Source: Propionibacteriaceae bacterium
GTDB taxonomy: Bacteria; Actinomycetota; Actinomycetes; Propionibacteriales; Propionibacteriaceae
NCBI GenBank assembly: GCA_031272505.1
Contig: JAISTQ010000054.1
Location: 1-64,000 of the forward strand
Direction of reading: 5' to 3'
Length of the DNA: 64,000 bases
Below are positions 1 to 64,000 of the stretch, in pieces (within the stretch, counting starts at the first letter, position 1; each line of letters starts with the position of its first letter). The notes under the pieces were generated by a model. That model was not told where the DNA came from, did no database searches, and saw nothing but the letters and a program-made list of their open reading frames with translations. The position numbers were made by a program, and so were the translations under genes.

Positions 1-276
1 GCGGCGTTCTCCTACCTCGTCAACAACACCGACGACCACCTGCGCAACCACGGAATGCTGCGCGCGAAACACGGCTGGCGGCTCGCCCCCGCCTTCGACC
101 TCAATCCCGACCCGGACACGCTTACCCACGCCACCTCCGTCGCCGGCGCGACCACCCGCGCGGAAGCCCTGGCCGCCCTCCCCGAAGTCGCCGACAACTT
201 CGGCCTCAGCCGCCCCACCGCCACCGCGATCTTGGCCGAACTCTCCGACAAATGCGCCAACCGACACTTCGCCTGA
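1..276 (+). pseudogene. HipA-like kinase, C-terminal fragment
   Basis: The gene enters from outside the window; 91 residues remain and are read from base 1. NNTDDHLRNHG followed by GWRLAPAFDLNP matches the catalytic loop and metal-binding (SPAYD-like) segment of HipA-family serine/threonine kinases, the toxin halves of HipBA-type systems. After the DLNP segment only about 56 residues follow, whereas HipA proteins usually have about 100, so the C-terminal helices look shortened. The stop codon (274-276) lies two bases before a repeated sequence at 279, which suggests that insertion or recombination of that repeat cut the 3' end. Whether the kinase is active, and whether a HipB partner lies upstream, cannot be seen. 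Confidence 0.7.
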
Positions 277-278
277 CA

Positions 279-369
279 GTTCAGATTTGAGTTGTTGTAG
301 TTCCGACGGCGTGTCAACTACAAGAACTCATCACCGAACCCCAGATCAGGCTCGGTGCGCGGCCGCCCA
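279..369. repeat. 91-bp direct repeat, copy 1 (with inverted repeat)
   Basis: The first 69 bases (279-347) are identical to 2368-2436, and similarity continues to about 369/2458. The repeat contains an inverted pair, GTTGTTGTAGTT and AACTACAAGAAC (11 of 12 positions pair), around a 13-base loop. It abuts the end of the HipA-like fragment on one side and the broken end of the nucleotidyltransferase gene on the other. It could be a recombination footprint, an attachment-like site or a small non-autonomous element; no transposase is present. Confidence 0.8.
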
Positions 370-379
370 GGGCGCTACT

Positions 380-706
380 TCACTTTGGCGCTGGTCTTGG
401 TGGCCGACCAAGCCCCATACAGCGAGCCCTTGTAGTCGCCACCCCGTCAAGATAGAACCCGAAACTCTCATCAAACTGGGACAGCTCCCCGGCAACCCCT
501 TCGAGAACATCCGCCAACGCCGCTGTTTGCTCATGCGTGGCGGCCTCGGGAAGAATGTCGATCTCACGCGACATGGTAGCCTCGGCGGGCAAGTCTTCAT
601 CGGTGAAGGAGCCCAGGATCGACTGGGAGCCGATCACGATCACATGATCCGAGTCGATGGCTGCGCAGGCAGCGCGAATTGAGTGGTAGAACTGCTCTTG
701 ATTCAC
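380..706 (-). pseudogene. Nucleotidyltransferase (toxin-like), C-terminally truncated
   Basis: A 108-residue reading frame whose N-terminal half looks like a small nucleotidyltransferase-fold protein: a GSQS motif at residues 26-29 and EID at 48-50, the spacing expected for the GS...(D/E)x(D/E) metal site of this fold. Related proteins (DUF6036 or AbiEii-like) are often the toxin half of toxin-antitoxin or abortive-infection pairs and transfer nucleotides to RNA or protein targets. The start codon overlaps the stop of the upstream XRE gene by 4 bases (703-706), so the two are translationally coupled. After about residue 90 the sequence turns into low-complexity RPPRPAP, close to repeat copy 1. 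The gene is therefore probably truncated and likely inactive. The exact family is an inference. Confidence 0.55.
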
Positions 707-1221
707 TTGAGGGACTCCAACACTTGGAGGCGTTCGGATTCGGAGAGGATTCCGGCGAACGGGGAAACCTCGCGCATCTGTTTGCCGTAGGTACCCACGT
801 CCAGCAGTGCGATGCGGATGCGCTTGACGTCACGGGCTTGGATGAGAGCCTTCCAGCGGGCGACGCGGCTAAGGTGCGGTTCGCCCCGGTTGTGCTGTTC
901 CAGCTTCGCCAGATTGGACGATACTTTCCCCTCCCATGCTTGCAGGGCCGCCTCGTCGAGCTTGCGAGAAATCTGACGGTGCAGCGCCCAGCTACGTTTC
1001 TCGGCCTTGGTGAAAACCGGCACCATCGCGCGCACCTCGAAGTGTGCCTCGAATCCCAACGCGCTGAGCAGCATCCGCGCCATCTCCTGAGACATGCCTG
1101 CTTTCCCAGCTAGATAGTAGCTGATCCGCCCTTGGCTCACCCCTGTCAGCGCAGACAACTCAACCTGTGTCACCGCCGACTCCCGCATCGCATCGCGGAT
1201 CGCCGTTTCCAAACTCTCCAT
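703..1221 (-). CDS. XRE-family HTH regulator, probable antitoxin
   Basis: A 172-residue protein with a helix-turn-helix near the N-terminus (about residues 17-52: VTQVELSALTGVSQGRISYYL), typical of XRE/Cro-type DNA-binding proteins. The rest, rich in basic and leucine residues, is not assigned. It is the first gene of a two-gene operon; its stop overlaps the start of a nucleotidyltransferase frame by 4 bases, the arrangement seen in many toxin-antitoxin pairs. A perfect AT-rich palindrome (1228-1250) lies just upstream of the ATG at 1221, so the protein very probably represses its own operon. No Shine-Dalgarno sequence is visible and the palindrome contains a TATGAT-like -10 element on the minus strand, so the mRNA may have almost no leader. 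Alternative: an orphan regulator whose partner has decayed. Confidence 0.75.
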   Translation of the reverse strand: MESLETAIRDAMRESAVTQVELSALTGVSQGRISYYLAGKAGMSQEMARMLLSALGFEAHFEVRAMVPVFTKAEKRSWALHRQISRKLDEAALQAWEGKVSSNLAKLEQHNRGEPHLSRVARWKALIQARDVKRIRIALLDVGTYGKQMREVSPFAGILSESERLQVLESLK

Positions 1222-1227
1222 AACCCA

Positions 1228-1250
1228 AATATATCATATCTTGATATATT
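1228..1250 (-). promoter_or_regulatory. Palindromic operator/promoter of the XRE operon
   Basis: Perfect 9-bp inverted repeat AATATATCA-tatct-TGATATATT in otherwise GC-rich DNA, 7 bases upstream of the XRE start codon. It overlaps a TATGAT -10-like hexamer on the minus strand, as expected for an autoregulatory site of an XRE antitoxin. Binding by this protein is inferred. Confidence 0.7.
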
Positions 1251-1306
1251 CATCTGCTGAGCAACAGGCTAACTCTTAGCGAACACGTCACTTATGCCAG
1301 GCCAAT

Positions 1307-1334
1307 TTGACATGGATGGCGCAGGTGTTATAAG
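1307..1334 (+). promoter_or_regulatory. Near-consensus housekeeping promoter
   Basis: TTGACA (1307-1312), a 16-base spacer, then TATAAG (1329-1334): a perfect -35 and a 5-of-6 -10. It points right, into about 1 kb without a credible coding region, so the transcript starting near 1341 should be non-coding. Confidence 0.65.
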
Positions 1335-1955
1335 TTGCTCTACTCGCCACAGACCAGCGAAAGGAGGTGGCTGGGTGAGTTACTCAGATGAAGGCGGAAG
1401 TTCCGTCTTGGCTGGTAGCCGATCACAGATGCGATTCTGTCGGTTGTTTGACAACTCAATAGGCTTGTACTTGTCCCAGGCCTCCGCAAGGCGGTCTGGT
1501 TAAATCTGCGTCAAGTCGGCGCAGTTGGCGCTAGCCAGAGCGGCTGGAGCCAAGATTCACGAGTTTCGGGGCATGGCCCATATGCCGTCGTGAGGCGGTG
1601 AAAGACGAGGTTGCCACCTCGTCGCCCGGCAACGGGTAGCCCATGCAAACCGACTGTGTGCCATGTGCCAGGGGTGCGTGGCCGATGTCAATAGCCGTGG
1701 TGAGGGATGGCGAATGCTGACCTCAGGGAGCGTACGCAGTTCCCGGCCACATTCAAGGTGACGGACGTCGAGCAGGAGGAAGGGTGAGAAGTCCGAGGCG
1801 TCAACCAAGGGCGGCACCCACGAACACCTGAACGGGAACGGCGGTTTTCGGGAGGGTCAAGCGTGTGAGTACCTGACCAGGAAAACACAGAGAAGGCGTT
1901 CGGCATTCGGTTGGCTCAAAAGGCCAATGGAACCGCTGGGAGAGCACGTCTTCGG

Positions 1956-2028
1956 CATCAAGTAGCTCAAAAGGTAGAGCGTCTGGCTCGACACCAGAAG
2001 GTTGCGGGTTCAATTCCCGTCTCGACTG
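1956..2028 (+). tRNA. tRNA-like fold inside the ncRNA, degenerate acceptor
   Basis: D-arm GCTC-AAAAGGTA-GAGC, anticodon arm TCTGG-CTCGACA-CCAGA, a five-base variable region, and T-arm GCGGG-TTCAATT-CCCGT are all intact, with T8, A9, GG in the D-loop and TTCAA in the T-loop. The formal anticodon is CGA (Ser), but a short variable loop and C37 are wrong for tRNA-Ser. The 5' acceptor strand (1956-1962) pairs with 2021-2027 at only four of seven positions, and no CCA is encoded. It is better read as a tRNA-like module or tRNA relic than as a working tRNA. Confidence 0.4.
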
Positions 2029-2307
2029 AAGCGAAAGTCTCTCCCCGTCAGGAGTGCGAAAGTGCCTTAATGCTCGACGGAGCAATCCGAATCGAGCGCT
2101 TGCGCAGCTCGCAAGGCTGTGCAGGTTCCATCAGGAGTAGTGCAGCGCAGCGGTTTGGCCGCCGTTGCGCGAAGCGAAAGTGGTGGAGTAGCCCCTGACG
2201 TAAGGATTGATTGGCCTAAGCAATCAGGCATGGAAGCTACTGTGGGGACACAGTGGAAAAGAAGGCAACGGGGGAATCCCCCGGTAAACCGACGAAAGGC
2301 TTCTAAT

Positions 2308-2332
2308 TAGGTGGGGTATTCCCACCCACCTA
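2308..2332 (+). terminator. Hairpin closing the ncRNA region
   Basis: TAGGTGGG and CCCACCTA form a perfect 8-bp stem around nine bases. No T-run follows, so this is a weak intrinsic terminator at best, or the 3' boundary of the RNA. Confidence 0.4.
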
Positions 2333-2367
2333 AACAAACCCCCATGCGGCCCCCCCATCAACCCTGC

Positions 2368-2458
2368 GTTCAGATTTGAGTTGTTGTAGTTCCGACGGCG
2401 TGTCAACTACAAGAACTCATCACCGAACCCCAGATCCAGATCGGTGAGCGGCCGCCCA
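2368..2458. repeat. 91-bp direct repeat, copy 2
   Basis: Second copy of the repeat at 279-369, same orientation, 2089 bases further on. It ends shortly before the stop codon of the metallopeptidase gene. Together the copies bracket the XRE/nucleotidyltransferase operon and the non-coding RNA candidate. Confidence 0.8.
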
Positions 2459-2481
2459 CGCAACCCGGCTGCCCGATCAGG

Positions 2482-3441
2482 TTACTTGGGGGGATCCAGG
2501 GAGGGGGCGTTGAAGGTGTTGCATTTGGCGATGGTGCCGTTTTCGTAGCCGGTGGTGAACCAGTAGACGCGCTGCTCGGAGGTGCCGTGGGTGAAGGATT
2601 CGGGGTCGACGTAGCCGGCTTGGGTCTGTTGGATGTGGTCGTCGCCGATGGCGGCGGCGACGTCGATGGCCTGCTGTAGCTGGGTCTGGGTGATCGGCTC
2701 CAGGAAGGTGGTGCCGGTGTCCGGATCGACGGTGGTGGCGGCGTTCCCCGCCCACATGCCGGCCAGGCAATCGGCCATCAACTCGACTTTGACGGATTCC
2801 GAATCGGCGCCGGTGTCCGACGAGTTTTCCAGCAGCCCCAGCTCGTCCTGGATGTGATGGCCCATCTCGTGCGCCACCACGTACTCCTCGGCGAGCGGCC
2901 CGCCGGCGGTGCCGAACTCGGTGCGCAGGTCGTCATAGAAGGAGACGTCTATATATATAGTGCCATCGGACGGGCAATAGAACGGGCCGGAGGCCGCGCT
3001 GGCCTGGCCGCAGCCGGTGGAGATCGCCCCGTCAAATGAGTAGACGCCCGGCAGCGTGTATTTGACGCCCTCCTCCTTGGGCAGTTCCGTCGCCCAGTAG
3101 GCGTCCAGGGCTTGGATGGTGGCCGAGAGCCGACAGTTGCGATCGGTGTTCGCCTGTTCGGCGGTGCAGGTGTCCACGAAGCCCTCGTCGGAGTTGCCGC
3201 CGCCGGTGATCTGGGTGAGGCCGCCGCTTTCGACGAAGCCGCCCACCATGGAGCCCACCTGTTGGCCGCCGATCAGGTACGCCAGCCCGATGATCAGCAG
3301 CCCGCCCAGTCCGAGGCCGCCGCCGAGCTTCGCCTTCGACGAGCCGCGTCGGACGCGGCCGCCCTCGAAGTTGCCGCCGGGAGAAAATGTCATGCCCATA
3401 GCGTAGTGGCTGACGACGGGGGTTGCGTTCGCTTCGCTCAC
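2482..3441 (-). CDS. Neutral zinc metallopeptidase, membrane-anchored (YpfJ-like)
   Basis: A 319-residue protein of the putative neutral zinc metallopeptidase family (Pfam Zn_peptidase, E. coli YpfJ type). A short cytoplasmic N-terminus and one Gly/Leu-rich membrane segment (about residues 40-58) place the catalytic domain outside the cell. The zinc motif HEMGH is at 191-195, with E192 as general base; a downstream ELMADCLAG segment (220-228) probably supplies the third ligand. Cysteines at 92, 103, 144 and 156 may form disulfides. Substrate unknown. The GTG at 3441 is favoured by GGGAGGA nine bases upstream. However, residues 1-15 derive from a dispersed repeat, and family members usually begin near MTFSPGG (ATG at 3393), so that start is possible. 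It is convergent with nothing and divergent from the riboflavin operon. Confidence 0.88.
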   Translation of the reverse strand: MSEANATPVVSHYAMGMTFSPGGNFEGGRVRRGSSKAKLGGGLGLGGLLIIGLAYLIGGQQVGSMVGGFVESGGLTQITGGGNSDEGFVDTCTAEQANTDRNCRLSATIQALDAYWATELPKEEGVKYTLPGVYSFDGAISTGCGQASAASGPFYCPSDGTIYIDVSFYDDLRTEFGTAGGPLAEEYVVAHEMGHHIQDELGLLENSSDTGADSESVKVELMADCLAGMWAGNAATTVDPDTGTTFLEPITQTQLQQAIDVAAAIGDDHIQQTQAGYVDPESFTHGTSEQRVYWFTTGYENGTIAKCNTFNAPSLDPPK

Positions 3442-3450
3442 ACTTTTGTG

Positions 3451-3513
3451 TCCTCCCTAATGCCTCCGGCATGGTCGGACTGGATCCCCGACCTTCGGTC
3501 GAGGATGACGGGG
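3451..3513 (+). repeat. REP-like palindromic extragenic repeat
   Basis: Contains GACTGGATCCCCG-acc-TTCGG-t-CGAGGATGACGG in two adjacent parts. The same element recurs inverted at 18804-18876 and in shorter form at 40598-40640 and 4636-4665. Its left end overlaps the ribosome site of the metallopeptidase gene. Confidence 0.7.
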
Positions 3514-3629
3514 AAAAGGGAACGAGAAGGTCCTGTCGATGACGGGGAAAGGGTGAGGGGGTCCGTTGGTGACGGGGTGGGGGTGAGAGGCCCGCATCGA
3601 TGGCGATAGATGCGGTAGGATTTGGGGAA
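3514..3629. other. Intergenic region before the FMN riboswitch
   Basis: G-rich, with two imperfect copies of a TGACGGGG...GGTGAG motif and a perfect 7-bp hairpin CCGCATC/GATGCGG (3592-3615). A TAGGAT (3616-3621) could be the -10 of the riboflavin operon, but no convincing -35 is seen. Confidence 0.35.
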
Positions 3630-3762
3630 GTGCTCCGGGGTCGGTGAAAGTCCGAACCGGCGGTGAACGGGGTAAAGCCCGCAGCCCGCGAGCCACGTAA
3701 ATGCGTGGTTGATCTGGTGCGAATCCAGAGCCGACGGTTAAAGTCCGGATGGGAGGAAGCAC
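3630..3762 (+). promoter_or_regulatory. FMN riboswitch (RFN element)
   Basis: The conserved RFN blocks occur in order: GGTCGGTGAAAGTCC, GAACCGGCGGT, AAAGCCCGC, GCGAGCC, GATCTGGTG, AATCCAGAGCCGACGG, AAAGTCCGGATGGGAGG. The closing P1 stem is formed by GTGCT (3630-3634) and AGCAC (3758-3762). These elements bind flavin mononucleotide and shut off riboflavin synthesis or uptake genes when FMN is plentiful. It sits just upstream of the ribX start, so uptake is predicted to be on only when flavin is scarce. Confidence 0.96.
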
Positions 3763-3764
3763 TG

Positions 3765-3786
3765 GGCGGCGGCTTTTGCCGTTGCC
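3765..3786 (+). terminator. Riboswitch expression-platform hairpin
   Basis: GGCGGCGGC-TTTT-GCCGTTGCC, a 9-bp stem with two wobble pairs, directly follows the aptamer and is followed by ATCTTT. It ends 30 bases before the ribX start. It probably acts as the FMN-dependent terminator; an anti-terminator partner was not worked out. Confidence 0.6.
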
Positions 3787-3815
3787 ATCTTTGCGCCCCG
3801 GAGTTGGGAGGCGCG

Positions 3816-4568
3816 ATGAGTCGGACACTCACCACATTCGTCGCCCCACTGGGGCTGTTTGTGACGCTGGTGCTGGCCTGGTGGGCGGTGGCCGCCGTGT
3901 CTCCGCCGTATTTGCTGCCCGGCCCGGCTCCGACGGCGGCGCGGCTTGGCAGCGAGCTGCTGGGCGCGTCACTGTGGCAGCACCTGGGCTGGACGCTCGC
4001 CGAAGCCTTTGGCGGTTGCCTGCTGGGGGCGGCGGTGGCGCTCCCGTTGGCGCTGCTGATCCATCGCTCGAAGCTGGTGTCGGCGGCGGTGAATCCGTTC
4101 CTGGGCGCCACCCAGGCGATCCCGGCGATCGCGCTGGCCCCGCTGTTGGTGCTCTGGATCGGCTACGGGATGGGCGCGGTCGTCATCCTGTGCGCCTTGA
4201 TGGTGTTCTTCCCGATTCTGATCTCCGCCCGGTTGGGGCTCAAACACGTCAACCACGAACTGGTGGAGGCGGCGCGGTTGGACGGCGCGGGTTCGGCGCA
4301 GTTGTTCTGGCAGTTGGAAGGCCCGCTGGCGCTGCCCGCCGCGTTGGCCGGCATCCGCAATGGCTTCACGCTGTCGATCACCGGCGCGGTGGTGGGGGAG
4401 ATGGTGATGGGGGGCAACGGCCTCGGCACGCTGCTCACCGTGCAGCGCGACGCGGTGGACACCACCGGCATGTTCGCGTCCTTGATCGTGCTGTGCGTCT
4501 TCGCCGGCGGGATTTACTCCGGGGTACGCGCCCTGGATCATGCGGTATCAAGAAAGATAGGAGTATAG
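3816..4568 (+). CDS. ribX: ABC transporter permease, riboflavin uptake (RibX-like)
   Basis: A 250-residue integral membrane protein of the binding-protein-dependent permease family (BPD_transp_1), with about six hydrophobic segments. The EAA loop that docks the ATPase is visible at about residues 147-185 (ELVEAARLDGAGSAQLFW...GPLALPAALAGIRNG). The ATG at 3816 is chosen because GGGAGG lies at 3806-3811 and the first membrane segment follows directly. Its position behind an FMN riboswitch and in front of an NMT1/THI5-like lipoprotein matches the RibXY type of riboflavin importer; without the riboswitch it would be called a ThiX-like thiamine-precursor permease. The stop is two bases before the ribY start, so the genes are co-transcribed. 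No ATPase gene is adjacent. Confidence 0.85.
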   Translation: MSRTLTTFVAPLGLFVTLVLAWWAVAAVSPPYLLPGPAPTAARLGSELLGASLWQHLGWTLAEAFGGCLLGAAVALPLALLIHRSKLVSAAVNPFLGATQAIPAIALAPLLVLWIGYGMGAVVILCALMVFFPILISARLGLKHVNHELVEAARLDGAGSAQLFWQLEGPLALPAALAGIRNGFTLSITGAVVGEMVMGGNGLGTLLTVQRDAVDTTGMFASLIVLCVFAGGIYSGVRALDHAVSRKIGV

Positions 4569-4570
4569 AG

Positions 4571-5626
4571 ATGAGAAGTGCTCGCTACGCTCACGCGGGT
4601 TTTGTTCGTCGGAGTGCCTTCGGCTCCTCCTCGACCGATTCCCGGGCTATGCCCGAGAATGACGGGTTGAGGCTGAGGTTTCATGCGTTGCTTGCTATGA
4701 CACTGGCGATGATGTTGGCGGTGACGGGGTGTGCGGGGCAGCCGGAGACGGTGCAGGCGGTGGTCGGGTTGTCGTATATCCCGAACATCCAGTTTGGGCC
4801 GGTGTATGTGGCGGACGCGCAGGGCTGGGGCGGGAACGAGTCGATTTCGATCAGGCATCATGGCGCGGACGAGGGGTTGTTCACGGCATTGGCGGCTGGC
4901 GAGGAGCAGTTCGTGATCGCGGCCGGCGACGAGGGCCTACAGGCGGCGGAGCAGGGCATCGAGCTGGTGGCGGTCGCCCCCTACTACCTGGAGTACCCGG
5001 TGCGCATCATCGTCCCCGCCGAATCCGACATCACCGAATTAGCGGATTTACAAGGGAAAACGATCGGATTGCCGGGTAAATATGGGGAATCTTGGTTTGG
5101 GCTTTTGGTGGCATTGGACACCGCCGGTTTGAGCCAGGAAGATGTGGAGATCCAAGAGATCGGCTACACCGCGCAGGCGGCCCTGCCCACCGGCAAGGTG
5201 GATGCCGTGGTGGGATTCATCAATAACGATTTTGTGCAATTCCAGGCGGCGGGCGTAAATGTCCGCGCCTTGGAAGTCGCCCCCGATTCCGTCCCATTAG
5301 TGTCAGCCACCTTATTTACCACTTCAGAGTTTTATCAGAAACATAAAGATGTGGTTGAGACTGTGAAATCTTTCCTTCAAAAGGGAATAACGGAAAGCGT
5401 TGAAAATCCTGAGGCCGCCATCGAGGCGGCGGTGGATTACATCCCGAGTTTCAACGAGTCCGCGCAGCAGGCCGCCCGCGTCACCTTGGACGCCACGTTG
5501 GCGCTCATGGTTGACGCCGATGGGAACGTCCCAACGGCACTTGACGAGGGGCAATGGCAAGAGATGGGCGAGTTCCTGCAAGACGTGGGAGTGTTGCGGG
5601 AAAAATCCCGCGTGACGTTCTCATGA
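4571..5626 (+). CDS. ribY: Riboflavin-binding lipoprotein (RibY-like, NMT1/THI5 family)
   Basis: A 351-residue substrate-binding lipoprotein. The ATG at 4571 has AGGAG seven bases upstream. The lipobox LAVTGC places the lipidated Cys at residue 54, and the mature part (VVGLSYIPNIQFGPVYVADAQGW onward) has the NMT1/THI5-like fold used by transporters of thiamine precursors and riboflavin. The FMN riboswitch upstream points to riboflavin. Residues 2 to about 33 ahead of the signal peptide are odd: they are translated from a dispersed intergenic repeat, giving a Ser/Arg-rich leader. An alternative start is the ATG at residue 27 (4649). Bases 5035-5410 have clearly lower G+C than the rest. A perfect GCGGGA/TCCCGC hairpin lies in the last codons (about 5596-5611). 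Confidence 0.84.
   Translation: MRSARYAHAGFVRRSAFGSSSTDSRAMPENDGLRLRFHALLAMTLAMMLAVTGCAGQPETVQAVVGLSYIPNIQFGPVYVADAQGWGGNESISIRHHGADEGLFTALAAGEEQFVIAAGDEGLQAAEQGIELVAVAPYYLEYPVRIIVPAESDITELADLQGKTIGLPGKYGESWFGLLVALDTAGLSQEDVEIQEIGYTAQAALPTGKVDAVVGFINNDFVQFQAAGVNVRALEVAPDSVPLVSATLFTTSEFYQKHKDVVETVKSFLQKGITESVENPEAAIEAAVDYIPSFNESAQQAARVTLDATLALMVDADGNVPTALDEGQWQEMGEFLQDVGVLREKSRVTFS
4577..4665 (+). repeat. Dispersed repeat inside the ribY leader
   Basis: The segment with GCTCGCTACGC, TGTTCGTCGGAGTGCCT, and the ATTCCCGGGCTATGCCCGAGAATGACGG stem (split here: ATTCCCGGGC / GCCCGAGAAT / GACGG) also occurs inverted in the intergenic stretch around 19440-19503, and its stem resembles the REP-like family at 3451 and 18804. 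It is read in frame as ribY codons 3-33. Confidence 0.65.
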
Positions 5627-5777
5627 TGGAGGACGTGTTTACCGAAACCGGTTTTACAAGGTAAGGTGTCAAGCAACGTACACCTGATTTCCGCGTAGGG
5701 TTGGAGCTTTTCGCGGTTTTTAGGTGGTACTTGCCTGTCCACAAAAGTGGGTGGGTTCCTGCACGCCAGGGGGATCA
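5627..5777 (+). other. Leader region of giant adhesin gene 1
   Basis: Contains a 10-bp palindrome AAACCGGTTT (5645-5654) and a 6-bp hairpin AGGTGT/ACACCT (5664-5685). The ribosome site AGGGGG (5768-5773) precedes the ATG at 5778. No confident promoter was found. Confidence 0.35.
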
Positions 5778-8700
5778 ATGACGAATATGTGGGGTTCCGG
5801 ACACGGAACAAAAAGCGGGCGTTCGACAGCCGGCCGGGCAGGTAGTGCTGCCCTGGCCTTCGTGCTCTCAGTGGCTGGGTTGGTCAGCGTCCAAGGGATT
5901 ACTGCGCCCAGCGCCAGCGCCGATCCGGTGTGGACGCCGGTCAACGGCCTCACGCCGGTGTGGCACATCGATCCGGCCGCGTGGGATACCGATTCGCTCT
6001 ACATCGCCACCGGGCCGGGGGCCATCGCCAACGGCAACTCGTGGCTGATCGTGGATCGCGGCGTCTTCAATGGCGCGGGCGAGCTGGTGAGCAGCGAGCC
6101 GGTGCTCTCCCTGCAGAACAACTCGGGCGTCTATGCCTACGCGCAGAACTTCGACACCATGGCCGTGGGCACCGATCCGGCGAACCCGTCCCGCTTGGTC
6201 GCCTACTTCTGGGATTGGGATGGCACGGGCACTGGGCAGATCACCTGCACCGGCGCGAACACGGTTCCGGTCACCCGCATCTACAGCGGCCAGACGAGCA
6301 ATGTCGAGTTCACCTGCGTGCCTTGGCGCCAGGGCATCACCATGAATTCCCCCACTGGCGGCGAGGTGGATCAGCTCACCGGCAAGGTCTATCTCCAAGG
6401 TGGCACCAACACCACCATTGACGGCCGCGCCTGGGACAACACCGACGCGAACGCCTCCACCACCTTCGGCCTCATCATCTGGGATCCGATCACCGGCACC
6501 CAGGTCAGCTCGGGCACCGGCCTGATCCAGCCGGGCACCATGGCGGAGCGGCGCAATCTGAAGCGCAGCGTCGAATACGCGGGCGGCACCTGCCGGCTCA
6601 CCGCCTCCGGGCACGTGGGCGCGCTGGGCCCCTACACCACCTCCGACATGGCGCTTGACGCCTCGGGCAACATCTATATGTTCGCCACCTCTGATGGCTC
6701 CGGCACCAACTGCTCGCACGGCATCCTGCTCCGCATCGTCCCGTCCCGCAACGCCAGCACCGGCGAAATCATCGACGGCACCCCCGCCAATCCGTGGAAG
6801 TATTACGTCGTCGAGCACATCCTCCCCGAATCCGTCGGCGATTATTGGGGCACTGGCGGCGGCGGCATGGTCGGCTCCGCGTTCTTCCGCGGCGATCTCT
6901 ACGTGGGCGGCTACAACGCGATGCGCCACGGCTCCGAGGCTTACACCATCTACCGTTCAGTACTGAAAGTGGATCCGCTGGCCGCCACCGGCCGTCCGTA
7001 CGGCTTGACCACCGGCTTCTTCTATGACGCCTCCATCGGCGGCACCACAGGCGTGGCTGGCCGCGAATCCTACGACTTCGCCTCCGCGCAGACGGCGGCC
7101 ATCATCGAGGGCGTGGTTTACAACGATCCCAGCGGCCTCGGCCTGCACCCGGAGAATTTCACCACCCTGGCCGGTCAGACCGTCGCCCTCTACGACGCGG
7201 ACAACAAGCTGATCTCCCAGGAGGAGACGGATTCCGAAGGCCACTATTCCTTCATGGTGTACTCCGGCGTGGAAGGCGTGGACACCAAATACACCGTGCG
7301 CCTGGTCCAGCCGCACATCAACGTCGGCACCGACGCCTCGCCGGTTTGGCTGAACGCCATCCAAACCTGGGCCCGCGGCGGCGCCTGGCAGCCGGCCGGT
7401 TCCACCTATGCCGGCGAATTGAACAACGTCGTGCCGCAATGCTTCTACCACTTCAACGACACCGTCACCTCTCCCGACGGCACCCGCTGCTCGGGCGTCC
7501 AGCCGGCCACCCTGAAGCCGGATTCCCTCGACGATCTGGGCGACACCCGCGCGCTGGATGACATGAACATCGCCTCCGAGGTGCACATCATCACCGCCCG
7601 CGACGTGGCTGACGCCGATTTCGCGGTCACCATCAAGAACCGGAGTTGGGGTGACGCGCAGGGCACCACCAAGACGCTGCCCTCCGAGCAGGGCCCCAGC
7701 ACTGTCTACATCCAAGGGGCGGGCGTGGTATTGGGAGGCTCCTCGAATTCGTTCGAAGAAGCCGTCCATGATCCAGCGTCCAACGCCCATGGCGACCACG
7801 GCGTCACCCTGAAACTGGCCAATGGCTCCCGGCTGGAGTTGCAAGACCAGTTGTTCTCCAAGCAGCGCACCTACCACCTGACGGCGCACGCCGGCATCGA
7901 CGCCAGCTACCCCGGCCGGACGAACATGGACATGAAGGTGAAGTACTGGTTCTCCGGCTTCAGCACCGTGAACATTCCCTCCACGGCGCCAGCCACCTCC
8001 TTCACCAGGGTTGTCGATCCTTGGGAGATCTACACCGAGTACACCGCCCCGAACGATTCGGGCACCATGCTGCCCGGCGTCTTCCGCTTCGTGGTGTCCA
8101 CCGCCAACGTGACCCGGCCCGACAACACCACCAACGAGTACTGGCCCGAATGGGGCAGCGCCGCCGCCGAGACCCAGCCGTGGGTCATTGACGGCGAGGT
8201 GGAGGATTACCGGGTCTTCCTGGTGAGCTACCAGGTCCGCGCCGCGATCAAGGTCACCGGCGGCAATCTGGCCAACCAGCCCTATGTGGTAACCAACGCC
8301 GTCAACGGCGGCACCTCCAATCCGTCCACCACCTCCGGCGTGTTGACGGGCTACAACGGCACCCCGGCCACTTCCGCGTCGGTCCACGCCGTCGATTCGG
8401 CCGCCGCCGCCACCCGGATCACCCTCGATCCGCTGCCCACCGGCTTCGATTATGACTCAGCCGAATGCTACGGCTCCACCACCGGCTTCGCCCTCCCGGT
8501 TGACAAGTTCACCACCGGTTTTGACGGCAACAAGCCCTATGCCGAGATCGTCGCCGGGTACTTCGGCTCGGCCGGCCCGGACAACATCATCGACGACTTG
8601 ACGTGCCAGTTCAACGTCTCCAAGTCCATCGATCCGGATGAGTCTTCGTTGGCGCTCTCCGATACTTACACCGAGAACGGCTCCACCACCTCCGACGGCA

Positions 8701-11700
8701 AGACCGGCGTCAACTCCGAGATTGAGGCCACCGTCACCGCGAAGGCGGCCGACGGCACCCTGCTGCCCCAGAAGGTCATCTACTTCACCGTCCCCGGCGG
8801 CACCGACGTCACCGTGAAGGACGCGAACGACACCACGCTCACCGCGTCCGGCGGGTACTACACCTGCACCACCGGCAATGACGGCACCTGCAAGATCAAG
8901 CTGTCCTCCACCAAGGCGGCCGTCTACACCAACGGGCTGCACGCCTTGGTGAAAGTGCCCGCTTCGAACGCCACCCCGAACGAAGAGGTGACGAACAGCC
9001 CGGCCACCATCGAATATGTGGCGGGTTCCTGCGAAGCTGGCCCCACCGGCCACTCCTACTTCGACGTGGACGCCACCACCGCCGAGGTCGGCTCAGACGC
9101 GACGGACGGCGTCACCTTCACAATTAATTTAAGGGATCAGTACGACAACGCCTGCCAGCCGGTTTCCGGAGCGCTCACGCTCTCCAAGACGAACTCGGCC
9201 GTGATCGTCGGCCCGACGGCCACCGCCACCGTGGGCACCTACACCGCCCGCGTCTATGACGAGGTCGCGGAGACGTCGGACGTCACCCTCAAGCTCAACA
9301 ACGACAACATAAACGTCTCCACCCTGCCGGGCCACGTGGCCACCGCGAACCCGCAGCCCATCGTCTTCACGCCGGGTCCGGTGGACACCGTGAACTCCAC
9401 CGTCACCATCGCGCCGACGGTCACCGGTCAGCCGGTGCTGGCGAACAACTCCGACACCTACACCATCACGGCCACCGTGCAAGATGAGTTCCACAACCCG
9501 CTGGCACGGACGGTCACCTTCGGGGTGGTCACCGGCACCGCCACCTTGAGCGGCACCGGCGAATGCACCACCGCCACCACCGGCACCAACGCGGGCAAGT
9601 GCACCGTCACCGTGCAGTCCTCCACCGTGGGCACCGCCACCATCGCGGCCACCATTACCGAGGGCGCGCTCACCGGCAGCCCGGTCTCCGCCACCTTCTC
9701 GCCCGGCGATCCGTCGCAGACGAACTCCGAGGTGGTAATCACCAAGGGCAACAACGACACCACCAAGGCCGCGGGCCCGATCGAGGCCGGCCAGGCCTAC
9801 ACCGTCGAGGTCACCGTGAAGGACGCCCAGGGCCACGCGCTGGACGGCAAGGCGGTGCAGTTCTACAAGGGCTCCAACACCACTCCGGAGACGGGCACCT
9901 ACACCACCGGCAACGACGGCAAGGTCACCTACTCCTGGACGGAAACCGTGGCTGACGATCCGGCCACCACCGGCGTCAATGAGGGCTCCCACATCCTGCA
10001 CGCGAAGATCCTGGTCGGCTCCACCTGGGAGGACGTCACCTACTCGCCGCTGACGCGGGTGTGGAATTCGTCCACCCAGCCGGACGCCTCCAAGTCGTAC
10101 CTGCAGATTGACGGCAACACCGAGGCCGCGTCGGTCTCCGTGGCCGGCGGCACCCACACCGTGAAGGTCACCCTCTACGATCAGTACGGCAACCTGGTCT
10201 CCGGCGCCCCGGTCACCTTCGAGTGCACCTCGACGAACTGCGCGTCGGCCACCATCGCCGCCGCTTCGGGCACCAGCGCCGCGGGCGTCTACTACACCAC
10301 CGTCAACTCCTTCGTGGCGGGCGATTACTCCATCAAGGCGAAGTACGGCAACGCGGGCGATGCCACCGCCACCATCCAGGTGGCCAAGCTGGGTAATGAC
10401 GCCACCCCGGCGGTGCTCACCACCGGCGACACGGTGGTGGCGAAGTTCCACTCCACCACCATCGACGCCGACAAGTCCGAGCTTTCCGTCTCCCCGGTTG
10501 GCCCGCTCACCGTGGGCACCACCTCCACGTACACCGCCACCGTCACCGGCTATGACGGCCTGGGCACCGCGAATGGCGGCAAGGGCAACCTGGTCGGCGG
10601 GCAGCAGATCAAGTTCACCCTCGTCGAGGTCGTGAACGGCTCCGAGACGGCTATCGACACTTCCAAGACGACGCTCTCGGCGTCCACCTGCACCACGGAA
10701 AGCGCGGCGGGCTCCACGTTTGGCACCTGCCATGTGGAGTTCACCTCCACCAAGGCGGGCACCTTCCGGATCAAGGCGTTCACCAGCCTCGACGACGACA
10801 TCGACCATGCGGATCGGGTCTTCGAGCCGGGCACCATCGACGCCTCGAAGTCCACCTTCGACGTGGTGAACCGGGATGCCTATCCGAAGGTCTCGAACAT
10901 CACCGGCGTGCCCGCTGGCACCGACACCAACTGGTGGATCGTGCGGATCGCCGCGCAGGACGAGTTCGGCAACTACATCTCCGATCTGAACACCATCACC
11001 TCCTCGGCCGAGTTCATCAACAAGGCCGATCAGAACTCCGGCGTCTACTTCTCCTCAATTATTAAGGTGGACGCGAACGCCGATCCGGACGGCACCGGGC
11101 CGGGCACCGCGCTCAGCTACCCGACGTTCATTGCCTACGCCCGCACCACCAAGGCCGGCGAATGGTCGCTGGGCGCGCGGGCGACGGGCGGCACCCAGGC
11201 GCAGATCGGCTCCTTCATCCCGAAGAAGTGGGATCCGGGCACCGTCGATCCGAACAAGGTCTCCTACGTGCTCACCAACAACACCGGCGTCGCGGCAGAC
11301 GGCATCGCCACCCAGACGGCCACCATCACCGTCCGCGACACCTTCGACAACCCGATTCCGGGCCACCTTGTGAAGATCACCAACGTCACCACCGGCGACG
11401 ACAACCCCACCAAGCTGGTCTTCGGGCCGAGCACCTCCGGTGAGGGCGCCACCTCGAACGAGACCGGCCACGTCGGCGAGTACGTTTTCACTTTGTCCTC
11501 CACGGCGGCTCGCTCCTATGACATCCGGGGTTGGGTGCAGAATGCGGCGGGCACCGATTACGTGTCCATCCCGATCACCAGCTACACCACCGCCAACCCG
11601 CAGACCACCAATTTCGTCGCCTCGACCTGCTCGGCGCCGGATTCGCTGCTGAACGTGGACAAGACGACCACCGCCGTCGGCACCAACATCGCCGCCACCA

Positions 11701-14700
11701 TCACCCTGATGGACGCGCAGGGCAACGTCTGCACCTCTTCGGGCACCCCGGCGCTGGTCTTTGAGGCCGGCTCTTCGGGCACCGCCTCCACCATCACCGG
11801 CTCCGGCGGGGTCTACACCGCCACGGTCACCGACACCAAGGCGGAGAGCTTCGATCTCTCCGCCACGCTCGGCGGCACCCCGGTGGGCAAGACGCAGGTG
11901 GGTACCGGCACGGTTACCGCCAGCCCCACCGTCGAGTTGACGTTCACCGTGGGCGAAGTCAGCCTCACCCACTCTGATCTCACCATCGATTCGCCGACGT
12001 ACGTCTCCGCGGACGGCACCGGCCAGCACGTGGCCACCGTCACGCTGCGCGACCAGTACGGCAATCCGGAGCCTGGCAAGCAGGTGACTTTCTCGCTGCA
12101 CGCGGCGCTGACGCAGAAGACCTCTGGCGTCGCCGCCGACATCTGCACCTCGCTGATCTGCACCACCGGCGCGGACGGCACCGCGAAGATTGTCGTCACC
12201 TCGGTCTATTCGACGACGTACTACGACTCAGATCGCAAGGGCTCGTTCGACATCGGGGCCACCTACCTCGGCAGCACGATCCAGAACACCGACACCCCGA
12301 CGCGCGGCAACACCGTGAAGGCGAACTACGAGCAGGGCGGCGCTTCGGCCACCCACTCCACCTTGACGATGGAGCGCGACTCCTCCGCGCACGCCGTGGT
12401 CTCCGTGGACGACGTCCCCGGCTACCAGGCGAAGGTGCTGGTCAAGAATGACGCCGACCAGATCGTCATCGGCGCCTCGGTGGTCTTCACCCTGGACAAT
12501 GGCGCGCTGTTTGGCAACAACCAGCCCAGCTACACCGTGGTCTCCAACGACCAGGGCTACGCGGTGGTCACCCTCTACTCGCATGTGCTCGCCTCCGGCA
12601 ACGCCACCACGTTGACGGCCACCATCGGCGGCGTCGCGGTGAGCGGCTCCCCGCTGCACCCGACGTTCACCGTGGGCGCGCCCTTCGTGGGCCAGGCGGC
12701 GGAGAACGGCGATCCGGCCACCCGCGTCGCCATCGACAACTCCGATCCGGTCGCGGCAGACGGCACCAGCAGCCACAAGGTCACCATCTACGCGGTGGAC
12801 CGCTACGGCAACATCCTGCCGAACGTGAACGTGCGTGTCTCGCAGGCGAATGCCGACGGCACCGCCTACACCGGCACCGAGAACGTCAGCTTCTCGGCCA
12901 ACACCGGCATCACCGACATCACCGGCAAGGTGGAGCTCTACGTGCGTTCCACCAACTCGGGCGATTTCTACGTGAAGGCTGAGGTGGTCAAGGATCAGAC
13001 GGTCACCAGCCCCGATCCGGTCACCGGCTGGCAGACGGCCTACAACTCGCCGGTCAAGGCCGTGTTCAGCGCGGGCCTGGGCGACACCGGCAACTCGTCC
13101 TTCACCGTCAGCCCCACCGGGCCGTTGACGGTTGGCGAGACTTCCGCCTCCGATTACACGGTGACGACCACCGTCCGCGACGCCAACAACAACCTGGTGT
13201 CCGGCGCCACGGTCACCCTCGCCACCGATCCGACCACCGGCGTCAGCTATCCGAACGGCGCCACCTGCGTCACCTCGTCGATCTCCGGTGCCGGATTTGG
13301 CACCTGCGGTATCGCGGTGCGTTCCACCAAGGCCGGGGTGTTCGCCCTGAAGCCGTCGATCACCGCTGGGTTGATCGGCTCCGAGAACCGCACCTGGGAG
13401 GCCTCCACCATTGACGCCTCGAAGTCCAGCTTCGAGGTGCTGGAGCGCTCCACCGATCCGAAGGTCTCGGATGTGACAGGCCTGCCCACCGGCACCGACA
13501 CCGATTGGTGGATCGTGCGGCTCAGCGCGCAGGACGAGTACGGCAACTATATTGACGATCTCTCCGCCATCCAGTCTGCGGCCGAGTTCATCAACAAGTC
13601 CGATCAGAACTCCGGCGTCTACTTCTCCTCCATGGTGAAGATCCCGGCGGGCACCGATCCGGACGGCTCCGGCTTGGGCACCGCGGTCGCCTATCCGACG
13701 TACATCGCCTACGCCCGCACCACCAAAGCCGGCGAATGGTCGCTGGGCGCGCGGGCGACGGGCGGCACCCAGGCGCAGATCGGCTCGTTCATCCCGAAGA
13801 AGTGGGAGCCCACCACGGTGGACGCCGCCCACTCCACGTATGTCTTGACGGACACCGCCGACATCTACGCGAACGGCACCGCCACCCAGACGGCCACCAT
13901 CACCGTGCGCGACCGGTTCGGCAACCCGATTCCGGGCCACCTGGTGCGGATCACCAACGTCACCACCGGCGACGACAGCCCCACCAAGCTGGTCTTCGGG
14001 CCGAGCACCTCCGGTGAGGGCGCCACCTCGAACGAGACGGGCCACGTCGGCGAATACGTGTTCACCCTGGCCTCCACCTCGGCGCGCAGCTACAGCATCC
14101 AGGCTTGGGTGCGCAACGCGACCGGCACCGCTTGGGAATCCGTCCCGGTGTCCACGTACACCACCGCCAACCCGCAGTCCACGCACTTCGTGGCGGGCTC
14201 CTGCTCGGCGGCCAACTCGATTCTCGCGGTTGACAAGACCTCCGCCACCGTGGGCACCAACATCGCCGTCACCATCTCCTTGAAGGACGCGGTCGGCAAC
14301 GCCTGCAACTCGGGCACCCCGCCGGCGCTGGTCTTCGAATCCGGCTCCTCGGCGACGGGCTCCACGGTCACCGGCTCGGCGGGCACCTACACCGCCACCG
14401 TGACGGACACCAAGGCGGAGAGCTTCGATCTCTCCGCCACCATCGGCGGCACCCCGATCGGCACCATCAAGGTCGGTTCGGCGGCGGCCACCACGGGCAC
14501 CGCGATTGAGTTGACGTTCACCGCCGACGTGGTAGACGTCACCCATTCGTCGATCACCATCGATTCGGCCGAGTTCGTCTCCGCTGACGGCTCCGGCCAG
14601 CACACCGTGACGGCCACCCTGCGCGACCAGTACGGCAACCCGGTCGCCAACGCGCCGGTGGCGTTCACCTTGCACGCCGCGCTGGCGCAGAAGACCACCG

Positions 14701-17700
14701 GCTTGGCCACCGGCATCTGCTCGTCCTTGCTGTGCACCACCGGCAGTGATGGCACCGCGAAGATCGTGGTCACCTCGGTCTACTCGGCCACCTACTACAA
14801 CACCACCACCTACGAGGGCTCCTTCGAAGTGGCGGCCGCCTACCAGAGCCAGGCGGTGCCGAACACCGAGACCCCGGTCGGCTACTCGGTGCTGGCGAAC
14901 TACAAGCAGGGCGGCGCTTCGGCCACCCACTCGACGTTGACGCTGGAGCGGGCGCTTGGCTCGCACAACCCGGTCACCGTCGACGACGTGCCCGGCTATG
15001 AGGCCAAGGTGCTGGTGAAGAACGCCGCCGATCAGGTCGTGGTGGGCGCCACCGTGGTCTTCACCATCGACAATGGCGCGCTCTTCGGCAACAACCTGGC
15101 CACCTACTCGGTGGAGTCGAACTCTTCGGGTTACGCCACCGTCGCGGTCTACTCGCACGTGTTGGCCACCGGCACCCAGACGACGTTGACGGCCACCATC
15201 GGCGGCGTCGAGGTGGGCTCGTCGCCGGTGCATCCGACGTTCACCGTGGGCAAGCCGTTCGTGGGCCAGGCCGCCGAGAATGGCGATCCGGCCACCCGCG
15301 TCGCCATCGACAACGACACCGCGGTGACGGCTGATGGCAACACCACCCACAAGGTCACCGTCTACGCGGTCGACCGCTACGGCAACATCCTGCCGAATGT
15401 GGACGTCCGGCTCAGCCATGTGAACGCCGACGGCACGCCGTATACCGGCACCTCGCCGATCACCTTCACCTCGGCCACCGGCACCACCAACACCTCCGGC
15501 CTGGTGGAGCTGTACGTGAAGTCCACCGACTCTGGCGACTTCTACATCAAGGCCGAGGTCGTCAACGACCAGACGGTCGCCAACCCCGATCCGGTCACCG
15601 GTTGGCAGACGGCCTACAACTCGCCGGTGAAGGCCGTGTTCGGCGCGGGCGCGGGCACCACGGGGAACTCCTCGTTCACCATCACCCCGCCCGGTCCGCT
15701 CCCGGCGGGCACTGGTTCGGGCTCTGAGTATTTGGTGACGACCACCGTCCGCGACGCCAACAACAACTTGGTGCCGAGCGCCGTGGTCACCCTGAACACC
15801 TCGCCGACCACCGTCACCTTCCCCGGCAGCCAGACGTGCATCACCATGGCGACTGGCGTCTGCTCGATCTCCGTGAGTTCCACGACGGCGGGCACCTACG
15901 CCTTGAAGCCGACGATCGCCGCCGGTGAGATCGGCTCCGAAAACCGCACCTGGACGCCCGGCCCGGTGGACGCCAGCTCGTCCGGCTATGTGTTGACGAA
16001 CACCGCGGATGTGGTGGCGGACGGCAACGGCACGCAGACGGCCACCTTGACGGTCAAGGATGCCTACGGCAACCCGATCTCCGGCCACAAGGTGCGGATC
16101 ACCAACGTCACCACCGGCGACGCCTCGCCGTCGAAACTGGTGCTGACGCCGGCCAGTGGCGAATCCGTGACGGGCTCTTCCGGCACCGCGACGTTCAGCC
16201 TCGCTTCCACGCAGGCGCGCACCTACAGCATCCAGGCTTGGGTGCGCAACGACGCCGACACCGATTGGATTTCCATCCCGGTCTCGGCCACCACCGTGGC
16301 CAACCCGGCGGACACCTCGTTCGTCTCCGGCCCGATCTCGTTGACGCATTCCGAGCTGGAGGTCACTCCGGCGGGCCCGCTCACCGTGGGCGAGACGTCG
16401 GCTGCGGATTACACCGCGAAGACGACCGTGCGCGATCAGAATGACAACCCGATCACCGGCGTGGCGGTCACCGTCAGCGTTTCCCCGTCCGGCCCGACGT
16501 TCCCGAATGGGGCCACCTGCTCCACCGGCGCGGACGGCTCCTGCTCGGTCGCGGTGCGCTCCACGGAGGCCGGCACCTACACCATCAGCTCCGCGATTCC
16601 GCTGGGCAACGTGGGTTCGGCCAGCCGCACTTGGGTAGCCGGTCCGGTGGATGCCGGCTCGTCCGGTTACACCTTGACGAACACCGCCAATGTGATCGCG
16701 GACGGCACCGGCACGCAGACGGCCACCATCAGCGTCAACGACGCCTACGGCAACCCGATTTCCGGCCACAAGGTGCGGATCACCAACGTCACCACCGGCG
16801 ACGCTTCGCCGACGAAGCTGGTGTTGGTGCCTGCCAATGGCGAATCGGTCACCGGCTCCGACGGCACGGCCAGCTTCTCCTTGTCCTCCACGCAGGCGCG
16901 TACCTACAGCATCCAGGCTTGGGTGCGCAACGACGCGGACACCGATTGGGTCTCCATCCCGGTCTCCACGCTCACCGTGGCGAACCCGGCGGAAACCTCG
17001 TTCGTCTCCGGCCCGATCTCGCTGGCGCATTCGGAGTTCACGATCACCCCGGCGGGCCCGCTCACCGTGGGTGAGACGGCCGCCTCGGATTACACCGTGA
17101 CGACCTACGTGCGCGATGTGAACGACAACCCGGAGGCGGGCGTGACGGTCACCATCACCGTCTCGCCGACCGGCCCGACGTTCCCGAACGGCGCGACGTG
17201 CACCACCGGCGCGGACGGCTCCTGCTCGGTCACCACCCGTTCCACCGTGGCGGGCACCTTCGCCTTCGAATCGGCGATTCCGCTCGGCAAGGTCGGGCAG
17301 CCGATCTCGCGGGTCTGGAGCCCGGATGTGGTCTGCGGCGCGGATTGCACCCCGGCTCCGGGCGTGGATAACGCGCATCGCACCCGGCTGGATGTCACCC
17401 AGGACAACCAGGCAGCGAACGGCACCGCGCGTGACATCGTGAAGGCCTACGGCTTCGACAAGTACGGCAACCCGGTACCGGGCGCCACCGTGGTCACCAC
17501 CGCCACGGACGCGGATCTGATCCTGATCAACCCGACGGTCACCTTGGGCGACGACGGCTCGGTGGAGCTCTACTACTCCACGCTGGCCGCCAAGTCCTAT
17601 CAGGTGGAGGCCACCGTGGGTGGCGCCAAGCCGCTCAACTCGCCGGCGACGATCACCTTCTTTGATCCGAACCCGAAGAGCGCGGCGGGCATCACCGGCC

Positions 17701-18104
17701 CGGAGAAGATCGAGGTGGAAACTGACTACGAGACGGCCGTCGACATCGACGTGCTCGCCGAGTATGTCACCACGGCCACTCCGCTGATCATCGCCTCGTA
17801 CACGCAGCCGGAGAACGGCACGGTCACCTTCGCACCAGACAGCACCGCCCTCGATGTGGTCAACGCCGCCGGGATGCTCACCTACATCCCGAACGACGGC
17901 TACTCCGGCGTGGACACCTTCTCCGTCACCGTCAGCAACGCGGACGGCACCACCAAGACGAGCACCGTCGCGGTCACCGTCGGCGAAGCCCCGCTGGTGC
18001 TCACCGGCGGCGACACCCTCACCTCGAACTGGCCGCTGGCAGCCCTGCTCGCCACCACCGGCCTCATCCTGGTCGGTGCCTTCCGCCGCCAACGCCGCAA
18101 GTGA
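5778..18104 (+). CDS. Giant Ig-repeat surface protein 1 (4108 aa)
   Basis: A secreted, repeat-built surface protein, probably an adhesin. The ATG at 5778 has AGGGGG upstream and gives a 48-residue signal peptide ending SASA. An N-terminal region to about residue 435 contains GGEVDQLTG and SDMALDASGNIYMF motifs (possibly propeller-like, not assigned). A Cna-B/SdrD-type domain follows (about 440-520, IIEGVVYND...), then a GEVED-type module (GEVEDY near 805). From about 955 to 3960 come roughly 25-30 Big_1/invasin-type Ig domains, recognised by repeated D.YGNP(V/I).G and ST.AGTY patterns. A Big_9/cadherin-like domain (about 3970-4070), LVLTGGDTLTSN, one membrane segment and RRQRRK end the protein. 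No LPxTG motif is present. Function is inferred from architecture. Confidence 0.9.
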   Translation: MTNMWGSGHGTKSGRSTAGRAGSAALAFVLSVAGLVSVQGITAPSASADPVWTPVNGLTPVWHIDPAAWDTDSLYIATGPGAIANGNSWLIVDRGVFNGAGELVSSEPVLSLQNNSGVYAYAQNFDTMAVGTDPANPSRLVAYFWDWDGTGTGQITCTGANTVPVTRIYSGQTSNVEFTCVPWRQGITMNSPTGGEVDQLTGKVYLQGGTNTTIDGRAWDNTDANASTTFGLIIWDPITGTQVSSGTGLIQPGTMAERRNLKRSVEYAGGTCRLTASGHVGALGPYTTSDMALDASGNIYMFATSDGSGTNCSHGILLRIVPSRNASTGEIIDGTPANPWKYYVVEHILPESVGDYWGTGGGGMVGSAFFRGDLYVGGYNAMRHGSEAYTIYRSVLKVDPLAATGRPYGLTTGFFYDASIGGTTGVAGRESYDFASAQTAAIIEGVVYNDPSGLGLHPENFTTLAGQTVALYDADNKLISQEETDSEGHYSFMVYSGVEGVDTKYTVRLVQPHINVGTDASPVWLNAIQTWARGGAWQPAGSTYAGELNNVVPQCFYHFNDTVTSPDGTRCSGVQPATLKPDSLDDLGDTRALDDMNIASEVHIITARDVADADFAVTIKNRSWGDAQGTTKTLPSEQGPSTVYIQGAGVVLGGSSNSFEEAVHDPASNAHGDHGVTLKLANGSRLELQDQLFSKQRTYHLTAHAGIDASYPGRTNMDMKVKYWFSGFSTVNIPSTAPATSFTRVVDPWEIYTEYTAPNDSGTMLPGVFRFVVSTANVTRPDNTTNEYWPEWGSAAAETQPWVIDGEVEDYRVFLVSYQVRAAIKVTGGNLANQPYVVTNAVNGGTSNPSTTSGVLTGYNGTPATSASVHAVDSAAAATRITLDPLPTGFDYDSAECYGSTTGFALPVDKFTTGFDGNKPYAEIVAGYFGSAGPDNIIDDLTCQFNVSKSIDPDESSLALSDTYTENGSTTSDGKTGVNSEIEATVTAKAADGTLLPQKVIYFTVPGGTDVTVKDANDTTLTASGGYYTCTTGNDGTCKIKLSSTKAAVYTNGLHALVKVPASNATPNEEVTNSPATIEYVAGSCEAGPTGHSYFDVDATTAEVGSDATDGVTFTINLRDQYDNACQPVSGALTLSKTNSAVIVGPTATATVGTYTARVYDEVAETSDVTLKLNNDNINVSTLPGHVATANPQPIVFTPGPVDTVNSTVTIAPTVTGQPVLANNSDTYTITATVQDEFHNPLARTVTFGVVTGTATLSGTGECTTATTGTNAGKCTVTVQSSTVGTATIAATITEGALTGSPVSATFSPGDPSQTNSEVVITKGNNDTTKAAGPIEAGQAYTVEVTVKDAQGHALDGKAVQFYKGSNTTPETGTYTTGNDGKVTYSWTETVADDPATTGVNEGSHILHAKILVGSTWEDVTYSPLTRVWNSSTQPDASKSYLQIDGNTEAASVSVAGGTHTVKVTLYDQYGNLVSGAPVTFECTSTNCASATIAAASGTSAAGVYYTTVNSFVAGDYSIKAKYGNAGDATATIQVAKLGNDATPAVLTTGDTVVAKFHSTTIDADKSELSVSPVGPLTVGTTSTYTATVTGYDGLGTANGGKGNLVGGQQIKFTLVEVVNGSETAIDTSKTTLSASTCTTESAAGSTFGTCHVEFTSTKAGTFRIKAFTSLDDDIDHADRVFEPGTIDASKSTFDVVNRDAYPKVSNITGVPAGTDTNWWIVRIAAQDEFGNYISDLNTITSSAEFINKADQNSGVYFSSIIKVDANADPDGTGPGTALSYPTFIAYARTTKAGEWSLGARATGGTQAQIGSFIPKKWDPGTVDPNKVSYVLTNNTGVAADGIATQTATITVRDTFDNPIPGHLVKITNVTTGDDNPTKLVFGPSTSGEGATSNETGHVGEYVFTLSSTAARSYDIRGWVQNAAGTDYVSIPITSYTTANPQTTNFVASTCSAPDSLLNVDKTTTAVGTNIAATITLMDAQGNVCTSSGTPALVFEAGSSGTASTITGSGGVYTATVTDTKAESFDLSATLGGTPVGKTQVGTGTVTASPTVELTFTVGEVSLTHSDLTIDSPTYVSADGTGQHVATVTLRDQYGNPEPGKQVTFSLHAALTQKTSGVAADICTSLICTTGADGTAKIVVTSVYSTTYYDSDRKGSFDIGATYLGSTIQNTDTPTRGNTVKANYEQGGASATHSTLTMERDSSAHAVVSVDDVPGYQAKVLVKNDADQIVIGASVVFTLDNGALFGNNQPSYTVVSNDQGYAVVTLYSHVLASGNATTLTATIGGVAVSGSPLHPTFTVGAPFVGQAAENGDPATRVAIDNSDPVAADGTSSHKVTIYAVDRYGNILPNVNVRVSQANADGTAYTGTENVSFSANTGITDITGKVELYVRSTNSGDFYVKAEVVKDQTVTSPDPVTGWQTAYNSPVKAVFSAGLGDTGNSSFTVSPTGPLTVGETSASDYTVTTTVRDANNNLVSGATVTLATDPTTGVSYPNGATCVTSSISGAGFGTCGIAVRSTKAGVFALKPSITAGLIGSENRTWEASTIDASKSSFEVLERSTDPKVSDVTGLPTGTDTDWWIVRLSAQDEYGNYIDDLSAIQSAAEFINKSDQNSGVYFSSMVKIPAGTDPDGSGLGTAVAYPTYIAYARTTKAGEWSLGARATGGTQAQIGSFIPKKWEPTTVDAAHSTYVLTDTADIYANGTATQTATITVRDRFGNPIPGHLVRITNVTTGDDSPTKLVFGPSTSGEGATSNETGHVGEYVFTLASTSARSYSIQAWVRNATGTAWESVPVSTYTTANPQSTHFVAGSCSAANSILAVDKTSATVGTNIAVTISLKDAVGNACNSGTPPALVFESGSSATGSTVTGSAGTYTATVTDTKAESFDLSATIGGTPIGTIKVGSAAATTGTAIELTFTADVVDVTHSSITIDSAEFVSADGSGQHTVTATLRDQYGNPVANAPVAFTLHAALAQKTTGLATGICSSLLCTTGSDGTAKIVVTSVYSATYYNTTTYEGSFEVAAAYQSQAVPNTETPVGYSVLANYKQGGASATHSTLTLERALGSHNPVTVDDVPGYEAKVLVKNAADQVVVGATVVFTIDNGALFGNNLATYSVESNSSGYATVAVYSHVLATGTQTTLTATIGGVEVGSSPVHPTFTVGKPFVGQAAENGDPATRVAIDNDTAVTADGNTTHKVTVYAVDRYGNILPNVDVRLSHVNADGTPYTGTSPITFTSATGTTNTSGLVELYVKSTDSGDFYIKAEVVNDQTVANPDPVTGWQTAYNSPVKAVFGAGAGTTGNSSFTITPPGPLPAGTGSGSEYLVTTTVRDANNNLVPSAVVTLNTSPTTVTFPGSQTCITMATGVCSISVSSTTAGTYALKPTIAAGEIGSENRTWTPGPVDASSSGYVLTNTADVVADGNGTQTATLTVKDAYGNPISGHKVRITNVTTGDASPSKLVLTPASGESVTGSSGTATFSLASTQARTYSIQAWVRNDADTDWISIPVSATTVANPADTSFVSGPISLTHSELEVTPAGPLTVGETSAADYTAKTTVRDQNDNPITGVAVTVSVSPSGPTFPNGATCSTGADGSCSVAVRSTEAGTYTISSAIPLGNVGSASRTWVAGPVDAGSSGYTLTNTANVIADGTGTQTATISVNDAYGNPISGHKVRITNVTTGDASPTKLVLVPANGESVTGSDGTASFSLSSTQARTYSIQAWVRNDADTDWVSIPVSTLTVANPAETSFVSGPISLAHSEFTITPAGPLTVGETAASDYTVTTYVRDVNDNPEAGVTVTITVSPTGPTFPNGATCTTGADGSCSVTTRSTVAGTFAFESAIPLGKVGQPISRVWSPDVVCGADCTPAPGVDNAHRTRLDVTQDNQAANGTARDIVKAYGFDKYGNPVPGATVVTTATDADLILINPTVTLGDDGSVELYYSTLAAKSYQVEATVGGAKPLNSPATITFFDPNPKSAAGITGPEKIEVETDYETAVDIDVLAEYVTTATPLIIASYTQPENGTVTFAPDSTALDVVNAAGMLTYIPNDGYSGVDTFSVTVSNADGTTKTSTVAVTVGEAPLVLTGGDTLTSNWPLAALLATTGLILVGAFRRQRRK
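10836..13409 (+). repeat. Adhesin 1 super-repeat, copy A (2574 bp)
   Basis: An 858-codon block starting at IDASKS. It matches 13410-15965 at a constant offset of 2574 bases through most of its length. It contains the DTxWWIVR module, Ig domains with VTTGDD and the AAENGDPATRV segment. Parts are nearly identical at DNA level, for example around 11160 and 13734. Confidence 0.85.
13410..15965 (+). repeat. Adhesin 1 super-repeat, copy B
   Basis: Second copy of the block at 10836-13409, slightly shortened near its 3' end. It is followed by two shorter tandem blocks of 227 codons (15966-16646 and from 16647) that reuse the second domain of the unit. Confidence 0.85.
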
Positions 18105-18113
18105 CGCTGTCTC

Positions 18114-18143
18114 CGCGAAATTGTCTTCGCGCGTTTCACGCGC
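18114..18143 (+). terminator. Hairpins after adhesin gene 1
   Basis: CGCGAA-attgtc-TTCGCG overlaps a second option, GCGCG-tttca-CGCGC. They lie 10 bases past the stop and could terminate transcription, but no T-run follows. A related sequence follows adhesin gene 2 (about 40530). Confidence 0.4.
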
Positions 18144-18256
18144 TCAGGCACTATTTGTGCGGTTCGGGCTCCGCCCTATCAGGCTTCAATCGTGTCCGGA
18201 AAGGAGCAAGCTCCTTTCGCGTCCACTCGGTCGCCTGCCGCACGATGTTTGGCGCG

Positions 18257-18550
18257 CCGTCCGTGTGTGTTCGTTCCGGCGGGAGCGGCTGCTTATAGAC
18301 ATTTTTCTCAGAAAGCGGGGGCTCACGCTCGTTTCGGTGCGGCTGCGCAGTTTCGCACCTCAACTCCGCTGTATTCGTCGCTTCGCTCCTCGAGACGCCA
18401 CACGCGAGCCAAGGCTCGGAGTGCTCGTCTGCGACCCGGCTTTACGCGTTCCGAAAAACGTCCATAACAGCCGCATCGCGCTTTTGCTCGACCGTAAGTA
18501 ACCCCCTGTCGGGGGTTCTTACACTCGACAACGCGCTTCCCGTGCATCAC
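18257..18550. repeat. Long inverted repeat, left copy
   Basis: About 75 bases at the left end and about 115 at the right end are nearly identical to the reverse complement of 40793-41040; the middle part differs between copies. It contains the perfect hairpin AACCCCC-TGTC-GGGGGTT (18500-18517). No credible gene is present. Its mirror copy lies beyond adhesin gene 2, 22 kb away. Confidence 0.8.
18500..18517. terminator. Bidirectional terminator-like hairpin
   Basis: Perfect 7-bp stem AACCCCC/GGGGGTT with a TGTC loop, conserved in the mirror repeat at 40826-40843. The symmetrical AA/TT ends suit termination from both sides. Confidence 0.5.
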
Positions 18551-18594
18551 CCCATGTGACGGAGCCTCGACGCATGTACCCACAGCCCGCAGTC

Positions 18595-18876
18595 CAAGCC
18601 CCTCCACACCCCTCTGGCCGTCATCCCAGAGCTTGTACCGGCAAACTAACAGCCGCCCAGCTTGTTCAGTCAACTCACAGTACGCAGTCCAAGCCTCCGC
18701 GCAGCCCCCTCGCCGTCATCCCAGACATATACCGGCAACCCAACAGCCCCCAGCTTGTTCAACTAACCCCCAGTACGCAGTATGAGTCTCCGCGTAGCCC
18801 CCTTGCCGTCATTCTCAGCCGAAGGCTGGGAATCCAGTCCGACCATGCCGGAGGCATTAGGGAGGACCAAGAGTGC
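18595..18876. repeat. REP-like array (93-95 bp period), left
   Basis: GCCGTCATCCCAGA-type elements start at 18617, 18712 and 18805. The first two carry TACCGGCAA..., and the third merges into the longer REP element that ends GGCATTAGGGAGGA. A CAGCTTGTTCA motif recurs at 18658 and 18751. Inverted counterparts lie at 40598-40735. Confidence 0.65.
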
Positions 18877-18932
18877 CCGAGCGAAGCGAGGACAATTCCG
18901 GAGGCCGCGAGCGCGTCTAGTAACATGTGGGC

Positions 18933-19373
18933 ATGAGTGTTGAGGTACCCAGCTGGGATGAGTACTTTTTGGGGATAGCCAAGGCGGTGGCGGCGCGCGC
19001 GAAGTGCGTGCGGCGGCGCGTGGGCGCGGTCTTGGTGCTGGATCGCCGGATCATCGCCACTGGGTACAACGGGGCGGCGCCGGGGCTGCCGGATTGTCTG
19101 GAGGGGGCGTGTCCGCGCGGGCAGCTCAGCTACGACCAGGTGCCGGGGCTGGGGGATTACGATCGGCCCGGCACGCCGGGGTTCTGCATCGCGATCCATG
19201 CCGAAGTGAACGCCCTGCTCTTCGCCACCCGCGACACCAAAGGCGCAATCGCCTACATCACCGATCAGCCCTGTCCGGGCTGCCGCAAGGCGCTGGCCGC
19301 GGCCGGCATCGTCCGCGCCGTCTGGCCCGCCGGCGAGTACAACCGCGAGCAACTCACCGATTGGTCTGTATAG
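18933..19373 (+). CDS. Deoxycytidylate (dCMP) deaminase family protein
   Basis: A 146-residue cytidine/deoxycytidylate deaminase-fold enzyme (ComEB-like), predicted to convert dCMP to dUMP and so feed dTMP synthesis. The zinc site is complete: HAE at 89-91, with E91 as proton shuttle, and PCPGC at 113-117. The dCMP-deaminase signature GYNGAAPGLPDC is at 44-55, with further Cys at 60 and 85 that may bind a second zinc. I chose the ATG at 18933 over the GTG at 18927. No ribosome site is visible, but TAACAT at 18921-18926 is a -10-like hexamer at exactly leaderless distance from the ATG. It stands alone between two giant adhesin genes and is flanked by repeats; a link to the adhesins is unlikely. 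Confidence 0.87.
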   Translation: MSVEVPSWDEYFLGIAKAVAARAKCVRRRVGAVLVLDRRIIATGYNGAAPGLPDCLEGACPRGQLSYDQVPGLGDYDRPGTPGFCIAIHAEVNALLFATRDTKGAIAYITDQPCPGCRKALAAAGIVRAVWPAGEYNREQLTDWSV

Positions 19374-19387
19374 ACCAACAGCACCCC

Positions 19388-19503
19388 CTCGTCATGCTGA
19401 GCGCGGACGTCAGCGGAGAATGTTTCGGCGGCTTAGCAGCGCCTCAACCCGTCGCTTGGAGGCACTCCGACGAACACTGGGGGTACGCGCGTAGCGAGTG
19501 CAA
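19388..19503. repeat. REP-like repeat downstream of the deaminase gene
   Basis: The part 19440-19503 is the inverted counterpart of the repeat inside the ribY leader, sharing AGGCACTCCGACGAACA and GCGTAGCGAG. The first part (CGTCATGCTGAGCG...) resembles the stems of the REP family. Confidence 0.5.
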
Positions 19504-19593
19504 TTTATCGCGCAAAATTACTCAATTTCGGCGATAGGTGTACTCAATTTGGGCACTTTTTGTACTCAAAAACATTTTCGTTGTACCTAATTG
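19497..19593 (+). promoter_or_regulatory. 22-bp-spaced direct repeats upstream of adhesin gene 2
   Basis: TACTCAATTT at 19519 and 19541, TACTCAAAAA at 19563 and TACCTAATTG at 19584 are spaced 22, 22 and 21 bases. A weaker unit sits in register at 19497 (CAATTT at 19501). The array is AT-rich in GC-rich DNA and also holds the palindrome TTTTTG-TACT-CAAAAA (19557-19572). Two-turn spacing suggests a regulator binding side by side on one face of the helix. It ends about 220 bases before the adhesin start. Confidence 0.6.
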
Positions 19594-19813
19594 GATTTTG
19601 GCGTTTGGGTCGGTTTGAGCCCCCAAGTCGAGGGCGTTTGGCCTAGTTCTCCGCCTGAAAAACGCCCCCAGACCCCTCGTACGCGCGGGCGCGAGCGCCC
19701 ACGCACGACCATTTTTTTGGTATGGCATGGTCGGAGCAACGGTAGTCACTGGGTGTTGGGGGTTCTCACCGCCTACACGTATTGGCTCGGCCATACCTAA
19801 CGCAAGGGGAAAC
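19594..19813 (+). other. Leader of giant adhesin gene 2
   Basis: Non-coding. It contains T-runs, an 8-bp inverted pair GGTATGGC (about 19719) and GCCATACC (about 19791) that could base-pair in a long 5' leader, and the ribosome site AAGGGG just before the ATG at 19814. Confidence 0.4.
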
Positions 19814-22800
19814 ATGTATACCGAAGTTGCCAAGCGGAGCAAGTCACATCGCGCTGGCCGCAGCACCAAAGTGCTGGCCAGCTCCATCGCATTCGTGCTG
19901 GCGGTTGCCGGCCTGGTCACCGTCCAGGGGGTGAACGCCCCGCAAGCAGAAGCTGGGGTGACCTGGCAGACGATCGGCCAACTCCAGTGGGTGAACGGCA
20001 CCGGCGTATGGGACGATCAGCACGTCTACAAGGTGGACATGGCCTCCGGCTCCGACGGCAAGATCTTCGTGGAGCAGATCGACGAAGCGATGATCCACAC
20101 CGGCGTGTTGAAGATGGTCGATCACGCCAGCCTGAGCAGCTATGGGCTTTCCTCGTTGGGCGTCGGCCCGATGCCGGAATCGCTGGCGGCCGGGAGTACG
20201 GCTCCGGATGCCGGCTACTTCTGGTCTTGGGATGGTGGCATCGGCGCCTACTGCTCCGGCAGGAACTTCCCCGTGAAGCGCGTTCGCAACGGCGCGACTA
20301 CCTTCGATCTCACTTGCGTGGAGCGCCCCAAAGATGCCTACAACACCGAAATGACCGGCGGCGAGGTGGATCAGACCACCGGCCGCATCTACTTCCAGAC
20401 TTACACCCGCGCCCAGGTGGATACCCACAGCTACACCAACGCCAAAGATCCGAACGGCAACGAGATGATGTTCATGATCTGGGATCCGTCCACTGGCGAG
20501 CGGATCGAATCCGGCAACGTGCAGCCCGCCACCTGGGCTGAGCGCCGCCGCCTGAAGAGCAACGCGGCCGGCAATGCCAACGTGGAATCCCGCGTCGCCT
20601 CCGACATGGCCCTCGATGCCAACGGCAACATCTACATGCTCGTCGCCCGCGCCGAGGCGAATCGCGCCGCGCTCGTCCGGGTCATCCCCACCCGCGATGA
20701 GTTCGGCAACATCACGTCGGGTTGCTACGGCAGCGATGCCGTCATTTCCACCGGCGCCGCCCCTTGCGCCTGGAAGTACAACGTGGTCACCTTCATCACC
20801 CCGAAGCCGGGCACCGGCACCTCCTGGCCTTCCGGCGCCGATCCGAACCTCTACGGCTCGGCCTTCCTCAACGGCAAGCTCTACGCGGCGAACTGGTATC
20901 TGCTCACCTCCACCGGCGTTGATTTCCACTGGCACCGCACCATCTCGGTGATCGATCCGCTGGAAGGCACCATGGAGGCCAAGAACATCGACTCCAACTG
21001 GCTGCAGGATGATCGCGTGCGTGACTTCGCCTCCGCGCAGACGGCCGCCGTGATCCAGGGCACCGTATATAACGACGTGAACGGCGACGGCAACGTCATC
21101 GGCGATTCCGGCTTGGGCGGCGTCACCATCGCCGTCTACGATGCCAACGGCAAGCTGATGGGCACCCAGTTGACGGACGCCAACGGCGATTACTCCTTCC
21201 TCGTCGGCTCAGTCAGCAACAGTGGCGTTGAATACTACGTGCGCGTGGTGCAGCCGAAGGTCAATGGCGCGAACGCCATCCAGACTTACGCCTCCGGCGG
21301 CTCCAGCGGCGACAATGGGGTGCTGAACGTCACCGAGCCGGAGTGCATCAACTCCAACATCTTCATCAACACCCCCGAGGGCGGCAAGTGCTTCGGCCGC
21401 AAGAACATCCCCTACACCGATCCGAACCTCGGCACGGTGGGCACCACCATGTCCCTGGCTGACGCGGCAATCCTTTCCAAGGTCACCATGTACACCTCCC
21501 GCGACGTGGCCGATGCCAACTTCGGCGTCTCGATCGCCGGCTCCTGGGGCGATGCCCGCGCGAACACCAAGTCCACCGCGGCGGATTCCGGCGCCTACCA
21601 CCTGAACACCGAGATGTCCACGGTGAAGCTCGGCTCCACGCTGGGCAAGTATTCCGACGGCGTCAACGATGACGAATCCAACGCCCACGAGGCTGATGAT
21701 GGCGTCACGATTCACATGTCTGACGGCACCGAGGTTCCGCTGCAGGATCAGGTGCTCTCCCAGGGCCGCAGCTACCCGCTCTCAGTCACCGCTTCCAAGA
21801 CTTCCACCTTGAGCGGCGACATCAAGATCCGCGGCTGGGCCTCGCCGGTGAACGCCAGCACCCCCACTGGCACCACCATCGCCTCGAATGCCTCGCTGAT
21901 CCTCTCCGCCACTTTGGGTGCGGATGGCAAGTACACCCAGCCGACTACCGGTACCGTGCCGAATGTGGCGTTTAAGGCCCCTTCCAGCCCCGCGGTCACC
22001 ATGGCCCGTGGCGTGATCCGCGTCGAGGCCTCCACGTCTGACATCTCCGTTCCGGACAATTCCTCCGGCGCCTACGGCGGCACGAGTGCCTGGGTGACGA
22101 ACGGCGAGGTCGAGGATTATCAGGTGTGGTATGCCCTGGCGCAGGTGCGCGTCGGCTTAAAGACGGTGGACGACGCCATCAGCAATTACCAGTACACGGT
22201 CTCCAACGCGGTGGCCACCGGCCCGTCCCGCACTTCCGGCCGCATCAGCACCTCCACCCCCAACACGGTGGCGGTGAGTTCCTACCCGCACGTTATCAAT
22301 TCCCCGAGTTCCGACACCACCATCACCTTTGACACACTGCCCGAGGGCTACGATCTTGACGGCGTGAAGTGCGTTGGCTCGATGTCAGGCTTCAACCTCT
22401 CTTCCAGCCTCTACAGCTACGGGGTCGATGGGCAGCAGCGCCCCTGGGTGAAGATCAACGGCAACACGTTCGGCTCCATGGGCCCTGATGACATCATCAA
22501 CGACATCCGCTGTGATTTCACCCTCTCGAATTCCGCCTCGCTGGTGAAGTCCGATCTCGTCTTGACGGACAACTACACCGAGAACGGCTCCACCACCACC
22601 GATGGCAAGACGGTCGCCGGCGGCACCATCACCGCCACCGTCACCGTCCGCTCGGACGACAGCACCCCGATGCTGCTCTCGGGCAAGACGGTCTACTTCA
22701 CCGTCCCCGACGGCATCACGGTGACGACCCCGCAGGGCACCCCGATCACGAAGGCGAACGGCTACTACTCCTGCGTCACCGCCAACGACGGCACCTGCTC

Positions 22801-25800
22801 CATCGATCTCACCGCCAGCACCGCCGCGCAGTATGTGAATGGCTTGGTCGGCAAGCTGAAGGTACACGCCTCGGATGCCGATCCGCAGCTCTTCACCGGC
22901 AGCACCCGCACCATCGAATGGGTGCCCGGCGCGGTCAACGCCGCGGATTCCTGGATGGAGAAGACCACCAGCGCCAGCACCGTGGTGGCCAATGGCACGG
23001 AAGCGCACACCGAGAAGATCGCGCAGCGCGACGCCAGCGCCGCCCACAACCCGGTGCCCGCCGAGACGGTCAGCTATGACGTCTTCATCGACGCGGACGG
23101 CAACGGCCGCCTGGATGCCGATGAAGTCACCGCCACCTCGGTCACCCCGGCTTCGCCGTCCGCCTCGAACACCTCCGGCGAGGTGAACCTCACCATCAAG
23201 ACAACCAAGGCGGGCGTCTACACCGTGGTGGCCAAGCATGGCACCAGCACCATTCCGGCGAAGAGCGGCTGGGATGGCCGGCTCACCTTCGTCGCCGGCC
23301 CGCCGGATTGCACCTCCGGCAAGTGCACGGATCGGGTGGAGATCAACCCGAGCCAGGCGGTGGCCAACAACTCCGACATCATGACGATCACCACCACGGT
23401 CACCGACGCCTATGGCAACCCGGTGCTGGGCCGTCCGGTCACCTTCGAAAAAGTGACGGGCCCCGGTCTGCTTGATCCTTCCGATTACACCCTCTCCTCT
23501 TCCACCTGCTCTAGCGGGGATGGTTCGGGTGGCACCCTCCCGGGCGGGTGCTCCGTTACCATCAAGTCCGCCAAAGCCGGTGTCGTCAAGGTCGCCGCCT
23601 TTATCGACGAAGGTGCGATGACCAATAGCCCGGTCACGGGCACCTTTGTTCCCGGCTCTGTTTCCTCCACTACCTCTGAGCTGGAAATCAAGGCAGGCAA
23701 CGGCGACACCGGCTTGGCGGCTGGCCCGATTGAGGCCGGCCAGGCATACACGGCCGTGGTCACCGTCCGCGATCAGTTTGGCAACCTGGTGTCTGATGCC
23801 CCAGTGCGCTTCTTCCGCGACGCCAACATCACCCCCGAGGTGGGTTCTTACGTCACCAACAACGCCGGCCAGGTCACCTTCTCCTGGGTGGAGACGGTCG
23901 TCGACGGCTTGACGCCCAAGGGTCAGCACCGCCTCCACGCCGAGGTCGAGCCGTCGCCGGACAACTGGATCGACGTCACCGGCTCCCCGGTCACCCGCGT
24001 TTGGAAGGCGAACTCCACGCCGTCCGAGACGAACTCGTATCTGCAGATTGACACTCCCGGCGCGGTGGAGCCGAACAGCTATCACCAGGTGAAGGTCTTC
24101 GCGTATGACGAATACGGCAATGCCATCGCCACCTCTCCGGTGGTCTTCACCGCCACCCCGGCCACGAATGTCTCTTGGCACGGCGGCGCTCCGGCTTCGG
24201 GCAGCACCGATTCCGACGGTGTCTACACCGGTGAAGTCACTTCGTCGGTGAATGGCTCGGTGGACATCACCGCCACTTTGGCTGGGGTCTCCGTGAAGCG
24301 GGTCGGCAGCACCGATCTGCCGCCGGTGATCAGCAACGGCACCAAGGTGGTCGCCGTCTTCGCCGCCACCACCTGCTCGGCTGGCGATTCCTACTTCAAC
24401 CTCACCGCGGGCAACAAGGTCGCCAACGGCACTGACACCCACACCATCACCTTCTATCCGCGTTCCGGGTCGAACGCCTGCGATGCGGGCGACGCCGAGG
24501 ATCTGCCGCTGGTAGTCACCCCGTCGTACAACCCCACCGCGCATCCGGGCAAGGGCCAGGATCTCGATGAGTGGGTGAAGTATGGCTCCTTGGGCTCTGG
24601 CGATCTGCGCTATGAGGTGAAGGTCACCTCCACTTGGGCGGCCGCCATCACCGAGCACCTCGCCTATGGCGGCAACGCGGTGTCCCTCGGCGGAAACTCC
24701 CCGGCCGACAAGCTCACTTTCGTCTACGATCCGAGCACTTTGTCCAAGACGCTCGAAGTCACCACCTCCGGTGATCGGGTCGCCAACGGCACCGAGCGCC
24801 ACACCGTGAAGGTGCAGATGGTCGACGCCAACGGCAACGCGGCGTCGAATCAGCCGGTCAGCTTGGACGCTTATCCCACGTCGCTCGTCTTCTACACCAG
24901 CTCCACCGGCCCGACGGTCGGCGCGCAGTCCGGCACCACGGATAATTCCGGCGAATACTACGCCTACGTGGGCACCACGGTGGCCGGCCAGTACACCATC
25001 TCCGGCAACGGTTTGACGGTGGTCGGCGGCACCCAGGGCAAGGCGAACTTCGTGCCCGGCCCGGTCAGCCTCACTGAGACGAAGGTCTCCTACAGCACCG
25101 ACACTTCGCTGATCTCCACCGAGGCTGGCGGCGTCGGCGGTATCGAGGCCACCATCACCGTCCGGGACGCGAACGGCAACGCCTTGAAGAACAGCACCAT
25201 CTACGGGCTGGCGGCCACGCTCTCCGGTACCACGGGGGCGGGCATCTACTCGCAGAACAAGTTCGCGGGCGCGTACACTCCGCTCACCGAGATCCCGAAC
25301 GTCACCGACGTGCTGGGCCAGATCCACTTCCGCATCATCGACCGGGTGGTGGAGAACGTCACCGTCACCGTGAAGATCGGCGCCGACGGCATTGCCGCTG
25401 GCACGGGCTTCACGAATCCGCAGATCCTGCACTTCTACGCCACCACCCCGTGCGTTGATCCGGTGGTGGACGGCTGCTCGCAGGCCTCCCAGATCTGGGC
25501 GGACACCTACGGTTCCGCCCCGGTCACCGTCACGGCTGACGGCGTGGCCGAGCATGTGGTCTACGTGAAGGCGTACAACAAGTCCGGCTCGCCGCTGGCG
25601 AACCAGGCCGTGATCTGGAGCACCGGCTCGCTGACGATCATCGGCACTCCGGAATATGTCACCGGGGAAGACGGCATCGCCGAGATCCACCTGGCCACCA
25701 CCACCGCGGGCAACTACAACGTCACCGCCACCTTGGCGGGCGCGCAGCTCACCGATGGCAACAACGCGGTGCCGCCGCAGCATGTCCCGGTGTCCATCAG

Positions 25801-28800
25801 CTATGGCGCGGGCGCGGTCGATTACGCGAAGTCCAGCTTCGATGTGCTGCCGCATTCCGCCGCCGTGCATGTCAGCGCCTTGAGCGGCGTCCCGGCCCAA
25901 GGCGACACCGATTGGTGGATCGTGCGGGTCACCGCGAAGGACACCAACAACAACTACGTCACCGATCTGAGCGCGATCCGTTCCTCGGTGCAGTTCATCG
26001 CCAAGACGGAGCAGAACTCCGGCCTCACCTACTCCGACATCGTGAAGGTGGAGGCTGGCGTCGATCCGGACGGCACCGGTTCGGCCACCGCCGTCGATTA
26101 CCCGACGTACATCGCCTACGCCCGCACCACGAAGGCGGGCGAATGGTCGATGGGCGCCACCGCCAGCGGCGAGCAGATCGGCGCCTGGCTGCCCCGGCAG
26201 TGGGTGGCTGGCACGGTGAGCGCGGCGCACTCCAGCTTCAGCTTGGTGAACGCCCCGAACGTGGTGGCGGACGGCAACTCGCCGCAAATCGCCACCATCA
26301 CCGTGCGCGACGCCTTCGACAACCCGATCGCCGGCCATCGCGTCCGCCTCAGCGAGACGCCTTACGACGGCGAATCGGTGTTGGCCATCTCGCCGAACTC
26401 CACCGGCATCGGCAACACCTCGAACGAGTCCGGGCACGTCGGCGAGTTCCAGTTCTCCTTGAAGTCCACCCAGGCCAAGACGTATCAGATGAAGGCCTAC
26501 GTGGACACCTCCGGTGAGAGCACCCCGATCTGGACGGAAATCCCAATCGGCGCGATGACGCCGCAGGGCAACCCGGCCCCGGCCACCTTCATCGCCGGCG
26601 CTTGCGCGGCGTCAGCTTCGGTCCTCGAAGTGGACAAAGACACCACCGTCGTCGGCACGAGCATCAACGCCACCATCCGGTTGAAGGATGCCCAGGGCAA
26701 CGCCTGCACCACCGTCTCCCCGCCGACGCTCCAAGCTGAGGCTAATTCGGCGGCGACCATCACGGCTCCGGCCGGTGGCCAGGGTGGCGTCTATACCGCC
26801 ACCATCACCGACAAGGTGGCGCAGAGCTTCGGGCTGTCCGCCCAGGTGAACGGCGTCACCGTGGCGCGCGCCAAGGTGGGCGCGGCCTCCGAGAAGTCGG
26901 CGACTTCCATCCCGTTGACGTTCACCACCGACGATCCGGCCATCGGCACCTGTACCCTCCCCGGTTCGGCTTCGCCGCAGCCGGCCACCCGCATCGAGTT
27001 GGACAACACCGACGCCACCACCCCGGTGGGCACCGGCACCCACCAGATCACCGCCACCGTGGTGGACAAGTACTGCAACCCGATCTCGGGCGCGAAGGTC
27101 GATTTCACCTACGCCAGCCCGCTCACCCACGCCGAGGACAGCGGCTATGTCACCGGCACCGAGGGCCAGGCCTGGGTGAAGGTGAAGTCGAACGTTCCTT
27201 CGGCCAGCATCGATGATTATCCGGTCTCCGCGCGGATCTCCAAGCTCGGCAACGACACTGTCAGCATCGCCATCCTGAACGACAATGACGGCTCCGGCAC
27301 CGGCGGCTCCCTCTCCGACGGCAAGGTCTTCGCCAAGTTCGGCACCGACACCGTGGACATCTCCAACTCCTCCTGGGCGATCACCCCGGCTGGCCCGCTG
27401 GCCGCAGATGGTTCCGCGATGTACACCGTCACCGTCACCTTGAAGGATTCGCTGGGCAACACCGTCCCGAACAAGGCGGGCGGTTTGGGCCTGGGCGTCA
27501 GCCCGGCGACCGGCCTGGTGCCAGCCAGTCCGAGCTTCTCCGCCCTGGGCACTGGCGAGAGCCTCGTGTATCAGACCAGCTTCGCCTCCACCAAGGCCGA
27601 GTTGAAGTCGATCAGCGTCACCACCGGTGGCCAGACGTTGGCATCCACCAGCGGCAACGGCACCGAGTCCCGGCTGTTCACCGCTGGCACCCCGGTGCGG
27701 CAGAACTCCTCCTTCGAGGTCACCAACCTCGACAAGGCGGCTGACGGCGTGGATACCCAAAGCGCCACGCTCACCGTGCTGGACGCCTACAACAACCCGG
27801 TGCCCGATGTGGCCTGTGATTTCTCGGTCACCCCGTCGGTGAGCACCCCGTTCAGCTTCACGCTCACCAAGCCGGTTCCGGCGAAGACGAACGCCCAGGG
27901 CCAGTGCGTCGCCACCATGAAGACGACGAAGGCGGGCACCTATCAGGTGAGCGCCAGCTACACCGCCAACGGCACGGAGCAGTTCGGCCCGCTGGCCACC
28001 AGCTTCGTCGCTGGCGCGGCCTCCACCAACACCTCGTTCCTGACGTTGGACGGCTTCAACGCCGCCACCGCCACGGTCGGCTCGAACATCTCCGCCAGCG
28101 CCACGGTGCGGGATGCCTTCGGCAACCCGATCTCCGGCCAGAACGTCTACTTCGCCGTCTCGGCGGGCGTGAACGACGCGGCCAACCACTCGGCCTCCGT
28201 GGGAGCGGCCTCGGCCGTCACCAACTCGGACGGCGTCGCCTCGGTGAACGTCACCTCCACCTTCGCTGATTCCTACCAGGTCTACGCGGCGTTGGGCGGC
28301 CAGTGGAATGCCGGTGGCGACACCATCAGCAACGTCCCGGCCCTAGCCACCTTCAGCGCCGGGGTGGTGAATGTGAACACCTCCTCAATCGCGGTCGATT
28401 CGGCCACCTATGTGGCTGCCGATGGCGTCGGCGAGCACACCATCACCGTCACCCTGCGCGACGTCTACTCGAACCCGGTGGCCGGCAAGCGGGTCGATTT
28501 CACCATCGATCCGAACTTGGTCCTCAAGCCGAGTTCGAACAACCCCGGCCAGACGAACGAGCAGGGCCAGGCTTCCATCACCGTCACCTCCACCTACGCG
28601 CCCGCCCCGGATAACGAAAGCTCGCTCCCGGTGTCCGCGCAGTGGAATGGCAACGCGATCGGCTCGGCCGTCTATGCGAACTACCGCCTCGGCGGCGCTT
28701 CGGCAGCTAACTCGGTGCTCTCCATGAGCCGCGCGGCTTCCGCCCACAACCCGGTCTCCGTCGATGACGTGCCCGGCTGGGTGGCCACCGTGCTGGTGAA

Positions 28801-31800
28801 GAACACCGCGAACCAGGTGGTGCCCGGCGCGAAGGTCGTCTTCACCTTGGATAACCAGGCCCGCTTCGGCAATGGCGAGACCACCGCCGAGGCCACCGCG
28901 AACTCCGATGGCATCGCCACCGTGAACATCTACTCGCACAAGCTGGCCACCGGCTCGCAGACCACGTTGACCGCGAAGATCGGCGGCGCCTGGGTCGGCG
29001 GCTCCGAAGAGGCCGGCACCGAGCACCCGACGTTCGGCGTGGGCGTGCCGTTCACCGGCCAGAACGCCGACAATGGCGATCCGGCTTCCCGGGTCACCAT
29101 CACCGCCGGTGATCGGATCGCCGACGGCGCCGACACGCACACCGCCGTGGTCTACGCGGTGGATAAGTACGGCAACAAGGTGCCCGGCGCGCGCGTCAAG
29201 CTCACCCAGGTGAACGCGGACGGCGAGACGGCCTACACCGGCAACACCCCGGTCACCATCTCCGCCGCTGGCGCCACCGATGGCAACGGCAAGTACGAGT
29301 TCACCATCAAGTCCGCCAAGCCCGGCGATTTCACGCTGAAGGCCGAGGTCATCAAGGATCAGGCGATCTCGAATCCGTCGGATGGCGATTTCCAGGTGGC
29401 CTACGGCTCCCCGGTGACGGTCAGCTTCACGGTCGGCGACATCGACGCCTCGAAGTCCGTCTTCGACGTGGTCGCCCGGGATTCCTCCCCGCAGGTCTCG
29501 GATGCCGTGGGCGTGCCCTCCGCCGCGGACACCGATTGGTGGATCGTGCGGGTGAAGGCCCAGGATGCCAACGGCAACCCGGTGTCCGTCCCGGTGAGCG
29601 ATCCGGCCTTCAACATCGCGTTCGCGAACATCCACAGCCAGGATTCCGGCGTCTACTTCTCGCCGATCCAGCTGGTTCCCGCCGGCACCACCCTGCCCGG
29701 CGAATCCTCCCCGTCCACCGTCCCGGCCTACATTTCGTATGCCCGCACCACCAAGGCTGGTGCCTGGTCGCTGGTGGCCACCGCCGGCGGCACCCAGGTG
29801 AGCGGCTCCCCGGCCATCCGCGAATGGACGGTCGGCGGCGTGGACACTTCGAAATCCACCTTCGAGTTGGTGAACAAGTCCAACGTGCTGGCGGACGGCA
29901 ACGCCTCGCAGACCGCGTTGGTCACCGTGGCGGACAAGTTCGGCAACCCGATTCCGGGCAAGGCCGTCCGCATCACCAACGAGTCCGCCGGCGATGCGGA
30001 TTCCGCGCTCACCATCCTGCCGAACGGCAGCGGCGAGGGTTCCACCTCGAATAACGTGGGCGAAGTCGGCCAGTTCGAGTTCACCTTGAAGTCCACCGTG
30101 GCGAAGACGTACTCCATCAAGGCTTGGGTGCGCAACGCGGCGGACACCGCCTGGGTGGCGGTCCCGAACCAGGGCTCGAAGCCGTCCAACCCGGCCTCGG
30201 TCACCTTCGTGGCCGGTGCCTGCGCGGCTTCTTCCTCGGTGCTCGCGGTCGACAAGACCTCCGCCACCGTAGGTAAGAACATCGCCATCTCCATCACCCT
30301 GAAGGATGCCCAGGGGAACCTCTGTGTGCCGAACAGCACCCCGGTGCTCTCGACCACCCCTGGGGCCAAGGCCACCGTTTCGGCAGTAGTCGGTTCCGGT
30401 GGCAACTACACCGCCACGGTCAGCGACAAACTCGCGGAGTCGTTCGATCTGTCCGCGCAGGTCAACGGCGTCACCGTGGCGAAGGCGAAGGTCGGCTCCG
30501 GCAACGAATACAGTGCCACGTCGGTGGGCCTCTCCTTTACCACCGACGAGCCGTCCTTCGAGTTCTGCACCGACGCCGACGACGTCACCCGCAAGGCCAC
30601 CAAGTTGATCTTGGACACCCCCGCGGACGCGTTGACGGCAGTCGGCGAGCATGTGATCACCGCCGAGGTGCTGGACAAGTTCTGCAACCCGGTGCCGAAC
30701 GCGAGGGTGGAGCTCAGCTACACCAGCCCGCTCACCTTCCGCTCCCCGGCCTCCGACGCCTCCGGTTTGACGGATGCGAACGGCCGCTACTGGGAGAAGG
30801 TCTTCTCGAACGTGGCTTCCGTGAACGCCACCGATTTCCAGGTGAGCGGCACGGTCACCGCGCCGGGTAGCAACACCGCGCAGCGCATCCTGAACGACAA
30901 TGACGCCCGCAACGGCTCGGAGACGGACGGCTTGGTGTACGCCAAGTTCGGTTCTGGCGCGGTCTCGGCGGCGAAGTCGGATTGGTCCATCAATCCGGCT
31001 GGCCCGCTCACGGCTGACGGCCAGTCCGCCTACACGGTCACCGTGCATTTGAAGGATTCGAATGCCACCGCGGTCGCCAATGCGGCTGACGCGATCACGC
31101 TCAATGTCACGCCTATTGATGGCATCACCACTTCGGCCTTCGCGCCGACGGGCACCATGGGCGAGTACACCGCCACCATCAAGTCCACCACCGCTGGCGC
31201 CAAGGTCATCTCGGTGGCTTCTGGTGGCGCGATTCCGTCCACCAGCGCGGGCAATCCGCTCTCCGAGACGCGCAGCTTCACCGCGGGCGCCCCGGTGCGC
31301 GGCAACTCCACGTTCTCGGTCACCAAGGACGACAAGCTCGCCAACGGCGTGGATTACCAGACGGCCACTTTGACGGTCCGCGACGCCCAGTCCAACCCGG
31401 TCTCCGGGGTGGCCTGCGCCTTCCCGGCGGTGAACGATCTCACCATCGTCCCGGCGGGTTCCAGCACGGACAACGCCGGCCAGTGCACCGCCAAGGTGTC
31501 CACCTTGAAGGCGAACACCACCGCGAACCCGAGCTACACGGTGAGCGCCAGCTACACCGCGGGCAGCACCGAGGTCTTCACCGACACCACCAGCTTCAAG
31601 GCGGGTGCCGCTTCGGCCTCCGCCTCTAAGCTGACGTTGACGCCCACCAGCCAGACGGCCGGTTCCGCCATCGTGGCGGCCGCCCAGATCGTGGATGCCC
31701 AAAACAACCCGATCTCCGGGGTCACCGTCTACTTCCGGGTGGGCGCGGGTGCCGCTGATGCGGGCCACACCGCCAACGTGGGTGCGCCTTCGGCGCTCAC

Positions 31801-34800
31801 TAACGCCGATGGCGTGGCTTCGGTGAACGTCACCTCCAACTTCGCGGACAGCTATCAGGTCTATGCGGCGCTCGGCGGCCAGGAGGGCGCGGGCGGCGTG
31901 TCCATTGGGAGCAGCCCGGCTACCGCCACCTTCACCGCCGGTTCGGTCTCGTTGGCGAACTCCTCGCTGGCCATCGATTCGGCCACCTACGTGGCTGCCG
32001 ACGGCACCGGCGAGCACACCGTCACCGCCACCTTGCGCGACGCTCTGAACAACCCGATCTCCGGGCAGCAGGTCAACTTCACGCTGGATCCGAGCCTGGA
32101 TCGCAAGGCGACCACGGCGAACCCGGCCACCACCAACGCGCAAGGCCAGGCCAGCATCACCGTGACGGCCTCCTACAGCAGCCATCCGGAGGCGTTCAGC
32201 GGCGATCCGCTGCGCGCTTCGCTGGTGGTCTCCGCCCGTTGGAACGGCCAGCCGATTGACGCCGCCGTGAACGCCAATTACGAGGTCGGCGGCGCTTCGG
32301 CAGCCCACTCGGTCTTCACCATGAACCGCTGCACCCTGGCGCTTTGCGGGGTGGAGTCGCACAACCCGCCGACGGTGGACGACAAGCCCGCCTACCAGGC
32401 GACGGTCTTGGTGAAGAACACCGCCGGGCAGACGGTCCCGAATGCGAAGGTCGTCTTCACCCTCGACAATGGCGCGCTGTTCTCGAACAACGCGAACACC
32501 ATCGAGGCCAGCACCGACGCCAATGGCACCGCCATCGTCACCTTGTACTCCGAAAAGCTGGCCACCGATGCGCAGACCACCCTCTCGGCCAAGATTGGCG
32601 GGCAGTATGTGGGCGGCTCGGTGAACTCCGGCACCGCTCACCCGACGTTCAGCGTCGGCAAGCCGTTCAACGGCCAGTTGGCCGCCAACGGCGATCCGGC
32701 CTCCCGCGTCACCATCACCTCCGGTGCCCGGATCGCAAACGGGCAGGACACCCACACCGCGGTCATCTACGCGGTGGACAAGTACGGCAACAAGGTGCCC
32801 GGCGCGCGCGTCAAGCTCACCCAGGTGGACGCGGACGGCGAGACGGCTTACTCCGGCAACACTCCGGTCACCATCTCCCCGGCGGGCGCCACCGATGGCA
32901 ACGGCAAGTATGAGTTCACCATCAAGTCGGCCAAGCCGGGCAACTTCACGCTGAAGGCTGAGGTGGTCAAGGATCAGGCGATTCTGAACCCAGGCGCGAG
33001 CGATTACCAGGTGGCCTATGGCTCCCCGGTGACGGCCAGCTTCGCAGTCGGCGACATCGACGCCTCGAAGTCCGTCTTCGACGTGGTCGCCCGCGATGTG
33101 GCGCCGCAGGTCTCGGATGCGGTCGGCGCTCCGCTGGCCGGCGACACCGAATGGTGGATCGTGCGGGTGAAGGCCCAGGATGCCAACGGCAACCCGATCG
33201 AGATCCCGGTCACTGATCCGGCATTCAACATCGCGTTCGCGAATATCCACAGCCAGGATTCCGGCGTTTACTTCTCGCCGATCCAGCTCGTCCCCGCCGG
33301 CACCATCCTGCCGGGCGAGACGGTTCCGTCCACGGTTCCGGCCTACATCTCGTATGCCCGCACCACGAAGGCTGGCGCTTGGTCGTTGGTGGCCACCGCT
33401 GGCAGCGTGCAGGTGGCTGGCTCTCCGGCGGTCCGGGTGTGGACGGTTGGCGACGTGGATACCTCGAAGTCCACCTTCGAGCTGGTCAACAAGCCCAACG
33501 TGCTGGCGGACGGCAACGCCTCGCAGACCGCGTTGGTCACTGTGAACGACAAGTTCGGCAACCCGATTCCGGGCAAGGCCGTGCGGCTCACCAACGAGTC
33601 CGCGGGCGATCCGGATTCCGCGCTCACCATCTTGCCGAACGGCAACGGTGAAGGCTCCACGTCGAACAACGTGGGCGAGGTCGGCCAGTTCGAGTTCACC
33701 TTGAAGTCGACGGTCGCCAAGACGTACTCCATCAAGGCCTGGGTGCGCAACGCCGCCGATACCACTTGGGTAGCCGTCCCGAACCAGGGCTCGAAGCCGT
33801 CCAACCCGGCTTCCGCCACCTTCGTGGCCGGTGCCTGCACCGCGTCCACTTCGGTACTCGGGGTCGACAAGACCTCCGCCACCGTGGGCGAGAACATCGC
33901 GGTGAGCATCACCTTGAAGGATGCCCAGGGCAACCTCTGCGTGCCCGCCGCCACGCCGACGCTGGTGATTGATCCGTCCGCCAAGGCGACGGCCACCGCC
34001 GTGATCGGCTCGAATGGCAACTACACCGCCACCGTGAGCGACAAGCTGGCCGAATCCTTCGATCTGTCCGCACAGGTCAACGGCATCACGGTCGCCAAGG
34101 CCAAGGTTGGCAACGGCATCGAGTACGGCGCCACCTCGGTGAAGCTCTCCTTCACCACCGATGGCCCGTCCTACGAGTTCTGCACTGATCCCAGCGGGGT
34201 CACCCGCAAGGCCACCAAGTTGATCTTGGACACCCAGGCGGACGCGCTTACCGCAGTGGGCGAGCATGTGATCACCGCCGAGGTGCTGGACAAGTTCTGC
34301 AACCCGGTGCCGAACGCGAAGGTGGAGTTCAGCTACGCCAGCCCGCTCACCTTCCGCGCCCCGGCTTCCGATCCGTCCGGCTTGACGGACGCCACCGGCC
34401 GCTATAGCGAGAAGGTCTTCTCGAATGTGGCTTCGCAGTCCGCCACCGATTTCCAGGTGAGCGGCAAGGTCACCGCCCCCGGCGGCGGCACCGCGCAGCA
34501 GATCCTGAATGACAACGACGCGCGGAACGGCTCCGAGACAGACGGTTTGGTGTTTGCCAAGTTCAGCTCCGGGGCAGTCTCCGCCGGGCAGTCGGATTGG
34601 TCCATCGATCCGGTCGGCCCATTGACGGCGAACGGCCAGGCGGCCTACACCGTCACCGTGCATCTGCGCGATTCGAACGCGACCGCGGTCGCCAACGCCG
34701 CCGATGCCATCACCTTGAGCGTAATCCCCGCCGATGGCGTCACCGCGTCTTCCTTCGCGCCCACGGGCACGCTGGGCGAGTACCGCGCCACCATCCGGTC

Positions 34801-37800
34801 CACCGTCGCTGGTCAGAAGACCATCTCGGTGGCTTCCGGTGGCGCGATCAGTTCCACCAGCGCGGGCCATCCGGTGAGCGAGACCCGGAGCTTCGTGGCC
34901 GGTGCGCCGGTTCGGGCGAACTCGACATTCTCGGTCACCAAGGACGACAAGATCGCCAACGGCGTGGATTATCAGACGGCCACTCTCACGGTTCGGGACG
35001 CTAACCATAACCCTGTCCCCGGGGTTGCTTGCGCCTTCCCGCCGGTGAGTGACCTGACAGTCACCCCGGCAGGCTCCACCACGAGTGAGGCTGGCCAGTG
35101 CACCGCGAAAGTTTCAACTACCAGGGCGAACACTTCCGCTAAGCCGAGCTACACGGTAAGCGCCAGTTACACCGAAGGAAGCACCGAAGTCTTCACGGAC
35201 ACCACCAGCTTCAAGGCTGGCAGTGCCGCCGCGAACACCTCGAAACTGACGCTCACCCCGTCGACGCAGACGGCTGGCTCCGCCATCGTGGCGGCGGCCC
35301 AGATCGTGGATGCCCAAAACAACCCGATCTCCGGGGTGACTGTCTACTTCCGCGTCAGCGGCGGGGCTGACAACTCAGCGCACACCGCCAACGTGGGCGC
35401 GCCTTCGTCGGTCACCAACGCCGACGGCGTGGCTTCGGTGAACGTCACCTCCAACTACGCGGACAGCTATCAGGTCTATGCGGCGCTCGGCGGCCAGGAA
35501 GGCGCGGGCGGCGTGTCCATCGCGGACAGCCCGGCCACCGCCACCTTCACCGCTGGGTCGGTCAGCTTGGCCACCTCCTCGCTGGCCATCGATTCGGCCA
35601 CCTATGTGGCCGCGGACGGCACCGGCGAGCACACCGTCACCGCCACGCTGCGCGACGCATTGAACAACCCGATCTCCGGGCAGCAGGTCAGCTTCACGCT
35701 GGATCCGAGCCTGGCTTTGGGTTCGCCGAGCAGCACGGTAGTCACCAACGCCCAGGGCGAGGCGTCGATTGTGGTCACCGCCAGCTACGGTACGCACCCG
35801 GCCGCCTTCAGCGGCGATCCGCTGCGGGCCTCGCTGCCGGTGAGCGCGAAGTGGAACAGCCAAGCGGTCGGCACCGGCGTCTACGCGAACTACGAGGTGG
35901 GCGGCGCTTCGGCTTCCGATTCCACGTTCTCGATGTCGCGTTGCACCACCGCCCTGTGTGGCGTGGAGTCGCACAACCCGCCGACGGTGGACGACAAGCC
36001 CGCCTACCAGGCGAAGGTGGTGGTGAAGAACACCGCCGGGCAGACGGTCCCGAATGCGAAGGTGGTATTCACGCTCGACAATGGCGCGTTGTTCTCGAAC
36101 AACTCGAATACCATCGAGGCCAGCACCGATGCCCAGGGTATTGCCACGGTTACGCTTTATTCGGAGAAACTCGCCTCCGGTAATCAGACTTCCCTTACCG
36201 CCAAGATTGGCGGGCAATATGTGGGCGGTTCTGCAAATACCGGCACCGCGCATCCGACATTCGGCGTCGGCAAGCCATTCAATGGCCAATTGGCCGCAAA
36301 TGGCGATCCGGCTTCCCGGGTGACTATCACTGCTGGTGATAAGACGGCTGATGGTACCGCTTCGCATACCGTGAAGGTTTATGCGGTCGATAAGTTCGGA
36401 AACAAGGTGCCGAATGCGGCGGTGAAGTTGACGCAAATCGATTCCACCTCTGATTTGAGCCCGTACAGCGGAAACAATAAGGTGGTTATTTCCGGCAATG
36501 GCACCGGGTTCACCGATGCCGATGGCGTGAAGCAGTTCTCCGTCACCTCCCTTACCGCTGGCACGTTCTACCTGCACGCCGAAGTCATCAAGGATCAGGC
36601 GATCAGCAATCCGGCGGCGAGCGATTTCCAGGTCGCCTACGGTTCGCCGGTCTCGGCCAGCTTCGTGGCCGGCGCTCCGGCGCTGGACACCTGCACCGAT
36701 GCCCAGGGCAACACCCGCCCGGCCTCGCGGATCTGGATTGACGACGACACCGCGGTAGCGACCGGCATCGGCTCGCACAAGGTGAGCGCCGAGGTCGTGG
36801 ACGCGCGCTGCAACCCGATTGTGAACGCGCAAGTCGATTTCGAGTACGCCAGCCCGCTGCAGTTCAAGGAATCCTCGAACAGCTCCGGTTTGACGGATGC
36901 CACCGGCAAGATCTGGGAGTCGGTGAAGTCCGATGTCCCGTCCGTGGCTGCCAGTGATTACCCGGTCGCGGCGAAGGTGTTCGCGAACAACACCTGGCTC
37001 ACCATCACCAACAATGGCGGTAGCAACGACGGCAAGGTGATCGCCCGCTTCACGAATGCGGCGGTCGACGCCGGCAAGTCCTCGTGGACCATCGCCCCGG
37101 ACACCACCTTGGTGGCCAATGGCACCGATGAGTTCACCGTGAAGGTCACGTTGCGAGATGTGAATAACACCTACATCTCCAATAAGCCGGAATTGATTAC
37201 TCTCAGCGTTACGCCGCTGGCTGGTATTACGGTGAGCGAAATTACCGCTACCGGCAATGCTGGCGAATATGTGGCGAAGGTGAAATCCACTTCCGCTGGC
37301 GTAAAGCGTTTCGAGGTCATCGCCGGTAATATCGTGAAATCTAACTATGGAAATGATTATGAGAGCCGCGAGTTTACCGCCGGGTCGGCCCAGGCCAGTA
37401 ATTCCACTTTGAGTGTTGCTCCGTTGAATAGCGGATTGAATGCGCCGCTGGAAGTCGGCACAAATGCGGATAACAGCTATCTGGCCGCCGTGGTGGTACA
37501 TGACGCTAATGGCAACCTGGTGAATGGCACCGCGGTGAAGTTCTCCATCACCGGCGCGGATACCTCCGGCATCGGCATGGGCGGCAACCTCTCCACCGTG
37601 AAGGTGGTCAACGCCGCGAACGGCATCGCCAGCGTGGAGATCTTCTCCACCAAGGCCGGGTCGTTCAGCTTGAAGGCGGAGATCGGGACGGATGCGGTCA
37701 GCGGTTCGCCGGCCACCATCAGTTGGAAGGCTGGGGCTCCGGCCGTGCAACCGCCGGTCACCTGTGGCCCGGACAACACGCCGTCCACATATATTAAGGT

Positions 37801-40480
37801 GCAGCCGACGGGCGCGGTGGATGCCGATGGCGAAGCCACCCACACCGTCACCGTCACCGCGCGTGACAAGTACTGCAACCCGGTCGATGGCGCTGCGGTG
37901 GCCTTCAACCCGGCTGCCGAGCTGATCCTCAAGGGCACTGCGGACACCAAGGCGAATGCCGATGGCGTCGCCTATGCCAGCTACGCCTCGCTGCAGGCCT
38001 CCGATACCGGCTTCGATGTCGGGGCCACCGTGAACGGCGTCGCGCTCACCGCGCTCAACTACGCTCCGGTGAAGTTGAAGTACCAGGCGATGGAGTTCGA
38101 TCCGAGCCACTCCTCGGTGGCGAAGACTCCGGAAGGCCCGCTGGTGGCTGGCTCGAAGTCGGCGAACACCTACACCATGAAGGCGACGCTGCAAGATTCA
38201 GTGAAGCTGCCGTGGGTGGGCGAGCCGGTCTCCTTCGAATGCAAGCAGGTCAGCGACGCGGCCGCTTCGGTCACTTGCGCCGATCTGGTGCTCAGCCACG
38301 CGGTGAAGGTTACCGGCAACGATGGCACCGCCAGCGTCACCGCCTACTCGAACAAGGCCGGTTCCTTCGAGATCACCGTGAAGGCCGATGACGTGGAGCT
38401 CTCGGGCAGCCCGTTGACGCTCACCTTCACGGCTGGCGCGCCTGATCCGTCCTTCTCCGAGATCGACATCGTGCGGCTCACCGCCGATGTGGGCGAATCC
38501 TCTGATGTGATCGTCACCTTGAAGGATGCCCAGGGCAATGTGATCGCCGAGCCGCCGTATGGCACCTCGGTGACGCTGCTCCCGGTCACCGGCGCGGGTC
38601 TGCTGGGCTCCGATGGCTACACGCTGGCGGAGAACGGCTTCGCCGAGCAGCAGGCTGACGGTACCTTCGTGGGCAAGATCACCGGCAAGGCTGTGGGCCG
38701 CGCGGTGGTCGGCTACCGGATCAACTCGCAGCGGGCCTCGGACACCGATTACATCGATTTCGACATCACCCATGGCGTGGAGTTGAGCAACTCTACCTTC
38801 ACCGTCACCCCGGAGGGCACCCGCACCGCCGATGGCGTGCAGTCCTTCACCGGCGTGGTGAGCCTGCGGAACGATCTTGAGGTGCCGCTGGCCGATGTGA
38901 ACGTCTCCTTCGCGGTGCCAGAGGGCACCCAGGCGGGCGGCGTCACCGGGCCGGGCATCTTGGTGGTCGCCACCGATGCCCAGGGCCAGGCCAAGGCCGA
39001 ATGGGTCTCCCGGATCGCCAGCACCTACGAGGTGCGCGCCGAGGTGGCCGAAGGCCAGGTCGGCGATGCGCGCGAGATCGAGTTCGTCTCCGGGCCGGTC
39101 TCGGTGAACAACTCCGAGATCCGGGTGGAGCCGAGCACCATGGCCTCGGGCAAGCACTCCGGCGCGGTGGCCATCGTCACCTTGCGCGACGCCCAGGGCA
39201 ACCGCATCCTGAACCCCGATCCGGCTACGGTGGTCACCGTGATCACCGCCGACGGCTCGGTGGTCACCGACATCGCCATCGGCGCGGCCACGCTGGCCAC
39301 GGACGGCACCTTCCGGGCGCCGTTGACGACCGGCCTCCAGGACGGCCTGGCCACCTTCGGCTTCCGCGTGGGCTCCCAGCAGTCGAGCAAGACGGCTGAT
39401 CTGGAAGTCACGGACGGCGTCGGCCCGGAGCAGCCGGGTTCGTCACGCCAGGATCGCGTGGACGACAAGCCGGTGGTCACCGATGAGCCGAAGTGTGACG
39501 GCGAGCCCGGCTCGACGATCACCGTCACCTTCCCGGACGGCACGAAGGCCACCACCCAGGTCGGCGCTGACGGCTGCTGGACGGTCCCGATCCCGGAGGG
39601 CACTCCGGATGGCAAGACCACCGTGGTGGCCACCGACGAGGCGGGCAACGATTCCGATCCGGTCGAGATCGTGATCGACACCACGCCGCCGGACGCTCCG
39701 GAAATGGGCGAGATCACCCGCGACGGCATTGATGGCAAGGCCGAGCCTGGCTCGACGGTCACCATCACCTTCCCCGAAGGCTCGCCGTCGATCCCGAGTG
39801 GCCTGTGCACCTCCGGCAAGCAGCCCGGCCAGGTGAACTGCCCGGTGGACGATCAGGGCAACTGGCGTTACCCCGGCCCGATTGGCGAGAAGATCAAGGA
39901 CGGCACCATCACGGTGACGGCCACCGACGCGGCTGGCAACACCTCCAAGCCGAGCATCGGCGAGCTGTACACGGATGAGGAGCCGATGATCGGCGGCCCG
40001 GAGTTGGCCCCGATCAATGGCCCCAGCCAGCTCACGGTGAACACCAAGAAGGGCGTTGCCATCGACATCGACGTGCTCGCCAAGTACACCTCCACGGCCA
40101 AGCCGCTGGTCATCGTCGAGTACGAGTCGGCGCTCCACGGCAAGGTCACCTTCACGGCAGCTCACTCGCAACTCGCCGTAGTGAACGCTGATGGCATCCT
40201 GCGGTACACCCCCGCCAAGGATTTCGTCGGCATGGATGCCTTCGCGGTCACCATCGCGAACGCCGAAGGCAATACCAAGACGATCCCAGTGTTCGTCAAT
40301 GTGGCAGATCCCACCCTTCCCGCAACTCCAACACCAAGTCCCACGTCTTCCCAGAAGCCAGTGGTGACCACGGGTGGTGACACTCTGCCCTCGAACCTGG
40401 GTCTCGCTGCGATCCTGGGTCTGGCTGGAATCGGCGTAGTTGCTGCGGTCCTTTTCGCCAAGCGCCGTCGCCAAGACTGA
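19814..40480 (+). CDS. Giant Ig-repeat surface protein 2 (6888 aa)
   Basis: Paralogue of giant protein 1, roughly 700 kDa. The ATG at 19814 follows AAGGGG and gives a 47-residue signal peptide ending QAEA; an in-frame upstream start at 19727 lacks a ribosome site. The order is: N-terminal region with SDMALDANGNIYM, Cna-B/SdrD-type domain (about residues 415-493, VIQGTVYNDVNGDG), GEVED-type module (near 766), and then from about 913 some fifty Big_1-type Ig domains arranged in a repeated block of about 1205 codons. Two Big_6-like domains (GEPGSTITVTFPDG, about 6540-6720), a Big_9/cadherin-like domain, a Pro/Thr/Ser linker, PVVTTGGDTLPSN, a membrane segment and KRRRQD complete it. Bases 36110-36540 and 37140-37450 have lower G+C. 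Likely a long adhesive or bridging fibre on the cell surface. Confidence 0.9.
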   Translation: MYTEVAKRSKSHRAGRSTKVLASSIAFVLAVAGLVTVQGVNAPQAEAGVTWQTIGQLQWVNGTGVWDDQHVYKVDMASGSDGKIFVEQIDEAMIHTGVLKMVDHASLSSYGLSSLGVGPMPESLAAGSTAPDAGYFWSWDGGIGAYCSGRNFPVKRVRNGATTFDLTCVERPKDAYNTEMTGGEVDQTTGRIYFQTYTRAQVDTHSYTNAKDPNGNEMMFMIWDPSTGERIESGNVQPATWAERRRLKSNAAGNANVESRVASDMALDANGNIYMLVARAEANRAALVRVIPTRDEFGNITSGCYGSDAVISTGAAPCAWKYNVVTFITPKPGTGTSWPSGADPNLYGSAFLNGKLYAANWYLLTSTGVDFHWHRTISVIDPLEGTMEAKNIDSNWLQDDRVRDFASAQTAAVIQGTVYNDVNGDGNVIGDSGLGGVTIAVYDANGKLMGTQLTDANGDYSFLVGSVSNSGVEYYVRVVQPKVNGANAIQTYASGGSSGDNGVLNVTEPECINSNIFINTPEGGKCFGRKNIPYTDPNLGTVGTTMSLADAAILSKVTMYTSRDVADANFGVSIAGSWGDARANTKSTAADSGAYHLNTEMSTVKLGSTLGKYSDGVNDDESNAHEADDGVTIHMSDGTEVPLQDQVLSQGRSYPLSVTASKTSTLSGDIKIRGWASPVNASTPTGTTIASNASLILSATLGADGKYTQPTTGTVPNVAFKAPSSPAVTMARGVIRVEASTSDISVPDNSSGAYGGTSAWVTNGEVEDYQVWYALAQVRVGLKTVDDAISNYQYTVSNAVATGPSRTSGRISTSTPNTVAVSSYPHVINSPSSDTTITFDTLPEGYDLDGVKCVGSMSGFNLSSSLYSYGVDGQQRPWVKINGNTFGSMGPDDIINDIRCDFTLSNSASLVKSDLVLTDNYTENGSTTTDGKTVAGGTITATVTVRSDDSTPMLLSGKTVYFTVPDGITVTTPQGTPITKANGYYSCVTANDGTCSIDLTASTAAQYVNGLVGKLKVHASDADPQLFTGSTRTIEWVPGAVNAADSWMEKTTSASTVVANGTEAHTEKIAQRDASAAHNPVPAETVSYDVFIDADGNGRLDADEVTATSVTPASPSASNTSGEVNLTIKTTKAGVYTVVAKHGTSTIPAKSGWDGRLTFVAGPPDCTSGKCTDRVEINPSQAVANNSDIMTITTTVTDAYGNPVLGRPVTFEKVTGPGLLDPSDYTLSSSTCSSGDGSGGTLPGGCSVTIKSAKAGVVKVAAFIDEGAMTNSPVTGTFVPGSVSSTTSELEIKAGNGDTGLAAGPIEAGQAYTAVVTVRDQFGNLVSDAPVRFFRDANITPEVGSYVTNNAGQVTFSWVETVVDGLTPKGQHRLHAEVEPSPDNWIDVTGSPVTRVWKANSTPSETNSYLQIDTPGAVEPNSYHQVKVFAYDEYGNAIATSPVVFTATPATNVSWHGGAPASGSTDSDGVYTGEVTSSVNGSVDITATLAGVSVKRVGSTDLPPVISNGTKVVAVFAATTCSAGDSYFNLTAGNKVANGTDTHTITFYPRSGSNACDAGDAEDLPLVVTPSYNPTAHPGKGQDLDEWVKYGSLGSGDLRYEVKVTSTWAAAITEHLAYGGNAVSLGGNSPADKLTFVYDPSTLSKTLEVTTSGDRVANGTERHTVKVQMVDANGNAASNQPVSLDAYPTSLVFYTSSTGPTVGAQSGTTDNSGEYYAYVGTTVAGQYTISGNGLTVVGGTQGKANFVPGPVSLTETKVSYSTDTSLISTEAGGVGGIEATITVRDANGNALKNSTIYGLAATLSGTTGAGIYSQNKFAGAYTPLTEIPNVTDVLGQIHFRIIDRVVENVTVTVKIGADGIAAGTGFTNPQILHFYATTPCVDPVVDGCSQASQIWADTYGSAPVTVTADGVAEHVVYVKAYNKSGSPLANQAVIWSTGSLTIIGTPEYVTGEDGIAEIHLATTTAGNYNVTATLAGAQLTDGNNAVPPQHVPVSISYGAGAVDYAKSSFDVLPHSAAVHVSALSGVPAQGDTDWWIVRVTAKDTNNNYVTDLSAIRSSVQFIAKTEQNSGLTYSDIVKVEAGVDPDGTGSATAVDYPTYIAYARTTKAGEWSMGATASGEQIGAWLPRQWVAGTVSAAHSSFSLVNAPNVVADGNSPQIATITVRDAFDNPIAGHRVRLSETPYDGESVLAISPNSTGIGNTSNESGHVGEFQFSLKSTQAKTYQMKAYVDTSGESTPIWTEIPIGAMTPQGNPAPATFIAGACAASASVLEVDKDTTVVGTSINATIRLKDAQGNACTTVSPPTLQAEANSAATITAPAGGQGGVYTATITDKVAQSFGLSAQVNGVTVARAKVGAASEKSATSIPLTFTTDDPAIGTCTLPGSASPQPATRIELDNTDATTPVGTGTHQITATVVDKYCNPISGAKVDFTYASPLTHAEDSGYVTGTEGQAWVKVKSNVPSASIDDYPVSARISKLGNDTVSIAILNDNDGSGTGGSLSDGKVFAKFGTDTVDISNSSWAITPAGPLAADGSAMYTVTVTLKDSLGNTVPNKAGGLGLGVSPATGLVPASPSFSALGTGESLVYQTSFASTKAELKSISVTTGGQTLASTSGNGTESRLFTAGTPVRQNSSFEVTNLDKAADGVDTQSATLTVLDAYNNPVPDVACDFSVTPSVSTPFSFTLTKPVPAKTNAQGQCVATMKTTKAGTYQVSASYTANGTEQFGPLATSFVAGAASTNTSFLTLDGFNAATATVGSNISASATVRDAFGNPISGQNVYFAVSAGVNDAANHSASVGAASAVTNSDGVASVNVTSTFADSYQVYAALGGQWNAGGDTISNVPALATFSAGVVNVNTSSIAVDSATYVAADGVGEHTITVTLRDVYSNPVAGKRVDFTIDPNLVLKPSSNNPGQTNEQGQASITVTSTYAPAPDNESSLPVSAQWNGNAIGSAVYANYRLGGASAANSVLSMSRAASAHNPVSVDDVPGWVATVLVKNTANQVVPGAKVVFTLDNQARFGNGETTAEATANSDGIATVNIYSHKLATGSQTTLTAKIGGAWVGGSEEAGTEHPTFGVGVPFTGQNADNGDPASRVTITAGDRIADGADTHTAVVYAVDKYGNKVPGARVKLTQVNADGETAYTGNTPVTISAAGATDGNGKYEFTIKSAKPGDFTLKAEVIKDQAISNPSDGDFQVAYGSPVTVSFTVGDIDASKSVFDVVARDSSPQVSDAVGVPSAADTDWWIVRVKAQDANGNPVSVPVSDPAFNIAFANIHSQDSGVYFSPIQLVPAGTTLPGESSPSTVPAYISYARTTKAGAWSLVATAGGTQVSGSPAIREWTVGGVDTSKSTFELVNKSNVLADGNASQTALVTVADKFGNPIPGKAVRITNESAGDADSALTILPNGSGEGSTSNNVGEVGQFEFTLKSTVAKTYSIKAWVRNAADTAWVAVPNQGSKPSNPASVTFVAGACAASSSVLAVDKTSATVGKNIAISITLKDAQGNLCVPNSTPVLSTTPGAKATVSAVVGSGGNYTATVSDKLAESFDLSAQVNGVTVAKAKVGSGNEYSATSVGLSFTTDEPSFEFCTDADDVTRKATKLILDTPADALTAVGEHVITAEVLDKFCNPVPNARVELSYTSPLTFRSPASDASGLTDANGRYWEKVFSNVASVNATDFQVSGTVTAPGSNTAQRILNDNDARNGSETDGLVYAKFGSGAVSAAKSDWSINPAGPLTADGQSAYTVTVHLKDSNATAVANAADAITLNVTPIDGITTSAFAPTGTMGEYTATIKSTTAGAKVISVASGGAIPSTSAGNPLSETRSFTAGAPVRGNSTFSVTKDDKLANGVDYQTATLTVRDAQSNPVSGVACAFPAVNDLTIVPAGSSTDNAGQCTAKVSTLKANTTANPSYTVSASYTAGSTEVFTDTTSFKAGAASASASKLTLTPTSQTAGSAIVAAAQIVDAQNNPISGVTVYFRVGAGAADAGHTANVGAPSALTNADGVASVNVTSNFADSYQVYAALGGQEGAGGVSIGSSPATATFTAGSVSLANSSLAIDSATYVAADGTGEHTVTATLRDALNNPISGQQVNFTLDPSLDRKATTANPATTNAQGQASITVTASYSSHPEAFSGDPLRASLVVSARWNGQPIDAAVNANYEVGGASAAHSVFTMNRCTLALCGVESHNPPTVDDKPAYQATVLVKNTAGQTVPNAKVVFTLDNGALFSNNANTIEASTDANGTAIVTLYSEKLATDAQTTLSAKIGGQYVGGSVNSGTAHPTFSVGKPFNGQLAANGDPASRVTITSGARIANGQDTHTAVIYAVDKYGNKVPGARVKLTQVDADGETAYSGNTPVTISPAGATDGNGKYEFTIKSAKPGNFTLKAEVVKDQAILNPGASDYQVAYGSPVTASFAVGDIDASKSVFDVVARDVAPQVSDAVGAPLAGDTEWWIVRVKAQDANGNPIEIPVTDPAFNIAFANIHSQDSGVYFSPIQLVPAGTILPGETVPSTVPAYISYARTTKAGAWSLVATAGSVQVAGSPAVRVWTVGDVDTSKSTFELVNKPNVLADGNASQTALVTVNDKFGNPIPGKAVRLTNESAGDPDSALTILPNGNGEGSTSNNVGEVGQFEFTLKSTVAKTYSIKAWVRNAADTTWVAVPNQGSKPSNPASATFVAGACTASTSVLGVDKTSATVGENIAVSITLKDAQGNLCVPAATPTLVIDPSAKATATAVIGSNGNYTATVSDKLAESFDLSAQVNGITVAKAKVGNGIEYGATSVKLSFTTDGPSYEFCTDPSGVTRKATKLILDTQADALTAVGEHVITAEVLDKFCNPVPNAKVEFSYASPLTFRAPASDPSGLTDATGRYSEKVFSNVASQSATDFQVSGKVTAPGGGTAQQILNDNDARNGSETDGLVFAKFSSGAVSAGQSDWSIDPVGPLTANGQAAYTVTVHLRDSNATAVANAADAITLSVIPADGVTASSFAPTGTLGEYRATIRSTVAGQKTISVASGGAISSTSAGHPVSETRSFVAGAPVRANSTFSVTKDDKIANGVDYQTATLTVRDANHNPVPGVACAFPPVSDLTVTPAGSTTSEAGQCTAKVSTTRANTSAKPSYTVSASYTEGSTEVFTDTTSFKAGSAAANTSKLTLTPSTQTAGSAIVAAAQIVDAQNNPISGVTVYFRVSGGADNSAHTANVGAPSSVTNADGVASVNVTSNYADSYQVYAALGGQEGAGGVSIADSPATATFTAGSVSLATSSLAIDSATYVAADGTGEHTVTATLRDALNNPISGQQVSFTLDPSLALGSPSSTVVTNAQGEASIVVTASYGTHPAAFSGDPLRASLPVSAKWNSQAVGTGVYANYEVGGASASDSTFSMSRCTTALCGVESHNPPTVDDKPAYQAKVVVKNTAGQTVPNAKVVFTLDNGALFSNNSNTIEASTDAQGIATVTLYSEKLASGNQTSLTAKIGGQYVGGSANTGTAHPTFGVGKPFNGQLAANGDPASRVTITAGDKTADGTASHTVKVYAVDKFGNKVPNAAVKLTQIDSTSDLSPYSGNNKVVISGNGTGFTDADGVKQFSVTSLTAGTFYLHAEVIKDQAISNPAASDFQVAYGSPVSASFVAGAPALDTCTDAQGNTRPASRIWIDDDTAVATGIGSHKVSAEVVDARCNPIVNAQVDFEYASPLQFKESSNSSGLTDATGKIWESVKSDVPSVAASDYPVAAKVFANNTWLTITNNGGSNDGKVIARFTNAAVDAGKSSWTIAPDTTLVANGTDEFTVKVTLRDVNNTYISNKPELITLSVTPLAGITVSEITATGNAGEYVAKVKSTSAGVKRFEVIAGNIVKSNYGNDYESREFTAGSAQASNSTLSVAPLNSGLNAPLEVGTNADNSYLAAVVVHDANGNLVNGTAVKFSITGADTSGIGMGGNLSTVKVVNAANGIASVEIFSTKAGSFSLKAEIGTDAVSGSPATISWKAGAPAVQPPVTCGPDNTPSTYIKVQPTGAVDADGEATHTVTVTARDKYCNPVDGAAVAFNPAAELILKGTADTKANADGVAYASYASLQASDTGFDVGATVNGVALTALNYAPVKLKYQAMEFDPSHSSVAKTPEGPLVAGSKSANTYTMKATLQDSVKLPWVGEPVSFECKQVSDAAASVTCADLVLSHAVKVTGNDGTASVTAYSNKAGSFEITVKADDVELSGSPLTLTFTAGAPDPSFSEIDIVRLTADVGESSDVIVTLKDAQGNVIAEPPYGTSVTLLPVTGAGLLGSDGYTLAENGFAEQQADGTFVGKITGKAVGRAVVGYRINSQRASDTDYIDFDITHGVELSNSTFTVTPEGTRTADGVQSFTGVVSLRNDLEVPLADVNVSFAVPEGTQAGGVTGPGILVVATDAQGQAKAEWVSRIASTYEVRAEVAEGQVGDAREIEFVSGPVSVNNSEIRVEPSTMASGKHSGAVAIVTLRDAQGNRILNPDPATVVTVITADGSVVTDIAIGAATLATDGTFRAPLTTGLQDGLATFGFRVGSQQSSKTADLEVTDGVGPEQPGSSRQDRVDDKPVVTDEPKCDGEPGSTITVTFPDGTKATTQVGADGCWTVPIPEGTPDGKTTVVATDEAGNDSDPVEIVIDTTPPDAPEMGEITRDGIDGKAEPGSTVTITFPEGSPSIPSGLCTSGKQPGQVNCPVDDQGNWRYPGPIGEKIKDGTITVTATDAAGNTSKPSIGELYTDEEPMIGGPELAPINGPSQLTVNTKKGVAIDIDVLAKYTSTAKPLVIVEYESALHGKVTFTAAHSQLAVVNADGILRYTPAKDFVGMDAFAVTIANAEGNTKTIPVFVNVADPTLPATPTPSPTSSQKPVVTTGGDTLPSNLGLAAILGLAGIGVVAAVLFAKRRRQD
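25817..29440 (+). repeat. Adhesin 2 super-repeat, copy 1 (divergent)
   Basis: Starts at VDYAKSSFDV and has the same domain order as the two later copies (WWIVR module, Ig domains, Cys-containing domain, AAxxGDPASRV segment). DNA similarity to them is lower than between copies 2 and 3. Confidence 0.75.
29441..33055 (+). repeat. Adhesin 2 super-repeat, copy 2 (3615 bp)
   Basis: A 1205-codon block starting IDASKSVFDVVARD. It matches copy 3 at a constant 3615-base offset, with long nearly identical DNA stretches. Confidence 0.88.
33056..36670 (+). repeat. Adhesin 2 super-repeat, copy 3
   Basis: Matches 29441-33055 at the same offset until about 36100. The last 500 bases keep the protein similarity but switch to AT-richer codons. 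A fourth, partial and diverged unit follows to about 37400. Confidence 0.88.
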
Positions 40481-40490
40481 CGCAGCACCA

Positions 40491-40524
40491 AGTGGGCCCG
40501 CTATCTCCCAGTAGCGGGCCCACT
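40491..40524 (+). terminator. Strong terminator after adhesin gene 2
   Basis: A perfect 13-bp stem, AGTGGGCCCGCTA/TAGCGGGCCCACT, with an eight-base loop begins 10 bases after the stop and is followed by CTTCTGTCTC. Confidence 0.85.
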
Positions 40525-40597
40525 CTTCTGTCTCCACGAGATTGTCTTCGCTTCGCTCGGGCTCTGTGTGTGCTCCAAGTGTGCTGCGCACACGTCG

Positions 40598-40735
40598 CAC
40601 TGGATCCCCGGCCTGCGGCCGAGGATGACGGCGAGGGGGCTGCGGCGAGGCTTGGACTGCGTACTGGCAGTAGGTTGGTCGATTAGGGCCATCATTGGGT
40701 TGCCGGTACAGGTCTGGGATGACGGCCAGAGGGTG
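40598..40735. repeat. REP-like array, right (mirror of 18595-18876)
   Basis: ACTGGATCCCCGGCC...GAGGATGACGG is followed by GCTTGGACTGCGTACTG and TTGCCGGTACAGGTCTGGGATGACGG. These are the reverse complements of elements in the left array. Confidence 0.65.
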
Positions 40736-40792
40736 CCGGGAGAGTAGTCCTTCGGGCTGTTACTAGAACGGCGTGAGTCACGTGAACATGGC

Positions 40793-41040
40793 GTGATGCA
40801 CGGGAAGCGCGTTGTCGAGTGTAAGAACCCCCGACAGGGGGTTACTTACGGTCGAGCAAAAGCGCGGTGCGGCTGTTATGGACGTTTTTCGGAAAGAAAG
40901 CGTAAAGCCAGGTCGCGTAGTGGAGCGTGGAGCGACAATCTGGCGGAAGCCAGTCGCTCCTAAGCGGAGCGTGAGCCCCCGCTTTCTGAGAAAAATGTCT
41001 ATAAGCAGCCGCTCCCGCCGGAGCGAACACACACGGACGG
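40793..41040. repeat. Long inverted repeat, right copy
   Basis: Reverse-complement counterpart of 18257-18550: both end segments are conserved with only a few mismatches and the centre is different and shorter. It carries the conserved hairpin AACCCCC-GACA-GGGGGTT (40826-40843). Confidence 0.8.
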
Positions 41041-41437
41041 AGCGCCCGGGCGAAGCGAGGACAATTCCGCGGGGCCGCGTCGAGCGAAGCGAGGACAGTT
41101 TGGAGGGGCTATCAGAATAATAAATGAGAAATAATGAAAGAGAATGAGAAGAATGGGGGATTGGGGGGTTTATTGCGGGGATGTTGCATTTGACGGGATT
41201 TGGCACATTTGTGGACCAAGATGGGTGGAGGAGGAGGCAGGGCGGTTCGCGCGGTGACTAGGAAAGACGCTCAAAATTGGGATTTTCTGGCAGCGAAGGA
41301 GAAGGTTAGACCATTAGTTGAGACACGTCAAAATGTGGGCGGAACCCTTGACATTGGGGGGTGGGGATGAAAGAGTGAGTCACTAATGGGGGCAGTGTAC
41401 CTGCGCTGCGCTGAGAGGATCTATATCAGGGGGGATC
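41041..41437 (+). other. Upstream region of giant adhesin gene 3
   Basis: About 400 bases without a gene. A short REP-type piece with GAAGCGAGGACA repeated (41041-41100) is followed by a purine-rich, AT-rich tract (about 41115-41160). TTGACA at 41348-41353 is a good -35, but the -10 at the right distance (AAGAGT) is poor. An 8-bp inverted pair, CCATTAGT (41311) and ACTAATGG (41382), brackets it. The ribosome site AGGGGGG lies just before the ATG at 41438. Confidence 0.45.
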
Positions 41438-44400
41438 ATGCGTATCCATACCACTACACATAATTACGCGCCAAAGAGCGGCTCGACGGGTCGCTCGGGG
41501 ATCAGGGGGACGGCAAAGCGGCCAGTCTCTGCGGCGGTGGCTTTCGTCCTTGCCACTGCGGGCCTGGTCTCCGTTCAAGGGATTAGTGCGCCCGAAGCCG
41601 AGGCGGCCGTCACCTGGAATACGGTGACCGGCGTGACCGCGGTCTGGCACGGCGTCTGGCCCAGCAATACCACCCAAGCGGGCAACCCACAGAACGAGTG
41701 GAGCCGGGCTGACATCTACACCATCAGCCACTACGGCGGCAGCTTGTCGAATGGTGCCCAGGGCGTGTTGGTAGGCCGCTTCAAGTTCGACTCCAATGGC
41801 GAGATGAACGACTGGGAGCCGTTCCTGTCATTGAAGAACACGGGTGGTCCGACAGTCAACTTGGATGACATGGACACCTTCGGCGTCGGCCCGATGCGTG
41901 ACGATGCGGGCAACGTGGACCGCAACAACCTGGTGGGCTACTTCTGGGATTACGCGTCTGACGCCAACTCCACCCCGGCCACCTGCGGCACGAACCTGAT
42001 TCCGGTGTGGCGCGTTGCCTCCGGCGAGAACGCCGCGCTGCAATGGGCCTGCCTCCCGGATCCGCAGACCCCAGGATGGGAAGACCAGACTGGTGGCGAG
42101 GTCGACCAGCGCACCGGCCGCATCTACGTGCAGAGCGGCACCAACATCCCGATTGACGGCCCGGCTCGTACCTCGGATGCCCGGAATGCCACCGCCTTCA
42201 CCATCAGCATTTGGGATCCGGCCTCCGGTTCGATGGTCAGCTCCTCTGGCGCGGCCGGCAACCTCTCCATCCAGCCCGAGAGCCTTACCGAGCGCGTCAA
42301 ATTCCAGGTCTCCGGCGCCAACATCCGCAGCGGCTGCGATCCGGCCGCCGCTGTCGCCCCCTGTGCCGGCGCCTACAGCCCCAACACCACCTCTGACATG
42401 GCCCTGGACGCCACCGGCAACATCTATATGTTCGCGGCCTCGGATACCGGCCATGGCGTGATTATCCGGATCACCCCCACCCGTGATAACGAGGGCAACA
42501 TCACCAACGCCTCCTGCGCCAGCACTTCAGCGAACACCGTCGGCTCCACCTGCTCCTGGAAGTACACCGTGGTCTCCCACATCATCAACGCCGACAGTTC
42601 CACCTGGGATGCCAGCGGTGGCGGCAAGGTCGGCTCGGCCTTCTACAACGGCTCGCTGTTCATCGGCGGCTATGACGGCTCGCCGACCACCCAGTCCGGT
42701 GGTACTTGCCCGGCTCCGCGTACTCAGCACACCGTGCTGAAGGCCGATCCGCTGAACAACATCGGCTACGGTGTCTGCACCGCGACCGGCTTCCATACCC
42801 GTGGCAGCGGTTTCCCGGCTGGCAACACCATCACCTCCACCGGCACCTCCGGCATGAACGTCTCCGACTTCGCCTCCGCGCAGACCGCGGGCGTCATCGA
42901 AGGCAAGGTCTATGAGGACGCCAACGGCAACGGCCAGATCGAAGACAACGAGAAGACCGGCGTCTCCGGGCAGAAGATCTACCTGTACAACGATCAGAAC
43001 AAACTGCTCTCCGAAGCCACCACCGACTCCAACGGCGGTTATTACTTCATGGTCGGCGCCGGCGTCGAAGGCGAGCCCACCACCTACAAGGTGCGCTTGG
43101 TGCAGCCGCACGTGAACCGCGGCACCGATGCCTCCCCGATCTATGTAAACGCAATCCAGACGTGGGCCAACGGCGGTCGCTATGACGCCCAAGGCCACGA
43201 CGATCCGGATGATGACAGCACCTTCTTCTGGTTGAACCAGACCCATCCGGAATGCTGGCTGGGCGACGACACCGCCACCGTGGAACGCCAGGAAGGCGGC
43301 CGCTGCTATGGCGCGAAGAACCCGTACGACTCGCCGGACAAGCGCGAGGCGATCGGCGCCACCGGCGATCCGGCCAACTGGGCGAACTACTCCATTGTCG
43401 AGCTGTACACCACCGGCGACGTCGCCGACGCCGACTTCGGCATCAGCGTGGCCACCGGTGAATGGGGCGACGCTCCGACGGGTGCCAGCAACGCGATCAA
43501 GACCACGTATGCGCAATCCGGCCCGTACCACATCAACATCCCGGACATCGACTCCGAGCACACCGGTGCCTGGGTGAAGCTGGGTGAGAACATCATGCAG
43601 CAGAACAACGGCGTCAATGACACGGCGGCGAACAGCTCCGCCCACGCTGACGACGGCGTGAAGGTGGTGCTCGCCGATGGCTCCAAGATCGACGCGCAAG
43701 ACGTGCTGCTCTCGGTAGGCCGTTCCTACAAGTGGGATGCCACCGTGCAGATCTCGGACCCGATTCCAGGCGCGCCGAAGACCATTACCGACGTGTTGGT
43801 GAAGGCGTGGATCTCGTCCACCACCACCAGCGCCTCCAGCCCGAACGGCCTGCAGACCTCCACCAGCACCATGCCGCTGAACAGCGCGGCGGAGTCCTTG
43901 GAAGGCTCGAATGTGAAGGGCCATGTGCTTTCCGGCAACTGGACGGTGCCCACCGCCTCGGTGAGTACCTCCGGCTCTCCGGTGATCCTGCGCGTGAACG
44001 CCTCGGTGAACGGCAACATCACCACTCCGGACAACTCCAGCTATCAGTATGGCGCGCAGTACACCTCGACGGGCACCGGTTCGACCACCGGCCAGAACAA
44101 CTCCTGGGTGACCACCGGTGAGATCGAGGACTATCGCCTCTGGTACACCAACGGCCAGGTGCGTGTCGGCTTGAAGACGGTCGGCGGCACGCTGACGGAT
44201 CAGGCATTCACGCTCACGAACGTCGCCGGTGGCGCTTTCGGCACCAAGCCGTCTTCGAACGCGGACCGGATCACCACTTCCACCCCCGGCGAGAAGAAGA
44301 TTTCGAACCAGGGCCACATCATCTCCAACACCAGCGCGGCGACCACCATCACCGCGTCGGCGCCGGCGAGCGGCTGGGGCCTCACTGAAGCTACCTGCTA

Positions 44401-47400
44401 CAACTCTGAGGACAACTCGGCCGTCACCGCGACGGTTGATCTGTCGGCCCGTTCGGTGACGTTGCCGTCGGGCACCATCACTTCCGCTCGCAACGACATC
44501 ACCTGCCTCTTCACGATGAGCCATATTCCGAGCGCGGCGCGTTCTTCGTTCGCTTTGAGCGCCAACACCGCGGGCGCGGGCGGCGACATCGTCGGCACCG
44601 TGACGGTGAAGGATTCCACTGGCTCGCCGCTGGCCGGCCAGGTCGTGCAGTTGAGCGTGGACGGCACCAACTCCTCTAATGTGAAGCTGTATGGCGATGC
44701 CGAGCACACCACCGTGATCGCCACCTGCACCACGGAGTCTGACGGCACCTGCAAGGTGCATATCACCTCCACTGTCGCGGGCACCTATGGTGACGGCAAC
44801 ACCACCGGCGTTCATGCCAAGGTGGATGTGAACGGCACCTACACCGATGTGCAGGGTGACGGCAACACGGGCAACAAGAGCCCGCAGCAGGTGACTTTCA
44901 CCGCCGTGCCCGCAGATGCTTCGCATTCGTGGTTCCAGATCATCGAGTCTGACGCCTCCAAGACGGTGGGCCAGCGCTACACCATCAAGGTGACGGCGAA
45001 GGACACCTATGGCAACGCGAAGGAAGCCACCCAGGTGACGTTCTCCTCGACGGAGCCTTCGGTGAAGTTCTACGCCACCGCTACCTCGACCACTCCGATC
45101 ACCGACTGCAGCACCGCCGCTGACGGTACTTGCACGGTGTATGTGACGGCGACGGACGACGGCGGCCCGTATGACTTCCACGGCAAGATCGGCGAGGTGG
45201 AGATCGGCGGCCTGTGGGATGACGACGGCAACGCGGCCACCCCGATGGTGGTCGATCCCACCAAGGCTTCGCCGCAGTCGAAGAGCTTCACTCCGGACGT
45301 CGTTTCGCAGACCTGCGAGGCGGGCGTCACCGACTGCACCCGGATGACGGTTGACGCGCTCACCCCGGTGGGCCAGTACGCCAACATTGTGATCATCCTC
45401 ACCGACAAGTACGGCAACCGGATCACCGGCAAGGCTTCCTCGCTGGGGGTGACTTCCAGCCCGACGGGCGGCACCATCAGTTCCTTCACTGAGGGCACTG
45501 GAGCTGACATCGGCAAGTATTCGGGCACCATCACTTCCGAGGCCGCGAACACCTACACGGTGACGTCGGTGCCCGCCACCGGCGTGACGCTGACCGGCAC
45601 CGCGCAGTTCCAGTACGGCGCGGTTTCCGCAGCCGATTCCACCTTCGAAGTCACTCCGGCGGGCCCGCTCCCGGTGGGCACCACCAGCGGCAGCACCTAC
45701 ACCGCGACGATCACCGCCTATGACGGCGTGGGTACCGCGAACGGTGGCCGCGGCAACAAGATCGCGGGAGAAACCGTGAAGTTCTCGGTGGTGAAGGTCG
45801 TCGGCGGTGTGGAGTACACCATTGACCCGACGAAGACGGTGCTGAGCAGCACCTCCTGCACCACGGAGAGCAGCGGCGCGAACATCGGCTCCTGCCCGGT
45901 GACTTTGACCAGCACCGAAGCCGGCACTTTCCGGATCAAGGGCTTCACCAGTGCCGACGTCCAGATTGGCACGGCTGAGGATCGGGTCTATCAGGCGGGT
46001 GCCGTCGACAAGGCTCACTCTGACCTGTCGGTGACCCCCTCAGTGCCGATCCTCGAGGACGCCGAGATCACCGTCACGCTGCGCGACGCCTACAACAACC
46101 CGGTGACCGGCCGGGCGGGCAGCCTGGGCGTCACGGTGACGCCGAACACCTCCACCTTCAGCGGGACGACCACCTTCACGGAAGGCCAAGACGGCAATGG
46201 TCAGCCCAATGGCGTCTACACCGCGACGTTTACGTCAAGCACGGCGACCACCTACACGGTGAAGGCGCAGCCGGCGCCGTTGAACGCCAGCGACGCGTTG
46301 ACAGACACTGTGGAGTTCACCCCGATTGGCGCGTCTTACACGACGTCGGAGTTCACCGTCACCCCGGCTGGGCCGTTGACGGTGGGCACCACCAGCGCCA
46401 GCGAGTACACCCTCAAGGTGACGCTGAAAGATTCCGGCGGCAACCTGGTGGGGGCTGGCTATTCGGCCAGCTTCTCCGCCGATCCGCCGATCAGCGGCTC
46501 GAACTTCACTCCGGCGGACAGTTGCACCACCGATGGGACTTCCACCTGCGAGGTGAAGGTGAAGACCACGGTCTCTGGCACCTATCAGCTACACGCCAAG
46601 ATCGGTACCCATGACATTGAAGGCGGCGGTACTGCTTCACTGGCCAGCCCGGTGCAGCGGGTCTGGAACCCGGAGACTACCTTCGATCCGGCCCACTCCT
46701 CCATCGTGTTGGACAAGGCCTCGATGAAGGCCGGTGAGACGGCAGTGGCTACCATCACTCTGCATGACCAGTATGACAACCCGATCACCGGCTACACGTC
46801 GTCGCAGATGCACCTGTTGGCCAACCCGACGGGCACCTCGCCGAACCTGAGCACCTTCACGGGCTTCGCCGAAGTTCTTGACGATCAGAATAACGCCACT
46901 GGCCAGTACACGGTGAATTTCACCTCGAAGACGGCCACGGCCGCCAACGGCACCACGGTGTCGGCTGATCCGAACAACACCAGCGGGAATACCGCTGATG
47001 ACCTGTCCACCACCATGACGGTGACGGCGGGCGCGCTGGATCCGGCGCACACCACCTGGAGTGCCACTACCCCGGTGGGCGTGAACGCGTGGTCGACGGC
47101 CACCGTCACCGCCCAGGATCAGTATGGCAACCCGATCACCGATCTCACCGCGTTGAACTTCTCCTATCCGTCTTCGGGCGGCTCGCCGGATTACACTCAG
47201 CCGTTCACCGCCCTATGGGATGGGATGACCAACCGTACCTCCGGCGGGTACCCGGATTACACCACCGACAAGGCCTCTGGCCAGTATCACTGGAATTTGC
47301 GCGGCTCATCGGTGAAGACGTATTACCCGGCGATTACCGTTACTAAGGACGGGGTGACGGTGAAGCTACAGACGTACATCACGGTCTCCCAAGATCCGGA

Positions 47401-50400
47401 TATTGGCTCCGTATCGGTGGACGTGCTGCCTCCGTATACGTACCCGGCTGAGGCTGAGGTGAGCACCCGCACCAACGGCCAACTGGTGGTGCGGGTCACG
47501 GTGACGGACGCCCAAGACGCGCCTTACTACAACTTGGTCGCGTCGGACTTCGACTGGTCGCCGACCGACTGGGCCGGTTCCGGCAAGACCTTCAACTCCG
47601 CCACCGACTGGCTGTTGAAGGCCAGCAGCTTCCACGACAATGGTGATGGCACCTATGACTTCACCTTCGCCTCGCAGCGCTCCGGCACCTACACCGTGCA
47701 AGTGCGGGTAACGGGTGATTCAAACTCCATGCTCTCTGACACCACGAACGCCAAGTTCCACGCGGCGGCCCCGGTCGATCCGTACGGCGTGCAGGTGGAC
47801 ATCTGCCCGAATGCGGGCACCGCCACCTACTGCCCGCCGACGTATGATCCCACCGACTTCCACTCTTCGGACACCACCAATGACATCCTGCAGGGCTATC
47901 GCGGCCAGATGCAGATCATCGTGCGGCTGCTCGACCAGTGGGGCAACGGCATCAACATGACCGACACCCAGATGAACAACGCGTTGTCCATCTCCGGCAC
48001 CGGCGGTTCGGTGCTCGGCACCCCGAGCGCCACCGACGTGAACACACAGTGGACGAAGGAAGTGGATGCCTCTGGCGATCCGACGGGCAAGTACACCGCG
48101 TTGATCACCGGCACCATCGGCACCACCTACAGCTACACCGTCACGCTGAACTCGCGTTCTGACTATGACCGGGTCACCTTCATCAACGACCCGAATATCG
48201 GCAGCGTTGATCTCACCTTGGCGGCCACCACGCATGAGGTCTGCGGCGGCACCCAGGCGGGTAGCTGCGTGCAGGTGATCGCGGCTGTGAAGGATGGCAA
48301 TGACGATCCGATGGTCGGTTTGAGCGCCTCGGCCTTCACCTGGAACTCCAACCCGTCCGCCGGCACCTACATCAACACGGTGAGCTCGCAGTGGGCGCCG
48401 GTTTCCGGCACTCCGGGCTCCTACCGCTCGTACATCTGGGCCACCGCGGCCAACGAGTACTCGGTCTCGGTGACGGTCGGCGGCGTGACTTCCGACCCGA
48501 AGGACATCGAGTTCACCGCTGGCCCCCCTTGTGATCCGGATCTCGATCCGACCTGCCCGAATGCCGACGTGCCGAATGACAAGCGCACCCGCGTGGAGGT
48601 CATCAGGGGCTTGGATCACAATGATGCGAGCGCGGCGGTCGCCGATGGCGCTGACAAGAACAAGATCGACGTCTACCTCTTCGACGGCTTCGGCAACCCG
48701 GTGGCGGGCCGGCAGATCCGCACCCGCGTCCCGAACACCGCCGATCAGACCTACCTGACCATCGTGGGCAGCGCCACCTGCACCTCCGACGCGACCGGCA
48801 AGTGCAGCTTCGAGTACACCTCGACGGCGGGCTCGCAGCGCAAGGTCGTGGCTGAGTGGTACAACGGCTCGAACTGGCATACGGTGAGCTTCACCCCGCA
48901 GCCGGGCTCCACGCCGCCGGCGAATTACAAGAGCGGCCAGGCCACCGGTTCGGATGAATGGCTCTGGTTCAAGTGGAATGGCCTGCCGCCAGCTGGCGAG
49001 GGCTCATCGACTTTGACGGTGCCGACTCCGGGTGAGACGAACGCCTCCACCACCGCCACTTTGGTGGTGCAGGATGCGAACAACCAGCCGATCACCGGCA
49101 TCGGCCCGAACCTGACGTTGAGCGCCCCTGGCGCCACCCCAGGTTTGACGAATATCGCCACCACTCCGACGGAAAGCTCGCCAGGCACCTACGTCTGGAC
49201 GGCGAAGTACTCCGCCACCGCGGGCACCTACCAGGTGCGGGTGACGGACACCGCCTCCAACACCACAAACTCGAACAACTTCGTGGTGAAGGCGCCGGGC
49301 TTCGATCCGTCGCAGTCTTCGCTGGTGGTCACCCCGGCCACCGCGGCGGCGGGCGCCAACAACGTCGAGGTGCGGCTGATCGCGAAGGATGCCGACGGCA
49401 ACCCGGTCAGCGGCATCTCCGGCGTGCTCACCTACACCCCGGCCGGCCTGGCCACCTCGCCGGCCATCGTGGGCCCGGTGGAAGACGCGGCCAACCCCGG
49501 CCAGTACACCTGGACGGGCAAGGCGCTCACCGCGGTGGGCAACTACACCGAGACGGTGAAGGACAGCGAGAACCACACGGTCACCGCTCCGTTCACCATC
49601 ATCTCCGGCCCGCCTTCACCGGCGAACTCGAACCTGACCCGGACACCGGCCTCCCAGACTGTGGGTGACAACGTGCTGGTGACGGCCACGGTGAAGGATG
49701 CCAACAACAACCCGGTCACCGGGCTTAGCGCTTCAGACTTCGTGGTTACCGGCACCTATACCAGCGGCGGCGAGGCGGGCACTCCGAATGTGACCGGCGT
49801 TTTCGTTACCGAGCAGAGCCCGGGCGTCTACTACATCAACCTCACTTCCACCAAGATCGGCGTGTTCACCATCAGCGCGACGGTCACCGGGGTGACGTTG
49901 ACCCAGACCCCGACGGTAACCTTCACCGCGGGCGGCGTCTGCTCGACTGGCTGTATAAACACTGATCCGGACAAGAAGACCCGCGCGGTGATCACCAAGA
50001 ACGGCTCGAAGGCTAATGGCGTGGAGACCGACGAGGTCACCGTGTACGCCTTCGACACCTATGGCAACCCGGTCGCGAACGCCACGGTGGTCGCCACCCA
50101 GGACGGCGGCAACTCTGAGCTGTCCCCGACCACGGTGAACGGCACCACGAACACTTCGGGCGTTTATATCGTGAAGTGGACCACCACGGTCGCGGGCACC
50201 TACAAGGCGCAGATCCGCGTGGCCGGCCAGACCGGCTTCGAGGGCTGGGCCCCGCAGAACATCACCTTCAACCCGCTGCCTGATCCGGATCCGGCGCGCT
50301 CGACTTTGACGCGCAGCCCGGCCAGCGGCGACATCGCGGCCGGCTTCAGCTACACGCTGACGGCCACCGTGAAGGATGCGATGGGCAATGCGCTGACGAA

Positions 50401-53400
50401 CCAGACGGTTTCCTTCGCCTCGGACGATCCGGCGGTCACCTTCGACATGAACACCTGTAACACCAACGATGTCGGTGTCTGCTCTGTCGATGCGACTTCG
50501 GAGAAGGCCGGCACCTTCAGCGTCACCGGCAAGGTGAACGTGGCGGGCACGCAGACGAATATCACCGGTGACGGTTCGGCGGCGCAGCGTTCGCCGAAGA
50601 GCCTGACCTGGGTCGCGGGCGACGCCTGCGTCGAGCCGGTGGACACCAACTGCTCCACTGATCCGACCAAGAAGACCCGCGTGGAGGTCACCAAGAACGG
50701 CCAGACCGCGAACGGTTCGGCGACTGACGAGGCCACCGTGTACGTGTTCGACCGCTTCGGCAACCCGAAGGCGGCCGCTTGGTCGACCAGCACCACAGAT
50801 CCGACGCTGACGATTGTGACGCCGTCGGGCACCACCTCGGCCACCACTGGTCAGGCGACGATCTCGTACACCTCGACCACCGCGGGCGGGCATACCGCCA
50901 ACGTGTTGATCGCCGGAAAGACTCCGGACACCTCGCCGATTTCGATGTCCTTCATCTCCGGCAATGTGGCGTCCATCACCTACACGGTGCTGCCGACTAG
51001 CGCGCAGGATGTCGGCGTTCCGTTCTCGATTGCGGTGCGGGCGACTGACGGCCCGGCGGGCACGGGCAACCCGGTCGCGGGCGTGGATGTCAACTTCAAC
51101 CTGCCGACCGGGGTCACCCGGGTCGGCGGCGGCGCGGCTTCCTGCCCCACGTTGTCTTCGGGTTCGTGCTCCATCTCCGTGGTTTCCACCACGGCTGGCT
51201 CCTTCCCGATTGCGGCTTCCTCGGTGATCGCGGTCACCCCGGCTTCGCAGACCTTGGTCTGGAAGGCGGGCGCGGTGGATCCGGCGAACACCACGGTTAC
51301 CATCACCAAGAACGGCTCCCGCCCGAACGGCAGCGAGCAGAACGTGGTGACGATCGTGGCGAAGGACCAGTACGGCAACCCGGTCTCCGGCGCGGCGGTC
51401 ACTTCGGCGAAGCTGAACACCGGTGATGACCTCACCGTCGTCTCGCCGATTCCGGACACTGACGCGACCGGCACCACCACCATCCGGTACACCTCGAGCA
51501 CGCCGAGCACCGGGTCGGGCTATCCGGCCAGCATCTCGGTGGGCGGCGTCGCCCCGACGGGCGGCGTGGGCCAGCCGGTGAACATGGCGTTCTCGTGGAC
51601 GTTGCTTGATCCGAACCGTTCCTCGTGGACGGTCACCCCGGATTCGCCGCTCAAGGTGGGTACCTCGGCTGCGAACACCTACACCGTCACGGTGACGGGT
51701 CTGGACGCTGACGGCCTGCCGGCGGGCGGCGCGACGGTGACCTTCGCGGTCAGCCCGTCCGGCCCGACGTGGGATTCCACCACCGGCTATTCGTGCACCA
51801 CCAACGCTTCGGGTGTGTGCTCGGTGAAGCTGTACTCCACCAAGTCCGGCACCTATTCGCTGTCGGCTACTTCGAACGGCAACCCGATCGGCTCCGCGAA
51901 GGCGGTCGCTTGGTCGGCTGAGGAAGTCTGCGACAAGGATTGCACGCCGGTGCCGGGTGTGGACAATGACCACAAGACCCGCTATGAGATCATCACCGAC
52001 AATGCGAAGGCGGACAATGTGACGCCGGATCAGGTGAAGGTCTACGCGTTTGACAAGTACGGCAACCCGGTTCCGAATGAGCCGGTGGGCGCCGCTGTCC
52101 TCTCGCCGACTGACGGCGCTTTCCGTGTCGCTTCGGCCATCCCGGCCACCGGCGCGGACGGCACCACGATCGTCAACTTCTACGCGACGCGGGCGAACCA
52201 GGCCCCGGCCGATGCTTACACCGCGAATCTGTGGATCGGCCCGGAGAGCGACAAGAAGATTCCGCCGAACCTGCCGGTCAGCCTGCGCTTCACCGCGGGC
52301 GCTGGCTGCGCTTCGGATGACGACAACTGCCCGCTGCCTCCGGTTCCGAACGAGCAGCGCACCCGGTTGGAGATCACCACCAACCATTCGCCGGCTGACG
52401 GCACCACCCAGAACGTGATCACCGCGTATGTCTTCGACATGTACGGCAACCCGGTTCCGGATGTGCAGATTCAGTCGTACGAGGGTCTGCGCGGCAGCCC
52501 GACCAACCCGTCCACGGTGACGGTCGGCACGATCGCGAACACTGACGCCGACGGCAAGACCACGATCACCTACACTTCGGATTCTTCCGGTGACCACACC
52601 ATCACGGTGCTGTTCATGCGTGAAGGCCAGTGGGATGAGATCAAGTTCAAGCCGAAGGCGGGCACCACTCCGCCGACGAACTATTCGTCGTCGCCGGCGA
52701 CTTTGACTTGGGATCCGGGCACCGTCTGCATCTCGAGCGCCACCAACCTGTGCTCTTCGGATCCGTCCAAGCGCACCCGGGTGGAAGTCACCACCGACAA
52801 CCAGCTCTCTGACGGCCTGGCGGAAGACGTAGTCACCGTCTACCTGTTCGATGGCAACGGCAACCCGGTTTCCGGGCAGACTCCGACGGTCACCACCACG
52901 GATACCGCGCTGACCATCGGCACGGTGGCGGCGACCGGCACCGCCGGCACCACCACCGCCGCCATCAAGTCCACCAAGTCCGGCGCGCATACCGTGACGG
53001 TTTCGGTGGGCGGCCAGGAGATCAAGTTCTATGACGGCGCGAGCGCCCCGTACACGGTGGTGGACGCGAAGTCCTCGCCGGCGACGGTGAACTTCACCCG
53101 CCCGGCGGTCTCGGTGACCAACTCCACGCTGTCCAGCGCCCCGGCCTCGCAGACGGTCGGCGCGCCGATCCGCGTGACGGTCACCTTGAAGGATGCCAAC
53201 AACCAGCCGATTTCCGACTTCGCGCTCTCCGATATTGCGGTGACGGGCACGTACACGTCGGGCGGCGAGGCTGGCACCCCGAACATCACGGCCACCCCGG
53301 TCGCGAATGAGGGCAACGGCGTCTACACCTATGACATCACCTCGAAGAAGGTGGGCGTGTTCACGCTCAACGGCGTGGTGACGGGTCTGACTTTGACGCA

Positions 53401-56400
53401 GCATCCGACGGCTACCTTCACCGCTGGCGGCGTCTGCGTCACCTCTTGCGAGGGCGACTCGGATCACACCACGCACGCTGACATCACCAAGAACGGCTCG
53501 AAGGCCAACGGCACGGAGACTGACGAGGTCACCGTGTACGCCTTCGACACCTACGGCAACAAGTCCCCGAACCAGACGGTCGTCGCCACCCGCGTCTCGA
53601 CTGAGCTGACCCCGGCCACCCAGACGGTGACCACCAACGCGGACGGCGTCGCCGTGGTGAAGTGGACCAGCACCACCGCCGGTTCCTTCTCGGCTGAGAT
53701 CACCGTGGGCGGCCTGAACGGCTTCCCAGGTTGGGCGCCGAGCACGTTGAGCTTCTCGCCGCTGGATGATCCGTCGCCGACGAAGTCCAAGCTGACGGTC
53801 TCCCCGGACGGCCCGATCACGGTCGGCTCCAGCTACACGCTGACGGCTGAGGTGCGGGACGCCAACGAGAACCTGATGAGCAACCAGGCGGTGACGTTCA
53901 CCGCGTCCAGCCCGTATGTCGACATCTCGCCGTCCACCTGCATCACCATTTCCGGTGTCTGCCCGGTGACGGTGACCACCACGGTGGCGGGCAGCTACAC
54001 CATCAGCGGCAAGATCAATGTGGCCGGCACGTTGACCGACATCATCGGTGACAACTCGGCCGCGCAGCGCTCGCCGAAGACGCTGGTGTGGAACCCGGAC
54101 AGCCCGTGCGTGGCCCCGACCGACACCAACTGCTCCACCGATCCGGACAAGCAGTCGCGGATCGTGGTGACCACCAACGGCCAGCAGGCCAATGGCACCG
54201 CGAAGGACATCGCCACCATCTACGCCTTCGACCGTTACGGCAACCCGATCAACGGCGTGGCCTGGGCAGTGGCGAAGCAGAACAGCTCCGATCCGTTCAC
54301 CATCGCCTCGGCGGCCTCGGGTACCACCCAGTCGCTGGGCGGCACGGACGGTTTGGCCCGCGTCGAGTTCACCTCTGGTACCGCTGGTACTTACAATGTC
54401 ACCGCGACCATCGGTGGGAAGACGCCAGCCACTTCGCCGGCGTCCATCTCCTTCACGCCGGGCCCGGTAGGCACGATCACCGCCAGCGTCACCCCGGCTG
54501 GGCCGCAGGCGGTGGGCAGCAGCTACGTGATTGGCTTCGAAGCTCGGGATTCCGGCTCGAACCTGGTCGGCAACGTCCCGGTCAGCGTCACCCTGCCGAC
54601 CGGCGTCACGGACATCGGCGGCACCAGCTGCAACACCGGCACGTCCGGCACGAACCAGGGCAAGTGCTCGATCACGGTGACTTCCACCAAGGCCGGCAGC
54701 TACCAGATTCCGATCACCTCCACCCCGGCGGCCACCCCGCCGTATGTGACGGTGGTTTGGGAAGCTGGCGCTGTCGATCCGGCGAAGACCACGGTCGCGA
54801 TCACCAAGAACGGCTCTCGCCCGAACGGTGAGAAGGACGTGGTGACGGTCACCGCGCATGACGCGTACGACAACCCGATTGTGGGCGCCACCGTGGCCTC
54901 CACCAAGGTGAACGCCGCTGACGATCTGGTGGTCGGCACCATCGCCGCCACGGATTCGAACGGCCAGAGCACCATCGAGTACACCTCGTCCACGGCGGGC
55001 ACCTATCCGGCGAACATCACCGTGAACGGCGTCACCCCGACCGGTGGCGTGGGCTCCCCGGTGTCGCTGTCCTTCCAGTGGGCGGTCGTCGATTTGGCGA
55101 ACTCCTCGTGGACGGTGTCCCCGGCCTCCCCGATCAAGGTCGGCGAGGGTACCGCGAACACCTACACCGCGACGGTCACCGCCCGGGACGCCTCGAACCA
55201 GCCGGTTGGCGACGCGACGATCACGTTCGCGCTCTCGCCGGCCACTGGCCCGGTCTGGGTGAATGGCGAGTATACGTGCACCACGAACCCGTCGGGCGTC
55301 TGCGATGTGAAGCTGTACTCCACCAAGTCCGGCACCTACCTGCTCACCGCTTCGGTGGCCGCGGGCACCATCCCGGATTCGAAGTCGATCGCCTGGTCGG
55401 CTGAAGAGATCTGCGATAAGGACTGCACGCCGGTACCGGGTGTGGACAACGACCACAAGACGCGTTACGAGGTCATCACCAACAACGCGAAGGCGGACAA
55501 CGCCACGCCGGACCAGATCAAGGTGTATGCCTTCGACAAGTACGGCAACCCGGTTCCGAACATGCCAGTCGGCGCGTCCACCGCGGATGTGGCGCTGCGG
55601 ATCCAGACGGGTATCCCGTCCACCGGCACCGACGGCACCGCCATCGTGAACTTCTACTCGAAGACCGCCAACCCGGCTCCGGCTGACACCTACAAGGTGC
55701 AGCTCTGGATGGGCCCGGATTCGGATCGCAAGATCCCGCCGAGCCTGCCCGCCGAGTTGCGCTTCGTCGCGGGCGGCGGCTGCACGGCCGCCGATCCGAA
55801 CTGCCCGGATCCGTCGGTCCCGAATGACCATCGCACCCGGTTGGAGATCACCACTGATCATGCGAAGGCCGATGGCACTACCGCTGACGTGATCACCGCG
55901 TACGTGTTCGACAAGTACGGCAACCCGGTGTCCACGGAGGTGCAGTCGTTCGGCGGCACCACCACCACCCCGGATTCGACCGTCACCGTCGGCACCATCG
56001 CGAACACCGACGCGAGTGGCAAGACCACGATCAACTACACCTCCACCACCTCCGGCGCGCACACCGTCACCGTGATGTTCAAGGTGGACGGCGCGTGGGA
56101 GGAGATCGTGTTCAAGCCGCAGCCGAGCACGACGCCTCCGGCGAACTACGTGTCGTCGCCGGCGACGATCAACTTCGATTCCGATGCGGTCTGCATCCCG
56201 AGCGCGACGAACGTGTGCTCCTCTGATCCGAGCAAGCGCACCCACGTCGAGGTGACCACCGACGGGCAGCTGTCCGACGGCCAGGCCATGGACGTGGTGA
56301 CGGTCTACCTGTTCGACGCCAACGGCAACCCGGTGGTCGGCAAGACGCCGACTTCCACGAAGCCGGATCCGCTCGACGACCTGACCATCGTCTCGCCGAT

Positions 56401-59400
56401 CGCCGCTACCGGCTCGGCGGGCACGACGACCATCTCCTACAAGTCGACCACCTCCGGCGCGCATACCGCGCGGGTTTTGGTGGACGGCCAGGAGATCAAG
56501 TTCTATGACGGCGCGAGCGCCCCGTACACCGTGGTGGACGCCAAGTCCTCGCCGGTGACGCTGAACTTCGCCCGTCCGGACGTGTCGGCGGCCAACTCTT
56601 CGATGACGGCTTCCCCGTCGTCGCAGACCGTGGGCCAGCCGGTGCGCGTGGTGGTCACCGCCAAGGACGCCAACAACCAGCCGATCTCTGATCTGCCGAG
56701 TTCCGCGTTCACGGTGACCGGCGCCTACACCTCCGGCGGCGAGGCGGGCACGTCGAACATCACGGCGAGCTTCGTCTCCAACGAAGGCGCGGGCGTCTAC
56801 TACCTGGATATCACCTCACCGGCCGTGGGCACCTTCCAGTTGACTGGTGTGGTCGCCACGGTGACGTTGAACCAGCATCCGAACATCACCTTCACCCATG
56901 GCGGCGTCTGCGTGTCCAACTGTGACACCACTGATCCGGACAAGCTGACCCGCGCGGTGGTCACCAAGAACGGTTCGAAGGCCGATGGCCTGCAGACCGA
57001 CGAGGTCACCGTGTACGCGTATGACACCTATGGCAACAAGGTGCCGGGCGCGGCGGTGAAGGCGATCCGCGACAACAACACCGCGCTCACCCCGGCGACC
57101 GTCCAAGGCACCACCGGTGCCGACGGCACCTATGTGGTGAAGTGGACCAGCACCACCGCGGGCACCTTCGCGGCGCAGATCTCGGTGGACAACCTGACCG
57201 GCTTCCCCGGCTGGGCGCCTTCCGACATCCGCTTCAACCCGCTGGACAACCCGTCAGAGGTCACCTCCACCTTCACCGCTGATCCGACTACGGCGATCAC
57301 CGCCGGCGCGACCTACACGCTGAAGGTCACCGTCAGAGACGCGAACAACAACCTGATGGACGGCCAGTCGGTAGCCTTCGCGGCTTCTGATCCGGCTGTG
57401 GTGCTCTCCGCCAGCGATTGCGATACGGATGACGGTGTCTGCACCATCACCGCCACTTCGGAGAAGTCGGGCACCTTCCAGGTGACCGCCAAGGTGAACA
57501 TCTCGGGTACCCTCACCGACATCGTCGGTGACGGCACCAACGCGCAGAAGTCGCCGAAGAACCTCACCTGGAACCCGGGCGCGGTCTGCGTCCCGCCGAC
57601 CGATTCCGGCTGCTCCACCGATCCGGACAAGCAGACGCGCATCACGGTCACCAAGAACAGCCAGGTCGCCAACGGCTCGGATGAGGATGAGGCTACCGTC
57701 TACGCGTTCGACCGCTTCGGCAACCCGGTGACGAACGTGGCCTGGTCGGTGAGCACCACCGATTCCGCGTTGGTGATCATGAACGCTTCGGGTACCACCG
57801 GCAGCAACGGCCAGTCGTTGGTCCGCTTCCGCAGCGCCTTCGCGAACACCTACTCCGCGACCGCCACCATCGCCGGCAAGCCGGCGCAGGGTTCGCCGCT
57901 GTCGCTCTCGTTCATTCCGGGCGAGGTCGGCTCGGTCACCGCTACGGTGGTCGATGGCGGCACGGCTAAGACCGTCGGCTCGAACTTCGAGTTGAAGTTC
58001 TACGCCACTGACGGTATCGCGGGCGCGGGCAACCCGGTTGCGGGTGTCAGCGTCACCGCCACGCTGCCGGCCAACGTCACCCCGGTCGGTGTGGGCCCGA
58101 ACTCCTGCTCCACCAACTCCACCGGCTACTGCTCCATCTTCATCACCTCGACGAAGGCGGGCCAGTACACCATCCCGGTGGCCGGCGTGCCGACTCCGAG
58201 CCCGTCGTCGCTGGGTGTCGAGTGGAAGGCCGATTCGGTCTCCGCGACGAACTCCACCGTCGAAGTGGTGAAGAACGGTTCGCGTCCGAACGGTGAGCAG
58301 AACGTGTTGAAGGTCACCGCGAAGGATCAGTACGGCAACCCGGTCGTCGGCGCCACCGTGGCTTCCACCAAGGTGAACGCCAGCGACCCGATGACCATCG
58401 TCTCGCCGATCCCGGTCACCGACAGCTCTGGCGTCTCGCAGATCCAGTACACCGCCACCCAGGCGGGCACCTACCAGACGGCCATCACCGTCGACAGTGT
58501 CACCCCGACTGGCGGCGTCGGCTCCCCGGTGGGCCTCACCTTCCAGTGGGCGGTCGTCGACTTGTCGAACTCCTCGTGGACGATCAGCCCGGCCTCCCCG
58601 CTCAAGGTGGGCACGGCCGCGGCGAACACCTACACCGCGACGGTCACCGCCCGCGACTCGGCGAACATGCCGGCTGGCGATGCGACCATCACCTTCGCGC
58701 TGGTGCCGTCCGCAGGCCCGACCTGGGTCGATGGCGCATACACCTGCACCACGAACTCCTCCGGCGTCTGCCATGTGGACCTGTACTCCACCAAGTCCGG
58801 CACCTACTCGCTGAGCGCCTCCGCGGCAGCGGGCACCATCCCGGATGCGAAGTCGATCACCTGGACGGCTGAGGAAGTCTGCGACAAGGACTGCACGCCG
58901 GAGCCCGGCGTGGACGGCCTGCACACGACCCGCTACGAGATCATCACCAACAACGCGACAGCCGACAACGTGGCCGCCGACGTGGTGAAGCTCTACGCGT
59001 TCGACAAGTACGGCAACCCGGTACCGAACCAGCCGGTGGGCGCTTCGACGACTGACCTCGCGCTGCGCATCCAGTCCGGCCCGGCCGCTACCGCAAGCGA
59101 CGGCACCTCGACGATCAGCTTCTACTCGAAGGTCGCGGGCAACCATGAGGCACAACTCTGGATCGGCCCGTCGACTGACAAGAAGCTGCCGCCGAACCTG
59201 CCGGCCGTGCTGAACTTCACCTCTGGCAGCGTCTGCGTGCCTGGCGATCCGGATTGCCCGGATCCGACCGTGCCGAACGACAAGCGCACTCGCCTCGAGA
59301 TCACCACCAATGGCCAGTTGGCCAATGGCACGGCGGCCGATGTGATCACCGTTTACGCGTTCGACAAGTACGGCAACCCGGTCTCCACCGCGGTCCAGTC

Positions 59401-62400
59401 CATCGGCGGCACCGTCGCCGATCCGGACACCACGGTCACCGTGGGCACCATCGCCAACACCGACGCCACCGGCAAGACCACCGTCAACTACACCTCGACC
59501 AAGTCCGGCGACCACCAGGTCACCGTGATGCTCGAGCGTGAAGGCCAGTGGACCGAGGTCATCTTCGAGCCCAAGGAAGGCACCACGCCACCGGCGTCCT
59601 ACAAGAGTTCGCCGGCGACGATCAACTTCCTGCCGGGCTCGGCCACCGAAGGCACCTCCGCCATCGACATCGTGAAGACCTCCGCTGAGAAGCTGGAGAC
59701 CTCCGACGTGATCGTGACGCTGAAGGACGCCAACGGCAACGTGGTCTCCAACCCGCCGGCCGGCACGGTGGTCACCCTGGTGGTCTCCGGCCCGGATGCC
59801 TCGATCTCGGATCAGCTCACCGCCGCCAACATCACCTTGGCGAACTCCGGTGCGACTGTGAAGCAGACCGACGGCACCTTCAAGGGCACGGTCTCCGGCA
59901 AGGAGGTTGGCACCATCAAGCTGACGTTCACGCTGGACGGCGCGAACGGCACCAACTACGACACCATGACGGTTGTGGACACCACACCGCCTGCCGCGCC
60001 GAGCAGCGCGCACCAGGCTCAGGACAGCGCCGGCAACAACATCGTCACCAACGCTCCGGCGACGGATGGCGAGCCCGGCACCACCATTGAGATCACTTGG
60101 CCGGACGGCACCACGTCCTCTGGCACGGTGGGCTCCGATGGCACCTGGTCGGTGGCGGTGCCGCCGACGATGACCACCGATGGCAATGCCACCGCGGTCG
60201 CCAAGGATCCGTCCGGCAACACCTCCAGCCCGGTCACCGTACCGCTGGATGTCACCCCGCCGGCTTCCCCGGCCGTGACCACTGCCAATGGCGATACCAT
60301 CGCCGGTACCGCGGCCTCCGACGTCGATCACGTGACGGTCACCTATCCGAAGACGGGTGGCGGCACGGGTACCGTGGATGTCCCGGTGAATCCGGATGGC
60401 ACTTGGTCCGTGGCGACTCCGGCTGACGCGGCTGACGGCACCCTCTCCGTGGTTGCGGTTGACGACGCGGGCAACAAGTCCACGCCGACGACCGAGACCT
60501 TGGATGTGACTGATCCGCCGGCTCCGGTGATCACCACCGCGAATGGCGATACCATCGCCGGTACCGCGGCGGGCACGGATGCCGATCATGTGACGGTCAC
60601 CTATCCGAAGACGGGTGGCGGCACGGGTACCGTGGATGTCCCGGTGAATCCGGATGGCACCTGGTCCGTGGCGACTCCGGCTGACGCTACCGATGGCACC
60701 CTCTCGGTGGTCACGGTTGACGACGCGGGCAACGCGTCCACGCCGACCACGGGCACTCTGGATGTGACTGATCCGCCGGCTCCGGTGATCACCACCGCGA
60801 ATGGCGATGAGATCGCGGGTACCGCGGCGGGCACGGATGCCGATCATGTGACGGTCACCTATCCGAAGACGGGTGGCGGCACCGGCACCGTGGATGTCCC
60901 GATCGCGGCTGATGGCACTTGGTCGGTGGATACCCCGGCTGACGCTACCGATGGCCCGATTTCGGTGGTCACGGTTGACGACGCGGGCAACGCGTCCACG
61001 CCGACCACGGGCACTCTGGATGTGACTGATCCGCCGGCTCCGGCGATCACCACCGCCAATGGCGACACCATCGCGGGTACCGCGACCGGTACGGATGCCG
61101 ATCATGTGACGGTCACCTATCCGAAGACGGGTGGTGGCACGGGTACGGTTGACGTTCCGATCAATCCGGATGGCACCTGGTCCGTCAGCACTCCGGCTGA
61201 CGCTACCGATGGCCCGATTTCGGTGGTCACGGTTGACGACGCGGGCAACGCGTCCACGCCGACCACTGGCACTCTGGATGTGACTGATCCGCCGGCTCCG
61301 GCGATCACCACCGCCAACAGCGACGAGATCGCGGGTACCGCGACCGGTTCGGATGCCGATCATGTGACGGTCACCTATCCGAAGGCGGGTGGCGGCACGG
61401 GTACGGTTGACGTTCCGATCAATCCGGATGGCACCTGGTCCGTCAGCACTCCGGCTGACGCTACCGATGGCCCGATCTCGGTGGTCACGGTTGACGACGC
61501 GGGCAACGCGTCCACGCCGACCACCGGCACCCTGGACATCACCCCGCCGAGCAGCCCGACGGTCACCACCGCCAACGGTGATACCATCGCCGGTACCGCT
61601 CCGGGCACCGATGTTGACCACGTCACCGTCACCTATCCGAAGACGGGTGGCGGCACGGGTACCGTGGATGTCCCGGTGAATCCGGATGGCACCTGGTCCG
61701 TGGCGACTCCGGCTGACGCGGCCGACGGCACCCTCTCGGTGGTCACGGTTGACGACGCGGGCAACGTGTCCACGCCGACCACCAAGCCGCTCGACGTCAC
61801 CGATCCGCCGGCCCCGACGGTCACCACCGCCAATGGCGATGAGATCTCGGGCACCGCGCCGGGTACCGACACCGATCATGTCAAGGTCACCTATCCGAAG
61901 GATGGCGGCGGCACCGGCGAGATCACTTGCCCGGTCACCGCTGGCACCTACACCTGCACCACTCCGGCGGATGCGGATGACGGCACCCTCACGGTGGTCT
62001 CGGTTGACGAGGCTGGCAATGAGTCCACGCCGGTCACCGTCCCGCTGGATGTCACCCCGCCTGGCGCTCCGAGCGTCACCGAGGCGAACGGCGAGCACAT
62101 CGCCGGCACCGCACCTGGCGATGACATCGACGAGGTAGTGGTCACCTATCCGAAGGATGGCGGCGGCACCGGCGAAATCCACGTCCCGGTCAACCCGGAT
62201 GGCACCTACTCGGTGGACACCCCGGCGGACGCCGCAGATGGCCCGCTCACCGTGGTCGCGGTCGATGAGGCTGGCAATGAGTCCGCCCCGACGACCACCA
62301 CGCTGGACACCACGCCGCCGTCGAGCCCGACGGTAGACACCGCGAACAAGGACGAGATCTCCGGCTCCGCGCCTGGCGATGACGTCAAGGAAGTCGTGGT

Positions 62401-64000
62401 CACCTATCCGAAGGAAGATGGCACCACTGGTACGGTCACCTGCCCGGTCACCGCTGGCAAGTTCTCCTGCGATACCCCGGCAGACGCGGACGACGGCACC
62501 ATCTCGGTGGTCGCCAAGGATGAGGCTGGCAACACCTCGCCGGCAGTCACCTTCCCGATCGACGTCACCCCGCCGCCGTCTCCGACGGTCGACACGGTGA
62601 ACGGCGACGAGATCTCCGGCACCGCGCCTGGTGATGATGTCGACCATGTCGAGGTCACCTATCCGAAGGAAGATGGCACCACCGGCACGATCGATTGCCC
62701 GGTCACCGCTGGCAAGTTCAAGTGCGATACTCCGGATGACGCCACCAACGGCACCATCTCGGTGGTCACCGTGGACGAGGCCGGCAACGAGTCCGACCCG
62801 GTCACCAAGCCGCTGGACGTCACTCCGCCGTCGAACCCGAAGGTGGATGTCGCGAACAAGGACGAGATCTCCGGCACCGCGCCTGGTGATGATGTCGACC
62901 ATGTCGAGATCACCTATCCGAAGGATGGCGGCGGCACCGGCAAGATCGATTGCCCGGTCTCGGCTGGCAAGTTCAAGTGCGATACCCCGGCTGACGCCAC
63001 CGATGGCGACGTCAAGGTCGCGGCAGTGGACGACGCGGGCAACAAGTCCGGCGAAGTCACCTTCCCGATCGACGTCACGCCGCCGAGCGCGCCGAGCAAC
63101 GCGCATCAGGATCGCGATTCGAACAACAAGCCGGTCGTCACCAATGATCCGGCGAAGGATGCCGAGCCTGGTTCCACCATCGTGGTCACCTGGCCGGATG
63201 GCACCACCTCTGAGTCGACGGTGAATCCGGATGGCTCGTGGTCCGTGCCGATCCCGGATGGCATGAAGGATGGCGACGCCTCCGTCGTGGTCAAGGATCC
63301 GGCTGGCAACCCGTCGGCGGCTGTGAAGGTCCCGGTGGACGTCACCGCTCCGGACAAGCCGACGATTGAGAAGGCCGACAACACCGGTATCTCCGGCAAG
63401 GCCGAGCCTGAGTCGACCGTGACGATCACCCTGCCGCCTGGCTCCACGCCGACCGCCGTTGGCGATTGCAAGGTTGGCTCCGTGGCGGGCACCTTGGTAT
63501 GCACCGTTGGCAAGGACGGCACCTGGAGCTATCCGGGCCCGCTCACCGACGACATCAAGTCCGGTGTGATCACCGTGGTCGCCACCGACAAGGCTGGCAA
63601 CGTCTCCCCGGCCGCCACTGCCACCCTGGACAACAAGGTGCAGTCCGGCACGATCAGCGGCCCGGAGTCCATCCTGGTCACCACTGATCAGGGCGAGCCG
63701 GTCGACGTCAAGGTCCTCGGCAAGTACACGACGGATGCCACTCCGCTGGTCATCGCGTCCTATGAGCAGCCCGATAACGGCACCGTGTCCTTCAACCCGG
63801 CTACCACCGGCCTGGATGTGGTGAACGCTACCGGCTACCTGACCTACACGCCTGACGATGAGTTCTCTGGCACCGACAGCTTCAATGTGACGATGTCGAA
63901 CGCCAAGGGCACCACCAAGACCGTTCCGGTCATCGTCACGGTGAAGGCCACGACCCAGACGAACCCGTCGCCGTCGCCGACCACCACCACGGTCGCTCCG
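41438..64000 (+). CDS. Giant Ig-repeat surface protein 3 (>7521 aa, runs off window)
   Basis: Open without a stop for 7521 codons to the last base. The ATG at 41438 follows AGGGGGG; the signal peptide of about 56 residues ends EAEA. N-terminal region, Cna-B/SdrD-type domain (about 485-565, VIEGKVYEDANGNGQIED) and GEIEDY module (near 895) match the paralogues. Many Big_1-type Ig domains follow, with an approximately 1160-codon block present three times (49622-59630), and short Cys-pair linkers such as VCDKDCTP between domains. From about 59960, fourteen Big_6-like domains follow, eleven of them in a regular tandem array. A Big_9/cadherin-like domain (63650-63945) and a Pro/Thr/Ser linker then reach the window edge. 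By comparison with protein 2, only about 45 residues (TGGD motif, membrane segment, basic tail) should be missing. Predicted surface adhesin. Confidence 0.9.
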   Translation, partial: MRIHTTTHNYAPKSGSTGRSGIRGTAKRPVSAAVAFVLATAGLVSVQGISAPEAEAAVTWNTVTGVTAVWHGVWPSNTTQAGNPQNEWSRADIYTISHYGGSLSNGAQGVLVGRFKFDSNGEMNDWEPFLSLKNTGGPTVNLDDMDTFGVGPMRDDAGNVDRNNLVGYFWDYASDANSTPATCGTNLIPVWRVASGENAALQWACLPDPQTPGWEDQTGGEVDQRTGRIYVQSGTNIPIDGPARTSDARNATAFTISIWDPASGSMVSSSGAAGNLSIQPESLTERVKFQVSGANIRSGCDPAAAVAPCAGAYSPNTTSDMALDATGNIYMFAASDTGHGVIIRITPTRDNEGNITNASCASTSANTVGSTCSWKYTVVSHIINADSSTWDASGGGKVGSAFYNGSLFIGGYDGSPTTQSGGTCPAPRTQHTVLKADPLNNIGYGVCTATGFHTRGSGFPAGNTITSTGTSGMNVSDFASAQTAGVIEGKVYEDANGNGQIEDNEKTGVSGQKIYLYNDQNKLLSEATTDSNGGYYFMVGAGVEGEPTTYKVRLVQPHVNRGTDASPIYVNAIQTWANGGRYDAQGHDDPDDDSTFFWLNQTHPECWLGDDTATVERQEGGRCYGAKNPYDSPDKREAIGATGDPANWANYSIVELYTTGDVADADFGISVATGEWGDAPTGASNAIKTTYAQSGPYHINIPDIDSEHTGAWVKLGENIMQQNNGVNDTAANSSAHADDGVKVVLADGSKIDAQDVLLSVGRSYKWDATVQISDPIPGAPKTITDVLVKAWISSTTTSASSPNGLQTSTSTMPLNSAAESLEGSNVKGHVLSGNWTVPTASVSTSGSPVILRVNASVNGNITTPDNSSYQYGAQYTSTGTGSTTGQNNSWVTTGEIEDYRLWYTNGQVRVGLKTVGGTLTDQAFTLTNVAGGAFGTKPSSNADRITTSTPGEKKISNQGHIISNTSAATTITASAPASGWGLTEATCYNSEDNSAVTATVDLSARSVTLPSGTITSARNDITCLFTMSHIPSAARSSFALSANTAGAGGDIVGTVTVKDSTGSPLAGQVVQLSVDGTNSSNVKLYGDAEHTTVIATCTTESDGTCKVHITSTVAGTYGDGNTTGVHAKVDVNGTYTDVQGDGNTGNKSPQQVTFTAVPADASHSWFQIIESDASKTVGQRYTIKVTAKDTYGNAKEATQVTFSSTEPSVKFYATATSTTPITDCSTAADGTCTVYVTATDDGGPYDFHGKIGEVEIGGLWDDDGNAATPMVVDPTKASPQSKSFTPDVVSQTCEAGVTDCTRMTVDALTPVGQYANIVIILTDKYGNRITGKASSLGVTSSPTGGTISSFTEGTGADIGKYSGTITSEAANTYTVTSVPATGVTLTGTAQFQYGAVSAADSTFEVTPAGPLPVGTTSGSTYTATITAYDGVGTANGGRGNKIAGETVKFSVVKVVGGVEYTIDPTKTVLSSTSCTTESSGANIGSCPVTLTSTEAGTFRIKGFTSADVQIGTAEDRVYQAGAVDKAHSDLSVTPSVPILEDAEITVTLRDAYNNPVTGRAGSLGVTVTPNTSTFSGTTTFTEGQDGNGQPNGVYTATFTSSTATTYTVKAQPAPLNASDALTDTVEFTPIGASYTTSEFTVTPAGPLTVGTTSASEYTLKVTLKDSGGNLVGAGYSASFSADPPISGSNFTPADSCTTDGTSTCEVKVKTTVSGTYQLHAKIGTHDIEGGGTASLASPVQRVWNPETTFDPAHSSIVLDKASMKAGETAVATITLHDQYDNPITGYTSSQMHLLANPTGTSPNLSTFTGFAEVLDDQNNATGQYTVNFTSKTATAANGTTVSADPNNTSGNTADDLSTTMTVTAGALDPAHTTWSATTPVGVNAWSTATVTAQDQYGNPITDLTALNFSYPSSGGSPDYTQPFTALWDGMTNRTSGGYPDYTTDKASGQYHWNLRGSSVKTYYPAITVTKDGVTVKLQTYITVSQDPDIGSVSVDVLPPYTYPAEAEVSTRTNGQLVVRVTVTDAQDAPYYNLVASDFDWSPTDWAGSGKTFNSATDWLLKASSFHDNGDGTYDFTFASQRSGTYTVQVRVTGDSNSMLSDTTNAKFHAAAPVDPYGVQVDICPNAGTATYCPPTYDPTDFHSSDTTNDILQGYRGQMQIIVRLLDQWGNGINMTDTQMNNALSISGTGGSVLGTPSATDVNTQWTKEVDASGDPTGKYTALITGTIGTTYSYTVTLNSRSDYDRVTFINDPNIGSVDLTLAATTHEVCGGTQAGSCVQVIAAVKDGNDDPMVGLSASAFTWNSNPSAGTYINTVSSQWAPVSGTPGSYRSYIWATAANEYSVSVTVGGVTSDPKDIEFTAGPPCDPDLDPTCPNADVPNDKRTRVEVIRGLDHNDASAAVADGADKNKIDVYLFDGFGNPVAGRQIRTRVPNTADQTYLTIVGSATCTSDATGKCSFEYTSTAGSQRKVVAEWYNGSNWHTVSFTPQPGSTPPANYKSGQATGSDEWLWFKWNGLPPAGEGSSTLTVPTPGETNASTTATLVVQDANNQPITGIGPNLTLSAPGATPGLTNIATTPTESSPGTYVWTAKYSATAGTYQVRVTDTASNTTNSNNFVVKAPGFDPSQSSLVVTPATAAAGANNVEVRLIAKDADGNPVSGISGVLTYTPAGLATSPAIVGPVEDAANPGQYTWTGKALTAVGNYTETVKDSENHTVTAPFTIISGPPSPANSNLTRTPASQTVGDNVLVTATVKDANNNPVTGLSASDFVVTGTYTSGGEAGTPNVTGVFVTEQSPGVYYINLTSTKIGVFTISATVTGVTLTQTPTVTFTAGGVCSTGCINTDPDKKTRAVITKNGSKANGVETDEVTVYAFDTYGNPVANATVVATQDGGNSELSPTTVNGTTNTSGVYIVKWTTTVAGTYKAQIRVAGQTGFEGWAPQNITFNPLPDPDPARSTLTRSPASGDIAAGFSYTLTATVKDAMGNALTNQTVSFASDDPAVTFDMNTCNTNDVGVCSVDATSEKAGTFSVTGKVNVAGTQTNITGDGSAAQRSPKSLTWVAGDACVEPVDTNCSTDPTKKTRVEVTKNGQTANGSATDEATVYVFDRFGNPKAAAWSTSTTDPTLTIVTPSGTTSATTGQATISYTSTTAGGHTANVLIAGKTPDTSPISMSFISGNVASITYTVLPTSAQDVGVPFSIAVRATDGPAGTGNPVAGVDVNFNLPTGVTRVGGGAASCPTLSSGSCSISVVSTTAGSFPIAASSVIAVTPASQTLVWKAGAVDPANTTVTITKNGSRPNGSEQNVVTIVAKDQYGNPVSGAAVTSAKLNTGDDLTVVSPIPDTDATGTTTIRYTSSTPSTGSGYPASISVGGVAPTGGVGQPVNMAFSWTLLDPNRSSWTVTPDSPLKVGTSAANTYTVTVTGLDADGLPAGGATVTFAVSPSGPTWDSTTGYSCTTNASGVCSVKLYSTKSGTYSLSATSNGNPIGSAKAVAWSAEEVCDKDCTPVPGVDNDHKTRYEIITDNAKADNVTPDQVKVYAFDKYGNPVPNEPVGAAVLSPTDGAFRVASAIPATGADGTTIVNFYATRANQAPADAYTANLWIGPESDKKIPPNLPVSLRFTAGAGCASDDDNCPLPPVPNEQRTRLEITTNHSPADGTTQNVITAYVFDMYGNPVPDVQIQSYEGLRGSPTNPSTVTVGTIANTDADGKTTITYTSDSSGDHTITVLFMREGQWDEIKFKPKAGTTPPTNYSSSPATLTWDPGTVCISSATNLCSSDPSKRTRVEVTTDNQLSDGLAEDVVTVYLFDGNGNPVSGQTPTVTTTDTALTIGTVAATGTAGTTTAAIKSTKSGAHTVTVSVGGQEIKFYDGASAPYTVVDAKSSPATVNFTRPAVSVTNSTLSSAPASQTVGAPIRVTVTLKDANNQPISDFALSDIAVTGTYTSGGEAGTPNITATPVANEGNGVYTYDITSKKVGVFTLNGVVTGLTLTQHPTATFTAGGVCVTSCEGDSDHTTHADITKNGSKANGTETDEVTVYAFDTYGNKSPNQTVVATRVSTELTPATQTVTTNADGVAVVKWTSTTAGSFSAEITVGGLNGFPGWAPSTLSFSPLDDPSPTKSKLTVSPDGPITVGSSYTLTAEVRDANENLMSNQAVTFTASSPYVDISPSTCITISGVCPVTVTTTVAGSYTISGKINVAGTLTDIIGDNSAAQRSPKTLVWNPDSPCVAPTDTNCSTDPDKQSRIVVTTNGQQANGTAKDIATIYAFDRYGNPINGVAWAVAKQNSSDPFTIASAASGTTQSLGGTDGLARVEFTSGTAGTYNVTATIGGKTPATSPASISFTPGPVGTITASVTPAGPQAVGSSYVIGFEARDSGSNLVGNVPVSVTLPTGVTDIGGTSCNTGTSGTNQGKCSITVTSTKAGSYQIPITSTPAATPPYVTVVWEAGAVDPAKTTVAITKNGSRPNGEKDVVTVTAHDAYDNPIVGATVASTKVNAADDLVVGTIAATDSNGQSTIEYTSSTAGTYPANITVNGVTPTGGVGSPVSLSFQWAVVDLANSSWTVSPASPIKVGEGTANTYTATVTARDASNQPVGDATITFALSPATGPVWVNGEYTCTTNPSGVCDVKLYSTKSGTYLLTASVAAGTIPDSKSIAWSAEEICDKDCTPVPGVDNDHKTRYEVITNNAKADNATPDQIKVYAFDKYGNPVPNMPVGASTADVALRIQTGIPSTGTDGTAIVNFYSKTANPAPADTYKVQLWMGPDSDRKIPPSLPAELRFVAGGGCTAADPNCPDPSVPNDHRTRLEITTDHAKADGTTADVITAYVFDKYGNPVSTEVQSFGGTTTTPDSTVTVGTIANTDASGKTTINYTSTTSGAHTVTVMFKVDGAWEEIVFKPQPSTTPPANYVSSPATINFDSDAVCIPSATNVCSSDPSKRTHVEVTTDGQLSDGQAMDVVTVYLFDANGNPVVGKTPTSTKPDPLDDLTIVSPIAATGSAGTTTISYKSTTSGAHTARVLVDGQEIKFYDGASAPYTVVDAKSSPVTLNFARPDVSAANSSMTASPSSQTVGQPVRVVVTAKDANNQPISDLPSSAFTVTGAYTSGGEAGTSNITASFVSNEGAGVYYLDITSPAVGTFQLTGVVATVTLNQHPNITFTHGGVCVSNCDTTDPDKLTRAVVTKNGSKADGLQTDEVTVYAYDTYGNKVPGAAVKAIRDNNTALTPATVQGTTGADGTYVVKWTSTTAGTFAAQISVDNLTGFPGWAPSDIRFNPLDNPSEVTSTFTADPTTAITAGATYTLKVTVRDANNNLMDGQSVAFAASDPAVVLSASDCDTDDGVCTITATSEKSGTFQVTAKVNISGTLTDIVGDGTNAQKSPKNLTWNPGAVCVPPTDSGCSTDPDKQTRITVTKNSQVANGSDEDEATVYAFDRFGNPVTNVAWSVSTTDSALVIMNASGTTGSNGQSLVRFRSAFANTYSATATIAGKPAQGSPLSLSFIPGEVGSVTATVVDGGTAKTVGSNFELKFYATDGIAGAGNPVAGVSVTATLPANVTPVGVGPNSCSTNSTGYCSIFITSTKAGQYTIPVAGVPTPSPSSLGVEWKADSVSATNSTVEVVKNGSRPNGEQNVLKVTAKDQYGNPVVGATVASTKVNASDPMTIVSPIPVTDSSGVSQIQYTATQAGTYQTAITVDSVTPTGGVGSPVGLTFQWAVVDLSNSSWTISPASPLKVGTAAANTYTATVTARDSANMPAGDATITFALVPSAGPTWVDGAYTCTTNSSGVCHVDLYSTKSGTYSLSASAAAGTIPDAKSITWTAEEVCDKDCTPEPGVDGLHTTRYEIITNNATADNVAADVVKLYAFDKYGNPVPNQPVGASTTDLALRIQSGPAATASDGTSTISFYSKVAGNHEAQLWIGPSTDKKLPPNLPAVLNFTSGSVCVPGDPDCPDPTVPNDKRTRLEITTNGQLANGTAADVITVYAFDKYGNPVSTAVQSIGGTVADPDTTVTVGTIANTDATGKTTVNYTSTKSGDHQVTVMLEREGQWTEVIFEPKEGTTPPASYKSSPATINFLPGSATEGTSAIDIVKTSAEKLETSDVIVTLKDANGNVVSNPPAGTVVTLVVSGPDASISDQLTAANITLANSGATVKQTDGTFKGTVSGKEVGTIKLTFTLDGANGTNYDTMTVVDTTPPAAPSSAHQAQDSAGNNIVTNAPATDGEPGTTIEITWPDGTTSSGTVGSDGTWSVAVPPTMTTDGNATAVAKDPSGNTSSPVTVPLDVTPPASPAVTTANGDTIAGTAASDVDHVTVTYPKTGGGTGTVDVPVNPDGTWSVATPADAADGTLSVVAVDDAGNKSTPTTETLDVTDPPAPVITTANGDTIAGTAAGTDADHVTVTYPKTGGGTGTVDVPVNPDGTWSVATPADATDGTLSVVTVDDAGNASTPTTGTLDVTDPPAPVITTANGDEIAGTAAGTDADHVTVTYPKTGGGTGTVDVPIAADGTWSVDTPADATDGPISVVTVDDAGNASTPTTGTLDVTDPPAPAITTANGDTIAGTATGTDADHVTVTYPKTGGGTGTVDVPINPDGTWSVSTPADATDGPISVVTVDDAGNASTPTTGTLDVTDPPAPAITTANSDEIAGTATGSDADHVTVTYPKAGGGTGTVDVPINPDGTWSVSTPADATDGPISVVTVDDAGNASTPTTGTLDITPPSSPTVTTANGDTIAGTAPGTDVDHVTVTYPKTGGGTGTVDVPVNPDGTWSVATPADAADGTLSVVTVDDAGNVSTPTTKPLDVTDPPAPTVTTANGDEISGTAPGTDTDHVKVTYPKDGGGTGEITCPVTAGTYTCTTPADADDGTLTVVSVDEAGNESTPVTVPLDVTPPGAPSVTEANGEHIAGTAPGDDIDEVVVTYPKDGGGTGEIHVPVNPDGTYSVDTPADAADGPLTVVAVDEAGNESAPTTTTLDTTPPSSPTVDTANKDEISGSAPGDDVKEVVVTYPKEDGTTGTVTCPVTAGKFSCDTPADADDGTISVVAKDEAGNTSPAVTFPIDVTPPPSPTVDTVNGDEISGTAPGDDVDHVEVTYPKEDGTTGTIDCPVTAGKFKCDTPDDATNGTISVVTVDEAGNESDPVTKPLDVTPPSNPKVDVANKDEISGTAPGDDVDHVEITYPKDGGGTGKIDCPVSAGKFKCDTPADATDGDVKVAAVDDAGNKSGEVTFPIDVTPPSAPSNAHQDRDSNNKPVVTNDPAKDAEPGSTIVVTWPDGTTSESTVNPDGSWSVPIPDGMKDGDASVVVKDPAGNPSAAVKVPVDVTAPDKPTIEKADNTGISGKAEPESTVTITLPPGSTPTAVGDCKVGSVAGTLVCTVGKDGTWSYPGPLTDDIKSGVITVVATDKAGNVSPAATATLDNKVQSGTISGPESILVTTDQGEPVDVKVLGKYTTDATPLVIASYEQPDNGTVSFNPATTGLDVVNATGYLTYTPDDEFSGTDSFNVTMSNAKGTTKTVPVIVTVKATTQTNPSPSPTTTTVAP
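49622..53116 (+). repeat. Adhesin 3 super-repeat, copy 1 (3495 bp)
   Basis: Begins at ANSNLTRTPASQTVGD. It has the same order of domains and Cys-pair linkers as the next two copies (GGVC..C, CVEP...NC, EVCDKDC, GCASDDDNC, VCISSATNLC). A partial earlier unit is visible from about 48530. Confidence 0.8.
53117..56590 (+). repeat. Adhesin 3 super-repeat, copy 2 (3474 bp)
   Basis: Begins at TNSTLSSAPASQTVGA and is collinear with copy 1. Large parts are nearly the same at DNA level, e.g. the EVCDKDCTPVPGVDNDHKTR region. Confidence 0.82.
56591..59630 (+). repeat. Adhesin 3 super-repeat, copy 3 (shortened)
   Basis: Begins at ANSSMTASPSSQTVGQ. The offset to copy 2 is 3474 bases at its start and 3468 further in. 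It lacks the final VCI..CSSDPSK domain and passes into a different Ig type near 59640. Confidence 0.8.
60260..63084 (+). repeat. Tandem array of eleven 85-86-residue Big_6-like domains
   Basis: Units of 255-258 bases run from PPAPxITTANGD to STPTTGTLDVTD. The first six are almost identical at DNA level; the last five drift (TYPKEDG, CPVTAGKF). TYPK and AGN are conserved in nearly all. Two more diverged domains follow to about 63640. Confidence 0.9.

Follow-up and report, generated by a model that had tools for sequence, protein, structure and literature searches.

A stand-alone gene for a GOLLD RNA, comprising a promoter, a boxA-like leader, two domains and a tRNA-shaped insert, occupies positions 1307-2333 of the window, by which we mean the whole 64,000-nucleotide stretch of Propionibacteriaceae DNA that was analysed. 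The locus joins a known class and is not a class of its own. GOLLD RNAs are among the largest structured bacterial RNAs and are usually phage or prophage genes, often near tRNA islands; nearly all work on them concerns phages and tRNA arrays. Less expected relative to the known GOLLDs are the stand-alone chromosomal setting and the leader with an rrn-type boxA. The features of the locus and its flanks are as follows.

1-276: C-terminus of HipA, upstream of GOLLD
279-369, plus strand: dispersed imperfect palindromic repeat, apparent left boundary of a cassette, pairs with 2368-2458
380-706, minus strand: short unmatched ORF, upstream of GOLLD
703-1221, minus strand: XRE-type regulator, upstream of GOLLD
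1307-1334, plus strand: promoter (-35 TTGACA at 1307-1312, 16-nt spacer, -10 TATAAG at 1329-1334)
1341-1562, plus strand: 5' leader of the transcript with several hairpins, ~220 nt, predicted extent
1425-1440, plus strand: hairpin ACAGA-TGCGAT-TCTGT in a boxB-like position just upstream of boxA
1447-1462, plus strand: rrn-type boxA TTTGACAACTCAATAG by sequence match, putative Nus-factor antitermination signal
1565-1890, plus strand: GOLLD 5' domain
1891-2328, plus strand: conserved GOLLD 3' domain (RF02032)
1956-2028, plus strand: tRNA-like cloverleaf in the GOLLD linker slot (ARAGORN tRNA-Ser(CGA); Rfam tRNA at 1958-2025)
2309-2332, plus strand: 3' terminal hairpin AGGTGGGGTATTCCCACCCACCT, last GOLLD stem, from sequence and fold
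2368-2458, plus strand: dispersed imperfect palindromic repeat, apparent right boundary of the cassette, pairs with 279-369

Identification of the GOLLD RNA

A cmscan search of positions 1200-2450 returned a full-length, untruncated match to the Rfam GOLLD family RF02032 (model positions 1-416) at 1891-2328 on the plus strand, with a score of 186.3 bits against a gathering cut-off of 150 and an E-value of 1.5e-52 for this 1.25-kb stretch. Apart from GOLLD and the tRNA match at 1958-2025, no Rfam family was found in the same stretch at E <= 1, and ROOL, HEARO and group II introns, all unmatched at this threshold, were ruled out. A preliminary description of the locus had proposed a large ornate non-coding RNA, with GOLLD named first among the classes for an Rfam search, and the match bears this out. 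It had likewise seen no credible protein, in agreement with a longest ORF of at most 95 aa in 1307-2332; a single conserved protein was ruled out by these ORF lengths and by homologues that conserve base pairing. The source genome holds one GOLLD.

The RF02032 model covers the last ~440 nt only and omits the 5' domain at about 1565-1890, which has blastn similarity to phage GOLLDs and is aligned and covarying in six homologues. It opens with a closed domain, GGGGCATGGCCCATA...GTAGCCCATGC, at about 1568-1652, and by analogy with the cryo-EM structure may correspond to the cap domain. With predicted ends, the GOLLD measures 769 nt without the leader and ~990 nt with it, consistent with the class layout of a separate, less conserved 5' domain and a total of ~800 nt or more.

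Fold and covariation

The computed folding energy of the RNA 1345-2335 is -435.6 kcal/mol, compared with -378.8 +/- 8.1 for shuffled sequences (z -7.0), and none of 20 shuffles folded as well. Six actinobacterial GOLLDs were aligned, RNAalifold gave a consensus of 168 pairs, and 92.9% of the consensus-pair cells held standard pairs. Compensatory change on both sides was observed in 73 of the 168 pairs, while the shuffled mean was 40.7 and none of 500 shuffles reached 73. The covariation score of 0.481 fell to 0.068-0.125 once partners were slid by 1-3 columns, a control that is favoured by the consensus structure having come from the same alignment, although the margin is still large. The GOLLD structure is under selection here.

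The three hairpins named in the preliminary description were all located, and two of them are kept by compensatory change. CCCG-GCAA-CGGG is present at 1625-1636, CGGA-GCAA-TCCG inside GCTCGA/TCGAGC is helix 20 of the alignment (compensatory change in five of ten pairs) and ACTGTG-GGGA-CACAGT is helix 28 (four of six pairs); the covariation that it had posed as a question proved to be strong in the six homologues. No U-tract follows the terminal hairpin 2309-2332 in the sequence, and the 3' end of the RNA may therefore come from processing or from an unseen terminator. In the other GOLLD of the genus, from genome G163 (L014 9540-10326, minus strand), the helix that matches TTGATTGGCCTAAGCAATCA of the window has a loop enlarged by an extra insertion of ~30 nt.

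Homologues and distribution

The GOLLD of G163 is 77% identical to the window over 1568-2339. Cluster M mycobacteriophages reach 78% identity over window positions 1565-1651 in the 5' domain (blastn), while pCBMA213 of Mycolicibacterium shows 69% over 1903-2197 and is alignable through both domains, and RF02032 was detected in all of these homologues alike. GOLLDs were found in two of 198 family genomes, both of the same genus, and 392 genomes drawn from the whole order yielded the same two only, both searches having used stricter filters by which weak matches are lost.

A GOLLD at the syntenic place in relatives was rejected, as the syntenic Zn-peptidase orthologues in the genus members G160 and G161 stand without one beside them. 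The G163 GOLLD occurs in another context, adjoining tRNA-Gly and a MraZ/MazE-like protein. These two observations indicate that the gene is an accessory one and has been mobile over evolutionary time.

Genomic setting

Downstream of the GOLLD are a YpfJ-type Zn-metallopeptidase and then an FMN-riboswitch transporter. The latter region (3628-5626) has an FMN riboswitch (100 bits) before an ABC permease and an NMT1-like binding protein and is probably a riboflavin-related transporter. Two giant open frames were also observed, at 5724-18104 (4126 aa), which reads as a repetitive surface protein, and at 19727-40480 (6917 aa).

No phage genes were recognised with Pfam and PHROGs among the nearest genes in either the window or G163, and a surrounding prophage was rejected, since the nearest genes (HipA C-terminus, XRE regulator, short ORF, Zn-metallopeptidase and ABC transporter) include no hallmark. 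The phage or prophage setting that is typical of GOLLDs, though not strictly defining, is thus absent here. ARAGORN found no second tRNA in the window besides the element at 1956-2028, and a tRNA-Ala lies 2.7 kb into contig C66, which adjoins the window. A duplicated tRNA 3' end that could serve as an attachment site was found neither at this tRNA-Ala nor at the tRNA-Gly of G163, and the attachment-site reading was rejected.

The window begins at a contig end whose first 119 bases are shared, without a mismatch, with the end of C66 (1-119; L015 1-119), and HipA is split across both contigs; further along C66 come HipA and HipB, an AbiEi-like ORF and the tRNA-Ala. The locus is flanked by a 91-nt direct repeat (279-369 and 2368-2458, 96% identical), of which a third copy is a 92-nt match at C66:1358-1449 (L015); the repeat belongs to a dispersed ~60-90-nt imperfect palindrome with 16 matches in the genome, which may be REP-like or a recombination site. 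The similarity of the right repeat to the C66 copy begins at 2338, just past the 3' end of the GOLLD. By the placement of these repeats, hipBA and the regulator-plus-GOLLD pair look like neighbouring repeat-bounded cassettes. The association with mobile DNA and tRNAs drawn in the preliminary description thus holds in part: the embedded tRNA-like element, the repeats and the toxin-antitoxin-like genes agree with it, but phage genes were not found. The cloverleaf at 1956-2028, the leader boxA and the 91-nt flanking repeat had not been mentioned there.

Promoter, leader and boxA

The TTGACA-16-TATAAG arrangement earlier noticed in front of the RNA is present at 1307-1334 and is, judged by its hexamers, a promoter of the sigma-70 type, with a predicted RNA start near 1341. 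Identical hexamers at the same 16-nt spacing lie upstream of the G163 GOLLD. The leader 1341-1562 is mostly diverged between the two, save around boxA and near the start. The hairpin at 1425-1440 does not exceed random segments in stability, in G163 a hairpin of other sequence occupies the equivalent spot upstream of boxA, and a boxB-like reading of it is weak.

The leader boxA, TTGACAACTCAATAG (1448-1462), matches the host rrn form TTGAGAACTCAACAG and lies downstream of the promoter, the arrangement of an antitermination leader. In all Propionibacteriaceae loci examined TTGAGAACTCAACAG sits 144-314 nt upstream of 16S, the survey counting only loci whose contig reaches a recognisable 16S start; the pattern TTTGANAACTCAATAG was too narrow to recover rrn leaders. 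Only two TTGANAACTCAANAG sites occur in the 2.23-Mb source genome, one in the GOLLD leader and the other in the rrn leader, 216 nt upstream of the 16S rRNA gene on contig C55. The G163 leader retains CTTGACAACTCAATAA amid otherwise diverged sequence.

Related sites were located ahead of GOLLDs in tRNA arrays. In the phages PegLeg and Bongo, TTGAGAACTCAATAG immediately precedes the tmRNA of a tmRNA-tRNA-GOLLD array; in the phage contigs L017, L018 and L020, CTTGATAACTACATAG follows tRNA-Trp where the array begins; and pCBMA213 has CTTGAGAACTCCACAGTGTG ahead of the first annotated tRNA of its array. Exact matches to TTGANAACTCAA near GOLLDs comprised four upstream on the sense strand, none downstream and none antisense; two of the four are from one phage species and the genes of the window and G163 are homologous, so that the independent cases are few. 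Most non-actinobacterial phage GOLLDs are without the actinobacterial boxA form, and boxA as a universal feature of phage GOLLDs was rejected, this form being confined to actinobacterial GOLLDs. Four lake-type GOLLDs have matches to TTGACAACTAAACA at about -180, which probably lie within the GOLLD itself.

An rrn-type boxA (TTGAGAACTCAAYAGYG) is also widespread in the viral contigs L204-L283, in at least 120 stretches and sometimes 100-330 nt before tRNA arrays. Among the matches listed, a tRNA lay within 2 kb downstream of boxA-like sites in actinophage contigs in 7 of 80 cases. As boxA is common in actinophage contigs outside tRNA arrays and hence not GOLLD-specific, the actinophage motif is a general antitermination-type signal and no GOLLD hallmark. 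The boxA variant of the GOLLD leader, together with a near repeat (TTGACAACTCAATAGCAACGACAACTCAATA), was also noted at L086 5402 (G071:C5:72401), and GOLLD was not found in G071, the family member that carries it.

In E. coli, boxA recruits NusB/NusE and shields untranslated rRNA from Rho (PMC4807359). The match of the leader site to the rrn form suggests that the GOLLD may be antiterminated through its boxA. Reports linking GOLLD with boxA or with antitermination were not found in an incomplete coverage of the literature.

The tRNA-like linker

The position of the element at 1956-2028 coincides exactly with the variable linker of the 3' domain. It has a class I shape with a short variable loop, a mismatched acceptor stem and no encoded CCA; a true tRNA-Ser has a long variable arm. 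The corresponding linker of G163 keeps the cloverleaf helices and has lost the T-loop motif and the anticodon. In a survey of 51 phage, plasmid and chromosomal GOLLDs the slot held an ARAGORN tRNA in 20, with varied anticodons, and many others had a short linker. The inserts differ between near relatives, L017 and L018 sharing one and L020 having another; in these three phage contigs the tRNA-like insert is swapped while the remaining RNA is similar, as in a modular tRNA slot.

From these features, 1956-2028 looks like a tRNA-shaped structural element or relic and is probably not a functional tRNA-Ser. This fits the pseudo-tRNA described within a mycobacterial GOLLD, whose expression was not detected (PMC6582537), and the finding that GOLLD linkers can carry tRNAs and point into the cage (PMC12286853).

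Proposed expression, assembly and origin

We consider it quite probable that the locus as a whole is best explained as a stand-alone GOLLD gene with boxA antitermination, trimming, cage assembly and a phage-type origin. Transcription from ~1341 would produce a non-coding RNA of ~990 nt, and elongation of this untranslated RNA would be protected from Rho by a Nus antitermination complex of the rRNA type that loads at boxA. The leader would then be trimmed to leave a GOLLD of ~770 nt, which would form a homo-oligomeric cage held together by RNA-RNA contacts, in which the tRNA-like linkers point inwards. A phage-type GOLLD is the probable source of the gene, which would now be a chromosomal accessory cassette.

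The GOLLD env-38 forms a homo-oligomeric 14-mer cage by cryo-EM (PMC12286853), and by analogy the Propionibacteriaceae GOLLD may assemble in the same manner. Leads to a role are phage lysis and ribosome pull-down (PMC12286853), and the expression of another GOLLD rises during phage lysis according to work cited in the same paper. On these published grounds only, the likeliest role would be one in phage infection or in retaining components of translation.

An RNA class unrelated to GOLLD, or plain intergenic DNA, has a negligible probability. The first 550 nt are without any Rfam family and the model fits the last 440 nt only, yet the E-value of the GOLLD match and the homology of the 5' domain to phage GOLLD 5' domains oppose such a reading, and the match and the covariation have already refuted it. 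It is also very improbable that the embedded tRNA-Ser(CGA) is functional and the GOLLD chiefly a precursor or carrier releasing it. ARAGORN and Rfam both call the tRNA, tRNAs with varied anticodons occupy the same slot in other GOLLDs and tRNA-containing linkers are known (PMC12286853), but the short class I variable loop is unlike that of real tRNA-Ser, the acceptor is mismatched without CCA, the G163 slot lost its T-loop motif and anticodon while the cloverleaf helices stay, and the embedded pseudo-tRNA of Mycobacterium was not detectably expressed (PMC6582537).

A decaying prophage remnant, with the GOLLD a fossil whose expression and selection ended after the phage was lost, is unlikely. 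It would agree with the phage or prophage origin typical of GOLLDs, the degenerate embedded tRNA, surroundings of degraded-looking toxin-antitoxin-like genes and repeats, and the occurrence in only two of the 198 family genomes. However, the promoter, leader boxA and stems are shared with G163 despite 23% divergence and compensatory changes keep the pairs, no phage gene remnants were recognised beside either copy, and the full GOLLD model is matched without truncation. Less easily dismissed, though still doubtful, is that the resemblance to boxA is fortuitous or the site does something else, for instance as a conserved part of the folded leader, and that the GOLLD is transcribed without antitermination. 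The motif is short, it differs from the family rrn form at two places (C for G at the N position and T for C near the end) and similar sites are widespread in actinophages; against this stand the finding of just two matches in 2.23 Mb, of which the second is that of the rrn leader, the retention of the site inside the otherwise diverged G163 leader and the related sites ahead of phage and plasmid GOLLD arrays.

Returning to antitermination through boxA, the broader proposal that rRNA-type boxA/Nus antitermination operates in the synthesis of actinobacterial GOLLDs, phage-borne and chromosomal alike, and that in this genus the GOLLD is now a stand-alone accessory gene outside a prophage, has in our judgement an even chance of being correct.

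A boxA leader suggests why a long untranslated GOLLD would escape Rho and ties its expression to the ribosomal RNA machinery. A chromosomal GOLLD with its own promoter is a simple genetic system, in which deletion or expression is possible without a phage.

Comparison with known systems

The locus shares with RF02032 GOLLDs the full-length 3' domain, the two-domain layout and the variable linker able to hold a tRNA (PMC12286853 for the linker), but it has no surrounding phage or prophage genes, has a promoter directly upstream and a boxA leader, and belongs to a diverged Propionibacteriaceae lineage. The GOLLD tRNA arrays of mycobacteria, cluster M phages (PegLeg and Bongo) and pCBMA213 have the same 5' and 3' domains, a tRNA-like linker and a boxA-like site ahead; there the GOLLD lies amid many tRNAs and HNH endonucleases, with a tmRNA in the phages, whereas here it stands alone. 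ROOL RNA is likewise large and ornate, occurs in phages close to tRNAs and forms a cage (PMC12286853), but the locus has no ROOL match in Rfam even at E <= 1. With the rRNA operon leader it has in common the boxA sequence, its promoter-proximal position and its place before a long untranslated RNA, and differs in that no rRNA follows and in carrying the variant TTGACAACTCAATAG rather than TTGAGAACTCAACAG.
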